Counted from the stretch's first letter, positions 1 through 64,000 are shown. The stretch is DNA of 64,000 nt from Methylacidimicrobium sp. AP8 (GCF_903064525.1 NZ_LR797830.1:992001-1056000); one strand, 5' to 3'. Program-made: numbers and translations. The notes: generated by a model not told the origin, from the letters alone.

Positions 1-1
1 G

Positions 2-355
2 CGGGTCGTCCTCCGCTTCTCCCCGCGCGTGGCGCCGATCAAGGCGGGCGTCTTTCCCCTTCTCAAGAACAACGAGGAGCTGGTCCGGAAGGCCCGCGAG
101 GTCGCCGACCTCCTCCGGATATCGATGCGCGTCTTTTATGACGAGAGCGGAGCGATCGGCCGCCGGTACCGGCGGATGGACGAGGTGGGAACGCCGTTCG
201 GCGTGACGATCGACTTCGAAACCTTGGAAGGGGTGCGAAGCGGAGCGCTTGCCGGGGAAAAGGATACGGTCACCGTCCGGGAGCGTGACTCCATGCGCCA
301 GGAGCGCGTCCGGATCGCCGACCTGCTCGAGTACCTCAGACCGCGGGTTTCTTGA
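2..355 (+). CDS. glyS: Glycyl-tRNA synthetase, C-terminal fragment
   Basis: The reading frame is open at the left edge, so only the last 117 or so residues are present. They match the anticodon-binding domain of the dimeric class II glycyl-tRNA synthetase. Visible landmarks are [16 protein letters not shown], the [22 protein letters not shown] block that closes the active site around glycyl-adenylate, and the [13 protein letters not shown] strand near the end. The enzyme charges tRNA-Gly in the cytoplasm. The stop at 353-355 fits the usual C-terminus, so the 3' end is intact; the start lies outside the window. Confidence 0.93.
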
Positions 356-494
356 GCCCGACAAGCGAGGATGCGTAAAAATTTCCGGCAATAAGAATTC
401 GACTTCCGATCGGAACGTGGGGATCGGGAAATCATGCCGACGCCTCTTCCACCCGGCGAGCTGTCGAAGGATGCCGAGGAAGTTCCCTTCAAAA

Positions 495-686
495 ATGCGC
501 AGCGAGGGATGGACGGTCGCGGAACTGGAGGACGGCACCGCCGTCTGGGTCAAGGCGGAGATCATCCGGATCCTCCGTTTGCGAGAAAAGAAGGATCCTG
601 CCGGCAATCCTCTTTACGGCGTTCGATCGGCCCCATTTGTGTTCATCGAACACGCGTCCGGCACCGAGCGGAAGGATCAACCATGA
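495..686 (+). CDS. Small hypothetical protein
   Basis: A 63-residue frame starting at ATG 495 (MRSEGWTVAELEDGTAVWVK...). Codon use and the mix of acidic, basic and hydrophobic residues look like real coding sequence, but I recognise no family. Its TGA overlaps the ATG of the next frame (ATGA at 683-686), the spacing expected of translationally coupled genes, and the third frame of the cluster overlaps in the same way. No strong ribosome-binding site is visible. Function unknown. Confidence 0.45.
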   Translation: MRSEGWTVAELEDGTAVWVKAEIIRILRLREKKDPAGNPLYGVRSAPFVFIEHASGTERKDQP

Positions 687-1050
687 TTGCTGCGGAAATG
701 GCCGCCGGAAGCCTCTTTTTGCAGACGGAATCTTGGAGGCTTTGCCTGCCCACGGAGGAAAAGGTCGAAGAGCCGGCATCTTCTGCGGCGACAATTGCAT
801 GGATCGGGGCCGGCCGACCGCGGCCCGGGCAGCCGGTGACGCCCCTCCTCGCCCTCTCTCCACGAAGGGCGCACGGCGGTCGGGATTTGTCTTGCCGACT
901 GTTGCCGGCGAACAACTTGTTTCCTTTGTCTCATCGGATGCGGTTTTTGTTTCCGGCGACGCATCTCTGCCGTTCCTCCCTTCCGACATCGAGGCAAAAA
1001 AGCGGTTCTGTCCTTCCTGCGACAAAATCCGGATTTACTACGACCGGTGA
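683..1050 (+). pseudogene. Frameshifted small hypothetical gene
   Basis: The first part (MIAAEMAAGSLFLQTESW..., from ATG 683) looks coding in one frame, while the last part (VAGEQLVSFVSSDAVFVSGD...FCPSCDKIRIYYDR) looks coding in the -1 frame and ends at TGA 1048-1050. A one-base loss between roughly 830 and 900 would join them into a protein of about 122 residues ending with a CPSC pair. Both ends overlap neighbouring frames by 4 bp, which supports a former three-gene operon. The alternative is a separate shorter gene starting at ATG 799. Function unknown. Confidence 0.35.
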
Positions 1051-1295
1051 TCGCCGGCATCGCCGAGAAACTTGCAGCATATTTTAAGAACCGGCCGGTT
1101 GCTCCTCCCGCGTTAGAGGTCGTCGAGAATCCGGAGGAGCCGGACGATCGGATGCTCGTGCTTTTCGCGGAAGCTCGGCTCTCGATCTCGGAAGGCCTTC
1201 GGGATCTCGAGGCGTTCTGCCGGGAGTGGTGGTTTCGACGGCAAGCCTTTCGCGAAGGCGACCGGGATGTTCCTCTCGGCTTCTCCGAAGTTTGA
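1047..1295 (+). CDS. Small acidic hypothetical protein
   Basis: An 82-residue frame starting with GTG 1047, which overlaps the preceding TGA (GTGA). The sequence is acidic and helix-prone (PALEVVENPEEPDDRMLVLFAEARL, here shortened: EEPDDRMLVLFAEAR) with an aromatic patch FCREWWFRRQAF. No family is recognised. Coupling to the broken upstream frame suggests the third member of a decayed small operon. The about 200 bp to the element at 1498 show nothing I can assign. Confidence 0.4.
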   Translation: MIAGIAEKLAAYFKNRPVAPPALEVVENPEEPDDRMLVLFAEARLSISEGLRDLEAFCREWWFRRQAFREGDRDVPLGFSEV

Positions 1296-1497
1296 CCGGT
1301 CCGGCTTCTTTGCGTTGGCCGGGAGCCTACAACAAGGTTCCTTTCCCGCCGGTCCCCGCGAGGCATGCCTGCGCACCGCAAGGAACCGGGCGTATTTCGC
1401 GGTCTTTTGCCCCGCCAAGACCTATTCGGGATTCCGTGCCCGAGGCAAGAACGCAGGGCATAGGCGGGTGCGCGATCGCTTTAAGCAATCCTCCAAT

Positions 1498-1683
1498 CTA
1501 GCGGCCATTTCTCACAAGCTTTCTCCTACGGCTTGCAAAACGGGCTCGTCTGCTTCGCTCCCGCTTGGTTTTCCATCCTCGCAGTATGTCTTCATACAGC
1601 TCCGGTGGAAAACCTGCGCCCGCCTCGCACCCAAGCCCATTTGCGGCGCCTCGGCTACGAAATTTGTGAGAAATGGCCGCTAG
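1498..1683 (+). mobile_element. IS5-like MITE, copy 1
   Basis: A 178-bp element (1502-1679) with perfect 16-bp terminal inverted repeats, CGGCCATTTCTCACAA and TTGTGAGAAATGGCCG, flanked by identical CTAG target duplications (1498-1501 and 1680-1683). It encodes no transposase. The interior contains GGTTTTCC...GGAAAACC around TATGTCTTCATA, so the transcript could fold extensively. Three more copies lie at 14407-14583, 28851-29033 and 31303-31480. A 4-bp YTAR duplication is typical of the IS5 subgroup, so this is probably a non-autonomous derivative moved by an IS5-like transposase elsewhere in the genome. Confidence 0.9.
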
Positions 1684-2205
1684 TCGAACGATCCATTGGA
1701 CAACTTGTTGACGCAACTCCCTGTCGACCGCTGCCATGCGGACTACAAGGCGGACGCCGCAGATCCGGAGAGGAGAACTCCGGAAAGCTCGGCCAAAGCT
1801 TCGAGGATCGCCGAACTTCTGCGAGAGCTATCCGATGTCTGACGCCGGGAAACGGGAAGAGGCCCGGACCGCTCCGAAACCTCGGTAAGCGTGAGAAATC
1901 GCGCGTTTCGGCCGACACGGGAGGGCGCGCGGCCGGACGCCGCATCCTTGAGTGGCCTCGCTCTTGAGCGTGCGGACGGGTGCCGCTTCTTTCCGCGCGT
2001 CCGTCGGCCCCGGCTCGGCATCCAATCGGACAGGAAAATGAAAATACACTATCCGCCGAAAGGTCGATCGATTAATAATAAAAAAAAACGGTTTTCGCTT
2101 TTTTCGTTTCCCACCATTAATCGATGAGCTTATGGCAAGGCAGGCTGCCTCCTCTTTATCCCTGGATCGGATCCTTCGTCTTGCACGCCCTGAGGAGAAT
2201 CGCGA
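1684..2205. other. Intergenic stretch without a convincing gene
   Basis: This 522-bp gap between the element and the desaturase start holds short open frames on both strands but none with convincing composition. Its only clear structure is an unusually AT-rich island at about 2035-2125 containing a perfect inverted repeat (listed separately). The last 80 bp carry the desaturase leader, with GAGGAG shortly before its GTG. Confidence 0.5.
2067..2125. promoter_or_regulatory. AT-rich inverted repeat upstream of desaturase
   Basis: Two 10-base arms, ATCGATTAAT (2067-2076) and ATTAATCGAT (2116-2125), flank a run of nine A residues and T-rich sequence. In such GC-rich surroundings this island is likely a regulatory or promoter region for the desaturase. 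The binding protein is unknown. Confidence 0.4.
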
Positions 2206-3049
2206 GTGAAGCGCGTCAATTGGCCGACTAGTCTCTTTCTCTTTTCCACCTTGATTCTCGCGGTAACCGTGACGCCGGCGTACGCGTTCTTCTACGGGAT
2301 CGATCGGTTCCAGTGGGCGCTGTTCCTTTCGCTTTTCCTGGCCACCGGGTTGAGCATCACCCTCGGCTACCACCGGCTCTTTTCCCACCGTTCCTTCCAA
2401 GCGAAATGGCCGGTGCGCCTATTCGTGCTGCTTTTCGGCGCGGCCTCCTTCGAAGGGTCGGCGATCTCCTGGGTGTCCGACCACCGCCACCATCATAAGC
2501 ATGTCGACCAGGACGAGGATCCGTACGACATCCGCAAGGGATTTTTCCACGCCCACATGGGATGGCTCCTCGTGAAGTTCCTGCCGGAACGCCCGATCGA
2601 CAACGTCAAGGATCTCTTCTCCGACCCGCTCTGCCGATGGCAGCACAAGTATGCGGTGCCGCTGGCGTTCCTGGTGGGCTTCGGCCTCCCGACCGCCTTG
2701 GGCGCGGCGCACGCCGGATGGATCGGCGCGTTGGGCGGCTTCCTGGTCGGCGGGGTCGCCCGGGTGGTGGCCGTCCAGCAGATGACCTTCTTTATCAATT
2801 CGCTCTGCCACATGATCGGGGATCAGCCCTACTCGTTCCGCTGCACTGCCCGGGATAGCTGGATTATGGCGCTCTTTACCTTCGGGGAGGGCTACCACAA
2901 TTTTCACCATGAGTTTCAATACGATTACCGCAACGGCGTGAAGCCCTGGCAATGGGATCCGACGAAGTGGACAATCTGGCTTCTGCACCGGATCGGCTTG
3001 GTCAGCAACCTGAAGCGGGTCCCCTCGGAGAAGATCCTTTTGGCCGAGC

Positions 3050-5664
<2,615 letters not shown>

Positions 5665-5684
5665 GGAACCAAAAAGAAGGATCG

Positions 5685-5714
5685 GCCGGTCGGGTCGGCG
5701 GTTTCCCGACCGGC
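5685..5714 (+). promoter_or_regulatory. Hairpin between nifH and nifD
   Basis: Perfect 10-bp arms GCCGGTCGGG (5685-5694) and CCCGACCGGC (5705-5714) enclose a 10-base loop. No clear T-tract follows, so it is more likely a 3'-end stabiliser or partial terminator giving extra nifH mRNA than a full terminator. Confidence 0.6.
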
Positions 5715-5763
5715 GTTCCTCCGATGGGGGAGGAGGAAGCAAACCGCAGAGGAGAGAGGAATT

Positions 5764-7239
5764 ATGAGCCTGACAACGTCTGCGCCTGAACAGAGCCAGG
5801 AAGTGCGTGCCCGGAACCGCGAGCTGATCGAGGAGGTGCTGAAAGCCTATCCCGAAAAGGCGGTCAAGAAGCGCGCGAAGCATTTGGGGGTTTTCGAAGA
5901 GGGGAAGCCCGACTGCGGGGTCAAGTCGAACATCAAGTCCCTGCCCGGCGTGATGACGATCCGGGGCTGTGCCTACGCGGGCTCCAAGGGGGTCGTCTGG
6001 GGGCCGATCAAGGACATGATCCATATCAGCCACGGCCCGGTCGGCTGCGGACAATACTCCTGGGCCTCGCGGCGGAACTACTACATCGGGACGACCGGCG
6101 TGGACACCTTCGTGACCATGCAGTTCACGACCGATTTCCAGGAGCGCGATATCGTCTTCGGCGGCGATAAGAAGCTCGCGAAAGCGCTCGACGAGCTGCA
6201 GGAGCTCTTTCCCCTGAACAAGGGGATCACGATCCAGTCAGAATGCCCCATCGGACTGATCGGGGACGACATCGAGGCGGTAGCCAAGGCGAAGACGAAG
6301 GAATTCCACGGCAAGACGATCGTGCCGGTGCGCTGTGAAGGGTTCCGCGGGGTCTCGCAATCCCTCGGCCACCACATCGCCAACGACAGCATCCGCGACT
6401 GGGTGCTCGACAAGACGGCCGGAAAGGAGCCGGAATGGGTCTCCACCCCCTACGACGTCGCCATCATCGGGGACTACAACATCGGGGGCGACGCCTGGTC
6501 CTCCCGCATCCTGCTCGAGGAGATGGGGCTGCGCGTGGTCGCCCAATGGTCGGGGGATGGAACGCTCAAGGAGCTCGAGCGGACTCCCAAGGTGAAGCTC
6601 AACATCCTCCACTGCTACCGGTCGATGAACTACATCTCCCGCCACATGGAGGAAAAGTTCGGGATTCCGTGGGTCGAGTACAACTTCTTCGGCCCGACAA
6701 AGATCGAGGAGTCGCTGCGCAAGATCGCCAGCCACTTCGACGACAAGATCCGGGAAGGGGCGGAGCGGGTGATCGCCAAATATCGGCCGATGGCCGACGC
6801 GGTGATCGCGAAGTTCAAGCCGCGGCTGGCCGGCAAGAAGGTGATGCTTTTCGTCGGGGGACTCCGCCCGCGCCATGTAATCGGTGCCTATGAGGACCTC
6901 GGCATGGAGGTGATCGGCACCGGCTACGAGTTCGGCCACAACGACGACTACCAGCGGACGACGCACTACGTGAAGGACGGCACGCTCATCTACGACGACG
7001 TGACCGGATATGAGTTCGAGAAGTTCGTGGAGAAGCTCGAGCCCGATCTGGTCGGCTCCGGAATCAAGGAAAAGTACGTCTTCCAGAAGATGGGAGTTCC
7101 CTTCCGCCAGATGCATTCCTGGGACTATTCGGGCCCTTACCATGGCTATGACGGCTTCGCCATCTTCGCGCGGGACATGGACATGGCGATCAACAACCCG
7201 ATCTGGGGGCTGACCAAGGCGCCCTGGAAAAAGGACTGA
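5764..7239 (+). CDS. nifD: Nitrogenase MoFe protein alpha chain NifD
   Basis: Alpha subunit (491 aa) of dinitrogenase, carrying the FeMo-cofactor where N2 is reduced. The P-cluster cysteines are C69 ([10 protein letters not shown]), C95 ([11 protein letters not shown]) and C161 ([11 protein letters not shown]). The FeMo-co ligands are C284 ([10 protein letters not shown]) and H451 ([18 protein letters not shown]). Length and motifs match the molybdenum enzyme, not VnfD or AnfD. A ribosome-binding site GAGAGAGG precedes ATG 5764. It lies in the nifHDK order after a hairpin-containing 99-bp spacer. Confidence 0.98.
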
Positions 7240-7296
7240 AGCCGGCGGGCGGGAAGCGGGTCCGGCGGAACACACCAAGGAAGAAAGGGACAAGCT

Positions 7297-8877
7297 ATGG
7301 AGACAAACGGAGAGACCAAGAGTCAGAACGCCGAGCACGTTCTCGACCACTTTCATCTCTTTCGGCAGCCGCAGTACCTCGAGATGTTCGAGCGAAAAAA
7401 GCGGCAGTTCGAGGACCCGGCCTGCGCCGAGGAGGTCGAGCGGATCCGCGAGTGGACGAAGACCAAGGAGTATCGGGATAAGAACTTCGCCCGCGAGGCG
7501 ATCACGATCAATCCGGCCAAGGCCTGTCAGCCCCTAGGGGCGATCTTCGCGGCGGTCGGGTTCGAAGGAACGCTCCCCTTCGTCCACGGCTCGCAGGGGT
7601 GCGTCGCCTACTTCCGCAGCCACTTCAGCCGGCACTTCAAGGAGCCGAGCGGCTGTGTCTCCTCCTCGATGACCGAGGATGCGGCGGTCTTCGGCGGGCT
7701 CAACAACATGATCGACGGGCTGGCCAACAGCTACGCTCTCTACAAGCCCAAGATGATCGCGGTTTCGACGACCTGCATGGCGGAGGTGATCGGCGATGAT
7801 CTCAACGCGTTCATCAAGAACGCCAGGGAGAAGGGAAGCATTCCCCAGGACTTCGACGTCCCCTTTGCGCATACGCCCTCGTTCGTGGGCAGCCATATCA
7901 CCGGATATGACAACATGATGAAGGGGATCCTGGAGTACTTCTGGGACGGAAAGGCGAAGACGGTGGCCCCGCTCGAGCGGAAGCCCAACGAAAGGATCAA
8001 CCTGATCGTCGGCTTTGACGGCAACGTGGTCGGGAACATCCGGGAACTCCGGAGGATTCTCGATCGGATGGGGGTCGACTATCTGATTCTCTCCGACAAT
8101 AGCGACGTCTGGGATACCCCGACCGACGGGACCTTTCGGATGTACGACGGCGGGACCAAGCTCTCCGAGATCTCCGAGGCCCTCCATTCGAAGGCGACGA
8201 TCTCGATGCAGAGCTTCTGCACGCCCAAGACGCTGCCCTATATCCAGAGCAAAGGGCAGGAGACCGTCGCGTTTCATTACCCGATCGGGGTCGCGGCGAC
8301 GGACCGCTTTCTCCAGGAGGTCTCGCGCCTATCGGGCAAGCCGATTCCCGAAACGCTGGAAAAGGAGAGAGGACGGCTTGTGGATGCGATCGCCGACTCG
8401 AGCCCCCACATCCACGGCAAGCGCTTCGCGGTCTACGGCGATCCCGATGTCGCGCTCGGAATGGCGGGATTCCTGCTCGAGCTCGGGGCCGAGCCGGCGC
8501 ATATCCTGGCCACGAACGGCGATTCGGAGTGGGAAGCGAAGGTGCGCGAGCTCTTGAGCAGCTCTCCCTTCGGGGCCGGCTGCCAGGTCTATCCCGGAAA
8601 GGATCTCTGGCATCTGCGCTCGCTGCTCTTCACCGAGCCGGTCGACTTCCTGATCGGGAACACCTATGCCAAGTACCTGGAGCGCGACACCGGGACGCCG
8701 CTGATCCGGTTCGGTTTTCCGATCTTCGACCGCCACCACCACCACCGGTTTCCGGTCTGGGGCTACCAAGGAGGACTCAACGTGCTCGTGAGGATCCTCG
8801 ATAAGATCTTCGACGAGATGGATCGGAACACCAACGTTCCTGCGAAGTCGGACTACAGCTACGACATCATTCGCTGA
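7297..8877 (+). CDS. nifK: Nitrogenase MoFe protein beta chain NifK
   Basis: Beta subunit (526 aa) of dinitrogenase. Its P-cluster cysteines are C77 ([10 protein letters not shown]), C102 ([11 protein letters not shown]) and C160 ([12 protein letters not shown]). The N-terminal extension ([19 protein letters not shown]) packs over the alpha subunit in known structures. The SSSMTED motif follows the second cysteine. GGAAGAAAGG precedes ATG 7297, 57 bp after nifD. Nothing is missing or truncated. Confidence 0.98.
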
Positions 8878-8912
8878 ACGGACGGAGAGCGGGCGTCGGC
8901 GCGGAGACTCGG

Positions 8913-10298
8913 ATGAGCAATCTCTCGGAGAAGGTCCAGGCGGTATTCCAAGAGCCCGGTTGCCCGAAGAACCAGGCGAAATCGGAAAAGGAGCGGAAAA
9001 AGGGGTGCACCAAGCAGCTCCAGCCGGGAGCGGCAGCCGGCGGCTGCGCCTTCGACGGGGCGAAAATCGCCCTCCAGCCGATCACCGACGTGGTCCATCT
9101 GGTCCACGGGCCGATCGCCTGCGAAGGAAATTCCTGGGACAATCGGGGGTCCAAGTCCTCCGATTCCCATCTCTACCGGATGGGCTTCACGACCGACATC
9201 CAGGAAATGGACGTGGTCTACGGGGGGGAGAAGCGCCTTTTCCGGGCTATCAAGGAAGCGATCGACCGCTACGACCCGCCGGCGGTCTTCGTCTACCAGA
9301 CCTGCGTCCCGGCCCTGATCGGCGACGACATCGACGCCGTCTGCCGGGCGGCCCGGAAACAGTTCGGCCGTCCGGTCGTCCCGGTCCAGTCGCCGGGCTT
9401 CGCCGGGAGCAAGAACCTGGGCAACAAGCTCGCCGGCGAGGCGCTGCTCGATCATGTGATCGGCACCGAGGAGCCGGCCTACACGACTCCGTACGACGTC
9501 AACATCATCGGGGAGTACAACCTGGCGGGCGAGCTCTGGCAGGTAGAACCGCTTTTCGAGCAGCTCGGCATTCGGATCCTGGCCTGCATTTCCGGAAATG
9601 CCAAGTATCGCCAGATCGCCTCCTGCCACCGGGCGAAGGCGGCGATGCTGGTCTGCTCCAAAGCCATGATCAACATCGCCCGCAAGATGGAGGAGCGCTA
9701 CGGGATTCCCTTCTTCGAGGGCTCCTTTTACGGGATCTCCGACACGAGCGATGCCCTGCGGAATCTCGCCGATCTGCTCGTGCGGCGGGGCGCCCCCGAG
9801 GAGCTGCTGGCAAAGACCGAGCTGCTGATCCGGCGGGAGGAGCAGAAGGCTTGGGAAGAGCTCAACGCCTACCGGAAGCGGCTGGCGGGTAAGCGGGTGC
9901 TCTTGATCACGGGCGGGGTCAAGTCCTGGTCGGTGGTCTCCGCCCTCCAAGAGGTCGGCATGGAGATCGTAGGGACCAGTGTGAAGAAATCGACCGAGGA
10001 GGACAAGGAGAGGATCAAGAAGCTCATGGGGGATGAGGCCCATATGATCGAGGAGATGACGCCGCGGGAGATGTACCGGATGCTCAAGGAGGCGCGGGCG
10101 GACATCATGCTCTCCGGCGGACGCTCTCAGTTCGTCGCCTTGAAGGCGAAGATGCCCTGGCTCGACATCAACCAGGAGCGCCACCATGCCTACGCCGGCT
10201 ATGAGGGGATGGTTGCGCTGGTCCGCGAGATCGACCGGGCTCTTTACAACCCGGTCTGGCAGGAGGTGCGCCTTCCGGCTCCCTGGGAGGAAGGATAG
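8913..10298 (+). CDS. nifE: FeMo-co scaffold protein NifE
   Basis: Alpha-like subunit (461 aa) of the NifEN complex, on which the NifB product is matured to FeMo-co before transfer to NifDK. It resembles NifD but lacks the His ligand region. Landmarks are the N-terminal cysteine-containing segment (EPGCPKNQ and KKGCTKQL), GGCAFDGAK, HGPIACEGNSWDNRG and VYQTCVPALIGDDID. ATG 8913 follows nifK by 35 bp with GGAG upstream, and nifN follows directly. Confidence 0.97.
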   Translation: MSNLSEKVQAVFQEPGCPKNQAKSEKERKKGCTKQLQPGAAAGGCAFDGAKIALQPITDVVHLVHGPIACEGNSWDNRGSKSSDSHLYRMGFTTDIQEMDVVYGGEKRLFRAIKEAIDRYDPPAVFVYQTCVPALIGDDIDAVCRAARKQFGRPVVPVQSPGFAGSKNLGNKLAGEALLDHVIGTEEPAYTTPYDVNIIGEYNLAGELWQVEPLFEQLGIRILACISGNAKYRQIASCHRAKAAMLVCSKAMINIARKMEERYGIPFFEGSFYGISDTSDALRNLADLLVRRGAPEELLAKTELLIRREEQKAWEELNAYRKRLAGKRVLLITGGVKSWSVVSALQEVGMEIVGTSVKKSTEEDKERIKKLMGDEAHMIEEMTPREMYRMLKEARADIMLSGGRSQFVALKAKMPWLDINQERHHAYAGYEGMVALVREIDRALYNPVWQEVRLPAPWEEG

Positions 10299-10325
10299 GC
10301 CGCCCGATCGGAAAAAGGAGGAAAG

Positions 10326-11708
10326 GTGGCTGAGGTCGTAACATCCAAGAAAGCGTGCAGCGTAAGCCCGCTCAAGATGAGCCAGCCGATCGGCGGAGCG
10401 CTGGCCTTCCTGGGCATCCAGGGCTGCCTGCCGGTCTTGCACGGCTCCCAGGGTTGCACCGCCTTCGGGCTGGTCCTCTTCGTCCGCCACTTTCGCGAGA
10501 TGATCCCGCTGCAGACGACGGCGATGAACGAGGTCACGACTATCCTGGGCGGAATGGAGAACATCGAGCAGGCGCTCTTGAACATCGCCAAGCGGGCCAA
10601 GCCCGAGATCGTCGGGATCTGCTCCACGGGGTTGACGGAGACCAAGGGGGACGACGTCGCCGGCTATTGGAAGCTCATCCGTCAGCGGAGACCCGAGCTG
10701 GCGGACCTGCCGGTCGTCTATGTCTCTACCCCCGACTTCCAGGGAGCGTTCCAGGACGGCTGGGCGAAGGCGGTCGCCCGGATCCTCGAGGAGCTTGTGC
10801 CACCCGCGTCGCACCGTTACGAGGACCAGATCAACCTGCTGGCGGGAAGCCATTTGAGCCCGGGGGATCTCGAAGAGATCCGCCAGATTGTCGAGTCCTT
10901 CGGCTTTCGGCCGATCCTTCTTCCCGATCTCTCCGGCTCCCTCGACGGGCATATTCCCGAAGATTTCACCCCGACGACCCTGGGCGGCACCCGCCTGGAA
11001 GAGATCCGGAGCATGGGCTCTTCGCGAGTGACGATCGCCCTCGGCGAGCAGATGCGCGGGGCGGCGCTGGCTCTCGAAATGAAGTGCGGAATTCCGCACA
11101 TCCTCGTAGATCGGCTCATGGGGCTCCGGTCGGTCGACCGATTCTTCCGCCTGCTTTCGGAGCTCTCGGGCCGGCCGGCGGCTCCGATCTATCGCCGCCA
11201 GCGATCCCAGCTGGTCGACGCGATGCTCGACAGCCACTTTTTCCTGGGCGGGGTGAAGGTGGCGATCGGCGCCGAGCCCGATCTGCTGCAGAATGTGGGG
11301 CATTGGCTCGTCGAGCTCGGCGCCGAGCTCAAGGCGGCCGTTTCGACGACCGAGTCGATCGTCTTCGCGGACCTGCCCGTGGCGCGGGTCCGGATCGGCG
11401 ATCTGGAGGATCTGGAGCAGGAGGCTCTCGGGTGCCAGCTCCTGCTGACCCATTCCCACGGCCGCCAAATGGCCGCTCGGCTCCGGATTCCTTTTTACCG
11501 GATCGGTCTCCCCATCTTCGACCGGCTGGGCGCGGCCCACCAAGTGCTGGTGGGCTACCGGGGGAGCCGGAACTTTCTTTTTGAGGTCGCCAACCTGCTC
11601 ATCGCGGCGCGGGAAGAAGAAGAGGGAGCGCATCGGCCCCGGCGGATGCCCCGCGAGGGGATCGGCCGGGAATGCGGATGCCAAGAGGAGATTCGGAGGA
11701 CGGGATGA
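10326..11708 (+). CDS. nifN: FeMo-co scaffold protein NifN
   Basis: Beta-like subunit (460 aa) of NifEN, paralogous to NifK. Visible signatures are [21 protein letters not shown] near the start, [16 protein letters not shown] (cluster-binding cysteine region) and [18 protein letters not shown] 10326 is the chosen start because AAAAAGGAGGAAAG precedes it. The 3' end overlaps the next start by 4 bp (ATGA), indicating coupling to nifX. Confidence 0.96.
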
Positions 11709-12109
11709 AGGTGGCTTTTGCAACACAGGATGGAATCCGGGTCAATGCCCATTTCGGCTGGGCGAAGACCATCGCGATCTACGAGGTCGACCAGACCGAG
11801 GTGCGGCACTGGAAGACGGTCGAGTTCTCCGGGGAGCTCGAAGAGGACGGGAACGAGGACAAGCTCGAGCCGAAGCTCGCTGCGATCAAGGATTGCTCGA
11901 TCCTCTACGTGGCCGCGATCGGTGCTTCGGGGGCGGCGCGTGTGGTCGCGCAAAAGATCCACCCGGTCAAAGCGAAGGACCTGGAGCCGATTCGCGAAAT
12001 CCTGGAGAAGCTCCAGGAGGTGCTTCGGGGGACGCCTCCGCCTTGGCTGCGGAAGGCGCTCTTGAAGGGAAAGGAGAGAACATGGGACTTCGAGGAGGAG
12101 AAGGAGTGA
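11705..12109 (+). CDS. nifX: FeMo-co carrier protein NifX
   Basis: A small carrier (134 aa) that binds NifB-co or the FeMo-co precursor and passes it between NifB and NifEN. Typical features are [21 protein letters not shown] (the conserved N-terminal strand with HFG) and [20 protein letters not shown] 11705 overlaps the nifN stop; in-frame sequence further upstream belongs to the nifN end. The C-terminal 30 residues ([18 protein letters not shown]) resemble NifX rather than NafY. Confidence 0.93.
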
Positions 12110-12582
12110 AGACGACAAGCGAACCGCAGAGTGGGACGAGCGAGCTGCGCGAAGAATTCCTTCGGGAGCTGGCGAAGCAGCAGCGAGCCCAGGACACCTA
12201 CGGGGTCTGGGACGGAAAGAAGGACGAGGAGCTGCTCGCGCCTTTCATTCTCGATGCCGCGAAGCGGAAGGAGATCCCCATCGTGGGCGATCCGGATCCC
12301 GAAACGCTCGAACGGGTGGAGCTCTTCTTCAACGCGGTCGGACTCGTGATCGAACGGAAGACGGGGGTGATGGTGGTGCCCATGATGTCGATGCACCACG
12401 AGGGATTCGGGAAGGTGGTCCTGCTCGCGGGCCGGCTGGCGGTGGTCAACAAGGTGCTCCGGGATGTCCATCGCTTCGGCTTCCCCAGCCGGGAGAAGCT
12501 CGGAGAGGCCGGGGAAAAATACGTCGCCGCAGCTCTCGGGATGATCGAGAAGTTTCCCGAGGTCGCCCGCTACGGGGGATAG
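12106..12582 (+). CDS. NifX-associated nitrogen fixation protein (DUF269)
   Basis: This 158-residue protein belongs to the family found immediately after nifX in most nif clusters; its biochemical role is not settled. Recognisable segments are [40 protein letters not shown] and the C-terminal [22 protein letters not shown] 12106 was chosen over ATG 12082 because GAGGAGGAGAAG lies just upstream and it gives a GTGA overlap with the nifX stop. It probably acts with NifX in cofactor trafficking. Confidence 0.85.
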
Positions 12583-12588
12583 GCGATT

Positions 12589-13149
12589 ATGGTTGCCTGC
12601 GCCGCTTCTTCTCCCGTATCTTTATCGAAAAGTTCGACTTTTCCCGTCGGGCGGACGGACGAGGAGGCGGTGCTCCTTCGGGGCATGTTCCTGCACGTCC
12701 TTCGGCGGTTCGCGTCTGCGGGCGCCTACCCCTGCGTCCCGCGCCTCGGGCTGGCGGAGCCGACGTTCGGCCGGCTGCTCGCAGCCTGCGAGGTCGAGGG
12801 GATTTCGGAGCCTTCGGGGGGGATAGTGCCGGAGGATTTTTGGGACCTTGCGTCTCTCTTGACCGCGTCGGGGGACGGATCGGAAGAGACGCGATGGGTG
12901 GCGCATGCAATCGCTGCGGGCTGTCTGGCGGACGACCACCTCTGGCGGGATCTTGGCCTGCCGGATCGGAGGGCGCTCACCCGGCTCTTGGAGCGCTACT
13001 TTCGGCCGCTGCGGGAGCGGAACGTCGGTGAGATGCGTTGGAAGAAGTTCTTTTACAAGGAGCTTTGCGAGCAGGCCGGATTTCGGGCTTGCAAGGCGCC
13101 CAGTTGTGGGGAATGCAGCGATTACGCGATGTGTTTTGGGAAGGAATAG
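12589..13149 (+). CDS. nifQ: Molybdenum donor protein NifQ
   Basis: NifQ (186 aa) supplies molybdenum for FeMo-co assembly, carried on a [Mo-3Fe-4S]-type cluster. The diagnostic C-terminal pattern C-x4-C-x2-C-x5-C is intact: C168, C173, C176 and C182 ([15 protein letters not shown]). Upstream, [17 protein letters not shown] matches the conserved block before the cysteines. The N-terminal third is variable, as is usual. It starts 6 bp after the NifX-associated gene, as part of the same operon. Confidence 0.92.
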
Positions 13150-13171
13150 GCAACAACCAAAGGAGAGTACG

Positions 13172-14029
13172 ATGACGACGATTGGGTACGCGCATCCGGA
13201 AAAGTTGGTCGAGACCGAATGGCTTGCCGAACACCTGAACGATCCGGGCATCCGCATCGTGGAGAGCAACGAGGACGTGCTGCTCTACGATACGGGGCAT
13301 ATCCCGGGGGCCGTCCATATCGACTGGCGGAGCGATCTCCAGGATCCGGTGGTACGGGACTATATTTCGCCGGAAGCCTTCGCCGCCCTCTGCCGGCGAA
13401 ACGGGATTGCTCCGGATACCACCTGCATCTTTTACGGGGACAAATCGAACTGGTGGGCCTGCTACGCCCTTTGGGCGTTCGAGCTCTTCGGTCATCGGAA
13501 CTCGAAGATCCTCAACGGAGGCCGGGACAAGTGGATCCGCGAGGGCCGGCCGCTTACCCGGGAAAAGCCTTCCTATCCCGAGACGAACTACCCGGTGCCG
13601 ACCGCGCGTAGGGATGGGGAGATCCGCGCTTTCTACGAACAGACGCTCGCCCACCAGCGTGCAGGGCTTCCTCTGATCGACGTGCGGAGCCCGGGCGAAT
13701 ACACCGGCGAGCTCCTCCACATGCCCGAGTATCCGCAGGAAGGAGCGCTTCGCGGCGGCCATATCCCCGGGGCGAAGAACGTGCCCTGGAAGATGGCGGT
13801 CAAGGAGGACGGCACGTTCAAGCCGGTCGACGAGCTCCGGAAGATCTACGAAGGGGATTGCGGGCTGAAGCCCGACAGCGACACGATCGTCTACTGCCGG
13901 ATCGGCGAGCGGTCGAGCCACACCTGGTTCGTGCTCACCTATCTGCTCGGTCACACGAAGGTGCGCAACTACGACGGATCGTGGACCGAGTGGGGCAACA
14001 AGGTCGGGGCGCCGATAGCGCGGCCTTAG
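13172..14029 (+). CDS. Thiosulfate sulfurtransferase (rhodanese)
   Basis: A two-domain rhodanese of 285 aa that transfers sulfane sulfur from thiosulfate to a thiol or cyanide acceptor. The inactive N-terminal domain has [19 protein letters not shown], and the catalytic domain has C242 in the loop [14 protein letters not shown] 13172 follows AAAGGAGAG. It is 22 bp after nifQ on the same strand, so it is probably the last gene of the nifH operon; a role in sulfur supply for Fe-S or FeMo-co synthesis is inference from position. Confidence 0.9.
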
Positions 14030-14061
14030 ACGGCTTTTCCAGTGATCGCTGAGCGGGTTTG

Positions 14062-14104
14062 TGCAGCGCGGCCGGGGTCTGCCGCCCGGCCCCGGCACGC
14101 TGCA
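14062..14104. terminator. Hairpin at the end of the nifH operon
   Basis: Outer arms TGCAGCG (14062-14068) and CGCTGCA (14098-14104) and inner arms GCCGGGG (14071-14077) and CCCCGGC (14090-14096) form a strong GC-rich stem between the convergent rhodanese and outer-membrane genes. No T-tract follows on the plus strand. Confidence 0.5.
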
Positions 14105-14154
14105 TGGATTCTGACCGCATCGAGCAGCCGGACGTCGGAAGGAATCGGGGCGTA

Positions 14155-15142
14155 TCAAAAACGGTAACCGATCGCCACTACGCCCAGTGGCACATAGATC
14201 CAGCCGCCGGACAACCCGGCGTGAGGCGTTTCGTTCACTGTCCAATCGGAGCCGGAGCCGGTGAGTCCGTTCACCCCGCCAAGGAATCGGAAGAGACCTT
14301 CGACGGTGATCGACCATCGCGTCTGCGGGATGTAGTAGCGGAGGCCGGTAACGGGGGCGAACCAGTAGCCCCAAACTTCTCCACGGTTGATCCCTGCGCT
14401 TTCTAGCGGCCATTTCTCACAAATTTCGTAGCCGAGGCGCCGCAAATGGGCTTGGGTGCGAGGCGGGCGCAGGTTTTCCACCGGAGCTGTATGAAGACAT
14501 ACTGCGAGGATGGAAAACCAAGCCCAACGAAGCAGACGAGCCTGTTTTGCAAGCCGTAGGAGAAAGCTTGTGAGAAATGGCCGCTAGATTGACAATCACG
14601 CCTCCCCCGGCAAAGCCGATGAACGGCTCGAACCGGTCCTGCGCCACCCGGTAGCCCACCCTTCCCCGCAAGCCCAAGAATCCCAGGTTGATCTGACTCC
14701 TCCCTTCCAAGGCCGAGGTGCCTGCTCCCAAATACGCGCCCACGAAATCGGCATCGAACGACCAGTGGCCCCACCGCTCCGGATCGAACCAACGATACCC
14801 TACTGACAGAAGCCCGGTGAAGGCGAAGCTGGCGTCGGCTCCGAGCGGCCTCACCATTCCGGTACGGTGATTGACCAGTTCTCCGTCGTCGTATTGCGGA
14901 AACCCCGTGCCGGACCCAATGCTGAGGAACCAGCTGCCTGACGAGTGTGTCGACCTGCTGGGCAGATCCGCAAAGAGTAAGGGAGTCTGAGGTTTGCGAC
15001 TCTTTGGCGTATCCTGGACCGACGCCGCATTATCGGGTGCCGCCAGCTCCTCCGGCAAAGGAGCGGGGAGGAGGCACGGCGCGGTGAAGGCCAGAAATGC
15101 GAGGCCGGCGGTAAATAGCGGTAGGACGCAAAAATCGTTCAT
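14155..15142 (-). pseudogene. Outer-membrane beta-barrel protein split by a MITE
   Basis: Reading leftward, a hydrophobic N-terminal segment (PLFTAGLAFLAFTAPCLL) is followed by a proline-rich stretch and amphipathic strands such as SWFLSIGSGTGF, DASFAFTGLLSVGYRWF and LGFLGLRGRVGYRV. The frame is interrupted at GGVIVNL by the element at 14407-14583 and then continues (ESAGINRGEVWGYWFAPVTGL...) to VVAIGYRF with the terminal Phe typical of outer-membrane proteins. Removing the element plus one CTAG copy (181 bp) restores one frame of about 268 residues. No substrate is suggested. As it stands, translation would run into the element and stop near 14417. Confidence 0.82.
14403..14587 (-). mobile_element. 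IS5-like MITE, copy 2
   Basis: A 177-bp copy (14407-14583), inverted relative to copy 1, with the same 16-bp terminal repeats and perfect CTAG duplications at 14403-14406 and 14584-14587. It lies inside the outer-membrane barrel gene. The exact duplication and intact flanking frames suggest a fairly recent insertion. Confidence 0.92.
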
Positions 15143-15223
15143 GAGCTCCTCGAAGAAGAGGGATCGGGTGATCCAGGCAGTCTTCGTCCGGTGTCCTGGA
15201 CAGGAAGCGGCCGACGGCTCGGG

Positions 15224-16435
15224 TTACTCCGGCGATGGCGAGAGGAGCCGCAGAAGAGCTCTCTTCCAGGGAATCCGATCCAAGGTGCCGGCGGCGGCGG
15301 CTGCGGCGAGCGCCCCGCTAAAAGCGAGGAGAGCGGGGGCGTAGGAATGGGTCAGGGACTTGACCAAGCCGAAGGCGATGGGGAGCAGGAAGCCGCCCAC
15401 CCCGCCGGCCGCCCCGATGAGACCGGTGACAAGGCCGATGTGGGGCCTCATCCGCGAGCCGACAAGCTGGAAGACGGCTCCGTTCCCCATCCCGAGGCAT
15501 CCGAGAAAAAGGAAAAATGTCCCGACTTCTAAGGGAAGGGGAAGGAAGGCGCTCGTCGCCAGGGAGCAGAGAGCACCGACAACGAAAAGAGCGGCGAGGA
15601 CAGCTTGGCCGCCGAGTCGATCGGCAAGACAGCCTCCCACCGGTCGCAGGAAGCTGCCGGCGGCGACCACAAGCGTCTGCAAGAGTCCGGCAGAAACTGC
15701 GCTTACGCCGTATTGGTCGTGGAAGAATATGCCCAGAAAGTTAGTAAAACCGATAAAGCCGCCGAAGGTGACACAGTAGAGCAGGCAACAAGTCCAGGTA
15801 TCGGGCAGGCGCAGCACTTGCCGGTATCGGCGCGCTCGGCCGCGGGTTCCGCTTGGTCGCGGGCCGTCCTTGGCTAGGAGAAGCACGCTCAGAAACGTCA
15901 GCAGGACGGGCAGGAGGGCCAATCCAAAGACCGCATGCCATCCGAAGCGGGAGGCCAAGAAGGGGCCGAGAAGCGTAGCCAGGAGCGTGCCGCTGTTCCC
16001 GGCGCCCGCCAGGCCCAAAACCAGACCCTGATTCTCCGGCGGAAACCAGCGGGAGGCCATCGGCAGGGCCACCGCAAAGCTCGCTCCGGCAACACCCAAG
16101 AGAATGCCGATCGCCGGAAGCTCCCAGAAGTGAGAGGCCCCTATCCAGCTCCAAAGAAGCGGGAGTGCGGTGAGGCCGAGCCCGGTCAGTGCGGTTTTCT
16201 TTCCGCCGAAGCGGGTTTCCGCCCATCCCAGGAGAATGCGGAAGAGGCTTCCGGCCAAAATCGGCACGGCAACCAGGTCTCCCTTCTGCCAGGGCTCCAG
16301 CCGGAATTCGGCGGCGATTAAGTTCGCCAGCGCCCCGAAAAGGACCCAGACCGCAAAGCTGATATCGAAGTAGAGAAAAGAGGAGAAGAGCGTCAAGAAA
16401 CGGACATCGATCGCGGTATTCGTGGGCCGGTCCAT
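15224..16435 (-). CDS. Nitrate/nitrite transporter of the NarK/NasA family
   Basis: A 403-residue major facilitator protein with about twelve hydrophobic helices. The nitrate signature region is visible as GVAGASFAVALPMASRWFPPENQGLVLGLAGAGNSG (shortened: ASFAVALPMASRWFPP, then GLVLGLAGAGNSG), and a second nitrate-motif copy appears as GLIGAAGGVGGFLLP. It would import nitrate for the reductases encoded upstream. The start at 16435 (MDRPTNTAIDVRF) follows GGAAAG; in-frame sequence before it looks non-coding. It is last in the leftward nitrate operon. Confidence 0.9.
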   Translation of the reverse strand: MDRPTNTAIDVRFLTLFSSFLYFDISFAVWVLFGALANLIAAEFRLEPWQKGDLVAVPILAGSLFRILLGWAETRFGGKKTALTGLGLTALPLLWSWIGASHFWELPAIGILLGVAGASFAVALPMASRWFPPENQGLVLGLAGAGNSGTLLATLLGPFLASRFGWHAVFGLALLPVLLTFLSVLLLAKDGPRPSGTRGRARRYRQVLRLPDTWTCCLLYCVTFGGFIGFTNFLGIFFHDQYGVSAVSAGLLQTLVVAAGSFLRPVGGCLADRLGGQAVLAALFVVGALCSLATSAFLPLPLEVGTFFLFLGCLGMGNGAVFQLVGSRMRPHIGLVTGLIGAAGGVGGFLLPIAFGLVKSLTHSYAPALLAFSGALAAAAAAGTLDRIPWKRALLRLLSPSPE

Positions 16436-16520
16436 TTTTTTTCTTTCCGTGGAGAGAGTGGCCGAATTCTGCCCGAGGAGGCGGATCGAGCAACGTGGCG
16501 GTCCCATGGTGCGCAACGGC

Positions 16521-16973
16521 CTAAGGCACATCGGCCAGGGTGATCGGCACATAGCGATCCGGTTTCATCGCCTCCGACGCGGCTTCGATGCATACGCCGG
16601 CGGCCAGGTTGTAGGCGCCGATCCAAGATTCCGCCATTTCCCCAGACCATGCGGGCCCCAGAAAATGCTTGAGCGTGGCCAAAAGGCACTTGCCGACGAC
16701 CGAATAGTGCTCGGGCCGGACGTCATATCGGATGTGCCTGACGCCCAGATTCCTGAGGTACGGCAAGAGCGCCTCGGTTTTGTCTACGTTGCCGGTGATG
16801 AACAGGAGCGACTGGAAGAGCCGCAACTTCTGGTCGGTCATCTCCGCCGGGAAGAGGGAACGGACCTCCGGATAATGAGTGAACATGTAGTCGTAAAAAT
16901 GCTCCGTGACCGTGGTTCCCAGGCTTTGAAGGGCGGCTCCGCTCTGTTGAATCAATGCGGTGTTGATGCTCAT
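16521..16973 (-). CDS. Single-domain bacterial globin
   Basis: A 150-residue globin like the heme domain of flavohemoglobins and Vitreoscilla hemoglobin, without the reductase domains. H89 in PEHYSVVGKCLL is the proximal heme ligand; Q48 fits the distal E7 position and Y28/Y30 lie in the B-helix region. Its start overlaps the nirD stop (ATGA), so it is co-translated with nitrite reductase. A role in detoxifying NO made during nitrite reduction, or in oxygen handling, is inference from context. Any reductase partner is not encoded here. Confidence 0.88.
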   Translation of the reverse strand: MSINTALIQQSGAALQSLGTTVTEHFYDYMFTHYPEVRSLFPAEMTDQKLRLFQSLLFITGNVDKTEALLPYLRNLGVRHIRYDVRPEHYSVVGKCLLATLKHFLGPAWSGEMAESWIGAYNLAAGVCIEAASEAMKPDRYVPITLADVP

Positions 16974-17434
16974 GGTTTCTGTTGTGCCTCTTGCTGTGGT
17001 TGATCCTGCAAACCGGCTTCCCAACCGCAGGAGCGCGCCGGGAATCCGGGGCCATCGCCGGTTCTTCCGGGCGCGCAACGCGCGCCGAAGGGCTTTTGAG
17101 AAAGTGGAATCTTCGCCAGAATCCGTCCGTCCGAGGATCGGACCTCATACGAGCGGACCGAGAGCGGATGTCCGAGTCCCTCTCCGGTTCGTAGCGAAAA
17201 GGCGAAGCCATGGAGCGGGCAGAGCACTTTTTCTCGGTCGAGGATGCCCTCGGAGAGCATTCCCGCCTGGTGGGGACAGACGGCATCGAGAGCCCGGAGT
17301 CCTCCCTCACGGAGCCGAAATACCGCAATCCTCCGGCCGCCTGCCTGAAAGCAGCGGCCCTGGCCGACGGGGATCCGGTCGATGCGGCCCAGGTCGAGCC
17401 AGACATCTTTCCCCGGAGAAATGGCCTGTGTCAT
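16970..17434 (-). CDS. nirD: Nitrite reductase small subunit NirD (Rieske)
   Basis: The Rieske-type small subunit (154 aa) of NAD(P)H nitrite reductase. The [2Fe-2S] motifs are VCPHQAG and LCPLHGFAF; in NirD-type domains the ligands may be incomplete, but here both C-x-H pairs are present. ATG 17434 overlaps the nirB stop (ATGA). The C-terminal 40 residues, rich in Gly, Pro and Gln, extend past the usual end. It acts in the cytoplasm with NirB. Confidence 0.9.
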   Translation of the reverse strand: MTQAISPGKDVWLDLGRIDRIPVGQGRCFQAGGRRIAVFRLREGGLRALDAVCPHQAGMLSEGILDREKVLCPLHGFAFSLRTGEGLGHPLSVRSYEVRSSDGRILAKIPLSQKPFGARCAPGRTGDGPGFPARSCGWEAGLQDQPQQEAQQKP

Positions 17435-19911
17435 TCCCCCCCCCGTGCGGAGACCGTCGTGACGCTCCGGAACTGGCCCGGTTCGACAGGGTCTTCTCCT
17501 TCCTGCCATGGGTCACGATAGGCGGAGACCGCCGCCTCGATTTCGCGATCGAGCTCCGCGGCCCGCCCTTGCGCGTCCTCGACGAGGAGAGAGCGAAGCC
17601 GTTCGATTCCAAGTCGCTCGACGAAGGAGTAGCTCCGTTCGGCGTACCGGGCGTTTTCCTGATAGTAGGCAAGAAATCGGCCGACGAGGCGGAGCACCTC
17701 CTCCGGCCAAGCGACGGTGGCGAGCAGATCTCCCGCGCGCACGCGGGATCCGGCGGCTCCCCCCACGTAGACTTGCCATCCCGACTCGATGGCGACGACG
17801 CCGATGTCCTTCGTGGTCGCCTCCGCGCAATTCCTCGGGCAGCCGCTGACGGCCATCTTCACCTTGGCAGGGGTTTCCAGCCCCTGGAACCGCTTCTCGA
17901 TGGCGATTCCCAGCGCGGTCGAGTCGCCTAGCCCGAATCGGCAGAAGTCGGTGCCCACGCAAGTCTTGCACGTACGAAAAGCCTTCGTGTACGCATGACC
18001 GCTCGGCATTCCGAGATCCCGCCAAACGGCCGGGAGCTGCTCCTTGCTTATTCCCAGCAGGTCGATTCGCTGGCCGCCGGTGATCTTCACCATCCGGACC
18101 TTGTATTTCTCCGCAACGTCGGCGATCCGGCGCAGCTCGGCGGGAGACACGATGCCGCCGTAGATGCGCGGCACCACCGAATAGGTGCTGTCCTTCTGGA
18201 TGTTGGCGTGCACCCGGTCGTTGATGTGCCGGGCATCCCGCTCGTCTTCATACCGGTCCTTCCAGAGGCTTTTTAAGAGGGATGCTAAGCCCGGCTTGCT
18301 TGCGGCGTCTTCCCGGCCGCCGGCAAGCTCGCGAAAAACCGCCGAAACCGACCGAAGCTCTTTGCGGCGGATTTCCGCCACCAGCTCGGCCTTGGGGAGG
18401 GGCACTCCGGGCACGTAGTAGTGTGCCTTCGGATCTTCTTCCGCCGGTGCGCCCAGGAATTCCTGAAGGAGCTTTTCCACCTCCGTCTTGCAGGAGCCGC
18501 AGCCGGTGCCCGCCCGTGTCCTCTCGGAGACCGCCCGGAGGGTGCGGCACCCCGCTGCGACCGCTTGACGAATCTCTTTTCTGCTGACGCTGTTGCAGAA
18601 GCAGACCCGTTGCGCTTCGGCGGCTTCCGGGAGAGCCCCCGCGCCCGAGAGAGATCCGAAGAGGATCCCACCGGGGGAAGCGGGAAGGGGGATTTGCAGG
18701 TCGAAGAGGCTTAAGAGCTCGGCCGCTTTCGGGTCGTCGCCCAGGATGATGGCTCCCGCGAGCTTTTTCTCTCGAAGAACGATTTTTTTGTAGACCCCGG
18801 CGCTCGGCGCGGCATGCTGAAGAATTTCATCGTCCGGGCGCTGCGGCTCTATCTCTCCCATGACGGTCAGATCGATGCCGCCTACTTTCAGGCGAGTCGC
18901 AATCCGGGATCCGCGGTAGCGGGCCTGCGGATTTCTTCCTGCGAGGAGATCCGCGAGCGTCTCGGCCTGCTCCCAGGCGGGGGCCACCAGCCCGTAAACC
19001 CGGCCCTCATGCTCGGCGCACTCGCCGATTGCGTGGATGCACGGATCGGAAGTGCGCAGCTGGTCGTCCACGACGATTCCCCGCCGCACTCGGAGGCCGC
19101 AGTTCTCGGCGAGCGTCACGTCCGGCCGGATGCCCGCGGCCACGATGACGAGGTCGGCCGGAAGGGTCGTTCCATCCGCGAGCCGGATGCCTTCGATCCG
19201 GAGGCCGGTGCCTAAGATCGCGCGGGTCTCGGCCTGGAGATGAACGACGATGCCACGCCGCTCCAAGGCGGTTTGGAGGATCGCCGCGGAGGCCGCGTCG
19301 AGCTGCTGCTCCATGAGGTGCCTTTGGAGGTGGACGACATGGACCTCCAACCCGTGGGCCGCCAGTCCGCAGGCCGCTTCCAGGCCCAGAAGGCCACCCC
19401 CGATCACGACGGCGCGCCGGCAATCTGCGGCCGCCTCCAGGATCCGCCGGCAGTCTTCCACGGTGCGAAAGAGGAAAACACCCGGGCGAAGGCGGCCTTC
19501 ACCGGCTTGGAGCCCCGCGATCGGAGGGAGCAGCGGCCGGCTGCCGGTCGCCAGGACAAGCTTGTCATACGGCAAGGCGGCGCCGGCTGCATGGACGAGC
19601 CGCTTTGTCCGATCGATCCGTTCGGCACGGGTCCCCAGCCGCGTGCGGATGCGATTTGCGCGATACCACTCGGGCGGCTGGAGGAGAATGTCTTCCGGCT
19701 TCCGGCTCTTTTGTAGAATGGAGGAGAGCAGGATCCGGTTGTAGGCCGCGGTCGGCTCCTCGCCGATGAGCGTCGTCTCCCAATGGTGGAGTCCGCCGCC
19801 CGTTTGCATCTTTTCCAGCAGGCGGGCGGCGGCCATTCCCGCTCCGATCACGACCAGCCGCGGACGTTGCCGACGAGTGCCGGTCGGTTCAGGGATCTTG
19901 TTGTTCGTCAT
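17431..19911 (-). CDS. nirB: Nitrite reductase large subunit NirB
   Basis: Catalyses six-electron reduction of nitrite to ammonium with NAD(P)H (826 aa). An FAD domain opens with VVIGAGMAAARLLE (about 20-34), an NAD domain has VVIGGGLLGLEAA (about 168-180), a BFD-type [2Fe-2S] domain has C437, C439, C471 and C474, and the siroheme/[4Fe-4S] domain has C651, C657, C691 and C695 (CKTCVGTDFC and SGCPRNCAEA). Its start overlaps the end of the nitrate reductase gene by 23 bp, and nirD follows with an ATGA overlap. A complete assimilatory enzyme. Confidence 0.96.
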   Translation of the reverse strand: MTNNKIPEPTGTRRQRPRLVVIGAGMAAARLLEKMQTGGGLHHWETTLIGEEPTAAYNRILLSSILQKSRKPEDILLQPPEWYRANRIRTRLGTRAERIDRTKRLVHAAGAALPYDKLVLATGSRPLLPPIAGLQAGEGRLRPGVFLFRTVEDCRRILEAAADCRRAVVIGGGLLGLEAACGLAAHGLEVHVVHLQRHLMEQQLDAASAAILQTALERRGIVVHLQAETRAILGTGLRIEGIRLADGTTLPADLVIVAAGIRPDVTLAENCGLRVRRGIVVDDQLRTSDPCIHAIGECAEHEGRVYGLVAPAWEQAETLADLLAGRNPQARYRGSRIATRLKVGGIDLTVMGEIEPQRPDDEILQHAAPSAGVYKKIVLREKKLAGAIILGDDPKAAELLSLFDLQIPLPASPGGILFGSLSGAGALPEAAEAQRVCFCNSVSRKEIRQAVAAGCRTLRAVSERTRAGTGCGSCKTEVEKLLQEFLGAPAEEDPKAHYYVPGVPLPKAELVAEIRRKELRSVSAVFRELAGGREDAASKPGLASLLKSLWKDRYEDERDARHINDRVHANIQKDSTYSVVPRIYGGIVSPAELRRIADVAEKYKVRMVKITGGQRIDLLGISKEQLPAVWRDLGMPSGHAYTKAFRTCKTCVGTDFCRFGLGDSTALGIAIEKRFQGLETPAKVKMAVSGCPRNCAEATTKDIGVVAIESGWQVYVGGAAGSRVRAGDLLATVAWPEEVLRLVGRFLAYYQENARYAERSYSFVERLGIERLRSLLVEDAQGRAAELDREIEAAVSAYRDPWQEGEDPVEPGQFRSVTTVSARGGE

Positions 19912-22096
19912 GGGCTTTTCCTTTGCTTCCCGGCGTTGCTTCGGAAAGGCTTGCCTTCGTTTCCGAGAGCCCCTCGGTCTCTCGCTCCAGCCGGGCGGAG
20001 CAGAGCTTGAACTCGGGCATCCCGGATTCCGGATCCAGGGCCGGGTTCGTGACGCGGTTGACCGAGCCTTCCCCGCCCCAGTGAAAGGGGGCGAAGAGAC
20101 AGTCGATGCGAAGCTCTTCGGAAATCCGGGCGATCGCCCGCAGGGAGCCGCGGCGAGTCGTTACCCGCACACCATCTCCTGCCTTGATCCGGAGCCCCTT
20201 GGCGGTTTCCGGGTGGATCGCCACGGTCGGCTCCGGCTCCATGGCCAGCAGGGTGGGAGACCTCCTCGTCTGGGTTCCCGATTGGTAATGGACGAGGAGG
20301 CGCCCGGTGATGAGCCAGAGGGGAAAATCCGAGTCGGGCAACTCGGCGGGGAACGACTCCTCGATCGGATGGAATCGCGCCTTGCCGTTCCCGGTGGCGA
20401 ACCGGTCCAGGAAGAGCCGGGGCGTGCCCGGATGGTCCGCCCCGGGGCAAGGCCAGAAGATCCCCTCTCCCTCGCGCAGCCGGGCATAGGAGATCCCCGA
20501 GTAGTCGGCGGCTCCGCCCGCGCTCGCCCGGCGGAGTTCGTCAAAGACCCGAGGCGACTCCGCCGGAAAGGCTTGCCCGCACCCCAAGCGGCAGGCCAGC
20601 CCGTGAAGGATTTGCAGGTCGGTCCGTACCCCGGGCGGCGGGGGCAGGGCCCGCTCGCGAAGGAGGACCCGGCCTTCGAGGTTCGTAACGGTCCCCTCTT
20701 CTTCGGCCCACTGGGCCGCGGGCAGGACTACGTCGGCCAGAGCGGCCGTTTCGGATAGGAAGAAATCGGAGACGACGAGAAAGTCGAGCCGTTCGAGCCG
20801 CTCGATTACCTCGAGGCTCTTCGGCGCGGAGACGGCGGGGTTGGCGCCCATCACGAAGAGGCCCCGGAGCCCGCCGGCCTCCCCGCAGCTCCGTAGGAGA
20901 GGATCGGCAGTCGGCCCGGATCCGGGCAGGTCGGCGTCCGCAACCTTCCAGAACCGGCACAGGCGGGCCCGGTCCGCCGCCGCCTCGATGCTGCGGTAGC
21001 CGGGCAGCTGGTCGGCCTTCTGTCCGTGCTCTCGTCCTCCCTGGCCGTTGCCTTGGCCCGTGAGCGAGCCGAAGCCGCAGAAGGGCTTCCCCACCTTACC
21101 GAGAGCCAGGCAGAGGTTGATCCACGCCAAGAGATTGCCGACCGAGCGGCTTTGCTGCTCCTGCCCGCGGCCCGAGAGGACAATCAGGGTTTCGGCGTTG
21201 CCCAGAAGCGCGGCCGTCTCCCGAAGCTGCCAGGAAGAGAGGCCGGTCAGGCGGGCCGCGCGTTCCGGCCAGAATGCCACGGCTTGCCTCCGCACCTCCT
21301 CGAAGCCGGTTGTCCTCCTCTCCACGAACTCCGTGTCGACCCGGCCCTGCGCGATGATCAGGTGCAGGAGGCCGAGTGCCAGGGCCGCGTCGCTCCCCGG
21401 CCGGAGAGCAAGATGGAGATCCGCCCGCCGCGCTGTCGGCGTGGCGCGCGGGTCGATGACGACGAGCCTCCCTCCCCGGCGCCGCTGCTCCTCGAAATAC
21501 TGCTGGAGCGGAGGCATGGTTTCCGCGATGTTCGCCCCCACAAGAACGAGGACCTGAGCCTGCGCGATGTCGGCGATCGGGAAAGGGAGCCCGCGGTCGA
21601 GGCCGAATGCTTTTTTAAGGGCGACAGCGGCCGAAGCCATGCAAAAGCGGCCGTTGTAGTCGATGGAGCGGGTTTTCAAAGCGACCCGGGCGAACTTTCC
21701 CAGGAGGTAGGCTTTCTCGTTGGTTAGGCTTCCCCCGCCGAATAAGCCGAAGGCGTCGCGGCCGCAGTCGGACTGGATGCGCCGAATCGCCGATGCGATT
21801 CGATCCAATGCTTCATCCCATGGCGCAGGGCGGAGCCTAGCCCCCTTGCCGTCGCGGAGGAGCGGGGTGAGCAGCCGATCCGGGTGGTGCAGCGGCTCGG
21901 CAGCCGCCCACCCTTTGGGGCACAAGATCCCGCGGTTGGTCGGAAAGGGCCTCGCCCGCACAAGAACACGCGGGGAGGCCACGCGGACCTCGATCGCGCA
22001 CTGGAGAGCACAATACGGGCAGTGGGTCCCGCGGCTCTCGGCGGGCCAACCCGCTTGGGCGTCCGCCGCAGCGGATTCCGTTCCAGGCTTCTGCAT
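19889..22096 (-). CDS. nasC: Assimilatory nitrate reductase catalytic subunit
   Basis: A 735-residue molybdenum bis-MGD enzyme that reduces nitrate to nitrite in the cytoplasm. The N-terminal [4Fe-4S] ligands are C26, C29, C33 and C59 (HCPYCALQC...LCPKGW). C152 (IDYNGRFCMAS) fits the molybdenum-ligating cysteine. Molybdopterin-binding blocks include LTGQGNGQGGREHG and WLITGRLLVHYQSGTQTRRS. ATG 22096 was chosen because the protein then starts shortly before the cluster motif; no ribosome-binding site is visible and the predicted sigma-54 start site falls on this ATG. First of the catalytic genes in the leftward operon. Confidence 0.93.
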   Translation of the reverse strand: MQKPGTESAAADAQAGWPAESRGTHCPYCALQCAIEVRVASPRVLVRARPFPTNRGILCPKGWAAAEPLHHPDRLLTPLLRDGKGARLRPAPWDEALDRIASAIRRIQSDCGRDAFGLFGGGSLTNEKAYLLGKFARVALKTRSIDYNGRFCMASAAVALKKAFGLDRGLPFPIADIAQAQVLVLVGANIAETMPPLQQYFEEQRRRGGRLVVIDPRATPTARRADLHLALRPGSDAALALGLLHLIIAQGRVDTEFVERRTTGFEEVRRQAVAFWPERAARLTGLSSWQLRETAALLGNAETLIVLSGRGQEQQSRSVGNLLAWINLCLALGKVGKPFCGFGSLTGQGNGQGGREHGQKADQLPGYRSIEAAADRARLCRFWKVADADLPGSGPTADPLLRSCGEAGGLRGLFVMGANPAVSAPKSLEVIERLERLDFLVVSDFFLSETAALADVVLPAAQWAEEEGTVTNLEGRVLLRERALPPPPGVRTDLQILHGLACRLGCGQAFPAESPRVFDELRRASAGGAADYSGISYARLREGEGIFWPCPGADHPGTPRLFLDRFATGNGKARFHPIEESFPAELPDSDFPLWLITGRLLVHYQSGTQTRRSPTLLAMEPEPTVAIHPETAKGLRIKAGDGVRVTTRRGSLRAIARISEELRIDCLFAPFHWGGEGSVNRVTNPALDPESGMPEFKLCSARLERETEGLSETKASLSEATPGSKGKAHDEQQDP

Positions 22097-22106
22097 AACT
22101 TTAAAA

Positions 22107-22122
22107 AGCAGGCGCCGTGCCA
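22107..22122 (-). promoter_or_regulatory. Putative sigma-54 promoter of the nitrate operon
   Basis: The minus strand reads TGGCACGGCGCCTGCT, with GG (22121-22120) and GC (22109-22108) exactly 10 bases apart. The predicted start site is 22096, the first base of the nitrate reductase ATG. Confidence 0.6.
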
Positions 22123-22139
22123 CGCCATTACCTGGAAAC

Positions 22140-22187
22140 GATGCGTTTAATCTATTATTAACATAAAAAACATGTGTAAAACGCATC
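22140..22187. promoter_or_regulatory. Inverted repeat upstream of the nitrate promoter
   Basis: Perfect 9-base arms GATGCGTTT (22140-22148) and AAACGCATC (22179-22187) flank AT-rich sequence, starting about 20 bp upstream of the sigma-54-type promoter. The position suits an activator or LysR operator. It does not match the NifA or classical NtrC consensus. Confidence 0.5.
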
Positions 22188-22291
22188 AATAGATCGCCGG
22201 ACGGTCCGCGCACGACGACCGGGTTTCGATCCGGAGAGAAGGTCGGAGGAGAAAAAGGTTCTTTTCCGAAGCCCGACCTTGTTCGGCCGGG

Positions 22292-23338
22292 TTAGGCCCC
22301 GGCGGGAACGATGCGTAACCTCGCCCTCCGCGCGGCGGCGAGGTAGGCCTCCCGGCAAAAGACAGGCGAAGGACGGGTTGCGGTCGGCGGGACCACCCCC
22401 GCCTCCCGGAGATTCCGCCAGACCCAATCCTCCTGCCCGGGATTCGGGTCATTGACGGCCGGCCCCGAAAAGATCACAAAGCGCCTTCCCGCGAGAAGGC
22501 CGGCAGGGGCGGGAAAGGGTCCGCATAAGCTGAGCGCCACCCAGTCTTTGGGCAGGCCGAGCCAACGCCGGCTTGCGAGCAGGTCGGCCAAGGCGAGGCG
22601 ATTTTCGGCCAGATCGCACCAGGCGCAGGCTTCGAGCAGCGATTCGATCAGGGCCGCGTGTGCCTCCGGTTCGCGGCCCGCAAAGTCGGGGTGGACCAGA
22701 AGAACCTTCTCCGGATGGTTCGGCTCCAGATCGGCGCTCGTGGCGACGCAGGAGCCGAAGCCTTCGACGAGCGCCGCGGATCCCCACGGTTCCCCCACGC
22801 AATACCCGTCCAGGTAGCCTTCCTTTAGGTGCACGGCCATCTGCGCAGGGGGCAGCACGGGGATGTAGACATCCCGGTCAGGATCGATCGCCCCGCGGCG
22901 AAGCCAGGAGCGCAGCAGAAAATGGTGAGCCGAAAAGCGGGATACAACCGCCAGCACCGGCTTTCGACCGGCCCGCGCTGCGAAAAGCCGCAAGGAGCGG
23001 GGATCGCGCACGCCGTCCGCCCAGAGGGATTTGGCTAGGATGAGGACGTTTCCCTGCTGGTTGAGGACGAGGCTGACCGAAACCGGAGAGGGGATGCAGC
23101 CGATTCCGAGAAGGGCGGAATACGGCAGACCGCAGACCGCATGGGCCGCATCGAGTTCCCGGTAAATGATCTTGTCGCGGATCGTGGCCCAACCCGGCTG
23201 CGGATCGATCCGAACCCGCAGCCCTCTCCGGGCGAAGATGCCCATCTCCTCGGCGACGGCGAAAGGGGCGGCATCGACCAGCGGGACGAAACCGATGCGT
23301 ACGGTCCGGCTGCCGGCGGCGCAGCGAGGTGCGGTCAT
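22292..23338 (-). CDS. Nitrate-binding NrtA/NasS-like protein
   Basis: A 348-residue periplasmic-binding-fold protein of the NrtA/CmpA family: VRIGFVPLVDAAPFAVAEEMGIFARRGLRV, AVCGLPYSALLGIG, YIPVLPPAQMAVHLKEGYLDGYCVGEPWG (each recognisable in part). There is no signal peptide or lipobox and no ABC permease or ATPase nearby, which favours a cytoplasmic nitrate sensor like NasS over a transporter component. However, the NasT antiterminator is not encoded here. The start at 23338 (MTAPRC) has GGAAG upstream; ATG 23368 is an alternative. It precedes the nitrate reductase on the same strand, with its own 195-bp spacer. Confidence 0.75.
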   Translation of the reverse strand: MTAPRCAAGSRTVRIGFVPLVDAAPFAVAEEMGIFARRGLRVRIDPQPGWATIRDKIIYRELDAAHAVCGLPYSALLGIGCIPSPVSVSLVLNQQGNVLILAKSLWADGVRDPRSLRLFAARAGRKPVLAVVSRFSAHHFLLRSWLRRGAIDPDRDVYIPVLPPAQMAVHLKEGYLDGYCVGEPWGSAALVEGFGSCVATSADLEPNHPEKVLLVHPDFAGREPEAHAALIESLLEACAWCDLAENRLALADLLASRRWLGLPKDWVALSLCGPFPAPAGLLAGRRFVIFSGPAVNDPNPGQEDWVWRNLREAGVVPPTATRPSPVFCREAYLAAARRARLRIVPAGA

Positions 23339-23438
23339 GCGGCTTGCTTCCGGGGAAGCAGGGACCATGCCAAAGCACCCCGGGGTTGCATCTGCCGAAT
23401 TGCGCAAAAAACATCGCTGCCATAAGCAATAAGCATCG

Positions 23439-24389
23439 ATGGAGGCTGATATCGATTGGCGGCAGTTGCGTGCTTTTATCGCTGTCGCGGAGAGCGGAAG
23501 CTTCACGCAAGCCGGCCGGCGAATTCGCCTGAGCCAGCCGGCGGTCAGCCGGGCGGTCGCCGCGCTCGAAAAGCAGCTCGGCGTGCCGCTCCTGGAGCGA
23601 GTCGGAAGGCGCGCCTCGCTTACCGGCGCGGGGCAAAAGCTGCTCGCTCGCGGTCGACGCCTTCTGGCGGAGACCGCCGCTCTCCGCGAGGAACTCCAGG
23701 CGTCGGAACGGCTGGGAGCCGGATCCCTGCGGCTCGCCGCCGATCCGAACGCTTGCCAATTTCTCCTCCCGGCGGTGCTGCGGGAGTTCAAGGAGAGCTT
23801 TCCGGCCTGCGGGTGGACGATCACCCCGGCAAGCTCGCTGGCGGCCGTCGATTTCCTCCGGGAGAAGAGTGCCGATGTAGCGATGGTGACCCGTCCGCTG
23901 CGGCTCCCCGCCTCCGTCCGCTTCGAACGGCTTTTCGAAGAAGAGCTCGTCTTCGCCGTGTCCCGCTCTCACCCCTGGAGCCTCAATCGGAGGGCGCCTC
24001 CGGGCGACCTCGAGAGGTATGCCTTCCTTCTGCCGGAAAAGGGGAGCGAAAGCTATGAGCTCATCGAACGCTACTTCGCCAAGAGGGGCAGGCGCCTGAA
24101 GATCTTGGCCGAGCTGGGAAGCGTCGAGGCGATTCGCGTCATGGCGGCCTACGGCCTCGGAGTCGGCATCCTGCCTCGCTGGTCGATTCCGGGCACGGCC
24201 GAGGAGGAGAAGCTTGTCGCGATCCCCTTGGGGCGGAACCCGCTCCGCCGGAGTTGGGGCCTTCTCACGCTGAAAGGGAGGCATCCCGGCTTGGCCGAGC
24301 GCGCCTTTCTCGAGCTCTGCCGCTCGATTGTTCCGCAGCTCATCCGGGAAAAGGCGAGAGGAGGCCCGTCCGCCTCCGACGGGGACTAG
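23439..24389 (+). CDS. LysR-type regulator next to nitrate genes
   Basis: A 316-residue LysR regulator. The N-terminal winged helix is clear: LRAFIAVAESGSFTQAGRRI, then LSQPAVSRAVAALEKQLG and LLERVGRRASLTGAG. A substrate-binding domain with the LAADPN and GLGVGILPRW segments follows. It is divergent from the nitrate-binding protein across about 100 bp that contains TTGCGCAA and the direct repeat ATAAGCAATAAGCAT, so it probably controls nitrate assimilation like NtcB or Cbl. The effector is unknown. Its 3' end overlaps the convergent membrane protein gene by 4 bp. Confidence 0.88.
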   Translation: MEADIDWRQLRAFIAVAESGSFTQAGRRIRLSQPAVSRAVAALEKQLGVPLLERVGRRASLTGAGQKLLARGRRLLAETAALREELQASERLGAGSLRLAADPNACQFLLPAVLREFKESFPACGWTITPASSLAAVDFLREKSADVAMVTRPLRLPASVRFERLFEEELVFAVSRSHPWSLNRRAPPGDLERYAFLLPEKGSESYELIERYFAKRGRRLKILAELGSVEAIRVMAAYGLGVGILPRWSIPGTAEEEKLVAIPLGRNPLRRSWGLLTLKGRHPGLAERAFLELCRSIVPQLIREKARGGPSASDGD

Positions 24390-25474
24390 CGGCACTCCGA
24401 GCGGTGCTCCCGTGAGGGAGAAACCGAGCGGCGCTCCCGAATGTTGCTCTTCGGCGGCTCGATGTAGGGCAGCAGCGTTCCGTCGTCAATCTGGGGCCGA
24501 ATGTCCGGGCAAATCCAGGGGTAGGCGCTCAGCACGAGGGCATCGGGCTTTTCGAGGACGACATAGGCCGACCCTACCCAGGTGCGTTCTTTAGAGCCCG
24601 TCACCTTAATCCCGGCGCAATCGGGAATGTCCACCGGTTCATTCAGCAGGACTTCCACGCACGGCTTCCGGCCCCCGAACGGCCGGTTAACCATTGGATA
24701 GATGTAAAACACATATAGCAAGAAGGCGGGAGCGACGAAAATGAGCGCCGGCATTGCGACACGCAACCACAAAAAACGATCCCAGTTCGTCAGCCGGCTG
24801 AACCATGCCGCCAGAAAGAAAAGAATTCCGGCCAACACAGAAAGAATGACGATGGCCAGCGAAATGGACCAAGGAGCGGGCGGAGCCCAATACAGCATCG
24901 CCAATCCTCCCAGCCACACAATCCAAGCAAGCACCGCTCCAAGGCGCAGAGCCCATAGCACGAGTTGATGCTGTGGGTCTTCGGGACGGCGCATCGGATC
25001 CCATGCGAAGGAGCTCACCACCAGCCCCGAGCCGATCGCGCCCACCCCAACCCAACCAATGCAGATGGCAAACATGGAACTGGTAGGGGTATGGCAAGGT
25101 AGCCAGTAAAGTGAAGCGGCCCATAGCCATAGCAACAATAGAGAGAATCCCAAAAACATGGTCGAGTAGGGTAGCGAAAGGAGCACGTGGAGACGGGGAG
25201 AGGAGGGCAAGCGGAGCCCCATTCGCCTCAGCCATTCGATGAAGGGAGGGAGCGTTCCAGCAAAGAGAAAAAATCCAAACGCGGTGGATGCGGCTAAAAA
25301 ACCGAGCTCGAAGAAGCCGATGGCCAGATAGTCAGCCTTCGCCAGCTCGACGGGAGCCAAACCATAGGAACCCAGATCGAGCGAAACCGAGAGAAAGCCC
25401 AGGACGTAGCTGACCCCGACCGCAAGCGCAACAAATTGGGACGCCTGCGTCAGGAACTGCGTCACCCTATCCAT
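24386..25474 (-). CDS. Hypothetical multi-pass membrane protein
   Basis: A 362-residue protein with about seven hydrophobic helices (roughly 12-33, 48-72, 96-122, 132-154, 176-200, 205-230 and 238-262). A soluble C-terminal domain of about 100 residues follows, with a cysteine pair (KPCVEVLL and DIPDCAGIKV) that could form a disulfide outside the membrane. No family is recognised. It is convergent with the LysR gene. The region upstream (25475-25810) contains the direct repeat. Confidence 0.6.
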   Translation of the reverse strand: MDRVTQFLTQASQFVALAVGVSYVLGFLSVSLDLGSYGLAPVELAKADYLAIGFFELGFLAASTAFGFFLFAGTLPPFIEWLRRMGLRLPSSPRLHVLLSLPYSTMFLGFSLLLLWLWAASLYWLPCHTPTSSMFAICIGWVGVGAIGSGLVVSSFAWDPMRRPEDPQHQLVLWALRLGAVLAWIVWLGGLAMLYWAPPAPWSISLAIVILSVLAGILFFLAAWFSRLTNWDRFLWLRVAMPALIFVAPAFLLYVFYIYPMVNRPFGGRKPCVEVLLNEPVDIPDCAGIKVTGSKERTWVGSAYVVLEKPDALVLSAYPWICPDIRPQIDDGTLLPYIEPPKSNIRERRSVSPSREHRSECR

Positions 25475-25612
25475 CGGCGCGCGCTCCTATTCCAGCCTGG
25501 AGTGTTCGGCCGGAACCGGATACACCCGGAAACTTCCGCCCGGGAATTCGGGGATCTCGCCGCACAGATTGAGGTATGCCATGACCAGGACCCCGGGCAA
25601 TCGGAATTGCGG

Positions 25613-25787
25613 AAGGCGGCGGTAAGAGTCAATCCTTTTTCGGCCGACCGGAGGAGAGCCGATCCTTCGAGCCCGGGCGAAGCCTGCGGGGAACCCTCCG
25701 AGCGAAACGTTCGTATCGGGACGCCGTCCCGACGGAAGCGAAGCAATGTTGTTGCCGGACGGGCAGGCTTCGTGGCAAAAGCGGTGC
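25613..25787 (+). repeat. 175-bp direct repeat, copy A
   Basis: Nearly identical to 31765-31939 without indels, starting at AAGGCGGCGG and ending at AAAAGCGG(T/C)GC; shorter similarity (CGGGTAAG) continues 11 bases later. It contains a stem CGGGACGCCGTCCCG and AT-rich CAATCCTTTTT. Both copies lie upstream of genes for secreted proteins of unknown function (starts at 25811 and 32055), so it could be a shared regulatory leader, a small RNA or a decayed mobile sequence. The rest of the 336-bp gap shows no gene. Confidence 0.8.
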
Positions 25788-25810
25788 AATCTTGTAACGG
25801 GTAAGAAAAA

Positions 25811-26740
25811 ATGGACTCGACGAGGACCAGCTGCTACCAAACCCAAGCCGCGCTGCGGCTCATATGTCTATTTCTTGTCCTAGTTCTGGGCGAGTTCCGG
25901 TTGCGGGCCGAGGGCCAGGCGGAAGGAGCTTCTCCCAAGGCCGACTTGGCCGCGCTCGTCCAAAAGCGGACGCTGAGCAACGAGGAGCTTTTATCCCTGG
26001 TGAAGACGATCGCCACCTGGCCATTGCCGGAGTTTAACAAGCTCCCCGGAGCCTTTAACGTGCCCTTTACCGGAGGCTTGCAGGGCCAATATCCCGCAGA
26101 ACTTTTCAACCTTCACTGGGGCGCGCCCTATTATTGCCAAGAACATGCTTCGATGTGGTTCGATCGGCCGTCCGTGCTCGTCGAGCCGCCACGCCCGGCT
26201 GAGGCTGCGCCTCTGTTTCCTATGGATGGACCTCTGTCCGCTGGCCTGGTGCTTGGCCGCCGTTTCGAGGCAGCCGTGGACGATCCCGATTCGGATCGCA
26301 AGGGAGCGGTTCTTGAAATCATCATTTACACTGACTGGAGTCTTTGGAAGGATAGCCGGGGCCGCTTGGTCTTTACACGGGTCAATCTCGCCTTCCGGAA
26401 GGGCCGGGTGTCGCTGCGGGAAGCCGACGTCATCCGTGCTTGGGGGAAGCCGTCCAGTTCGCAGCTTGAGAGCCACGAGGACACATGGGATCGGAATGTC
26501 CCCTATTCGGAAGTTGAATATGATCCTTCTCCGGGCAGTTCGGATACCGGGACAAAGTTTTGCTTCTACACGGCGTCGAGCGAGGAGGTGCCGCTCGAAG
26601 TGGAAATTCTGTTCCGCTTCCGCCAGCCGAAGCCGCCGGAGGAGCTAAGAAGAAGCCATTTTCCACCAAGGAGAAGCGATCCCCATGAACTCCCGAGCAG
26701 CGGTCCAGCCGCCTCCCGCAGCCCCTCCCCGGCTCCCTGA
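25811..26740 (+). CDS. Hypothetical exported protein
   Basis: A 309-residue protein starting MDSTRTSCYQTQAALRLI with a signal-like hydrophobic segment (CLFLVLVLGEF). The mature part is soluble, rich in aromatic residues (NLHWGAPYYCQEHASMWFD) and ends in a Ser/Pro/Arg-rich tail. No family is recognised. Its 3' end overlaps the next gene by 56 bp. It follows repeat copy A by 23 bp. Confidence 0.5.
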   Translation: MDSTRTSCYQTQAALRLICLFLVLVLGEFRLRAEGQAEGASPKADLAALVQKRTLSNEELLSLVKTIATWPLPEFNKLPGAFNVPFTGGLQGQYPAELFNLHWGAPYYCQEHASMWFDRPSVLVEPPRPAEAAPLFPMDGPLSAGLVLGRRFEAAVDDPDSDRKGAVLEIIIYTDWSLWKDSRGRLVFTRVNLAFRKGRVSLREADVIRAWGKPSSSQLESHEDTWDRNVPYSEVEYDPSPGSSDTGTKFCFYTASSEEVPLEVEILFRFRQPKPPEELRRSHFPPRRSDPHELPSSGPAASRSPSPAP

Positions 26741-27341
26741 TCCCACCAACACCCTCATCGTCGCGTGCGGAGAGGAGCACGCATGGATCGGCAGTTTTGA
26801 CTACGAGGAGCTTTGCCATGTTGTAAACGACGCGACGGATTGCGGCTTCCGCGATCTTGCTCTCGAGCTGCCCCGGGATTGGCAACCCTTGGTGAACGAG
26901 TTTCTTCGCGACGCGGAAGCCGATGTGCGGAAGTGGCGGCGGACGCAAGGACCCGACGCCACCTCGGAAGACGCTTGGGTCAACGTCGGCATACGGAAGT
27001 CATTAAAAAAGTCCTGGGACGCGACGTGGAAAAAACTGAGAGAAAACGGCTGCTATGTTCCGTCTGATGTCGCGACGGAGGTCGAATCGGGCAAGATCCT
27101 TGGGATGGTAGCCTGCGTCAATGGATTGCATCCCGAAGCGCGGATGCGGGTCCATTGCGTCGATCTTCCAAGCGAAGAGTGGCGGAAGGCGATCCGCGAG
27201 GGAGATCTCTTTTTGGGAGTCGCTCTTCCGCAAAGCTGCCAGAGGGAGATCGATGGATACCTCGCGCACGGGGAAACTCTGGCTCGGCAGGGGAAAAGGC
27301 TTTCTTCTCAAGCTGAGAAGAAGTTCGGGGAGGCGTTCTAG
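26685..27341 (+). CDS. Hypothetical protein, possible N-terminal half of a frameshifted gene
   Basis: A 218-residue protein with a proline-rich start. The segment TLIVACGEEHAWIGSFDYEE, followed by CGFRDLALELP, recalls the opening G-E-x-H block of the ChaN/EreA-like superfamily (heme-binding or erythromycin-esterase-like proteins); this is weak pattern similarity only. The frame stops at 27341, but the -1 frame from 27317 reads on with coding character into the next gene. Function unknown. Confidence 0.5.
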   Translation: MNSRAAVQPPPAAPPRLPDPTNTLIVACGEEHAWIGSFDYEELCHVVNDATDCGFRDLALELPRDWQPLVNEFLRDAEADVRKWRRTQGPDATSEDAWVNVGIRKSLKKSWDATWKKLRENGCYVPSDVATEVESGKILGMVACVNGLHPEARMRVHCVDLPSEEWRKAIREGDLFLGVALPQSCQREIDGYLAHGETLARQGKRLSSQAEKKFGEAF

Positions 27342-27409
27342 CCAAGCTACAGGCCGCAAATCGGGAATTTGGACGGAGCCCGGAGCAACGCGCGGCTTTT
27401 TGGGCTCAA

Positions 27410-28543
27410 ATGAAGACTCTCTGCGAGGGCCCCCCCGGGATGGACTGGCGAGGACTGAATAGCTTAGCCCGGGCTTGGGCCTTGCATCCGGTGGAAAAGC
27501 CGCAGGTGCGGACCCTTCCTCTGGACGACCGGACCTATTGGCAGGAAGTCAGAAAGCCGATGCCCGAGCTCTTGCCGACGTCGGAAGTGACCGCGCGGTT
27601 CGTCGACGGTCGCACCGAGCGGATGGCGGCCCGCATGGCGGAGATCGCTCAATCGGTCCTACGGGAGGAGCCGGTCTGCCAAATGATCGCTTGGGCGGGC
27701 AAGCTTCATGTGGACCCGAATCTTCGGAGGGCCTCGCCTTACGATCCGCAAACGCTCCGGCGAACTCTGGGAAGCGAGCTCGCGGGACGGGCGGATACGC
27801 CGGCCTATGTTTGCGGTCAGAAGGGAGAAACGCTTTACGATCTCATCTGGCGAAAAGGAGAAGAATTTCAAAGGCGGGCCGAGGAGCGGGAGCGGGGGCG
27901 CTCCCAACCCGAGCGGAAGGCGCCTCCGAGGGAGTCCTCCGCCGGCGACAGGAAGCTGCCGCCGGTGCGGGTGTGCGCGCAAACGGTTCAGGATTTCGCG
28001 GCTCGGTTCCGGGGGGTCGCCGAAGCGATGGAGGCCGCCCGGGGCAGGGCGACCACGCCCGAGGAGTGGGCGGAAGCCCGGAGCAGGAAGCCGCGCCAGG
28101 GGCTGACGCCCGGTCAAAGGCTCTTTCTGGTCACGGCGCGGCAGCGGAATGCGTGGGAGCATCCTCCGGATCTTGCCCGGCAGCCGATCGGGGTGCTCCG
28201 GGGAGCAGCCAATGCGGAGGTCGCGGCGGCTGCGGCCCGTTTGCAGGAAGTTCCAGGGAGGCCTGCTGTTTCCCGCGGGTTGGTGCTCGCCAAAGCCGAT
28301 CCCGAGCGGAAGGAAAGGCAGGCGCAAGCGTTGGGCCGCCTGTCGGGAGTGTCGCGGGACGGCGTGGACGCGCGGGAAGGCGGCCGGCGGGAGGATCCGA
28401 TTTGGCGGGAGGCGATCCTCTCCAGGATTCCCGAGCTCAAGCATCCAGCGGAGTTGTCCTCGGAGAAGCTGACTCCGATTGATTACAGTAAAACGAATTG
28501 GCGGGTCGATCGCTGCCGGCAAGCGGCTCGCGAAGGGCGGTAA
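27410..28543 (+). CDS. Hypothetical protein, possible C-terminal half of a frameshifted gene
   Basis: A 377-residue protein. Its early segment RTERMAARMAEIAQSVL followed by MIAWAGKLHVDPN resembles the second conserved block of EreA-like proteins (R..MA..I ... +.WA.N.H+), complementing the block in the preceding gene. The C-terminal 250 residues are charged (Arg, Glu, Ala-rich) and look unlike any family I know. No good ribosome-binding site precedes ATG 27410, and in-frame coding sequence extends back to 27317, so the true start is doubtful. Confidence 0.5.
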   Translation: MKTLCEGPPGMDWRGLNSLARAWALHPVEKPQVRTLPLDDRTYWQEVRKPMPELLPTSEVTARFVDGRTERMAARMAEIAQSVLREEPVCQMIAWAGKLHVDPNLRRASPYDPQTLRRTLGSELAGRADTPAYVCGQKGETLYDLIWRKGEEFQRRAEERERGRSQPERKAPPRESSAGDRKLPPVRVCAQTVQDFAARFRGVAEAMEAARGRATTPEEWAEARSRKPRQGLTPGQRLFLVTARQRNAWEHPPDLARQPIGVLRGAANAEVAAAAARLQEVPGRPAVSRGLVLAKADPERKERQAQALGRLSGVSRDGVDAREGGRREDPIWREAILSRIPELKHPAELSSEKLTPIDYSKTNWRVDRCRQAAREGR

Positions 28544-28577
28544 GCGGATCGCCTCCTCGTTGCCTCGGGACCGGAGT

Positions 28578-29440
28578 ATGGCCGAACCGGAAGGAACATG
28601 CATCGCCGCAGGCGTGCGTCTTGATCCTGCCAAGATAGCTTGCGCAGGCATCCTTTGGCGGGTGCCTCCTCCCTATCGTTCTTGCTCTCGGTAGCCTTGG
28701 CATACTCCGTTTCCGGTGAGCTCCGAAGCGCTCCCGGTCCAACTGGACTCGGCAAAACGGTACTACACCCTCTCTCTGGCGGGACCCGCTGCTCCGGGCG
28801 AGGGGGCGCAGCCCTACGTCCGTTATCCGGCGGAATGGCGCTTTCAATAACGGCCATTTCTCACAAATTTCGTAGCCGAGGCGCCGCAAATGGGCTTGGG
28901 TGCGAGGCGGGCGCAGGTTTTCCACCGGAGCTGTATGAAGACATACTGCGAGGATGGCCAAAAACCCAAGCGAGAGCGAAGCAGACGAGCCCGTTTTGCA
29001 AGCCGTAGGAGAAAGCTTGTGAGAAATGGCCGTTAAGGGCTCCAGCTTACGTTTCGAGACCGAGAACGACGAAGTCGCTTATCTTCCTTACCTGGAATAC
29101 CGCGCTTGGGTCGGCGGCATCCCGCTCCCGGGGCAAAAGATCGGCAATCGGTATTTCTTCCGCATCGTCCTGCGGCGCCGGCAAACCGCCACGGTCCAGG
29201 TCTCTTCGCCTCCGCGTGTCCTGCCGATCGGCCCCGCCCGAAAGACCGACGAGTTTGAGGATCGTATCGAGTGGCGCGGCTGGAGGCCGCCCATCGAGGA
29301 TTTTGGGATCGTCGTCGACCTAGGTGGCATCTTTGCCGTCTACCGGAAACAAGCGCCCGCTCCCGGTCTCTCCTTTCCGCAATTTCTTGCAAACCGGATC
29401 GTCCAAATTTCACCGGGCGGCTACCGGCAGGGCGCGGGCA
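28578..29440 (+). pseudogene. Broken paralogue of the exported protein at 32055
   Basis: The sequence parallels the intact gene at 32055-32843, from MAEP through AKRYYTLSLAGPAAPG and LAYLPYLEYRAW-like (here VAYLPYLEYRAW) segments to VQISPGGYRQGAG. It carries a stop in the signal region (after PPYRSCSR, near 28694), frame changes, the 183-bp element at 28851 placed between GGCGGAATGGCG and GGCTCCAGC, and loss of the last 20 or so codons. Downstream of 29440 homology ends; up to 29620 no gene is evident. Confidence 0.85.
28851..29033 (-). mobile_element. IS5-like MITE, copy 3
   Basis: A 183-bp copy, inverted relative to copy 1, with terminal repeats CGGCCATTTCTCACAA and TTGTGAGAAATGGCCG. The flanks are ATAA (28847-28850) and TTAA (29034-29037), one mismatch, consistent with an older TTAA duplication. 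It has a few extra bases in the interior (CCAAAAACCCAAGCGAGAG) compared with copy 2. It is inserted in a pseudogene. Confidence 0.9.
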
Positions 29441-29620
29441 AGAAGACCGGTCGTGCGATCTTCCCCTCTCGGCGACGCAACCCGGGACGAACAGCGCGGA
29501 GGCGTTCTGTCGCTGCTTTACACCCGGGCCGTGAAGACGATCTCCAACTTTTTCTTTTCTGTGGTAAGACTACGCGCCAGAATCTCCGGCTGGAGAACTC
29601 TCGCGTACGGGAGGAAACCG

Positions 29621-31228
29621 ATGAAGCGCGCGCTCCGGCTCATCTGCGGTGGGTTCTTGCTCCTGCTGCTGCCTTCCGCGCGCGCTTGGGCCGCCAGCGC
29701 CACCGAAGTCTTCGCGCGGGTCTCTCCCAGTGTGGTGGTGGTATTGAGTCTGGACAGCGCCGGCAAGCCGCTGGCACAGGGCAGCGGGGTGGTGATCCGG
29801 AGCGGTGTGGTGGCGACCAACTGCCACGTCATCCAGGAAGGCAGCAGCTACACGGTGCGCGTCGACGGTCAGGATTACCCCGCGCGCCTGCGGGCCACCG
29901 ACTGGCGGCATGATGTGTGCAGCCTGGATGCTCCCAATCTTTCGGCGCCGCCGGTTGTGCTCGGCGACACGGCATCGCTCAAGGTCGGAGCCACGGTTTA
30001 CGCGATTGGCGCGCCGGAGGGATTGGAACTGTCGCTGTCGCAAGGAATCGTCTCCAGTCTGCGTCATGTAGGGGACGGCCGCTACATCCAGACCACCGCC
30101 GCGATCTCTCCGGGCTCCAGCGGTGGCGGCCTCTTCGACGATCAGGGGAAGTTGCTGGGCCTGACCAGCTTTGGCGTCAAAGGCGGCCAGCAGCTCAACT
30201 TCGCGTTGCCGGTGGAATGGATCAAGATGCTGCCGCAGCATGCGGCTCGGTTGTCGCGACGGGGCGAGAGCGAGGTCGCTTGGATCGGTCGCGCCGCTGT
30301 GCTGGAGGCTAGGAATGACTGGGGCGGTCTTCTATCGGTTTCCCAAGCCTGGGTGAAGGAGCAGCCCGAGAGCGCGCTCGCCTGGTATGCTCTGGGTGAA
30401 GCTTACGAGGCTGCCGGCCGGTATGCGGAGGCGCTCGAGGCCTGGCGTCAGTCGGTGAAGATCGATCCGCGAGATGCGCAGGCTTGGTTCCACCTGGGGA
30501 ATGTGTGCTTTAAGACCGGTCAGTACGCCGACGCGATTGCCGCGTGGCGGCAGACGTTGCAGCGTAATCCGCAGGAAGTGCATGCTTTGTACAACCTGGG
30601 CAGCGCCTACCACAAGACTCACCAGTACGCCGAGGCGATTGCGACCTGCCGTCAGTTGTTAAAGATCGACCCGCAGCAAACGGCGGCTTGGTGGCTCTTG
30701 GGAAATGCCTACGATGATGCCGGCCAGCGTACGGAGGCGGTTGAAGCCTACCGCGAGGGGTTGAAGATCGACCCGCACGATGCGATCGGTTGGTATAACT
30801 TGGGCGTGTGTTACTGGAACGCTCATCGGTATGCGGAGGCGATCGATGCCTCCCGGGAGGCGGTGAAACTCGACCCACAAAATGCGAGCGCTTGGTCCAA
30901 CCTGGGAAATGCCTACGAGGGTGCCGGTCGGTATGCGGAGGCGATCGAGGCCCTCGGCCAGGCACTGAAGATCGACCCGGGGCATTGGATCGCTTGGGGC
31001 AATCTGGGATGTACCTATTTGCACACCGGCCGGTATGCGGAGGCGATCGAGGCCCTCAACCAGGCAGCGAAGATCAACCCGCAGTCCGCGTCGATTTGGT
31101 ACAACCTGGGAGTCGCCTACAAGCTATCTGGCAAAAATGACCAGGCGATCGAGGTCTATCAAAAACTGAAGCCGGTGGCACCGGAACTGGCCAACGAGCT
31201 TGCCAAGCTTCTGAACGTGCCGCGCTGA
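29621..31228 (+). CDS. Exported trypsin-like serine protease with TPR repeats
   Basis: A 535-residue protein. A signal peptide (LICGGFLLLLLPSARAWAAS, cleaved near residue 25) is followed by a DegP/HtrA-like trypsin domain with a complete triad: H69 (TNCHVIQ), D98 (RHDVC) and S167 (SPGSSGGGLFD). There is no PDZ domain. Instead, residues of about 240-535 hold about eight TPR repeats of 34 residues (for example NLGNAYEGAGRYAEAIEALG). ATG 29621 follows GGGAGGAAA. It probably works in the periplasm in protein quality control or complex assembly; the TPRs suggest binding of partner proteins. It sits between two element copies. Confidence 0.88.
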   Translation: MKRALRLICGGFLLLLLPSARAWAASATEVFARVSPSVVVVLSLDSAGKPLAQGSGVVIRSGVVATNCHVIQEGSSYTVRVDGQDYPARLRATDWRHDVCSLDAPNLSAPPVVLGDTASLKVGATVYAIGAPEGLELSLSQGIVSSLRHVGDGRYIQTTAAISPGSSGGGLFDDQGKLLGLTSFGVKGGQQLNFALPVEWIKMLPQHAARLSRRGESEVAWIGRAAVLEARNDWGGLLSVSQAWVKEQPESALAWYALGEAYEAAGRYAEALEAWRQSVKIDPRDAQAWFHLGNVCFKTGQYADAIAAWRQTLQRNPQEVHALYNLGSAYHKTHQYAEAIATCRQLLKIDPQQTAAWWLLGNAYDDAGQRTEAVEAYREGLKIDPHDAIGWYNLGVCYWNAHRYAEAIDASREAVKLDPQNASAWSNLGNAYEGAGRYAEAIEALGQALKIDPGHWIAWGNLGCTYLHTGRYAEAIEALNQAAKINPQSASIWYNLGVAYKLSGKNDQAIEVYQKLKPVAPELANELAKLLNVPR

Positions 31229-31298
31229 TCCGGGGACGAAAGCGAGGAGCTTGAAAAGTCTTGAACATGGGGTGCTCTGGGTTGATGCCGCTGCTGAT

Positions 31299-31484
31299 TT
31301 AACGGCCATTTCTCACAAGCTTTCTCCTACGGCTTGCAAAACGGGCTCGTCTGCTTCGCTCCCGCTTGGTTTTCCATCCTCGCAGTATGTCTTCATACAG
31401 CTCCGGTGGAAAACCTGCGCCCGCCTCGCACCCAAGCCCATTTGCGGCGCCTCGGCTACGAAATGTGTGAGAAATGGCCGTTAA
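31299..31484 (+). mobile_element. IS5-like MITE, copy 4
   Basis: A 178-bp copy (31303-31480) in the same orientation as copy 1, flanked by perfect TTAA duplications (31299-31302 and 31481-31484). The right terminal repeat has one change (TGTGTGAGAAATGGCCG). It is intergenic, 74 bp after the protease gene. Confidence 0.92.
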
Positions 31485-31764
31485 AAGTGATTTACTTGCG
31501 TTTTGAAGATTGACCAGTGGACTCAAGAGCACGGGAGCGGCCCGAAGCCGTGGAGGACGAGGGTTGTTCCGGCGGCGGTAGTCCGGGCAGCGAGACCGCT
31601 GCCACGGGCGGATAGGGTCCAGCCGCCATGGCTGGAAGCAACTCCCCCGAGGTTGTCCCCATCGCCGGACACAATCCGGAGCCGGCGTCTCTTTTCCTGC
31701 TTTCCGACCCCGGAACGGACGGCCAACCTTTCGATAGACGAAACTTCCACACGGCCGGAAGGCC
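31485..31764. other. Intergenic stretch before direct repeat B
   Basis: Together with the repeat and the leader to 32054 this makes a 570-bp gap without a convincing gene. Frames are open here, but composition and lack of start signals argue against coding. The segment may contain decayed gene remnants. Confidence 0.4.
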
Positions 31765-31939
31765 AAGGCGGCGGCAAGAGTCAATCCTTTTTCGGCCGAC
31801 CGGAGGAGAGCCGATCCTTCGAGCCCGGGCGAAGCCTGCGGGGAACCCTCCGAGCGAAACGTTCGTATCGGGACGCCGTCCCGACGGAAGCGAAGCAATG
31901 TTGTTGCCGGACGGGCAGGCTTCGTGGCAAAAGCGGCGC
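31765..31939 (+). repeat. 175-bp direct repeat, copy B
   Basis: The second copy of the repeat at 25613-25787, offset by exactly 6152 bp with no indels. It ends 115 bp upstream of the exported-protein start at 32055. Confidence 0.8.
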
Positions 31940-32054
31940 CATCATTGGAGCGGGTAAGACCGAGGCCCTGGAACAGGGCGAGGCGCCGCGGAACGCAAGC
32001 GGATCGCAAGGGGCGGCAGGCGGATCGCCTCCTCGAATCCATTGGAAACGGAGC

Positions 32055-32843
32055 ATGGCCGAACCGAACGCAACCAGCATGGCCCCGGGCGCGCGCCGGG
32101 ATGCTCTCCGGATTCCTTGCCCAGGCTTTCTTCGGGGGCACGCGCTCCCGATCGTTGTTGCGCTAGCCGGCCTAGCGGCTTTTCTCCCGGCGGCCTCGAA
32201 GGCGATCCCGGTCCAATTGGTCTCCGCAAAACGGTATTACACCCTCTCTCTGGCGGGACCCGCTGCTCCGGGGCAGGAGTCCCGGCCCTACGTCCGTTAT
32301 CAGGCGGAATGGCGGTTGGTGAACAAAGGCTCCGGTTCGAGCTTCGAGATCGAAAACGACGAACTTGCTTATCTTCCGTACTTGGAATACCGCGCTTGGG
32401 TCGACGGCGTCCCGCTCCCGGTGCAAAAGATCGGCAATCGGTATTTCTTCCGCATCTACCTGCGGCGCCGGCAAACCGCCACGGTCCAGGTCTCCTCGCT
32501 CCAGCGCGTCCTGCCGATCGATCCCGCCAGAAAGATCGACGAGTTTGAGGATCTTATCGAGTGGCGCGGGTGGATGCCGCCCATCGAGGACTATTGGGTC
32601 GTCGTCGACTTGGGCGGCATCTACACCGCCTACCGGCAACAAGTGCCCGCCTTCGGACTCGGCGGGAACGGGCCCGCTCCCGGTCTCTCCTTTCCGCAAT
32701 TTCTTGCGAACCGGATCGTCCAAATTTCACCGGGCGGCTATCAGCAGGGCGCGGGCAACAAGATCTGGTGGCACGAGCAAAATGTTTGGAAGCCGCAGGA
32801 GTATTTCACGCTGCGCGTCCGGTGGCAGGCCTGGTATCGGTAG
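32055..32843 (+). CDS. Hypothetical exported protein (intact paralogue)
   Basis: A 262-residue protein with a long basic N-terminus and a signal peptide ending near LAAFLPAASKA. The mature domain starts IPVQLVSAKRYYTLSLAGPA and is rich in aromatic and basic residues (YRAWVDGVPLPVQKIGNRYF, LRRRQTATVQVSS), suggesting a beta-rich fold. No family is recognised. It has a disrupted sister copy at 28578-29440, and the close similarity points to local duplication. It is convergent with nifA. Confidence 0.6.
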   Translation: MAEPNATSMAPGARRDALRIPCPGFLRGHALPIVVALAGLAAFLPAASKAIPVQLVSAKRYYTLSLAGPAAPGQESRPYVRYQAEWRLVNKGSGSSFEIENDELAYLPYLEYRAWVDGVPLPVQKIGNRYFFRIYLRRRQTATVQVSSLQRVLPIDPARKIDEFEDLIEWRGWMPPIEDYWVVVDLGGIYTAYRQQVPAFGLGGNGPAPGLSFPQFLANRIVQISPGGYQQGAGNKIWWHEQNVWKPQEYFTLRVRWQAWYR

Positions 32844-32895
32844 GCTCGGGGCCGGAATGGGCATAGCCTGTAGGCCGGGCGGGATCCGGAGAGGA

Positions 32896-34521
32896 TCAAA
32901 ACTTCTTGATCGGGATGCCGTACTTGCGCAGGGCGTAGCCCAGCTGGCGGGGGGTGAGGTGGAGCATCCGGGCCGCCTTGGCTTGGACCCAGCCGCACCG
33001 TTCCATCGCTTCGATCAGCTGTTCGCGTGCTCCGGAGGGCGAGCGAACCAAGTTGGGTTTCCCTAGGCCGTTCGTCGGCACCGGCGGCGGCTCGGCGACG
33101 ATCGGAGTTGGAAGCGGGGTAAGCTCGCGCTTCCACAGAAGGGAGGAGAGGCACTGGCCGGTTTGGCAGGCGATGTGGGTCTCCGCGATCCGGCCGGCGC
33201 CTCCGGCGGCGTTGGCGGCGCGCTCCAGGCAGTTTTGGAGCTCCCGGACATTGCCCGGCCACTGGCACCGGACGAGAACCTCCAACGCGGGGCTGGAAAT
33301 CGAAAGCCGACGGCCGAACTCCTCGCTCATCTTGTTGAGGAAATGCTCGACGAGGAGGGGGATGTCCTCGGTCCTCTCCCGCAAGGGGGGCAAAAAGAGG
33401 CTGACCACGTTGATCCGGTAGTAGAGGTCGGCGCGGAATTCCCCCTTGAGCACGGCCTCCTCGAGATTCCGGTTGGTCGCGCTGATGAGGCGGACGTCGA
33501 CGCGGATGGTCCGGGTTCCGCCCAGCCGCTCGAATTCCCGTTCCTGGAGGACGCGCAGAAGCTTAACCTGCACCGCCGGAGAGATGTCCCCGATCTCGTC
33601 GAGAAAGAGAGTTCCGCCGTGGGCCAGCTCGAAGCGACCCTTCCGCTCTTGGAGCGCTCCGGTGAAAGCCCCTTTCTCGTGTCCGAAAAGCTCCGACTCG
33701 AGCAGAGATTCGGGCAGGGCGGCGCAATTGAGCTTGATGAACGGACCGTTCTTCCGCGGGCTTAAAAAATGAATGGCGCGGGCGATCGCTTCTTTTCCCG
33801 TTCCGCTCTCGCCGCGGAGGAGAACCGTGGAGCGGCCGGGGGCGACTTGATGGGTGAGCGCGATCACCTCCTGCATCCGCTTGCTCTGACCGACGACATT
33901 CTCGATCCGGTGCTTGGTCGCCAGCTCGGTCCGGAGGCGGTCTCGTTCCGCGACCAGGCGGCGCTGCTCTTCGGCTACCTTGTTGCGGAAGCGGATCGCC
34001 TGGCCCATCAGGTTGGCGACGAGTTGGAGCAGCCGCATGTCCTTGTCGAGCTGGGCGGAAGGTCCGGCCGATCGCCGCTCGAAGATCAGCACCCCGAGGC
34101 ACTCGCGATCATGGAGGATCGGGATGGCCAGGAAGGACATCGGGGTTCCCTTCCGGCGCGGGAAGCCGACGAGGTAGCTCGCCAGCAAGGGCTCCTGGCT
34201 TTCATCGGGGACCGCCGTCGGGAACCCGGTCTTTTGAATGTAGCGGACGACCGATCCCGCTCCGGCCATCCGGTCGGGTCCGAGTTGCTCTTGAGGGAAG
34301 CCGAACCAGGCGACGGCACGCGCCGCCTCGTCCCGTCCCAGGACGACCATGCCCCGCTCCATTGCGAGGTTGGCGGCCAAAAGCTTGAGGATGCCGCGGA
34401 ACGCCGGCTCCAAATCGAGGGAGGAGTTGAGGAGCTTGCCGATCTCGTAAATCGTCGTGAACTCGGGGTTGAACGGCTGCCGCGCCTTCCGGCTCTGATC
34501 AGCGATCGAGGAATCGATCAT
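32896..34521 (-). CDS. nifA: Nif-specific regulator NifA
   Basis: The sigma-54-dependent activator of nif genes (541 aa). An N-terminal GAF domain (about 20-180) precedes an AAA+ domain with Walker A GESGTGKE (237-244), the sigma-54 contact loop GAFTGA (284-289) and Walker B LFLDEIGD (about 305-312). The C-terminal Fis-type helix-turn-helix includes AKAARMLHLTPRQLGYALRKYG. Cysteines C419, C431, C452 and C457 form C-x11-C-x20-C-x4-C, close to the motif of redox-sensitive NifA proteins, so it is probably inactivated directly by oxygen. No nifL is nearby. A sigma-54-type promoter ends 4 nt before its ATG, suggesting autoregulation. Confidence 0.95.
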   Translation of the reverse strand: MIDSSIADQSRKARQPFNPEFTTIYEIGKLLNSSLDLEPAFRGILKLLAANLAMERGMVVLGRDEAARAVAWFGFPQEQLGPDRMAGAGSVVRYIQKTGFPTAVPDESQEPLLASYLVGFPRRKGTPMSFLAIPILHDRECLGVLIFERRSAGPSAQLDKDMRLLQLVANLMGQAIRFRNKVAEEQRRLVAERDRLRTELATKHRIENVVGQSKRMQEVIALTHQVAPGRSTVLLRGESGTGKEAIARAIHFLSPRKNGPFIKLNCAALPESLLESELFGHEKGAFTGALQERKGRFELAHGGTLFLDEIGDISPAVQVKLLRVLQEREFERLGGTRTIRVDVRLISATNRNLEEAVLKGEFRADLYYRINVVSLFLPPLRERTEDIPLLVEHFLNKMSEEFGRRLSISSPALEVLVRCQWPGNVRELQNCLERAANAAGGAGRIAETHIACQTGQCLSSLLWKRELTPLPTPIVAEPPPVPTNGLGKPNLVRSPSGAREQLIEAMERCGWVQAKAARMLHLTPRQLGYALRKYGIPIKKF

Positions 34522-34535
34522 CCTGAGTGAAGGAA

Positions 34536-34551
34536 AGCAGATTCCTTGCCA
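34536..34551 (-). promoter_or_regulatory. Putative sigma-54 promoter of nifA
   Basis: The minus strand reads TGGCAAGGAATCTGCT with GG (34550-34549) and GC (34538-34537) 10 bases apart. The predicted start site is 34525, four bases before the nifA ATG at 34521. Confidence 0.45.
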
Positions 34552-34577
34552 ACTTTCCGCGCGAGCCGCCGTCTTCC

Positions 34578-34593
34578 TGGCACGCAATATGCT
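34578..34593 (+). promoter_or_regulatory. Putative sigma-54 promoter of iscA-hesB
   Basis: TGGCACGCAATATGCT with GG (34579-34580) and GC (34591-34592) 10 bases apart. The predicted start site is 34604, two bases before the ATG at 34606. It is back-to-back with the nifA promoter, 28 bp away. No NifA site is visible in the gap. Confidence 0.55.
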
Positions 34594-34605
34594 TGGCGGA
34601 AGCGT

Positions 34606-35007
34606 ATGGAGGCAAGCACGACGGCAGGGAAAGACAGGCTGGGGCCGGAAGCGGAGGTTGTCCCCGCGGTCACGCTGACGGCGGACGCGGCGGAGAAGAT
34701 CCGGGCCCTTCTCGAGGAAGATGGGCGGACCGACCTCAAGCTTCGCGTCTATGTCACGGGCGGGGGATGCGCCGGTTTCCAGTACAATTTCGCCTTCGAC
34801 GAAAAGCGGGAGGAGGACGACTTCGCCGTGGAGTGGGGCGGGGTGACCGTGGTGATCGATCCGCGGAGCCTTCCTTTCCTGGCGGGAGCGCAAATCCGGT
34901 ACGAAGAGGACTTGAGCGGCGCCCGTTTCGTGGTGGTCAATCCGAACGCGGCTTCCACCTGCAGCTGCGGATCCTCGTTTTCGACCTGTTCCCAATCGGA
35001 GGGATGA
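34606..35007 (+). CDS. A-type Fe-S carrier (IscA/ErpA family)
   Basis: A 133-residue A-type carrier that delivers Fe-S clusters to apoproteins. The three conserved cysteines are in GGGCAGFQYNF and the C-terminal STCSCGSSFS. The N-terminal 35 residues before VTLTADAAEKIRALL are an extension. ATG 34606 was chosen as the first start after the promoter. It is divergent from nifA and the first of three A-type proteins in this nif region, which has nifS but no nifU. Confidence 0.88.
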   Translation: MEASTTAGKDRLGPEAEVVPAVTLTADAAEKIRALLEEDGRTDLKLRVYVTGGGCAGFQYNFAFDEKREEDDFAVEWGGVTVVIDPRSLPFLAGAQIRYEEDLSGARFVVVNPNAASTCSCGSSFSTCSQSEG

Positions 35008-35023
35008 CCGGAGGCGGCACGCC

Positions 35024-35347
35024 ATGGCGATTGAGCTGACACCTGCGGCGGCTGACCGCCTCCGCTCTTTTCTCAAGGGCAAGTCGGAGGAAACCGCTTT
35101 CCGGGTCGGGGTCACCCGCTCCGGTTGTGCCGGTTGGAGCTACCGGCTGGAGAAGGCGGAATCCATTTCATCGGAAGACCGGATTTTCGAAAGCCGGGGC
35201 TTGCGCCTCGTGGTCGACCCCGAGAGCCTCCCGCTGATCGACGGTCTTCTTTTGGACTATGTCCGCAAGCCGTTCTCCGAGGGGTTTGCGTTCCACAACC
35301 CGAAGGCAAAGAGCGAGTGCGGCTGCGGCCAGAGCTTCAGCGCATGA
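35024..35347 (+). CDS. A-type Fe-S carrier (HesB/IscA family)
   Basis: A 107-residue protein with the full A-type pattern: the core starts IELTPAAADRLRSFL, C34 or so lies in TRSGCAGWSYRLEKA, and the C-terminal pair is SECGCGQSFSA. It follows the previous carrier by 16 bp and is probably co-transcribed. These paired carriers likely serve nitrogenase cluster assembly. A GC-rich hairpin lies directly at its stop codon. Confidence 0.88.
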   Translation: MAIELTPAAADRLRSFLKGKSEETAFRVGVTRSGCAGWSYRLEKAESISSEDRIFESRGLRLVVDPESLPLIDGLLLDYVRKPFSEGFAFHNPKAKSECGCGQSFSA

Positions 35348-35375
35348 GCCGGCTCCGCCCCGTAGGGCGCCGGCT
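35347..35375 (+). terminator. Hairpin after hesB
   Basis: Arms AGCCGGC (35347-35353) and GCCGGCT (35369-35375), followed by a moderately T-rich stretch (ATCCTTCCCTGTTTGG). It separates the hesB transcript from the nifB promoter region. Confidence 0.45.
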
Positions 35376-35450
35376 ATCCTTCCCTGTTTGGCCCGTTAAC
35401 GCTTTTCCCGGCGGATTGCGCCGTCTCCGCTTTTGTGTCTGTCCGCGTGC

Positions 35451-35498
35451 TGTGGGGAAGCAAACAAAAGAAAACAACGTGCTGTCGCGGTTGCGACA
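35451..35498. promoter_or_regulatory. Pair of NifA upstream activator sites before nifB
   Basis: Site 1 (35451-35466) is TGT-GGGGAAGCAA-ACA; site 2 (35483-35498) is TGT-CGCGGTTGCG-ACA, a near-perfect palindrome. Both match TGT-N10-ACA, and they start 32 bp apart, about three helical turns. They lie 80-125 bp upstream of the nifB promoter in a 330-bp gap with no gene. Confidence 0.75.
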
Positions 35499-35574
35499 GG
35501 GTGCGCTCCCGAGGCAGCGGGCAAGACGCTCGCCGGCTCGGCATCCCCCCGATGGGAAGAGACGATCCATGAGT

Positions 35575-35590
35575 TGGCACGCACTTTGCT
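35575..35590 (+). promoter_or_regulatory. Sigma-54 promoter of the nifB operon
   Basis: TGGCACGCACTTTGCT has GG (35576-35577) and GC (35588-35589) at the exact 10-base gap. It is the best consensus match in the window. The predicted start site near 35601 leaves a 77-nt leader with AAAGGA before nifB. Confidence 0.75.
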
Positions 35591-35677
35591 CGAATCGATT
35601 CCGGTGTGCGACTTTCCGTGACCGAAAGCACGGAGGCCGACAGGAGCAACAAAGAAGCCGCCAGAAAGGACAATGCG

Positions 35678-37261
35678 ATGGAAGCTCTGATGGAACCGGA
35701 ACGGGGTGTCAAGGCACGGTTTGCAAATCTCAAGGGGCTGGCGATTCCCGTCGCGCCACACAAAGGTTGCGGCTCCAGCGGGGGAAGCGGCAAGGCCAGC
35801 TGCGGCTCGGGGGCCGGCTCCGGCGACCTGCCGCCCGAGATTTGGGAGAAGGTCAAGAACCATCCCTGCTACAGCGAGGAGGCGCACCACCATTACGCCC
35901 GGATGCACGTGGCGGTCGCTCCCGCTTGCAACATCCAGTGCAACTACTGCAACCGGAAGTACGATTGCGCCAACGAGAGCCGTCCCGGGGTGGTGAGCGA
36001 GCGGCTGACCCCGGAGCAGGCGGCCAAAAAGGTGCTCGCGGTGGCCTCCGCGATCCCGCAGATGACGGTCCTCGGGATCGCGGGGCCGGGGGATCCGTTG
36101 GCCAATCCGGAGAAAACTTTCCGGACCTTCGAGCTGGTGGCCAAAGCCGCTCCGGACATCAAGCTCTGTCTTTCGACCAACGGGCTCGCCCTGCCGGATC
36201 ACGTCGCGCGGATCAAGGATTTCCGGGTCGATCACGTCACGATCACGATCAACATGATCGATCCTGAAGTCGGGGCGCGGATCTACCCTTGGGTCTTCTT
36301 TCGCCACAAGCGCTACACGGGGAAGGACGCGGCGAAGGTTCTCACGGAGCGGCAGCTCGAGGGGCTCGAGATGCTGACCCAGGCGGGAATCCTCTGCAAG
36401 GTCAACTCGGTCATGATCCCCGGGATCAACGACGACCACCTGGTCGAGGTGAACAAGGCGGTCAAGAGCCGCGGGGCGTTCCTGCACAACATCATGCCGC
36501 TGATCTCCGCGCCCGAGCATGGAACGGTCTTCGGTCTCTCCGGCCAGCGCGGCCCGACCGCCCAGGAGCTGAAGGCGCTCCAAGACAAGTGCGAGGGCGA
36601 GATGAACATGATGCGCCACTGCCGACAGTGCCGGGCCGACGCGGTCGGCCTGCTCGGGGAGGACCGGGGAGCCGAATTCACCACGGACCGGATCGAGTCG
36701 ATGGAAATTACCTACGATGCATCCAAGCGGCAGGCCTATCGAGAATCGGTCGAAATCGAGCGGGCGGCGCGGCGGGCGGCCAAGGAGCGGGAGCTCCTCA
36801 CGCTCGCCGGGGAGAACAGCAACCGGAAAATTCTCATCGCGGTCGCCACGAAAGGTGGGGGCAAGGTCAACGAGCATTTCGGCCACGCCAAGGAGTTCCA
36901 GATTTACGAGCTGAGCACCGCCGGCTCGAAGTTCGTAGGCCATCGGCGCGTCGATCTCTACTGCCAAGGAGGCTATGGCGAAGAGGACGCCCTCGCAGGG
37001 GTCATCCGCGCGATCAACGACTGCGTCGCGGTGCTGGTCGCCAAGATCGGAGCCTGCCCGAAGGAAGAGCTCCAAAAGGCGGGAATCGAGCCGGTCGACC
37101 AATATGCCTACAGCTACATCGAGACCGCGGCGATCGCCTACTACCGGAGCTACCTGGAGAGGTTGAAGAGCGGGGCCCTCGCCGAGGTCAAGCGGGGGGA
37201 TGCGCTGATCCGCCAGGGCGCGTTCATCGATTCGGGCGCGGCCGTGCCGCAGGCGGCTTGA
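35678..37261 (+). CDS. nifB: FeMo-co biosynthesis radical SAM protein NifB
   Basis: NifB (527 aa) makes NifB-co, the 8Fe-9S-C precursor of FeMo-co, using S-adenosylmethionine. The radical SAM motif is C84-x3-C88-x2-C91 (ACNIQCNYC), with [14 protein letters not shown] following. A Gly/Ser/Cys-rich N-terminal stretch ([16 protein letters not shown]) is usual in this family. Residues from about 395 onward form a NifX-like domain ([20 protein letters not shown]) that binds the product. ATG 35678 with AAAGGA was preferred over the in-frame GTG 35606. First gene of a long operon with its own sigma-54 promoter. Confidence 0.97.
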
Positions 37262-37300
37262 AGGGCGGAACGAAAACAGAAAGGAAACGGAGAAACATCG

Positions 37301-37519
37301 ATGCCATACAAGATCGTGGCTTCGCAGTGCACGGGCTGCTCGGCCTGCGAGCCGGAGTGTCCGAACAAGGCGATATCGGAAAAAGATGGGATCTTCCGGA
37401 TCGATCCCAAGAAGTGCACCGAGTGTGTCGGCTTTTTTGACGAGCCCCAATGCGTCGCCGTCTGCCCGGTCGACAACACCTGCATCATCGACAAGAGCCT
37501 TCCGCGGTACCCGAGATGA
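37301..37519 (+). CDS. fdxN: 2[4Fe-4S] ferredoxin FdxN
   Basis: A 72-residue bacterial ferredoxin. Cluster motifs are [12 protein letters not shown] near the start and [18 protein letters not shown] in the second half, the longer spacing typical of nif-linked FdxN. It can serve as electron donor to nitrogenase or to NifB for radical SAM chemistry; its place directly after nifB favours the latter. The stop overlaps the next ATG. Confidence 0.92.
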
Positions 37520-37875
37520 AGATCACGCTCACCCCGAAGGCCCAAGCCTTCATCAAGAAGATGACCCGGATGGGGACCGGAGGGCGACCCGGAGGCGGCC
37601 TGCGGTTGAGGGTCCAGCCCGGCGGGTGCTCCGGGCTTTCGACGGAGTTCACCGTCGAGCTGGGACCCAGGGAAGGAGATGCCGTCTGGGAAGGGAACGG
37701 TTGCCGGATTTTCGTCCCTGCCGAGAGCCGGCCGCTGCTCCGGGAAGCGATCCTCCATTTCGTCGAAAATCCCATGGAGACGCGGTTGATCGTCCTTTCC
37801 GGGCCTACCGGAAGCTGCGCCTGCTCTCAGGAAGCGGCAGCGGGAGCCTCCGGCGCATCCGCGAAGGCGGGATAG
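37516..37875 (+). CDS. A-type Fe-S carrier (third IscA/HesB-like)
   Basis: A 119-residue A-type carrier. It has the core [33 protein letters not shown] with the first cysteine, and the C-terminal pair [10 protein letters not shown]. It overlaps fdxN by 4 bp (ATGA), so the two are made together. The C-terminal tail after the last cysteine is Ala/Gly-rich. Role inferred: cluster delivery to nif proteins. Confidence 0.85.
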
Positions 37876-37882
37876 GAGGAAG

Positions 37883-38413
37883 ATGCCGATGGAAACGGGG
37901 GGCGCGGTCGCTGCGTGCCGGGAAGAACGGCTGGCGGAAGCGCATTGGGGCCCGCTCTCGAGGCGGACCGAAGATCTCCTGCGCGCCGCAGGCCGCTTGG
38001 GTCGGTCCCAGGCTCGGGCCGAGTCGCTTTTGCGCGAAGCGGCCGAGGCGGAGCCCAACCATGTCGCCGTCTTGATCGGCAACTACCGGTACGCTTTCTA
38101 CTCGGGCAAGCTTGCGGAGGCTCGGGATTGGGCTCTCGCCTGCCTTGCGGCCGTGGCGCAGAAGGCGGGTTTTCCTGAGGAGTGGCCGTTGGTCCGACCT
38201 CCGCTTCGGAAGGAACGGGCCCGGGAAGACCCTCTCTTTCGCCTCTACCTCTTCGCCCTTAAGGCCTACGGCTATCTGGAAATCCGGCTGGGCGAGCGGG
38301 AGAAGGGGCTTGCGGCTCTGCGGAAGCTGGAGGAGCTGGACCCGGAAGGACTGCTGCACGGCGGCGATCTGCGGAGGATCGTCGAGCGGGGAGCGGCGGA
38401 AGAAGAAGGCTGA
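37883..38413 (+). CDS. Nif-associated TPR-like helical protein
   Basis: A 176-residue, mostly helical protein. The repeats AESLLREAAEAEPNHVAVL and KGLAALRKLEELDPEGLLHG have TPR character. An ATAGGAGGAAG ribosome-binding site precedes ATG 37883. It lies in the nifB operon between a cluster carrier and nifZ. Similar helical-repeat proteins occur in other nif clusters, but no specific function can be assigned; it may scaffold maturation complexes. Confidence 0.6.
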   Translation: MPMETGGAVAACREERLAEAHWGPLSRRTEDLLRAAGRLGRSQARAESLLREAAEAEPNHVAVLIGNYRYAFYSGKLAEARDWALACLAAVAQKAGFPEEWPLVRPPLRKERAREDPLFRLYLFALKAYGYLEIRLGEREKGLAALRKLEELDPEGLLHGGDLRRIVERGAAEEEG

Positions 38414-38425
38414 ACGGAGGAACGG

Positions 38426-38737
38426 ATGGGGATGAACGACGAAGTGGAGCTCGATCGGCCGCCCGCCTTCACCTACGGCCAAACGGTGGTTTCCCGCAAG
38501 CATATCCGCAACGACGGCACCTTCCCCGGAAAGGAGATCGGCGAAATCTTGATCAAGAAAGGGGAGAAGGGAGTGGTCACCAGCATCGGCACCTTCCTCC
38601 AGCGATTTTACATCTATGGGGTGGACTTTTACGAGCGGGGCTGCGTGGTCGGAATGAAGGAAAAGGAGCTCGAGCTGGCGCCGGAAGGAGAAGAACAGAG
38701 ACTCGAGCGGCCCGAGTCCGAGGCGAGCCATGGGTGA
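38426..38737 (+). CDS. nifZ: Nitrogenase maturation protein NifZ
   Basis: NifZ (103 aa) helps form the second P-cluster of the MoFe protein. The family pattern is clear: FTYGQTVVSRKHIRNDGTFPG, GEILIKKGEKGVVTSIGTFLQ and YIYGVDFYERGCVVGMKEKEL (each of about 20 residues, partly quoted). It overlaps nifS by 8 bp. The compact length is typical. Confidence 0.92.
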   Translation: MGMNDEVELDRPPAFTYGQTVVSRKHIRNDGTFPGKEIGEILIKKGEKGVVTSIGTFLQRFYIYGVDFYERGCVVGMKEKELELAPEGEEQRLERPESEASHG

Positions 38738-39899
38738 GTGCGACCGGATCGATCTCGACCATAACGCGACGGCTCCGCTGCGGCCGGAAGCCCTGGCGGC
38801 CATGCTTCCCTATCTTCGGGAGCGCTACGGGAACCCGTCGAGTCCCGGCTTCCGCGGAAGGCTCGCCAAGGAAGCGGTCGGCCGGGCGCGCGGCGAAGTG
38901 GCCGCCCTGATCGGTGCCAAGCCCGAGGAAATCGTTTTCACCAGCGGCTGCACCGAATCGATCCACCAGGCGGTGCTGGGCGCGCTCGAGCTGGCTCCGC
39001 ATTCCCCCCGGGTCGTGACGACGGCGGTCGAGCACCCCGCCAGCTCCCTGCTCTTTGACCGGCTGAAGAGCCGCGGGGTGGAAGTCGTCCGCCTGCCGGT
39101 CGATCGCCGGGGTCGGCTCGACCTGGAAGCCCTCGAAGAAGCGCTCGCTGCTCCGGCGGCGCTGCTTTCCCTTGTCTGGGTCAACAACGAAACGGGGGTG
39201 ATCAGCCCTGTGGAAAGGGCGGTCGCCCTGGCGAAGGAGCGGGGTCTCCTCTGCCACCTGGACGGGGCGCAGGCGGTCGGGAAGCTCCCGGTCGATGCGC
39301 GCTCCCTCCCCTTCGATCTGCTCTCCTTTTCCGCGCACAAGCTCGGAGGACCCAAGGGGACCGGCGCGCTCTTCGTTCGGAAGGGAATCGCCCTGCCTCC
39401 GTTGATTTGTGGCCACCAGGAGCGGGGCCGGAGGGGAGGGACGGAGAACGTGGCGGGCATCGTGGGCTTCGGTGCGGCGGCGCGGCTGGCCGGAAACGAT
39501 CTGGGGGATCGGGCGGCTGCGGTAGGGCGGCTACGTGACCGGTTGGAGGAGGAGCTCCTCCGGGCTCTCCCCTTTGCGGCGGTCAACGGCCGGGAAAGTC
39601 CGCGGGTGGCGAACACGACGAGCGTCCGATTCGGCGGAATCGAGGGAGAAGAGCTGCTCGTCCGGCTGGAGCGGCGCGGAATCGAGGCTTCCTTAGGCTC
39701 GGCCTGCGCAAGCGGGGGAACGGAGCCCTCCCGGATTCTTTCGGCGATGGGGCTCTCGGAGGCCGAAGCCCGATCCACCCTCCGGTTCAGCTTGGGTGCG
39801 GAGACGACCATCGAGCAGGTCGACCGGGCTTCCCGGGCTATCGTGGAGGAGGCTCGGGCGCTCAGGGATGGAGAAGAGAAAGGAGGGAAGGCGGCGTGA
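38730..39899 (+). CDS. nifS: Cysteine desulfurase NifS
   Basis: A PLP enzyme (389 aa) that releases sulfur from cysteine for nitrogenase Fe-S clusters. It has LDHNATAPLRPEAL at the start, H102 in VEHPASS, the PLP lysine K204 (SAHKLGGPKG) and the persulfide-forming C326 (LGSACASGG). Dedicated NifS proteins normally work with the scaffold NifU, but no nifU is in this window. Overlaps nifZ by 8 bp and nifT by 4 bp. Confidence 0.95.
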   Translation: MGECDRIDLDHNATAPLRPEALAAMLPYLRERYGNPSSPGFRGRLAKEAVGRARGEVAALIGAKPEEIVFTSGCTESIHQAVLGALELAPHSPRVVTTAVEHPASSLLFDRLKSRGVEVVRLPVDRRGRLDLEALEEALAAPAALLSLVWVNNETGVISPVERAVALAKERGLLCHLDGAQAVGKLPVDARSLPFDLLSFSAHKLGGPKGTGALFVRKGIALPPLICGHQERGRRGGTENVAGIVGFGAAARLAGNDLGDRAAAVGRLRDRLEEELLRALPFAAVNGRESPRVANTTSVRFGGIEGEELLVRLERRGIEASLGSACASGGTEPSRILSAMGLSEAEARSTLRFSLGAETTIEQVDRASRAIVEEARALRDGEEKGGKAA

Positions 39900-40117
39900 A
39901 GGTGATGATTCGGCGAGGAGCCGCGGGGGGGCTTTCGGTCTACGTAGCCAAAAAGGACCTGGAAGAGCCGGTGGTCCGCGCGGAGAAACCCGGGCTTTGG
40001 GGCGGGACGGTGACACTCGCCAACGGTTGGCGCTTCCAGCTTCCGGACATGCCGGGCGACACACCCCTGCCGATCACTGTCGAGGCGCGGCGCTTGTCCG
40101 AAGAGGGAGAGCCATGA
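39896..40117 (+). CDS. nifT: Nitrogen fixation protein NifT/FixU
   Basis: A 73-residue protein of the NifT/FixU family, with KVMIRRGAAGGLSVYVAKKDLE and GLWGGTVTLANGWRFQLPDM (partly quoted). Function is unknown even in model diazotrophs. It starts with GTG 39896, overlapping the nifS stop (GTGA), and its own stop overlaps the next ATG. Confidence 0.9.
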   Translation: MKVMIRRGAAGGLSVYVAKKDLEEPVVRAEKPGLWGGTVTLANGWRFQLPDMPGDTPLPITVEARRLSEEGEP

Positions 40118-41289
40118 GGGAGGGGTCGCCCGCCACGGGTCCTCGGTCGAGGATTCCGTTATCCGATCCGGATTTCACCGAGGAAGAGCTGGCGGCCGTC
40201 GATTCGGTCCTCCGGTCGCCGGATGTCAGCGGCGGATCCTTGGTGGAAGCATGGGAGGAAGCGTTTGCCGCCTGGGTAGGACGGAAGCAAGCGGTGGCGG
40301 TCGCGAGCGGCACCGTCGGTCTCTGGCTCGCGCTGCGGGCTCTGGGTATCGGCCCCGGGCAGCGGGTGATCCTCTCGGGCTACACCTGGCACCAGATAGG
40401 AGCGGCGGTGGCCTTGTGCGGGGCGGAGCCCTTCTTCGTCGACATCGACTACTGGTCGGGGGCCCTGTCGCCGGAACGGGTTGCGGAGGCGGCCCGCCTA
40501 GGCGCCCGGGCGATCCTCGCCGGCAACGTCCTCGGACATCCGGCGCCATGGAAGGAGCTCGCCCGGCTGGGCGAGGAGCACGGGCTGCTGCTCCTGGAAG
40601 ATTCGACCGAGGCGATCGGGTCCCGCTACGGCGATCGAATGACCGGGAGGTTCGGCCATGCGGCGGTCTTCGATTTTTCGCAACCCGGGGCGCTTGTCTG
40701 CGGAGAGGGAGGGATGGTCGTGACCGACGACGAGGAGCTGGCCGCCGCCATCCGGCACGGGAGGAGCCGCCCACGGACCGACCGTTTTTCGGACATCGCG
40801 ACGATGGTTCCCTGCCTCCAAGCGATCCCGAGCAATCTCGCCGCCGCGCTGGGGATCGCGCAGCTCCGCCGGGTCCGGGAGATTCTGGAACGCCGGCGCC
40901 TGGTCGAAGCGTGGTACTTCCGGCAGATGAAGTCCTTCGAGGGCATCAAGGACCCCTACATCGCCCCGGAGGTCACCGAGGTGCACTGGTTTCTCTATCC
41001 GGTCCATTTGGGGACGCGTTTCGGCCGCTCGAGCCGGGATGCGATCCTCGAAGACCTGGCCCAGGCGGGGATCGAGGCGTCGGCCTATTGCCGGCCGATG
41101 CATCGGCATGGATATTTCGTCGATCGCGGCCGGCGGAAGGGAAGCCTCCCGGTCACCGAAAAGGTGGCCGACCGCTCCATCGTTCTTCCGTTTCACGTCC
41201 ATCTAACCGAAGAGCAGGTCGCCTTTGTCGTGAAAACGCTCAAGGACGCTTCGGTCAATGTCGGAGCCGGCGCGGCGATATACTTGTAA
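40114..41289 (+). CDS. DegT/DnrJ/EryC1-fold protein lacking the PLP lysine
   Basis: A 391-residue protein with the sugar-aminotransferase fold: IPLSDPDFTEEELAAVDSVL at the start, AVAVASGTVGLWLALRALG (PLP phosphate region) and LLEDSTEAIGSRYGDR with D163 in the position that contacts the PLP ring nitrogen. The Schiff-base lysine normally seven residues before the xGEGG block is replaced: residues 186-200 read FDFSQPGALVCGEGG, with Gly192 at the lysine position. It therefore cannot act as an ordinary aminotransferase. Coupled to nifT by an ATGA overlap. Its role in nitrogen fixation is unknown. Confidence 0.82.
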   Translation: MREGSPATGPRSRIPLSDPDFTEEELAAVDSVLRSPDVSGGSLVEAWEEAFAAWVGRKQAVAVASGTVGLWLALRALGIGPGQRVILSGYTWHQIGAAVALCGAEPFFVDIDYWSGALSPERVAEAARLGARAILAGNVLGHPAPWKELARLGEEHGLLLLEDSTEAIGSRYGDRMTGRFGHAAVFDFSQPGALVCGEGGMVVTDDEELAAAIRHGRSRPRTDRFSDIATMVPCLQAIPSNLAAALGIAQLRRVREILERRRLVEAWYFRQMKSFEGIKDPYIAPEVTEVHWFLYPVHLGTRFGRSSRDAILEDLAQAGIEASAYCRPMHRHGYFVDRGRRKGSLPVTEKVADRSIVLPFHVHLTEEQVAFVVKTLKDASVNVGAGAAIYL

Positions 41290-41311
41290 GCCGGAAACAA
41301 GAGGAGAGCCA

Positions 41312-41566
41312 ATGAACGAAGAGTTGGTAGTCATCCATGTCCGTTTCGCCAACGACGGGTCGGTGCAGGAGATCGGGGAGAGACCGCGCGGGCTTTCCGC
41401 GCAGGCCTGGTTCGGCCGGCTCTGGAAGAAAGCCGGCGACCGGTTCCAAGCGTTGGCCGGCGGGCGGGGCATCTTCCGCCTGCCGCGGGCCGAGCTCGAT
41501 GCGTTGCGGGTGCCGGAGCCCGAGGGGGAGACCCAGGGAGAAGCGGAGAAAGGAGCCGGAGCATGA
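41312..41566 (+). CDS. Small nif-associated hypothetical protein
   Basis: An 84-residue protein (MNEELVVIHVRFANDGSVQE...). Basic and aromatic residues cluster in LSAQAWFGRLWKKAGDRFQAL, and the C-terminus is acidic. ATG 41312 follows GAGGAGAG. It lies between the DegT-fold protein and the SIR2-like protein and overlaps the latter by 4 bp (ATGA), so stoichiometric expression is likely. No family is recognised with confidence. Confidence 0.7.
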   Translation: MNEELVVIHVRFANDGSVQEIGERPRGLSAQAWFGRLWKKAGDRFQALAGGRGIFRLPRAELDALRVPEPEGETQGEAEKGAGA

Positions 41567-42417
41567 GCGGCGCCGAGAGCGAAATCACCAGATGCCTCGA
41601 GGAGGGGAAGCTCGTTCCCTATTTGGGGCCCGGGATCTGGAGCGGAGAGGGCGGCAACACCCCTCCGTTCCCGACGGACGCCGAAAGCCTGGCCGAGAGC
41701 CTCGCCCGTCGAGTGGCCGTCCCAGGTCGGGCGAGGAAGATCCTCTCGGCGGCGGCCCAATATATCGAAAGCCAGAAGCATCGCAAGACCCTACGGAAGC
41801 TCCTTCTGGATACTTTTTCGGTCCCGAGCCCCAAGCTCGTTCTCCATGAACGGCTGGCCGGCCTAGCTCCGCTACCCCTGGTCGTCGATGTCTGGTATGA
41901 CGGAGCCCTCCGCTCGGCATTCCAAGGGCGCTCGGATTGGGGGGAGATTCAAGGGGTGAGCCAAGCCGAACATCCCGGCAGCTGGACGCGAGCCTATCGG
42001 CCGGACGGCGAGGAGGCGGCCCCGGAGGAGGCGAGCCGATGGGGGACGGTTCTGTACAAGCCGCTGGGCTCGGTCAGTCCCGCCGGGAATTTCGTCGTCT
42101 CGGATTCCGACTTGGTGGAGGTGTTCACCGAGATCGATATCCAGACGCCGATCCCGGGGGTCGTGCAGGAGAGGCGCCGGGGTCGACACTTCCTCTTCCT
42201 CGGGTGCCGCTTTGCGACCCAGGCGGAGCGGATCTATACCCGGCAGATCCTCAAGAGGTCGTCGGATCGCCATTGGGCGGTCCTACCAGGCGAGATCACC
42301 CGCAACGAGGAGCGCTTCGTGCAGGAGATGCGGATCGAGCGGATCCCGTTTTCCCTAGGCGAGATCTGCGACCGCCTCTTCGCCTCGCCTCCCGCCGCAA
42401 ATCCGAATTTGTCGTAA
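41563..42417 (+). CDS. SIR2-like protein in the nif operon
   Basis: A 284-residue protein of the SIR2-like type. The N-terminal KLVPYLGPGIWSGEG (16-30) matches the NAD-binding G-A-G-x-S loop with Pro in place of Ala. LYKPLGS (164-170) and FLFLGCRFATQAERI (from 210) match the rest of the Rossmann fold. The catalytic His of deacetylase sirtuins is not evident. SIR2-like genes occur in other nif clusters without known function; NAD or ADP-ribose binding is inference. A 171-bp spacer with a new sigma-54 promoter follows. Confidence 0.75.
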   Translation: MSGAESEITRCLEEGKLVPYLGPGIWSGEGGNTPPFPTDAESLAESLARRVAVPGRARKILSAAAQYIESQKHRKTLRKLLLDTFSVPSPKLVLHERLAGLAPLPLVVDVWYDGALRSAFQGRSDWGEIQGVSQAEHPGSWTRAYRPDGEEAAPEEASRWGTVLYKPLGSVSPAGNFVVSDSDLVEVFTEIDIQTPIPGVVQERRRGRHFLFLGCRFATQAERIYTRQILKRSSDRHWAVLPGEITRNEERFVQEMRIERIPFSLGEICDRLFASPPAANPNLS

Positions 42418-42549
42418 AAGCGACCAGAATCGGGTGCGTTTGGCCGGAAGACCACAGAACTACCCACCTCGCGGGCGCTTCCCCGCCTCCTTTGCCGGGC
42501 AACCTCAGGAGCGAAGCGGGCCGGCGGAAGCTCGAAAAAAGGGAAAGGT

Positions 42550-42565
42550 TGGCACGCGGCCTGCT
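42550..42565 (+). promoter_or_regulatory. Putative sigma-54 promoter of nifW-fixABCX
   Basis: TGGCACGCGGCCTGCT has GG (42551-42552) and GC (42563-42564) 10 bases apart. The predicted start site is near 42576, 13 nt before nifW. An imperfect NifA site, TGT-CGTAAAAGCG-ACC (42410-42425), lies about 125 bp upstream. Confidence 0.6.
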
Positions 42566-42588
42566 GCTCCAGTCGGCAGAGGATTCCG

Positions 42589-42999
42589 ATGATCGATCCG
42601 ATTCTCGCCGACTTGAGCCGCCTTTCGGCGGCAGAGGAGTTTTTCGACTATCTGGAGCTTCCCTACGATCCTCAGGTCGTTCGCGTCAACCGGCTCCACA
42701 TTCTCAAGCGCTTCCAGAAGTACCTGCTCTCGGCCGAGGCTCCGAAGGAGCGGCACCAGGCTCAGCTTCGCGTCTTCTACCGGGGGCTGCTCGAAGCGGC
42801 CTACCAAGATTTCGTCCACTCGACCGCGCTGCAGGAAAAAGTTTTCGCGGTGTTTCAGCGGCCCCCTCCGGAAAAGAAGCCGATGACCGCCGCCGTCGCA
42901 ATCGAGGACCTGCGCTCCTCGCTGCGCGGGAAGCCGGTGCCGGGGGGGGCGCCGACGGTGCCGGGGAGTCGGCTCCCTTCGGGAGGGGACGGAGCATGA
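42589..42999 (+). CDS. nifW: Nitrogenase-protecting protein NifW
   Basis: NifW (136 aa) associates with the MoFe protein and is linked to its stability or late maturation under oxygen. Family features are LSRLSAAEEFFDYLELPYD, VVRVNRLHILKRFQKYL and LLEAAYQDFVHSTALQEKVF. A Gly/Pro-rich tail follows. It heads a fixABCX-containing unit with its own sigma-54 promoter and overlaps fixA by 4 bp. Confidence 0.92.
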   Translation: MIDPILADLSRLSAAEEFFDYLELPYDPQVVRVNRLHILKRFQKYLLSAEAPKERHQAQLRVFYRGLLEAAYQDFVHSTALQEKVFAVFQRPPPEKKPMTAAVAIEDLRSSLRGKPVPGGAPTVPGSRLPSGGDGA

Positions 43000-43880
43000 G
43001 GGGCCCTGAAATGGTGGTTTGTGTGAAACAGGTGCCGGATAGCGCCCAGATCCGGGTGCATTCGGTGACCGGAACCATCATGCGCCAGGGAGTTCCCGCC
43101 GTGCTCAACCCCTACGATCTCTTCGCGTTGGAAGAGGCTCTCCGGATCAAGGATCGGCTGGGCGGCCGGATCGTCGCGCTCTGCATGGGACCGCCGCAGG
43201 CGGAAGCGGTGCTGCGCAAGGCCCTCTCTCTCGGAGCGGACGAAGGGGTTCTGGTGTCCGACCGAGCGTTTGCCGGGTCGGACACGCTGGCCACTTCGTT
43301 TGCGCTGGCCTCGGCCATCCGGCGGCTCTCCGAAGAACGGCCGGTGGACCTGGTCTTCACCGGCAAGCAGACGGTCGACGGAGATACCGGCCAGGTCGGA
43401 CCCGGCGTCGCCACGAGGCTCGGGATGCGGCTCCTCAGCTATGTCTGCCGGATTTCGGTTCTGGATAGGAATCGCGGGAGCATCGTAGTCCACCGTTGGA
43501 CCGAAAAGGGAGTCCAGGTGCTGCGCAGCCGGTTACCGTGCCTGATCACCGTCTTGGAGGGGACGGGAGAGCCCCGGTTTGCTTCGCTGCCCGAGATGAT
43601 CCGAGCGGCCCGGCAGCCGATTCGGGTCTGGGACCGGAAGGCGGCCGGCATCGAGGACGTGAGGAAGATCGGCCTAAAGGGATCGCCTACGGTGGTGGGA
43701 AAGGTGTTCGCGCCCGCCCGCCGCGCGGAAAGGGCGGAATGCCTCGAGTTGGATGCGGAGGAGCCTGCGAAGGCGGCGGCGTTGCTTTGGGAAAAGGTTC
43801 TCTCCCGTCAGCCGGGGCTCGCGGCGAAATGCTTCGGCGTCGCGGACGAAGGGGAGGGGAAGGAGGGAAGTTCCGAATGA
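42996..43880 (+). CDS. fixA: Electron-transfer flavoprotein beta-like FixA
   Basis: FixA (294 aa) pairs with FixB as the electron-bifurcating flavoprotein of FixABCX. It begins MVVCVKQVPDSAQIRVHSVTG after five residues and has NPYDLFALEEALRIKD and the TGKQTVDGDTGQVGPGVA block that binds AMP or FAD. ATG 42996 overlaps the nifW stop; ATG 43011 is an alternative. FixABCX oxidises NADH and sends electrons both to quinone and, at low potential, to ferredoxin or flavodoxin for nitrogenase. Confidence 0.95.
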   Translation: MRGPEMVVCVKQVPDSAQIRVHSVTGTIMRQGVPAVLNPYDLFALEEALRIKDRLGGRIVALCMGPPQAEAVLRKALSLGADEGVLVSDRAFAGSDTLATSFALASAIRRLSEERPVDLVFTGKQTVDGDTGQVGPGVATRLGMRLLSYVCRISVLDRNRGSIVVHRWTEKGVQVLRSRLPCLITVLEGTGEPRFASLPEMIRAARQPIRVWDRKAAGIEDVRKIGLKGSPTVVGKVFAPARRAERAECLELDAEEPAKAAALLWEKVLSRQPGLAAKCFGVADEGEGKEGSSE

Positions 43881-44998
43881 GCGAAGCGGAGGGTAAACCG
43901 GCAGAGAGGAAGGGAGGCGCACGGAGGCAGGCGACCTTGGATCCGCGACTAGCGGAGTATCGTGGAGTCTGGGTCTTTGTCGAAAGGGATGCCCAAGGGG
44001 TCCATCCGGTCTCCTGGGAGCTTCTGGGCGCGGCCAGGAAGCTCGCCGATCAGCTCGGAACGGAGGTGGGCGCGGTGGTGGCGGGAGCTCCTTCCGAATC
44101 GATCGACGCCGATTCCCGGGATGCCATCGCCTATGGGGCCGATCGGGTCTTCGCGGTCGCGCATCCGGTGCTCGCCGGATATCGGAATGAGCCTTACGCC
44201 AAGCTCCTCTGCGGGCTGGTCCGCACCTACAAGCCGGAAATCCTGCTGCTAGGGGCCACCTCTCTCGGGCGGGATCTGGCGAGCACCGTCGCCACGACGC
44301 TCGAGACGGGCCTGACCGCAGATTGCACGGAGCTGGCCATCGATCGGGAGAGCCGTGCCCTGGCCGCGACACGACCCACCTTCGGGGGCAACCTCCTCTG
44401 TACGATCCTGACCCTCAACTACCGGCCCCAGATGGCTACGGTGCGGCCGCGGGTGCTTCCCCTGCCTGCGAAAGACGGCCGCAGAACCGGGGAAATTCGA
44501 AACGAACCGATCGACCTTCGGGAAGAGGAGGTCGTGACGAAGCTGCTCGAGTTTCTCCCGCACTGCGGCGGCGACCAGAGTGATCTAGCCCTGGCCGAGG
44601 TGATCGTGGCCGGAGGCAAAGGGCTGCAGAAGGCGGCCAACTTCGCCCTCCTGCGCGAGCTGGCCGGAGCCTTAGGGGGCGAAGTGGGAGCGACGCGGGC
44701 GGCCGTGCACGCGGGATGGATCGAGCCCCATAGGCAGATCGGCCAGACGGGCAAGACGGTGCGGCCGAAGCTGTATATTGCAGCGGGCATCTCGGGAGCG
44801 ATCCAGCATCGGGTCGGCATGGAAAGCTCGGACCTCATCGTCGCGATCAACACCGATCCCGATGCCCCGATTTTCGAAGTGGCCCATTACGGGATCGTCG
44901 GGGACGCGCTCGTCTTCCTTCCCCTCCTGACGCGGGCCGTGCGCGGGCACCCTGGTTCGGGAAAAAGGACTGCAGTGGCACTGGGGGCTTCGTCGTGA
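43877..44998 (+). CDS. fixB: Electron-transfer flavoprotein alpha-like FixB
   Basis: FixB (373 aa) carries FAD at its C-terminal domain; the binding motif appears as IGQTGKTVRPKLYIAAGISG followed by AIQHRVGMESSDLIVAIN. The N-terminal 28 residues form a charged extension before YRGVWVFVERDAQG. It overlaps fixA (ATGA) and fixC (GTGA), giving a tightly coupled fixABCX unit. Confidence 0.95.
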   Translation: MSEAEGKPAERKGGARRQATLDPRLAEYRGVWVFVERDAQGVHPVSWELLGAARKLADQLGTEVGAVVAGAPSESIDADSRDAIAYGADRVFAVAHPVLAGYRNEPYAKLLCGLVRTYKPEILLLGATSLGRDLASTVATTLETGLTADCTELAIDRESRALAATRPTFGGNLLCTILTLNYRPQMATVRPRVLPLPAKDGRRTGEIRNEPIDLREEEVVTKLLEFLPHCGGDQSDLALAEVIVAGGKGLQKAANFALLRELAGALGGEVGATRAAVHAGWIEPHRQIGQTGKTVRPKLYIAAGISGAIQHRVGMESSDLIVAINTDPDAPIFEVAHYGIVGDALVFLPLLTRAVRGHPGSGKRTAVALGASS

Positions 44999-46293
44999 AA
45001 GAACGGTTCGATGCGATCGTTGTCGGCGCCGGGCCTTCGGGAACCGCCGCCGCGCTCACCTTGGCGCGAGCGGGATGGAAGGTCCTCCAGATCGAACGCG
45101 GGGAATACCCGGGCTCGAAGAACGTACAGGGAGCGATTCTTTACGCCGACTCGCTCCAGAAGCTGGTCCCGAATTTTCGCGAAGAGGCCCCGCTTGAGCG
45201 CCACCTAGTCGAGCAGCGGCTCTGGATTCTCGACGATCGGTCTTATATCGGCACCGCCTTCCGCTCGCCGGCCTCGGAGGAGAGAGAGCCGGACCGATAC
45301 ACGATCCTTCGGGCGCAGTTCGACAAGTGGTTTGCCAAGAAGGCCCAAGACGAGGGTGTTCTCCTGATCTGCGAAACCACCGTCCTCGATCTGCTTCGCG
45401 AGGGCCGACGGGTGGTGGGGGTACGGACCGACCGGGAGGAAGGCGATGTGTATGCCGATGTCGTGATCCTGGCCGACGGTGTCAACTCCCTGCTGGCTCG
45501 GAAAGCCGGGATTCGCCCGGAACTCCGGGCGGGAGAAGTCGCGCTCGCGGTGAAGGAGATCCTCTTCTATCCCCAGGAAGTTCTGGAGGAGCGCTTCGGG
45601 CTTTCCGGCGAGGAAGGCGTGGCGATCGAGATGGTCGGGAAGATTACCCAAGGGATGGTGGGGACGGCCTTTCTCTACACGAATAAGGAATCGCTTGCGG
45701 TCGGGATCGGCTGCCTTCTCTCCGATTTCCGCCGGGAGAAGATCCCGCCGTATGTGCTGCTCGAGCGGCTGAAAGAGCATCCGGCCCTACGTTCTTTCTT
45801 GCGCGACGGGGAGATGAAGGAATACACCGCGCATCTCATCCCGGAAGGCGGCTACAAGGCAATCCCGAAGCTCTTCGGCGACGGTTGGCTGATCGTGGGA
45901 GACGCCGGGATGTTCGTGAACTCGGTCCACCGGGAGGGATCGAACTTGGCGATGGAGACGGGGAGGATCGCCGCAGAGACCGTCATCGAGCTCAGGCTAG
46001 CCAAGCAACCGCTGATCGAGCGCAACTTGCGCCGCTATCGCCAGCGGCTCGACCAGAGCTTCGTGATGAAAGACCTGCGGAAGTATCAGCATGTCCACGA
46101 GGTGCTCGATCGGAACCGCCACTTTCTCACGACCTATCCGGAGCTCGTCAATCGAGCGGCGGAAACGCTGCTCCGGGTGGATGGAGTGGATAAGCGCTCG
46201 AAAGAGAAGGAGGTGACCCGAAGCTTTCGGAAACACCGTTCCTACGGCGGCCTTTTCTCCGACGCGGTGAAGCTCTGGAGGGCATTCCGATGA
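44995..46293 (+). CDS. fixC: FixC flavoprotein (ETF:quinone oxidoreductase-like)
   Basis: FixC (432 aa) has an N-terminal FAD-binding dinucleotide fold, FDAIVVGAGPSGTAAALTLA, followed by IERGEYPGSKNVQGAILYAD. Internal GDAGMFVNSVHREGSNLAME matches the FAD-proximal block. It passes electrons to the membrane quinone pool in the bifurcation scheme. Starts with GTG 44995, overlapping fixB. Confidence 0.95.
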   Translation: MKERFDAIVVGAGPSGTAAALTLARAGWKVLQIERGEYPGSKNVQGAILYADSLQKLVPNFREEAPLERHLVEQRLWILDDRSYIGTAFRSPASEEREPDRYTILRAQFDKWFAKKAQDEGVLLICETTVLDLLREGRRVVGVRTDREEGDVYADVVILADGVNSLLARKAGIRPELRAGEVALAVKEILFYPQEVLEERFGLSGEEGVAIEMVGKITQGMVGTAFLYTNKESLAVGIGCLLSDFRREKIPPYVLLERLKEHPALRSFLRDGEMKEYTAHLIPEGGYKAIPKLFGDGWLIVGDAGMFVNSVHREGSNLAMETGRIAAETVIELRLAKQPLIERNLRRYRQRLDQSFVMKDLRKYQHVHEVLDRNRHFLTTYPELVNRAAETLLRVDGVDKRSKEKEVTRSFRKHRSYGGLFSDAVKLWRAFR

Positions 46294-46577
46294 ATCCGGT
46301 CGAAGAAAAACTCTATCAAAACCGGTATCGCCTCGACGCGGGACGGCCCCATATCCGCATCCGCAACCCGGAGGTCTGTCGGGTCCGCTGCACGGAAAAA
46401 TCGTGCGCCTCCTGCTGCCCGGCGGGCTGCTATACGCTGGGATCCGCCGGTGAGGTCACGCTCCTGACCGACGGTTGCCTCGAATGCGGAACCTGCCGGA
46501 TCATCTGCAGCGAATTCCGCAACGTCGATTGGGAGTATCCGCGGGGCGGTTTCGGCGTCCTCTTCAAGTTCGGCTGA
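46290..46577 (+). CDS. fixX: Ferredoxin-like FixX
   Basis: FixX (95 aa) holds the Fe-S clusters of the FixABCX complex. Cysteines appear as VCRVRCTEKSCASCCPAGCY and GCLECGTCRIICSEF, with the second set following the C-x2-C-x2-C pattern. It overlaps fixC by 4 bp and ends the operon; the GC-rich hairpin ATCCGCTTTCGCGGAT follows shortly after. Confidence 0.94.
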   Translation: MNPVEEKLYQNRYRLDAGRPHIRIRNPEVCRVRCTEKSCASCCPAGCYTLGSAGEVTLLTDGCLECGTCRIICSEFRNVDWEYPRGGFGVLFKFG

Positions 46578-46776
46578 GCGGAAGCCCGGCCGCGCCGCTC
46601 CTCCGCGCGGCATCCGCTTTCGCGGATAACCGGATTGACGGCGGGGTTTCTTGGCGGGAACGGACCGCCGGAGGCCCGCCGGCAGCCCGGCTTTTATTGC
46701 AAGAAATACTTGACCGGACCGCGGGAGCGGAGCAGTGGTACTTGTACGTTAACATTAAAGAAAGGCTGAGAAAGCT

Positions 46777-47031
46777 ATGAGGCTTGGAGAAAAGAGATTG
46801 TCATCGGGATGGCTGCTTGCTTTTTGTCTCGTTTGTTTGCTCGGGCTCAGCGCGGGATCGAGTCCGGCGCGCGTGCTCGAGTCGACCAACGGGCCGAGGC
46901 TCACGGTCGGGCCTTCCGGCCATGCGTATACGAAGGAGGAGCTGGCCAAGCAGCAAGCCGGTAAGTCGCACGGGAAGAAGAAGAGGGCGTCTTCCGAAAG
47001 CGGTCCGAAAGAGACTCTCGGAAAAGAGTAA
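46777..47031 (+). CDS. Small exported hypothetical protein
   Basis: An 84-residue protein. The signal peptide LLAFCLVCLLGLSAGSSPA (about 13-31) includes a possible lipobox-like LVCLLG but no clear lipoprotein site. The mature part is short, basic and Lys/Ser-rich (KQQAGKSHGKKKRASSES). No family is recognised. The gene is flanked by fixX and an OmpR-type regulator. Confidence 0.55.
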   Translation: MRLGEKRLSSGWLLAFCLVCLLGLSAGSSPARVLESTNGPRLTVGPSGHAYTKEELAKQQAGKSHGKKKRASSESGPKETLGKE

Positions 47032-47106
47032 GCAGGGTAACCGCCGGATCCCGTGGTGGAAGTCGTTCGCTTGAGTCGGCGCGTCCCCAAAGGGGGGACG
47101 AGGCGC

Positions 47107-47829
47107 ATGAGGGAAGAGCGGCAGAAGCGTGCACAGGCGGAGAAGATACAAATTCTTCTCGCCGAACCCGATGCGAAGGTAGCCGCCACAATCGAAGCGG
47201 AGCTGGAAGCCAAAGGGTTTGCCTGGAGCCGGGCGGCGACGTCCGAGGAAGTGTTTCTGGAGCTCAATTTCGGGGAGTTTGCCGCCGCGCTTCTTGACGC
47301 GAAGCTTCCGGGCCGCCCGGTTCTCGAGGTGATCGAGGTGCTCCGCAAGCGGAACATCACCACCCCGATTCTGCTTCTAGGCGAGGAAGCCGATTCCCAG
47401 TCCCGGATCCGCGCTTACGAAAAGGGGGCGGACGATATCCTGCCGAAGCCGTCCGTAGCGGCGGAACTCTCCGCCCGTCTCAAGGCGCTGCTGCGGCGAA
47501 GGTCGAGCGCGCCCCCTTGGGTGCGGTCGGTGGAGGATCTGGAAGTCGATCTTTCGGCCCGCAGGGTCTTCCGCGCGGGGCGGGAGATCGCGCTCACGCC
47601 CCGGGAGTTCGGGATTCTTGAGTATCTGCTTCGCAATCAAGGCAAGGCGGTGAGCTTCGAGGCCTTGGCCACAGACGTCTGGCACCAGCCGGAGCGGGCC
47701 AAGACGATCAGCAACGTGGTCCGTGTCCATATGGCCAGCCTGCGCAAGAAGATCGACTGCGGCCGCCCGATCAAGCTTCTCCACACGATGCGCGGCTACG
47801 GCTTCGTCCTGCGCTCCGGCAACCGCTAA
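47107..47829 (+). CDS. OmpR-family response regulator
   Basis: A 240-residue regulator. The receiver domain has IQILLAEPDAK, the phosphoacceptor D64 (LLDAKLPG) and K in DDILPKPS. The C-terminal winged helix has VEDLEVDLSARRVFRAGREI, LTPREFGILEYLLRNQGKAVS and VVRVHMASLRKKID. ATG 47107 was preferred to GTG 47053 because a G-rich ribosome-binding site precedes it. No histidine kinase is adjacent. It overlaps the convergent pqqE end by 3 bp. Targets are unknown; control of pqq is possible but unproved. Confidence 0.87.
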   Translation: MREERQKRAQAEKIQILLAEPDAKVAATIEAELEAKGFAWSRAATSEEVFLELNFGEFAAALLDAKLPGRPVLEVIEVLRKRNITTPILLLGEEADSQSRIRAYEKGADDILPKPSVAAELSARLKALLRRRSSAPPWVRSVEDLEVDLSARRVFRAGREIALTPREFGILEYLLRNQGKAVSFEALATDVWHQPERAKTISNVVRVHMASLRKKIDCGRPIKLLHTMRGYGFVLRSGNR

Positions 47830-49043
47830 GTGGTTCGCGGCGAGTGCGCGGGAGGGTGTGCCTGCGGCTGCGCTCGTTCGGAAAGCCGCTTCGATTCGGT
47901 CGGATTCCGGTAGCGCCAAGAGACCGCTTCCCGGTTCTCCGCTTCCAAAAGGGCCTCCTCGATCCGGTGATGATGGGGCGAGAGGATGCATGCCGGGTCG
48001 GTTGCGCCCGCATCCTGGGTGAGCAGGAAGGCTTGGCAGCGGCATCCTCCGAAGTCGATCTCCCTGCGCGGGCAGCTCCGGCAAGGTTCCGGCAGCCAAT
48101 CGGTCCCGCGGAATCGGTTGAAGGCCTCGGAGTGGAACCAGATATCCCGGAGGCTCTCCTTCCGGACGTTCGGGAACGAAAGGCGGGTGATCTCCCGGGC
48201 CGCCTGGCAGGGCAGGGCCAGCCCGTCGGCGGACACCGTGAGGAAGGCTCGTCCCCAACCGTGGAGGCAGGCCTTGGGATAGGTGGCGTAATAGTCGGGG
48301 ATCACGAAGAGGATCTCCATTTTGCCGCGCAGCCGCGCCCGCGCGGCCTCGGCAGCCCGGGAGGCGCGTTCGACTTGAGCGCGGGTCGGCAGGAGCCAGC
48401 GGCGGTTATGGAGCGCCCAGCCGTTATATTGGCTGTTTGCCAGCTCGAGCCGCTCGGCCCCCCAAGCCTCGGCGAGGGCGATGATCTCTTCGATGCGGTC
48501 GATGTTCTGCCGATGGAGGACCGCGTTGATTCCGAGCGGCAGGCCGGCGTCTCGCGCCAGGCGGGCGGCCTCCGCCTTCTTGGCGAAGCTGCCGCGCATG
48601 CCGGCGATCCATTCCGCGCTCTCGGCGCGGCTGTCCTGGATGCTCAGCTGGAAGCCTCCCAACCCGGCCGCCTTGAGCCGGCGGGCAAGCTCGGGGCTCA
48701 AGAGGGTGCCGCCTGTGCTCAGATTCGTGTAGAGTCCGAGGGAATGGGCCGTCGCGACCAGCTCCGGCAGATCCTTCCGCAAGAGCGGCTCTCCCCCGGA
48801 GAAGTGCGCCTGCAGGACGCCGAGGCCCGCCGCTTCCTCCAGGACGCGCCGCCACTCCGCGGTTTCCAGCTCGTTTCCCAAGGTGCGGGCGAAGCCGAGC
48901 GGGTTGCTGCAGTAGGGGCATTGGAGCGGGCACCGGAAGGTCAGCTCGCAAAGGAGCGAGAACGGATAGCCCAGGTCTAAAGCACGGACCTCCCCCCGGG
49001 CGGCCGGACGATCTTTGCCGGAAGGCTCATTCGGGATCCGCAT
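47826..49043 (-). CDS. pqqE: PQQ biosynthesis radical SAM enzyme PqqE
   Basis: PqqE (405 aa) joins the Glu and Tyr side chains of PqqA, the first step in PQQ synthesis. The radical SAM motif is C38-x3-C42-x2-C45 (RCPLQCPYC). The C-terminal auxiliary cluster region shows ACLHGWGRAFLTVSADG, PCQAARE and CRSCPRREIDFGGCRCQAF. The ATG at 49043 abuts the pqqD stop (TAATG). The C-terminal tail after the cluster region is longer than usual. Confidence 0.95.
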   Translation of the reverse strand: MRIPNEPSGKDRPAARGEVRALDLGYPFSLLCELTFRCPLQCPYCSNPLGFARTLGNELETAEWRRVLEEAAGLGVLQAHFSGGEPLLRKDLPELVATAHSLGLYTNLSTGGTLLSPELARRLKAAGLGGFQLSIQDSRAESAEWIAGMRGSFAKKAEAARLARDAGLPLGINAVLHRQNIDRIEEIIALAEAWGAERLELANSQYNGWALHNRRWLLPTRAQVERASRAAEAARARLRGKMEILFVIPDYYATYPKACLHGWGRAFLTVSADGLALPCQAAREITRLSFPNVRKESLRDIWFHSEAFNRFRGTDWLPEPCRSCPRREIDFGGCRCQAFLLTQDAGATDPACILSPHHHRIEEALLEAENREAVSWRYRNPTESKRLSERAQPQAHPPAHSPRTT

Positions 49044-49339
49044 TACGTTTGCCCTTCCTGCGGCGCTGCGAAAAGGAGAAGTCCTCGGTCGCGAAGCTCT
49101 TCTAAAAACTGCCACACGTCGGCTTGGACGGCAACCGGGTCCGCCCCGAAGCGGCTCGCGAGCTCCGAGACGATCGCCGGAACGGCCCGCCGGCCGTCGC
49201 AAAGGGAAAGGATCGCTTCCGCCGTCCGGTTCAGGATGAGCACTCCTTCCGGATAGAGAAGGATCGGCTTCTTCCGTACCGCATCCCAACGCAGGGAAGC
49301 CTTGGAAGCCAGACGGGGGGTGGCGCGGTTAAGGTCCAT
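49043..49339 (-). CDS. pqqD: PQQ peptide chaperone PqqD
   Basis: PqqD (98 aa) holds the PqqA peptide and presents it to PqqE. The pattern [40 protein letters not shown] is typical (partly quoted). The start at 49339 gives the normal N-terminus ([16 protein letters not shown]); ATG 49369 is possible. It overlaps the pqqC end by 11 bp. Confidence 0.92.
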
Positions 49340-50081
49340 CCGGGGCGGGCATCTGGATGCGGAGGACATAGGCCATGTACATGGCGTCGAGCATCGACCA
49401 GAGCAGCTCGCACTTGAAGCGGAGAGCGGCCAGAGCCGCTTCCTGGGCCGCCCGGGTCCGGCAGCGATCGACCACTAGCCGGAGGGTGAAGCTCACGTCC
49501 TTCGGAGCTTGGGTGAGCCGCTTCCGGAAATACCGGAGGCCCTCTTCCCGGATCCAAGGGTAGAACTTAGGGAAGGCATCGATCCGGGTCTGGTGGATCG
49601 ACGGGGCGAAGAGCTCGGTGAGGGAAGAAGCCATCGCCTCGATCCAGCTGTGGCTGCGGCAGAAGTTCACGTAGGCGTCGACTGCGAAGCGGACCCCGGG
49701 GAGCAGATGTTTCTGCTCGAGGAGCTCTTCCCGGGAAAGGCCGACCGCTTCCCCGAGCATGAGCCACCGTTCGATCCCGCCGGGATCCTCTCCGGTCCCG
49801 TCATGGTCATGGATCCGGCGGATCCATTCCCGGCGCAGCTCCCGGTCGGGGCAGAGGGAGAGGATGATGGCGTCCTTGATCGGAATCTGGGCTTGGTAAT
49901 AGAAACGGTTGGCCACCCAGCCGCGGATCTGCTCCCGGCTGCACTTCCCTTCATTCATGAGGACGTGGAAGGGGTGCCTGTCATGGTAGCTGCTCCGGCC
50001 GATCGCGCGCAGCCGCGCCTCGAAGTCGGGCGGGGAGAGCGGCGGCTCGGTGTCCGGCAGGAAAGAAAAGGGCATGCTCAT
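49329..50081 (-). CDS. pqqC: PQQ synthase PqqC
   Basis: PqqC (250 aa) carries out the final cofactorless ring closure and oxidation to PQQ. Conserved blocks include [40 protein letters not shown] and [19 protein letters not shown] (partly quoted), with HDHDG in the active site. It overlaps pqqB by 4 bp (ATGA). Soluble, all-helical family. Confidence 0.95.
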
Positions 50082-50992
50082 GAGTCCGTAGGATAGAAGG
50101 AGAGAAGCATACCGTCATAGGCAATTTGCACACCCGCTTCTCTCACCTCTTTTGCCTGGGGGGAGTCCGGGTCAAGCATGGGGTTGGTGTTGTTGATGTG
50201 AATGTAGAACTTCTTTGCGACAGGCAGCTTCGCGAGCCGGGCAAGCGAGCCTTCCGGGCCGGAAACGGGCAGGTGGCTTCGCCGGATCGACCGGCGGCGC
50301 TCCTCGCTCATCGGCGCGAGCTCCTCCTCCGACCAGAAAGTTCCGTCGACGAAAAGCGCGTCGCAGCCCGAGACGAAGGCGAGGAAGGCGTCGGAAATTT
50401 CCGGAAGGCCCGGCGCGTAGGCAACACGCCGCCCGCTCTTCGTGCCGAGGAGGCGGAGGGCGACGACCTGCCCGGGCTCTTCCGAGGGAGCCTCATAAGG
50501 TGCCGGGGCGCCGGGGAGGGAGAGAGCTTCGATCCGAACGCCGCCGAATTCGGCAGGATACGCGGAACGCTCGACAGGGAGGAAATGGCGGAGGACGGAT
50601 ACGATCGGGAAGGTCGAGTTGAGGCTCTTCCAGACGGGATCGGTGCAGGCGATCCGGATCTCCGTTCCCTCGCGCAGGAAGAGAAGCCCGGTCGTGTGAT
50701 CGAGCTGTCCGTCGGTCAGCGCGACACCGGCAAGCGGGGAACCGCGGAGCGCCCCCTCGGGAGGGGCGAGCTCCGCTGCTTGCGCAAACTGAGAGCAGAG
50801 ATCGGGTGAGGCGTTGATAAGGGTCCAGCGCTCTCCGGGCTCCGAGACCGCGATCGAAGCCTGCGTGCGCCGAAAACGCTTTTGCGCCGCGGGAAGGTCG
50901 CGTTCCTCCCGGGCACGGCGGCACTGGGGGCAGAGGCAGTTCCACTGCGGAACTCCGCCGCCCGCTCCGGAGCCAAGAACGAGCAAGCGCAT
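50078..50992 (-). CDS. pqqB: PQQ biosynthesis hydroxylase-type protein PqqB
   Basis: PqqB (304 aa), a metallo-beta-lactamase-fold protein acting in PQQ maturation. It begins [19 protein letters not shown] with CPQCRRARE (a structural Zn site), and has [18 protein letters not shown], the family's modified metal motif. The ATG at 50992 is preferred; in-frame sequence upstream encodes only a basic, hydrophobic stretch overlapping the hairpin. Lies 98 bp downstream of pqqA. Confidence 0.93.
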
Positions 50993-51037
50993 CGAGAGCG
51001 CATCTCCGCAGCCAAGAGAAAGGAGAGAGCAGAAAAC

Positions 51038-51075
51038 CGGGAAGAGGGCGACCCGGACGGATCGCCCTCTTCCCG
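51038..51075 (-). terminator. Strong hairpin between pqqA and pqqB
   Basis: Perfect 14-bp arms CGGGAAGAGGGCGA and TCGCCCTCTTCCCG around a 10-base loop, followed on the coding strand by GTTTTCT. This looks like a leaky terminator or mRNA stabiliser that would make the PqqA peptide message more abundant than pqqBCDE. Confidence 0.75.
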
Positions 51076-51090
51076 AAAACATTGCGGAGA

Positions 51091-51171
51091 TTACTTGCCC
51101 GCTACGTTAACGTAGGCGGTGACCTCCATGCAAAGGCTGATGTCTTCAAATTCCGGCTTTACCCAATTCAT
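51091..51171 (-). CDS. pqqA: PQQ precursor peptide PqqA
   Basis: A 26-residue peptide (MNWVKPEFEDISLCMEVTAY then VNVAGK) with the conserved Glu-x3-Tyr pair (E16 and Y20) that becomes PQQ. It starts at 51171 with AGGAG about ten bases upstream and stops with TAA at 51093-51091. A hairpin follows before pqqB. This completes pqqABCDE in canonical order. PQQ is the cofactor of periplasmic methanol and other alcohol dehydrogenases, which are not encoded here. Confidence 0.95.
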   Translation of the reverse strand: MNWVKPEFEDISLCMEVTAYVNVAGK

Positions 51172-51428
51172 AATAGCATAGGCTCCTGGTTTGGAAGGCG
51201 CTTTCTCCTCAAAACGCACTCCCGGTTGCACACTGCAACCTACTGATCCCCCGAAGAGGCCTCAAGGACTTTTTGCGGCTTTCCCCGGCGGCCGGAAAGA
51301 ACGCAAAAACGCAAATTCCGCATTGTCGACGGCTGGCGGGATGATTAGTAGTAAAGGAGGAACGCGCGAGGTGACCCTCGGTTACTAAGGGAATCTACTA
51401 CCGGAAGGAGAGACGGATCGGAGGCGGG

Positions 51429-51908
51429 ATGGAGAACGGGAAGGCCGAGAGAAAAAACGAGCTGGAGAGCATCTTGGAGAAGTTTGCTCGTCAGGCGAAC
51501 GGATTGATCCCCGCCTTTCATGCGATTCAGGAGCGTTTCGGCTACGTCCCCAAGGAATGTCTCCCCGAGGTGGCGCAGGCCTTCAACCTCTCCCAAGCCG
51601 ACGTCTACGGCGTGCTCACCTTCTACCACGACTTCCGGCGCGAGCCGGCGGGACGGCACATCGTTTCCGTCTGCCGAGCCGAGGCGTGCCAGGCGAACGG
51701 ATCGGGGAAGCTGATCGAAGAGCTGCGGGGGAGGTTACGGATCGATTTCGGCGAGACCACTCCGGATAACGAGGTCACTCTTCTGCCGACCTACTGCTTC
51801 GGGAATTGTGCCTGCGGGCCTTCGATTGCGATCGACGGCAAGCTCTACGGCCGGATGACCGCCCAAAGGGTGGAACGGATTCTCCGGGGAATGGGGGCGC
51901 TCGAATGA
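51429..51908 (+). CDS. fdsG: Formate dehydrogenase gamma subunit (NuoE-like)
   Basis: A 159-residue thioredoxin-like [2Fe-2S] subunit of the soluble NAD-linked formate dehydrogenase. It has HAIQERFGYVPKECLPEVAQ and the four-cysteine set in VCRAEACQANG and YCFGNCACGPS. A ribosome-binding site GGAGGCGGG precedes ATG 51429. The stop overlaps the next start (ATGA). It relays electrons between the alpha and beta subunits. Confidence 0.93.
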   Translation: MENGKAERKNELESILEKFARQANGLIPAFHAIQERFGYVPKECLPEVAQAFNLSQADVYGVLTFYHDFRREPAGRHIVSVCRAEACQANGSGKLIEELRGRLRIDFGETTPDNEVTLLPTYCFGNCACGPSIAIDGKLYGRMTAQRVERILRGMGALE

Positions 51909-53467
51909 AGGTCTACGTTCCTCGGGACTATTCGGCATGCGCTCTGGGGGCGGACGAGGTGGCCCGCGCCATCGAGCGCGAAGCGGCCGCGAGGGGGCTC
52001 TCCATCGAGCTGATCCGGAACGGATCGCGCGGCCTCTATTGGCTCGAGCCGCTGGTCGAGGTGGAGCGGAACGGGCAGCGCATCGGCTATGGACCCATCG
52101 GCGAAGAGCAGGTCGAAAGCCTCTTTGCCGCGGGGTTCTTAGAAGGCGGGGAGCATCCCGCGCGCGTGGGCGATCCGGAAGAAATCCCCTACTTGCGCCG
52201 GCAGAAGCGGCTGGTCTTCCGCCGCGTCGGGAAAAACGACCCGCTTTCGCTGGACGCCTACCGGAAAGACGGCGGGCTTGCCGGCTTGGCGCGGGCGCTC
52301 ACGCTCTCCCCCGGGCAGATCGTGGAGGAAGTGACCAAGTCGGGATTGCGCGGGCGCGGAGGAGCCGGTTTTCCCACGGGAATCAAGTGGAAGACGACGC
52401 TCCAGGCGGAAGCCGATCAGAAGTATATCGTTTGCAACGCTGACGAGGGAGACTCCGGCACCTTTTCCGACCGGATGGTGATCGAGGGGGATCCCTTCCT
52501 CCTGATCGAGGGGATGGTCATCGCGGGCCTCGCGGTCGGAGCGACCGAAGGCTACGTCTATCTCCGCTCCGAATATCCTCTGGCGCGCCGGATTTTCGAG
52601 CAGGCGCTCGAGAAGGCGGAGGCCGGCGGCCTGCTGGGGAAAGATATCCTAGGAAGCGGCAAGTCTTTTCACCTCCACCTTTATATCGGGGCGGGAGCCT
52701 ATGTCTGCGGCGAGGAGACCGCGCTCCTCGAAAGCCTCGAAGGGAAGCGGGGTATGGTTCGCCCGCGCCCGCCGCTGCCCGCCGTTCGCGGCCTGTGGCA
52801 AAAGCCCACCGTGGTCAACAACGTGATCACGCTCGCCTCGGTGCCGGCCATCCTGGCCGAGGGGGCGGAGGCGTACGCGCAGCTCGGGGTGGGGCGGTCG
52901 AAGGGCACCCTGCCGGTGCAGCTCTCGGGAAATCTCAAGAGGCCCGGCCTTGTCGAGGTGCCTTTCGGGGTCACCCTGGAGGAGCTGCTCTTCGAGTACG
53001 GCGGGGGGACCGCGAGCGGGCGGCCGCTCAAGACGATCCAGATCGGGGGTCCCTTGGGACCGTATCTGCCGCCTTCGCTCTTTTCGGTGACCCTCGATTA
53101 CGAGGAGCTGGCGAAGGTCCGAGGAATCGTCGGTCATGGGGGGATCGTGGCTTTCGACGACACGGTGAACCTCGGGCGGATGGCGCGCTACGCGATGGAG
53201 TACTGCGCCGGGGAATCCTGCGGAAAGTGCACGCCCTGCCGGATCGGCTCGACGCGCGGCATGGAGCTCATGGACCGGATCCTCTCGGGGAAGAAGGAGC
53301 CGGGAGCCGCCGAGCTCCTTGTCGATCTTTGCGACGTGATGGTCAACGCGTCGCTCTGCGGGCTGGGGGGGATGACGCCCTTCCCCGTGCTGAGCGCCCT
53401 GAGATTTTTCCCGGAGGATTTCGGCTATACGAAAGAGGAAGTGGAACCGTTGCTGCAACGGATGTAA
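51905..53467 (+). CDS. fdsB: Formate dehydrogenase beta subunit (NuoF-like)
   Basis: A 520-residue NADH-forming subunit with FMN. An N-terminal thioredoxin-like region (1-110) precedes the flavin and NAD domain: SGLRGRGGAGFPTGIKWK, CNADEGDSGTFSDR, YIGAGAYVCGEETALLESLEG. The [4Fe-4S] motif is ESCGKCTPCRIGSTRG with a fourth Cys in NASLCGLGGM. Transfers electrons from formate oxidation to NAD+. Confidence 0.94.
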   Translation: MKVYVPRDYSACALGADEVARAIEREAAARGLSIELIRNGSRGLYWLEPLVEVERNGQRIGYGPIGEEQVESLFAAGFLEGGEHPARVGDPEEIPYLRRQKRLVFRRVGKNDPLSLDAYRKDGGLAGLARALTLSPGQIVEEVTKSGLRGRGGAGFPTGIKWKTTLQAEADQKYIVCNADEGDSGTFSDRMVIEGDPFLLIEGMVIAGLAVGATEGYVYLRSEYPLARRIFEQALEKAEAGGLLGKDILGSGKSFHLHLYIGAGAYVCGEETALLESLEGKRGMVRPRPPLPAVRGLWQKPTVVNNVITLASVPAILAEGAEAYAQLGVGRSKGTLPVQLSGNLKRPGLVEVPFGVTLEELLFEYGGGTASGRPLKTIQIGGPLGPYLPPSLFSVTLDYEELAKVRGIVGHGGIVAFDDTVNLGRMARYAMEYCAGESCGKCTPCRIGSTRGMELMDRILSGKKEPGAAELLVDLCDVMVNASLCGLGGMTPFPVLSALRFFPEDFGYTKEEVEPLLQRM

Positions 53468-53522
53468 AAGGGGGCAAAAGGAGCGGGGGAAGCCGGTAGC
53501 CGGTAAAGCGGAGGGAGATCAT

Positions 53523-56426
53523 ATGCTGATGCAGAGACACGTCGATTTGGGAACGCCGAGCCGCGGCTGCGAATGCGGCGGGCACGGCCCCCACCACGGC
53601 CTCAACGGCCATTGCGGGGAACCGCGCGTGGAGGGGCGGCAAGTGACGGTGTCGATCGATGGGAAGGAGATCACCGTTCCTGAAGGGACTTCGGTGCTGC
53701 GCGCAGCCGGGCTCGCCGGGGTGGGCATTCCGAAGCTCTGCGCGACCGACAGCCTCGAGCCCTTCGGCTCCTGCCGGCTCTGCCTGGTGGAAATCGAAGG
53801 GAAGAGGGGCTTTCCCGCTTCTTGCACCACCACCGTCGAGCCGGGAATGAAGGTAAGGACCTATTCGGAGAGGTTGGCGAAGCTGCGGCGGGGGGTCATG
53901 GAGCTCTACATCTCCGACCATCCGCTCGATTGCCTCACCTGCCCGGCGGACGGGGATTGCGAGCTCCAGGACATGGCCGGAGACGTGGGCTTGCGCGAAG
54001 TCCGCTACGGATATGCCGGGAAGAACCATCTTCAGGCCGAAAAGGACACGAGCAACCCGTATTTTACTTTCGATCCCGCCAAGTGCATCGTCTGTTCCCG
54101 ATGCGTGCGCGCTTGCGATGAGATTCAGGGGACCTTCGCCCTGACCGTCGAGGGCCGCGGGTTCGATTCGGTGATCATGCCCGGCCCCACGGGCGAGTTC
54201 CTGAGCTCGGAGTGCGTCTCTTGCGGGGCCTGCGTCTACGCCTGCCCGACCTCGGCGTTGATGGAAAAGGCGGTGATCGAACTGGGCCTGCCGAGCGAGT
54301 CGACCGACACCACCTGTGCCTACTGCGGCGTCGGCTGCTCTTTCCATGCGGAAACCAAAGGGACGACCGTCGTGCGGATGACGCCGAATAAGGAGAGCCT
54401 TTCCAACCACGGCCACTCCTGCGTGAAGGGGCGCTTCGCCTGGTCGTACGCCTCCTCCAAGGACCGAGTGACCAAGCCGATGATCCGGAAGCGGATCGAA
54501 GATCCCTGGCAAGTGGTGAGCTGGCCCGAGGCGATCCAGTACGTGGCATCCGAGTTCCTCCGCATTCGCGAGCGGTACGGGCGGAATTCGATCGGAGCCG
54601 TAAGCTCCTCCCGTTGCACCAACGAGGAGGACTATATCGTCCAGAAGCTGGTTCGGGCGGTCTTCCGCAACAACAACATCGATACCTGTGCCCGGGTCTG
54701 CCATTCTCCGACCGGCTACGGTCTCAAAAAGGCCTTCGGGGAATCGGCCGGGACCAATCCGTTCGACTCTGTCGATTCCGCAAACCTCATCTTCGTCATC
54801 GGAGCGAATCCGACCGACGGCCATCCGGTGTTCGGCTCCCGCATGAAGCGGAGGTTGCGGGCGGGGGCGAAGCTGATCGTCGCCGATCCGCGCCGCATCG
54901 ACCTCGTGCGCAACCCCCACATCCAGGCGGATATCCATCTGGCGCTTCGGCCGGGCACCAATGTCGCCCTGCTCAATGCGATGGCGCATGCGATTCTCGA
55001 GGAGGGTCTGGAGAACCGGCAGTACATCGAGAGCCGCTGCGATCCGGTCTCCTATGCGAAGTGGCGGGACTTCATTCTGCGGCCGGAGAACTCACCCGAG
55101 GCGATGGCCCCGGTCACCGGGGTTTCCGCCGACGCCATCCGCGCCGCAGCGCGCCTCTACGCGACGATCCGTCCGGCGGCGATCTACTACGGCCTGGGTG
55201 TGACCGAGCATTCCCAAGGATCGACCGGTGTCATGTGCTTGGCCAATCTTGCGATGTTGACCGGAAACGTCGGCTTGGACGGGGCCGGTGTCAATCCGTT
55301 GCGCGGCCAAAATAACGTCCAGGGAGCCTGCGACATGGGCTCTTTCCCCCACGAGCTGTCGGGCTACCGGCATATCTCGGATGAAGCGGCCCGAAGACGC
55401 TTCGAGGAGGAGTGGGGCGTGGAGATCGATCCGGAGCCGGGCTTCCGGATCACCAACATGCTCAGCGCCGCTGCGGCCGGAGAGTTCAAGGCCCTCTACA
55501 TGCACGGAGAAGATCTGGTGCAGTCCGATCCGGATGCTTCCCATGTCATCGAAGGGCTGCGGAAGATGGAGCTGGTCGTCCTCCACGATCTCTTTCTCAA
55601 CGAGAGCTCCAAATACGCCCACGTCTTTCTGCCGGGCTGCTCCTTCCTCGAGAAGGACGGGACTTTCACCAATGCCGAGCGCCGCATCCAGCTGGTCCGC
55701 CAGGTTATGCCGCCGCTCTGCGGCAAGCAGGAGTGGGAGGTGGTGCAAGAGATCGCCCAGGCGATGGGCTATCCGATGCACTACCGTCACGCCTCCGAGA
55801 TCATGGACGAAATCGCGCGATTGACTCCGACCTTCCACGGCGTGAGCCACGAGAAGATCGCGCGGCTCGGCTCGATCCAGTGGCCGTGCAACGACAAAGC
55901 TCCCGAAGGCACTCCGATCCTGCACGAGGAGGAGTTCGTCCGGGGGAAAGGGTTCTTCGCCCTGACGGGCTACGTGCCGACGAAGGAGAAGGCTTCCAGC
56001 CGCTTCCCGCTGCTCTTGACCACGGGTCGGATCCTCTTTCACTACAACGTCGGAACGCAGACCCGCCGGACGGCGAACGCGACTTGGAGCCGGGAGGACC
56101 TGCTCGAGATCCATCCGAGCGATGCGGAGGAACGCGGCATCCGGGACGGGGACAAGACGGAGCTGCGGAGCCGGAAGGGAAGCGTGATCATGCGTTGCCG
56201 CGTTACCGATCGGGTGGCACCGGGAACGGTATACGCCACCTTCCATTTTCCGGAAAACCGGACGAACGTGCTGACGACCGAGAACTCCGACTGGGCAACC
56301 AACTGCCCCGAATACAAGGTCACGGCGGTGCAGGTGACCCGGGTGTTCGAGCCGACGCCTGCCAAAGAGCGGGAGAACGGGAAAACCCTGAAACGGCGGG
56401 AGGCCGTTCCGGCTGCCGGGGAATAG
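53523..56426 (+). CDS. fdsA: Formate dehydrogenase alpha subunit (Mo/W, cysteine type)
   Basis: A 967-residue catalytic subunit oxidising formate to CO2. The [2Fe-2S] ligands are C73, C84, C87 and C101; a NuoG-like His-Cys3 cluster has C137, C140 and C146. [4Fe-4S] clusters follow at C188-C198 and C231-C241 and at C265, C268, C272 and C300. The molybdenum ligand is C393 (CARVCHSPTGYG), encoded as cysteine and not selenocysteine. An unusual Cys/His-rich N-terminus (CECGGHGPHHGLNGHCGE) precedes the ferredoxin domain. GCGGAGGGAG precedes ATG 53523. Confidence 0.95.
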   Translation: MLMQRHVDLGTPSRGCECGGHGPHHGLNGHCGEPRVEGRQVTVSIDGKEITVPEGTSVLRAAGLAGVGIPKLCATDSLEPFGSCRLCLVEIEGKRGFPASCTTTVEPGMKVRTYSERLAKLRRGVMELYISDHPLDCLTCPADGDCELQDMAGDVGLREVRYGYAGKNHLQAEKDTSNPYFTFDPAKCIVCSRCVRACDEIQGTFALTVEGRGFDSVIMPGPTGEFLSSECVSCGACVYACPTSALMEKAVIELGLPSESTDTTCAYCGVGCSFHAETKGTTVVRMTPNKESLSNHGHSCVKGRFAWSYASSKDRVTKPMIRKRIEDPWQVVSWPEAIQYVASEFLRIRERYGRNSIGAVSSSRCTNEEDYIVQKLVRAVFRNNNIDTCARVCHSPTGYGLKKAFGESAGTNPFDSVDSANLIFVIGANPTDGHPVFGSRMKRRLRAGAKLIVADPRRIDLVRNPHIQADIHLALRPGTNVALLNAMAHAILEEGLENRQYIESRCDPVSYAKWRDFILRPENSPEAMAPVTGVSADAIRAAARLYATIRPAAIYYGLGVTEHSQGSTGVMCLANLAMLTGNVGLDGAGVNPLRGQNNVQGACDMGSFPHELSGYRHISDEAARRRFEEEWGVEIDPEPGFRITNMLSAAAAGEFKALYMHGEDLVQSDPDASHVIEGLRKMELVVLHDLFLNESSKYAHVFLPGCSFLEKDGTFTNAERRIQLVRQVMPPLCGKQEWEVVQEIAQAMGYPMHYRHASEIMDEIARLTPTFHGVSHEKIARLGSIQWPCNDKAPEGTPILHEEEFVRGKGFFALTGYVPTKEKASSRFPLLLTTGRILFHYNVGTQTRRTANATWSREDLLEIHPSDAEERGIRDGDKTELRSRKGSVIMRCRVTDRVAPGTVYATFHFPENRTNVLTTENSDWATNCPEYKVTAVQVTRVFEPTPAKERENGKTLKRREAVPAAGE

Positions 56427-56439
56427 CGGAAGGGAGCGC

Positions 56440-56670
56440 ATGATCGAAGACTTGGTGCGGATGGCGAACCAGATCGGCGAATTCTTCAGCAGCTATCCTT
56501 CCCCGGACGAAGCGGCGGACGGAATCGCCGATCATTTGCGGAGGTTTTGGACTCCGTCGATGCGGGAAAAGCTCCTCCACTATGCCGAGCGGGACGGCAA
56601 GGATCTATCGGAGCTCGTGCGCGCGGCTCTGGGCCGCCTTCGGAAGCCTGTCTCGGGTGGCGCCTCCTGA
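56440..56670 (+). CDS. fdsD: Formate dehydrogenase delta subunit
   Basis: A 76-residue FdsD family protein (EDLVRMANQIGEFFSSYPSP, HLRRFWTPSMREKLLHYAER). FdsD is small and its exact role in assembly or stability of formate dehydrogenase is not settled. It follows fdsA by 13 bp and overlaps mobA by 14 bp. The FdsC/FdhD sulfurtransferase gene that usually accompanies these genes is not here. Confidence 0.88.
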   Translation: MIEDLVRMANQIGEFFSSYPSPDEAADGIADHLRRFWTPSMREKLLHYAERDGKDLSELVRAALGRLRKPVSGGAS

Positions 56671-57313
56671 AGCGGAAGTTCCGGCGGCCGATCTCGGGGA
56701 AAAGATCGCCGCGAAGGCGGGCGCGGTTCTTCTTTGCGGCGGTCAGGGACGGCGGATGGGCGGCATAGAAAAGTGCCTTCTCCCTCTGCTCGGCAAGCCT
56801 CTCTGGGTCCATGCCGCGGAGCGGCTGCGGCCGCAGGTGAGCTGGATCGCCGTCAGCGCCAATCGGGAAAGCAACCGCTATGCGGCCGCGGGGCTGCCGG
56901 TTCTTCCCGACCGGCGCTCCGGCACTGGTCCTTTGGCCGGCGTCGAAGCGGCCTGGGAGGCTCTCCCGCCGGACTTGTCGCTTCTTCTAGCCGCTCCGGG
57001 AGACTCGCCGTTCCTGCCGGACGACTTGGTCGTGCGGCTCTTCCTCAGAATGAACGCCACGGGCGCAAGGGGCGCCTTCGCGCACGACGGGGCGCGCGGA
57101 CAGTTTCTCTGCGCGCTCTTCGAGAGGCGGTGCGCGGAATCCCTGCGGGACTTTCTGGACCGGGGAGAGCGGAGAGCCGAAGAGTTTCTACGCTCGATCG
57201 GGGCTGCGGCGGTTGATTTTTCCGATCGACCCGCCGATTTTTGGAACGTGAATGCGCCGGAGGATTGGGAGCGAATCCTGCAGAGGGCGGCTGCGGAGCG
57301 GAAGGCGCGGTGA
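56657..57313 (+). CDS. mobA: Molybdenum cofactor guanylyltransferase MobA
   Basis: MobA (218 aa) attaches GMP to molybdopterin to make the MGD cofactor used by the nitrate reductase and formate dehydrogenase in this window. The nucleotide-binding motif is AVLLCGGQGRRMGGIEK; PLAGVEAAWEALPPDLSLLL and LAAPGDSPFLPDDL are further blocks. GTG 56657 was chosen from GGAAG upstream and normal length. The stop overlaps the next start (GTGA). Confidence 0.9.
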   Translation: MAPPEAEVPAADLGEKIAAKAGAVLLCGGQGRRMGGIEKCLLPLLGKPLWVHAAERLRPQVSWIAVSANRESNRYAAAGLPVLPDRRSGTGPLAGVEAAWEALPPDLSLLLAAPGDSPFLPDDLVVRLFLRMNATGARGAFAHDGARGQFLCALFERRCAESLRDFLDRGERRAEEFLRSIGAAAVDFSDRPADFWNVNAPEDWERILQRAAAERKAR

Positions 57314-59085
57314 GTCAAGGGTGGAGGCCTCCGGCCATCGCATTCGTCGGACGGAGCGGTGCGGGCAAAACGACCCTTCTCTGCTCGGTTCTGCGGATCC
57401 TTAGGGCCAAAGGGATCCGTGTCGCTGCGATCAAGCATGCCCACAAGGGTTTCGAGATCGATTACCCGGGAAAGGACAGCCGGCGCTTGCGAGAGGCGGG
57501 CGCAAACCCGGTCCTTCTCGTCGGTCCGACCCGGCTAGCCCGGATCGAAGAGCTGGCCCCGCCGAGGGAACCGGAGATTGCGGAGGCGATCGCGCTCCTC
57601 GGCCCCACACCGGTCGACCTGCTCCTCATCGAAGGGTTTCGGGCGGAAGGGGTGCCGAAGATCGAGCTCTTCGTGCCATCTTTAGGTCAGCTTTTTTGTC
57701 GCAACGATCCCGATCTTCTCGCCGTGGCCTCCGAAGGGGATGGAGCTGTGCTTCCCGAAGGCGTGCTCTCCTTCGACCGGAACGATGCCGAAGGGATCGC
57801 CGCGCTGATTCTCCGGGCGTGCGGCCTGTTCCCGCGCTCCGATGGGGGCTGCAGGGGTTCGGCATCGACTCCGAAAGGCGCGATCCCGCTCAAGGAGGCG
57901 CGAAGAAAGCTTCGGGAGGCGATGGCGGCGGATCGGCCGAACGCTGCCGAAGAGGTGAGCCTGTCGCAAAGCGCCGGACGCGTCCTGGCACGGGACCTCG
58001 TTTCTCCCTTCGATCTCCCCTTGGCACCGACGGCGGCGATGGACGGCTATGCGGTGAGAGCATCCGAGCTGGGCGAGGAGGGTCGGGCGTTCTCCGTCGC
58101 AGGGACGGCCGCGGCGGGAGCTCCCTTTGCCGGCGTTCCGCCGGAAGGGAGTTGCGTGCGCATTTTCACGGGGGCGGTTCTGCCGGAGGGGACCGACTTG
58201 GTGATCCCTCAAGAAGAAGTTGTTCTTCACGGCGACCGAGTAATCTTGCCCGCGGGCCGGCGGGCGGGGGAAAACGTGCGGGCAAGAGGAGAGAGCTTCT
58301 TGCGGGGCCAGGAGTTATTGCGCGCGGGCACCCGGATCGGCCCCGGGGCGCTCGCGCTGCTCGCCGCCGCCGGACAGGACACGGTCCCGGTCTATCCCAA
58401 GCTTCGCGTCGGGCTCCTCTGCACCGGCCGGGAGCTGCGGCCAGTCGGTGCACCTCTCCGCCACGGGGAGATCTACGACAGCAATCGGGCCTTTCTCTCC
58501 TCCGCGCTCGCCGAGCTCGGGGTCGTGCTGGTCGATGAGGGAATCGTCGATGACGATAGCCGAGTTTTGGAGGAGAGGCTCGATGCTCTCGCGGAAAAGG
58601 CCGATCTGCTGGTAACCACCGGCGGGGTCTCCGCCGGGGAAAGCGATTACGTCGGCAAGCTCCTCGCGGAGCGGAACGCCGTCGTCATCCGGCAGATCGC
58701 GGTCAAGCCCGGGCGCCCCTTTCTCTTCGCCCGGTGGAGAGGCAAACCCCTATTCGGCCTGCCCGGAACGCCCGCTGCGGTCTTCGTCCTCTACTACGAT
58801 CTGATCCGCCCGCGGGTCCGATCGGCCATGGGGGAGAGAGAGCCGGTAGAAAGGGCGCGGCTGCCCGCGCTTTCCCGGATTCCGAAGAAAGCGGGCCGCA
58901 CGGAGTATTGGGCGGGTCGCCTCGCCCTCGGGACGAAGGGAGAGGCCGCCTTCGCCCCCGTCAGCACGGTCGATGCCGCGGGATTTCTTCCCGCCGCCGC
59001 CGCGGATCTCCTCGCTCTCCTGCCGGAGGAGTCGGAATGCGTCGAGGTCGGCGAGCCGGTCGAGGTGATCTTTTTGCCGAAGTAA
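57310..59085 (+). CDS. MobB-MoeA fusion for molybdenum cofactor synthesis
   Basis: A 591-residue fusion. Residues 1 to about 170 are MobB-like, with a P-loop (AFVGRSGAGKTTLL), IKHAHKGFEIDYPGKDSRR and LLLIEGFR. From about 190 to the end is MoeA: KEARRKLREAMAADRP, PTAAMDGYAVRASEL, RIFTGAVLPEGTDLVIPQEE and GLPGTPAAVFVLYY, with VTTGGVSAGESDYV as the molybdopterin-binding motif. MoeA inserts molybdate into molybdopterin and MobB assists GTP-dependent maturation. Each domain is full length. Confidence 0.93.
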   Translation: MSQGWRPPAIAFVGRSGAGKTTLLCSVLRILRAKGIRVAAIKHAHKGFEIDYPGKDSRRLREAGANPVLLVGPTRLARIEELAPPREPEIAEAIALLGPTPVDLLLIEGFRAEGVPKIELFVPSLGQLFCRNDPDLLAVASEGDGAVLPEGVLSFDRNDAEGIAALILRACGLFPRSDGGCRGSASTPKGAIPLKEARRKLREAMAADRPNAAEEVSLSQSAGRVLARDLVSPFDLPLAPTAAMDGYAVRASELGEEGRAFSVAGTAAAGAPFAGVPPEGSCVRIFTGAVLPEGTDLVIPQEEVVLHGDRVILPAGRRAGENVRARGESFLRGQELLRAGTRIGPGALALLAAAGQDTVPVYPKLRVGLLCTGRELRPVGAPLRHGEIYDSNRAFLSSALAELGVVLVDEGIVDDDSRVLEERLDALAEKADLLVTTGGVSAGESDYVGKLLAERNAVVIRQIAVKPGRPFLFARWRGKPLFGLPGTPAAVFVLYYDLIRPRVRSAMGEREPVERARLPALSRIPKKAGRTEYWAGRLALGTKGEAAFAPVSTVDAAGFLPAAAADLLALLPEESECVEVGEPVEVIFLPK

Positions 59086-59203
59086 AGGGGAGGGAATACG
59101 GAGGAGAAGCGTGATTTCCGCCGGCCGTCCATGGCGGGAACGAGGCGAAGGATGCCCGGACCGATGGAGGGGCGCCGCTTCCCTTCGGGGAGGGAAACGG
59201 TGG

Positions 59204-60196
59204 TCAGCGGGCGGTCGCCGGATAGGCGGCCGCAAATTCGAGGAAATCGGTGACGACACGGCGGAAGTCGGAGGCAAAGGTCCGCTCCTCGTGGGAGGCA
59301 TGAGGAATCACCCACCACCGTTTCGGCTCCGGCGCAGCATCGTAGATCTTATGCACGACGTCGACCGGCATCCGGCGGTCTTCCTCGGCCGCGAGGACAA
59401 GAATCGGCGCATGAATGTGCCGAGCGGCTTCCACGCAGTCGACCTTGCTCGGGTCGAGGGAATAGAGCCGCTCGAGCTCCCAGGAGACGAGATCGACAAA
59501 AGGAAAGGCGGGAAGGCCGAAGAAGAGCCGGGCGTGGACGGCCATCGAGTTGCGCAGGTTGTCGAAGGGGGCGTCCGCGATCACCCCAGCTACCCGCGGG
59601 TCCTCGGAAGCGAAACGCAAGGCCGTGACCGCACCGAGGGAGGTTCCCCACACCAGCGGATGCGAGAGCCCCTTGCCGGCCAATCGATCCGTCCAGGCCT
59701 TGAGATCATCCGGCTCTTTCCACCCGAGGGTGGTTATGGTCCTCTCGCTCTGCCCGTGACCCCGGAGGTCGACGGCGAGCACAGGGAAACCGAGCCGGTG
59801 TCCTAACACGATGTAGTTGATCTGGAATTCCTTGCTGGCTCCGAGTCCGTGCACCACGATGAGCGGGGGCTTGGTCGGGGTGCCCTCGGGCGGAACGAAC
59901 CAGGCCGCCAGCTGGAGTCCGTCTTCGCTTGTGATCCGCCAGTCTTCGTAGGGGATGCCGGCCAGGGCGGGGGTGATGCTAAGGAAGCTGTGCGGGGGGA
60001 CGGTGACCGCGACTCGGGCCAGAGAGTCGATGTACCACTTGAGCCCGGCGAAGAGCGCCGCGAGCAGACCGAGAAGCCCTACCGCCGCGAGGAAGCGCTT
60101 CGTCCCGCCGGGGAAAACAGCCGCAACCAGGGGGTGCGGCCGGTCCGCGGCCGACTGAGAGGCTAAAATTTCCGCTGCGTTCTCCTCCTTGCCCAT
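59204..60196 (-). CDS. Membrane-anchored alpha/beta hydrolase
   Basis: A 330-residue protein. One hydrophobic helix (FLAAVGLLGLLAALFAGLKW, about 35-54) anchors it. A hydrolase domain follows with PPLIVVHGLGASKEF (oxyanion region), the nucleophile elbow VWGTSLGAVTAL, D in the LVLAAEEDRRMP region and H in PHASHEERTF. Start at 60196 (MGKEEN). It may be a serine esterase or lipase-like enzyme; the substrate is unknown. It follows accB after a gap, on the same strand. Confidence 0.8.
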   Translation of the reverse strand: MGKEENAAEILASQSAADRPHPLVAAVFPGGTKRFLAAVGLLGLLAALFAGLKWYIDSLARVAVTVPPHSFLSITPALAGIPYEDWRITSEDGLQLAAWFVPPEGTPTKPPLIVVHGLGASKEFQINYIVLGHRLGFPVLAVDLRGHGQSERTITTLGWKEPDDLKAWTDRLAGKGLSHPLVWGTSLGAVTALRFASEDPRVAGVIADAPFDNLRNSMAVHARLFFGLPAFPFVDLVSWELERLYSLDPSKVDCVEAARHIHAPILVLAAEEDRRMPVDVVHKIYDAAPEPKRWWVIPHASHEERTFASDFRRVVTDFLEFAAAYPATAR

Positions 60197-60300
60197 CGCC
60201 TCGCCCTCGAGCACGACAAAGAATCGCTCAAGGAGGGGCGGAAGGCAAGCGGCGGTAGGCAGTTCGCGGCGACCGTCCTTCCGTTGGGCGAAAAGGGCGC

Positions 60301-60750
60301 CTAAGGCAACGGGCGAACCCGAAAGAGGGGACGGTCGAAGTCCACCGGCTTGCCGTTTTCGGCGAGGACCTCGGTGATAATGCCGCGCATCTCGGCCTTG
60401 ATCTCGTTCATGACCTTCATCGCCTCGATAATGCAGACGACCGTGTTTTCGTTGACCTCCTGGCCAACCTCGACGTAGGGGGCCGAGTCGGGCGAGGGAG
60501 AACGGTAGAAAACGCCGACCATGGGGGAACGGATCTCGCGGATGGTTTCGGCCGCGGGCGCTGCCAGCTCCTTGAGCTTTTCGGGCGGGACGAGCGCGGC
60601 GTGGGAAGGATAGACGATATGGGGGTGGGCCGCGGCCGGCGGCGGTTCCTTTCGGAGCCGTATCCGGAATCCCTCGCGCTCCACCTCGAGCTCCGAAAGG
60701 TTCCCTTTGGCCATCAACTCGATCAGTTCGGCAATTTCTTTCGTATCCAT
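60301..60750 (-). CDS. accB: Biotin carboxyl carrier protein AccB
   Basis: AccB (149 aa), the biotin carrier of acetyl-CoA carboxylase. The biotinyl lysine lies in CIIEAMKVMNEIKAEMRG; the usual flexible Pro/Ala linker (PPPAAAHPH) and C-terminal beta-sandwich with APYVEVGQEV are present. It overlaps the holB end by 28 bp. The carboxylase gene accC, often next, is not here. Confidence 0.95.
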   Translation of the reverse strand: MDTKEIAELIELMAKGNLSELEVEREGFRIRLRKEPPPAAAHPHIVYPSHAALVPPEKLKELAAPAAETIREIRSPMVGVFYRSPSPDSAPYVEVGQEVNENTVVCIIEAMKVMNEIKAEMRGIITEVLAENGKPVDFDRPLFRVRPLP

Positions 60751-61631
60751 GAAGGTTCCCTACGGGGAGATGGGCTCATCTTGGTCGACCCCTCGATCTC
60801 GAGGCAAGCTCGGGTGTATGCGAGTCCCGGGTCGAGCCCCCCCCGGAGATCCCGCAGCAGCTCCTCGAGGATCCGAATCTCCCGACCCGGCACTTCTCCT
60901 CGTTCCGGATCGGCCGCCTTCGCGTAGGCCTCCTCCAGTTGCGCCAGCAGCTGCTCGCGCCGGAGGTCGACTTCCGATTCGATGAACGACGCACGGATCT
61001 CCTCGGGTTCGTTCTCGTCCGCTTCGCTCACTTTGCCTTCGATCTCTTTGCGGATCTCGAGCACAGTGTTTTCCAGCAGGGCTGCGCGCCGGAACGCCCG
61101 CAGAAGGCCCGGATCCGGACTAAACCAGTCGGCCAGAAATCGGGCGTGCCGCGGATCCTCCGGCGCGGTGGCGCGTCGCTCCGCCCGCACAGCCAGCGAG
61201 AGGCAGCGGGAGGAGACCGTGGGAAGGAGCATCTGGGGCTGAGTGCTGGTGAGCAAGATCACCACATCCCGGGGCGGCTCTTCCAGCATTTTCAAGAAGG
61301 AGTTCGCCGCTTCCCCGCCTCCGAGGCACATCCGCTCGGCGTCGCAGACCAGCGCCACGCGGAAACGGCTGCTATACGGCTTGAGCGCGAGCATCGCCAT
61401 AAGCGACCGCATCCGTTCCACCGGAATGCGGCGCAACCGGGACTCGGGCTCCACCAGGTGGAAGTCGGGATGGATCTCCGGACGGGGCCCAAGCAAGAGT
61501 TCGGCGATCCGGAGCGCGAGCGCCTTGAGTTGAACGGAAGAGGAACCAAGCAGAAGGTAGGCATGGGCGAGGCGGTCTGCGGCTAAAGCCTCTCGAAGGC
61601 GAAGGAGAATGGTGTCAGAGTCCAAAGACAC
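60723..61631 (-). CDS. holB: DNA polymerase III delta' subunit-like protein
   Basis: A 302-residue clamp-loader subunit with LRLREALAADRLAHAYLLLG at the start, LALKPYSSRFRVALVCDAER and NSFLKMLEEPPRDVVILLTS, then LLPTVSSRCLSLAV. The Walker A and zinc cysteines of classical DnaX-type ATPases are missing, as expected for delta'. GTG 61631 overlaps tmk by 17 bp. The order cysS-tmk-holB is common. Confidence 0.9.
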   Translation of the reverse strand: MSLDSDTILLRLREALAADRLAHAYLLLGSSSVQLKALALRIAELLLGPRPEIHPDFHLVEPESRLRRIPVERMRSLMAMLALKPYSSRFRVALVCDAERMCLGGGEAANSFLKMLEEPPRDVVILLTSTQPQMLLPTVSSRCLSLAVRAERRATAPEDPRHARFLADWFSPDPGLLRAFRRAALLENTVLEIRKEIEGKVSEADENEPEEIRASFIESEVDLRREQLLAQLEEAYAKAADPERGEVPGREIRILEELLRDLRGGLDPGLAYTRACLEIEGSTKMSPSPRREPSWIRKKLPN

Positions 61632-62265
61632 GGCTTACGTTCTCCCAGATGCGGGTGGCGATCTCCTCCTCGGATCCGCTGGCGTCGATGAGCACGATGC
61701 GGCCGGGCTCGCTCTCGGCCAGCTTTCGATAGGCGGCCCGAACCCGCTCGAAGAATTCGGGCGGCTCCGTTTCCATCCGGTCGGTCGAAGCGCCCGCTGC
61801 CGCGCGCCGGGCGATGCGGGCTCTTCCCTCCGCCGAGGAGATGTCGAGGACGAAGGTCATCCCCGGGGTGAGGCCCGCGCAGGCGATCTCGTTGAGCGAG
61901 CGGAGGAGGGGGGCCGGAAAGCCCCGTCCCGATCCCTGGTATGCGAGTGTCGAGTCGGAGAAGCGATCCGAAAGGACCCAGGATTGGTTGCGCAAGGCGG
62001 GTTCGATGGCTTCCCGGACGACCTGCGCCCGTGCGGCCAGGAAGAGGAGGAGTTCGGCTTCCGGACAGATCGAAAGTTCGGGGGTTCGCTCCTTGAGCAA
62101 GGCGCGGAGCCGCTCCCCAAGCAGAGTGCCGCCCGGCTCCCGGACGGTGAGGACCCGGTGGCCCAAAGCGCGCAGCCGGGCTTCGAGCCGGCGGACTTGG
62201 GTCGACTTGCCGGCTCCTTCCGACCCCTCGAAGGTGATCAGGCGGATCGGTCGGGGGAGGCTCAT
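61615..62265 (-). CDS. tmk: Thymidylate kinase
   Basis: Tmk (216 aa) phosphorylates dTMP for DNA synthesis. The P-loop is ITFEGSEGAGKSTQ, TVREPGGTLLGERLRAL has the DR-type loop, and SDRFSDSTLAYQGSGRG carries the substrate-binding motif; the LID segment has RIARRAAAGASTDRME. It overlaps cysS by 4 bp (ATGA). Confidence 0.94.
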   Translation of the reverse strand: MSLPRPIRLITFEGSEGAGKSTQVRRLEARLRALGHRVLTVREPGGTLLGERLRALLKERTPELSICPEAELLLFLAARAQVVREAIEPALRNQSWVLSDRFSDSTLAYQGSGRGFPAPLLRSLNEIACAGLTPGMTFVLDISSAEGRARIARRAAAGASTDRMETEPPEFFERVRAAYRKLAESEPGRIVLIDASGSEEEIATRIWENVSRVFGL

Positions 62266-63659
62266 TTCCTCCGGAGCTCCTGGCCGCCGGGGGTATCCCG
62301 GACGGTCCATCCCTCCTTTTCGATCGCTTCCCGCAGCAAGTCGCTCTGCGGCCAATCCTTCCGCTTCCGCGCCTCCGCCCGCCGGGCGGCCATCTCCTGC
62401 ACGTGCGGCGGGATCGCATCCTGCGGCTCGCCGAGGCCGAGGATGGCATCGATCGCCTTCCAGATCGACGGCAGATCCGGCAGAGGGGCGCCGAGATCGA
62501 TGGCCCGGTTGGTGGCGCGGAGGAATTCGAAGAAATGGCCCAGAGCCTCCGGGAGGTTGAGGTCGTCGGCCAGGGAGGCGCAGAATTTGTCCAGGAACTC
62601 GTTGCCGACCGGAGACCCGGCAGCGAACCGTTCGGCGGGAAGGGTGCGCCAGCGCGCCGTCCAGTCGTCGATCCGTTCGACGGCCGCCTTGGCCGCGGCG
62701 AGGCCATCCCAGGTGAAGTTCAAGGTCTGGCGGTAGTGGGCGGACGTGAGCAGGAGGAAGCGAAGATGGCGGCCGGTGTAGCCTTTGGAGAGGATGTCCT
62801 CGACCGAGTAGGTGTTGCCGAGGGATTTGGACATCTTCTCTCCGTCGACGAGCATGTGGCTGCAGTGGAGCCAGGTGCGGACGAAAGCCTTTCCGGTCGC
62901 GCAGCAGCTCTGCGCGATCTCGTTTTCATGGTGCGGGAAGATCAGATCGACGCCGCCGCAATGGATGTCGAACTCCTGCCCCAGGTAATGCATGCTCATG
63001 GCCGAGCACTCGATATGCCAGCCGGGCCTCCCTCTGCCCCAGGGAGAATCCCAACCGACCTCCCCATCCTCGGGCTTCCAGGCTTTCCAGAGGGCGAAGT
63101 CGCCCACGCTCTCCTTGATGTATTCATCCTCCGCAATCCGGGTGCCGGGCTGGAGCCCCTGGCGATCGAGGTGGGCGAGCTTCCCGTAGTTAGGGTAGGA
63201 GCTGATCCGGAAGTAGACCGAGCCGTCTTCGCCTACGTAGGCATGTCCTTTCCGAAGCAGCTCCTCGATCAGGGCGATCATGATCCCGATGTGGTCGGTC
63301 GCCTTGGGGTGGTGATCCGGGAGCAGGATGTGAAGGATCTTCAGGTCTTCCTCGAAGAGGCGGATGTACCGGCTCGTGAATTCCCGGAGCGGAAGGGATG
63401 CCGCCCGCGCCGCGGCGATCGTCTTGTCGTCGACGTCGGTGTAATTCATGACCGATTCGGGCTCGAAGCCGAAAAGCCGGAGGACCCGCCGGAGAAGGTC
63501 GACGAAGAGAAAGGTCCGGAAGTTCCCGATGTGGGCCCGTCCATAGACCGTCGGACCGCAGGCGTAAAGGCGGACCTTGGGCGGGGAGAGCGGTTGGAAC
63601 TCCTCCCGCCGACGGGAGAGGGTGTTGAAGAAATGCAGGCGGTGGCGGCAGCGGATCAT
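62262..63659 (-). CDS. cysS: Cysteinyl-tRNA synthetase
   Basis: CysS (465 aa) charges tRNA-Cys. It has the HIGH motif in ACGPTVYGRAHIGNFRTF and KMSKS (GEKMSKSLGNTY). Zinc is bound through the early cysteine in YACGPTVYG and the CGGVDLIFPHHENE block, where the HxxxxE pair is visible. The protein is full length and lies upstream of tmk. Confidence 0.97.
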   Translation of the reverse strand: MIRCRHRLHFFNTLSRRREEFQPLSPPKVRLYACGPTVYGRAHIGNFRTFLFVDLLRRVLRLFGFEPESVMNYTDVDDKTIAAARAASLPLREFTSRYIRLFEEDLKILHILLPDHHPKATDHIGIMIALIEELLRKGHAYVGEDGSVYFRISSYPNYGKLAHLDRQGLQPGTRIAEDEYIKESVGDFALWKAWKPEDGEVGWDSPWGRGRPGWHIECSAMSMHYLGQEFDIHCGGVDLIFPHHENEIAQSCCATGKAFVRTWLHCSHMLVDGEKMSKSLGNTYSVEDILSKGYTGRHLRFLLLTSAHYRQTLNFTWDGLAAAKAAVERIDDWTARWRTLPAERFAAGSPVGNEFLDKFCASLADDLNLPEALGHFFEFLRATNRAIDLGAPLPDLPSIWKAIDAILGLGEPQDAIPPHVQEMAARRAEARKRKDWPQSDLLREAIEKEGWTVRDTPGGQELRRK

Positions 63660-63663
63660 GGGT

Positions 63664-63999
63664 TCATCGGCTTCCGTCGAGGGCGGGAGACCCGGACGCC
63701 CGGCGCCGGGCGACCAGCCGATCGATCTCTTCGGCCGGATAGGTCAGAATCTCGGAGAGGGTGGGATGATAGTGGGGTAGCCGGGCCAAGTCGCCTGCCG
63801 TGGCGCGGACGGACTGGAGGGCGACGAGCTCATGGATGAGCTCCGACGCTTCGGGGCCCGCGATCCCCGCCCCGAGGAGCTCGCCGTTCTCGGGGTCCGC
63901 CAGCAGCTTGACGAAGCCTTTGGTTCGTCCCATCAGAATCGATTTGCCGTGATCGGCGAAAGGGTACCGGGCGACAACCACCGGGCGGCCGGCGAGGCG
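63664..63999 (-). CDS. Dihydrolipoyl-dehydrogenase-like protein, C-terminal fragment
   Basis: The last 110 or so residues of a pyridine nucleotide-disulfide oxidoreductase, cut by the window edge. The dimerisation domain has FVKLLADPENGELLGAGIAGP, ASELIHELVAL and the active-site base in HYHPTLSEILTYPAEEI. This fits dihydrolipoyl dehydrogenase or a mercuric-reductase-like relative; the N-terminus that would tell them apart lies outside. It ends 4 bp before the cysS start. Confidence 0.85.
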   Translation of the reverse strand, partial: RLAGRPVVVARYPFADHGKSILMGRTKGFVKLLADPENGELLGAGIAGPEASELIHELVALQSVRATAGDLARLPHYHPTLSEILTYPAEEIDRLVARRRASGSPALDGSR

Positions 64000-64000
64000 C

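Follow-up and report, generated by a model that had tools for sequence, protein, structure and literature searches.

A nif-embedded gene trio of Methylacidimicrobium encodes a lysine-less DegT-fold protein, a small protein and a SIR2-fold protein lacking NADase residues

Locus organization and predicted transcription

The window analyzed here is a 64,000-nucleotide stretch of DNA from Methylacidimicrobium sp. AP8 (NZ_LR797830.1:992001-1056000). It comes from a 2.3-Mb genome in a single contig, related most closely to Methylacidimicrobium and other Methylacidiphilaceae, which are verrucomicrobial methanotrophs. Its nif-related features, numbered from the first base of the window, are as follows.

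near 4.8 kb: nifH
7.5-12.1 kb: NifN-, NifE- and NifX-type matches (nifDKEN block and nifX)
about 32.9-34.5 kb, minus strand: nifA, start of the second nif block
35451-35466 and 35483-35498, plus strand: two NifA-type upstream activator sites (TGT-N10-ACA) ahead of the nifB promoter
35575-35589, plus strand: exact sigma-54 (-24/-12) promoter, TGGCACGCACTTTGC, directly upstream of nifB
35606-40117, plus strand: nifB, ferredoxin, HesB/IscA-type, hypothetical, nifZ, nifS-type cysteine desulfurase and nifT genes, same operon, upstream of the trio
39896-40117, plus strand: nifT (fixU), Pfam 3.6e-30, overlapping the DegT start
40114-41289, plus strand: lysine-less DegT-fold protein, 391 aa, with Gly192 at the Schiff-base lysine position and Asp187 at the phosphate-serine position
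41312-41566, plus strand: small protein, 84 aa, conserved core HVRFxxDGxVxEIxERP..WF..GGRGxFR
41563-42417, plus strand: SIR2-fold protein, 284 aa, with W111 for the NADase Asn and L168 for the His
42550-42564, plus strand: sigma-54-like site with one mismatch, upstream of nifW
42589-42999: nifW, Pfam 5.7e-32

The trio lies between nifT and nifW in the second nif block, which runs in the order nifA (minus strand), nifB through nifT, trio, nifW and fixABCX, and ends at 46.6 kb. The ATG of the DegT gene shares four bases with the stop codon of nifT (ATGA), and the SIR2 ATG overlaps the stop codon of the small gene in the same ATGA arrangement; such overlaps resemble those of coupled operons. A preliminary description of this DNA had proposed three coupled genes at this position, and the open reading frames, coordinates and overlaps agree with it.

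When the whole window was scanned, the site ahead of nifB was the only -24/-12 match with zero mismatches, and TGT-N10-ACA sites numbered 5, versus 2.1 expected. The exact site is presumably the promoter of a nifB operon whose last genes would be the trio. The site before nifW carries one mismatch, and such sites can arise by chance; its position suggests that nifW-fixABCX may form a separate transcript starting past the trio, so that the trio probably closes the nifB operon. Consensus matching supports NifA/sigma-54 control of the trio's operon, as the preliminary description had held, and published proteome data on a homologue agree: the SIR2 protein of Rhodobacter capsulatus (Rcc03262), which adjoins NifT, is detected in the wild type and absent from the proteome of a nifA double mutant (PMC6925177). 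In N2-fixing cells of Methylacidiphilum fumariolicum SolV, expression of fixU (nifT, Mfum_690015) rises from 164 to 2265 RPKM and that of nifW (Mfum_690011) from 62 to 2260 RPKM (PMC3404531). The three SolV locus tags between Mfum_690011 and Mfum_690015 (Mfum_690012-690014) match the trio in number and place.

Sequence and predicted structure of the trio proteins

The DegT-fold protein belongs to Pfam DegT_DnrJ_EryC1 (PF01041, 1.2e-81), and its AlphaFold model (mean pLDDT 89.7) matches GDP-perosamine synthase 3dr7 with a VIA Z of 45.8 (2.1 A, 363 residues). It scores under all NCBIfam equivalog cut-offs, that of the RfbH model included. G192 aligns on the Schiff-base lysine of solved sugar aminotransferases. 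Among 80 homologues taken from genomes and plasmids, this column holds Gly in 40, Ser in 36 and Cys, Ala, Phe or Leu in one each, with Lys and His in none, although the sequences are not independent, the 65 that lie within the scanned loci collapsing to 34 after clustering at ~80% identity. Loss of the lysine as a local mutation was therefore rejected. The full-length paralogue that matches best within the same genome has the lysine (FSFFPTKNLG). The aspartate that contacts the PLP-ring nitrogen (D163) is kept in 80/80 homologues; thus the preliminary description was right on both the retained D163 and the substitution by Gly192, and the loss of lysine extends to every nif-linked homologue compared. 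Position 187, five residues ahead of the lysine site, is Asp in all 80. Canonical enzymes (ArnB, AHBA synthase) carry a phosphate-binding Ser at this position, and its uniform replacement by Asp counts against PLP binding by the protein.

Other positions of the DegT pocket region are strongly conserved. N138, W146 and E166 occur in 80/80 homologues, W114 and H142 in 79/80, and Ser65 of the SGT-type phosphate loop in 75/80; the polar residues classed as invariant include N138, H142, E162 and E166. A C-terminal tail, N-x-G-A-G-x-A-I-Y(L), recurs in about 77-79 of the 80 homologues; the model shows it with little order, pLDDT dropping to 53-63. Compared with two genus neighbours, dN/dS was 0.16-0.17 for DegT and 0.20-0.21 for SIR2. 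A ratio of about 0.2 indicates that the lysine-less DegT is maintained by selection.

The SIR2-fold protein matches Pfam SIR2_2 (1.3e-19), and its model (mean pLDDT 89.4) resembles KomBC, DSR2 and ThsA (VIA Z 19-20). A profile search aligned it with ThsA (weakly, 1e-5), which sets the Asn of the TTNYD motif against W111 and the catalytic His against L168. The NADase catalytic Asn is missing throughout the family, W111 being present in 96/96 homologues, and position 168 is His in 1/96 and another residue (Leu, Ile, etc.) in 95/96. The glycine loop P19-Y-L-G22 is kept, and the ThsA motif G-F-S-F aligns with G-C-R-F. The modified NAD-binding loop noted in the preliminary description is borne out; the loss of the catalytic Asn and His had been overlooked. 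Identity as a NADase or anti-phage SIR2 protein was rejected because both residues are lost and PADLOC gave no match.

Invariant or nearly invariant polar positions of the SIR2 protein are H73, Q130, D181, D183, E190, D192, Q194, C215 and H237, and the most conserved stretch is the invariant loop T189-E-I-D-I-Q194. Model pLDDT falls below 50 exactly at the invariant residues 188-194, and the 189-194 loop thus behaves, in the model, like one that would be ordered only with a partner. When 11 and 79 sequences differing in the presence of DegT were compared, no SIR2 residue tracked it, so direct contact between DegT and SIR2 is unsupported by that comparison.

The 84-aa small protein is conserved in its core and position. 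It matched no Pfam or NCBIfam family, a Pfam scan of 32 members also gave no match, and a sequence search of the PDB returned nothing above chance.

Distribution and association with nif genes

With the SIR2 alignment as query, a scan of 84,980 species genomes found at least 519 relatives, from which the best 80 loci were taken; being the best-scoring ones, they are a biased sample of synteny. Recognizable nif genes occurred in 75 of these 80, and the other five, mostly short contigs or contig-edge matches, showed nothing beyond neighbours of the trio type or a match resembling NifA. Where the contig permits checking, nifT lies at most 4 kb upstream of SIR2 in every locus (71/71). The recurring order is nifB-ferredoxin-hesB-hyp-LRR-nifZ-nifZ-DUF3024-nifS-nifT-hyp-DegT-ferredoxin-small-SIR2; methanotrophs, thiobacilli and members of Azospirillum, Azoarcus and Acidithiobacillus show all or part of it. 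No sugar-pathway gene neighbours DegT in the conserved cluster. DegT homologues are present in 67 of the best-scoring 80 loci and the small protein, as an open frame, in 43; nifT-SIR2 arrangements without DegT occur in Rhizobium, Rhodopseudomonas, Granulicella and others. The genes of the trio are therefore linked, as first described, but the unit is not obligate, since SIR2 is often found without DegT and the small protein is sometimes absent.

In an even draw of 387 Pseudomonadota across the phylum, 21 genomes carried SIR2, 43 carried nifD and 19 carried both (Fisher 2e-18, a P-value that ignores shared ancestry among genomes that are not phylogenetically independent). Co-occurrence with nif in other genomes, which the preliminary description had named as a check, is strong, with 19/21 SIR2-positive Pseudomonadota also nifD-positive, and the lysine-less DegT appears in 8/387, all eight with both SIR2 and nifD. 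With the lysine missing from all 80 DegT homologues as well, neither of the two outcomes that the preliminary description gave as refuting was obtained. Among 121 Methylococcales genomes, SIR2 was found in 74, nifD in 74 and both in 72. The 16 strongest SIR2 genomes of this order all have DegT, and a 17th DegT lies at a contig edge. The remaining Methylococcales SIR2 matches are of a divergent type, in which the nine inspected keep the Asn and lack the His. This divergent type sometimes adjoins nifHDK. In Methylacidiphilaceae, nifH and SIR2 are present in the same 12/13 genomes. Overall, the invariant motifs span Alpha-, Beta- and Gammaproteobacteria and Verrucomicrobia and, for SIR2, an Acidobacteria metagenome-assembled genome (MAG).

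DraT is absent from the genome studied here, and it was found in 15/30 SIR2-bearing genomes versus 13/14 of the SIR2-lacking diazotrophs examined. A role of SIR2 as partner of DraT ADP-ribosylation found no support in this distribution. Broken copies occur in legume symbionts: the SIR2 gene of Paraburkholderia sprentiae is a remnant and the DegT gene of Bradyrhizobium BWA-3-5 is interrupted.

Comparison with known systems

SIR2-like genes have been reported previously within nif clusters. In Mesorhizobium loti, msi351 is the last gene of the NifA-controlled nifB-fdxN-nifZ-fixU-msi351 cluster, and an msi351 insertion mutant is fully effective in symbiosis (PMC3538637). Further SIR2-like genes are on record for the nif clusters of Zymomonas mobilis (ZMO1821) and Rhodovulum. 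In the papers that state a gene order, the genes of R. capsulatus, M. loti and Rhodovulum occupy the same place by nifT/fixU, and those of R. capsulatus and M. loti are NifA-controlled, like the predicted control of the trio. The available passages label these genes SIR2 or sirtuin-like, and mention neither the residue loss nor the link to a lysine-less DegT. The nif clusters of R. etli and Rhodopseudomonas contain no DegT gene.

The DegT protein shares its whole fold and PF01041 with sugar aminotransferases (GDP-perosamine synthase 3bn1/3dr4, ArnB 1mdo/8sng and PseC 2fni), and it has the PLP-ring Asp and SGT-like loop of the DegT/DnrJ/EryC1/StrS group. Unlike those enzymes, the nif DegT lacks the Schiff-base lysine, has exchanged the phosphate-binding Ser for Asp, bears an additional conserved C-terminal tail and is linked to nif rather than to sugar-pathway genes. 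ColD and RfbH are PMP-dependent 3-dehydratases that also lack the lysine and have a catalytic His at its position. They share the lysine-less DegT fold; however, the nif proteins nearly always have Gly or Ser there and never His (0/80), and identity as a ColD/RfbH-type dehydratase was rejected on this basis. The anti-phage NADases ThsA, DSR2 and KomC share the SIR2_2 fold with the nif SIR2, whereas the latter has Trp for the Asn and Leu, Ile or others for the His, carries the invariant T-E-I-D-I-Q loop, lacks an effector or sensor domain and sits in a nif operon. NifZ and NifW have experimentally established roles in MoFe-protein maturation; together with NifT they share an operon block and regulation with the trio, but their sequences are unrelated to it.

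Our literature search, which covered mainly open-access journals, showed among the papers listed no title or abstract on a DegT protein in nif clusters, and no DegT mutant was found in the papers covered. Within the literature searched, the nif-specific lysine-less DegT family and its pairing with a second probable pseudoenzyme are new; the folds themselves are known. The view of the locus as an undescribed system has to be narrowed, since nif-linked SIR2-like genes appear in several papers and one of them, msi351, was mutated with no symbiotic phenotype.

Discussion

On this comparative and predictive analysis, DegT and SIR2 are probably pseudoenzymes under purifying selection. The lysine, the phosphate Ser and both NADase residues are lost, and conservation persists elsewhere in the two proteins, which is consistent with folds re-used without chemistry. 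The proximity to nifT and nifZ and the common NifA control point to nitrogenase maturation or protection as the step concerned. We therefore infer an absence of catalysis by DegT and SIR2, joint working of the trio, and a place in maturation or protection. We put at roughly 50% the probability that the trio is a non-catalytic, nif-specific accessory module acting at this step. Counting against such a module, the SIR2 protein is missing from more than half (24/43) of the sampled Pseudomonadota that carry nifD, and the invariant polar residues of DegT and SIR2 would also suit a new catalytic or ligand-binding site.

Since several pocket residues are invariant, the main rival is a repurposed active site: DegT would be an enzyme of altered mechanism that performs lysine-free chemistry like that of ColD and RfbH, with PMP or some other ligand bound in its former pocket. 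The ubiquitous PLP-ring Asp, the largely retained Ser65 and the family-characteristic residues W114, N138, H142, W146 and E166 would fit this, and among the closest folds are structures with PMP bound and K-to-A mutants still able to bind PLP or sugar ligands (3dr4, 4oca). However, the family has Gly or Ser where ColD and RfbH have His, the invariant Asp at the phosphate-Ser site is unfavourable to phosphate, and the conserved cluster has no sugar-pathway neighbour, so that we regard an active DegT as unlikely. An improbable alternative is a metabolite sensor, in which SIR2 would bind NAD or ADP-ribose and DegT a nucleotide sugar or PLP derivative, serving nitrogenase switch-off, perhaps with DraT. 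The kept glycine loop, the binding of NAD or cyclic ADP-ribose by the closest SIR2 folds (ThsA, DSR2) and the NifA co-regulation agree with a sensor; the lost Asn and His, the change of G-F-S-F to G-C-R-F and the want of any positive association with DraT do not. The preliminary description had likewise suggested, with a 'perhaps', the sensing or modification of a nucleotide-sugar or NAD-derived ligand, which is unsupported in a SIR2 protein without NADase residues and a DegT protein without lysine or phosphate Ser.

The trio genes could instead be near-neutral passengers, retained in nif clusters through linkage and with little function. The fully effective msi351 mutant, the remnant and interrupted copies of P. 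sprentiae and Bradyrhizobium BWA-3-5 and the many diazotrophs without trio genes would all be expected of passengers, but dN/dS of about 0.2, motifs that stay invariant from Proteobacteria to Verrucomicrobia and the Acidobacteria MAG (SIR2), and almost full retention in diazotrophic Methylococcales and Methylacidiphilaceae make this rather doubtful. Finally, a SIR2-type anti-phage abortive system inserted into the nif cluster would explain why the top fold matches are the anti-phage proteins KomBC, DSR2 and ThsA, but it is largely refuted by the loss of the catalytic Asn in 96/96 and His in 95/96 homologues, and with no PADLOC match, a strict nif association and NifA-type control we give it hardly any credence.

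Under the accessory-module reading, a DegT protein of sugar-aminotransferase fold and a SIR2 protein of NADase fold would have lost their catalytic residues and been retained as scaffold or chaperone, co-expressed with nifB, nifZ and nifT under NifA/sigma-54. DegT would be expected to form a homodimer, as in its relatives. SIR2, which accompanies nifT even where DegT is missing, would be the core part, with DegT and the small protein, often joined by a 2Fe-2S ferredoxin, as an add-on. The target would most likely be nitrogenase or its Fe-S maturation partners, at the NifZ/NifT/NifW stage of MoFe-protein assembly; alternatively, the module may protect nitrogenase in oxygen-exposed cells. Candidate contact sites are the invariant SIR2 loop and the invariant DegT tail, each of which is poorly ordered in its model.

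A fully effective msi351 mutant means that the SIR2 part is non-essential in the M. loti symbiosis and can be dispensed with in nodules, where oxygen is buffered by the plant. The broken copies in two further legume symbionts agree with dispensability in nodules. Tentatively, the trio may encode an unrecognized assembly or protection complex of a dead DegT dimer and a dead SIR2. Through the DegT tail and SIR2 loop these would dock onto nitrogenase or onto its maturation partners, and the complex would be important in oxygen-exposed, free-living diazotrophs and not in legume nodules.

Nitrogenase assembly is a key problem for the transfer of nitrogen fixation to new hosts, and to our knowledge the trio proteins are not on the standard list of nitrogenase accessory proteins. 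If the trio matures or protects nitrogenase in aerobic bacteria, it would be a missing part of that accessory set. If true, two unrelated enzyme folds would have lost their chemistry and been retained in one operon across several phyla.

A divergent type of SIR2 protein was found in nearly all of the sampled diazotrophic Methylococcales without the main SIR2 type, i.e., the SIR2-fold protein of the trio and its homologues. In the Methylococcales loci concerned (L106-L114; E values of 1e-20 to 1e-37), the catalytic Asn is kept (INRD) and the His is absent, and the genomic place of the gene varies, adjoining nifHDK in some cases and lying at other sites in others. One Pseudomonadota genome (G398) held a full SIR2 match together with several SIR2 fragments, some of them with stops. 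Since nifD gave no match above threshold in this genome and the nifH-like trace consisted of only a 24-residue piece on the same contig, ~29 kb from the SIR2 match, its nif region is perhaps decaying or incompletely assembled.

In two legume symbionts, genes of the trio look broken: SIR2 is reduced to an N-terminal remnant in P. sprentiae (L018, 8178-8435), and the DegT gene is interrupted in Bradyrhizobium BWA-3-5 (L015, 13101-14310). Proteobacterial loci also carry a conserved short gene ('hypT'; L014, 9924-10187, and relatives) that separates nifT from DegT and has no counterpart in the 64-kb window; a gene of similar size in L015 is annotated as DUF6129. DraT was present in a genus neighbour (G001) and absent from the window's own genome.

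Downstream of the trio, the window contains the following feature:

42550-42564, sigma-54-like site, upstream of nifW

This site suggests that nifW-fixABCX may form a transcript of its own.
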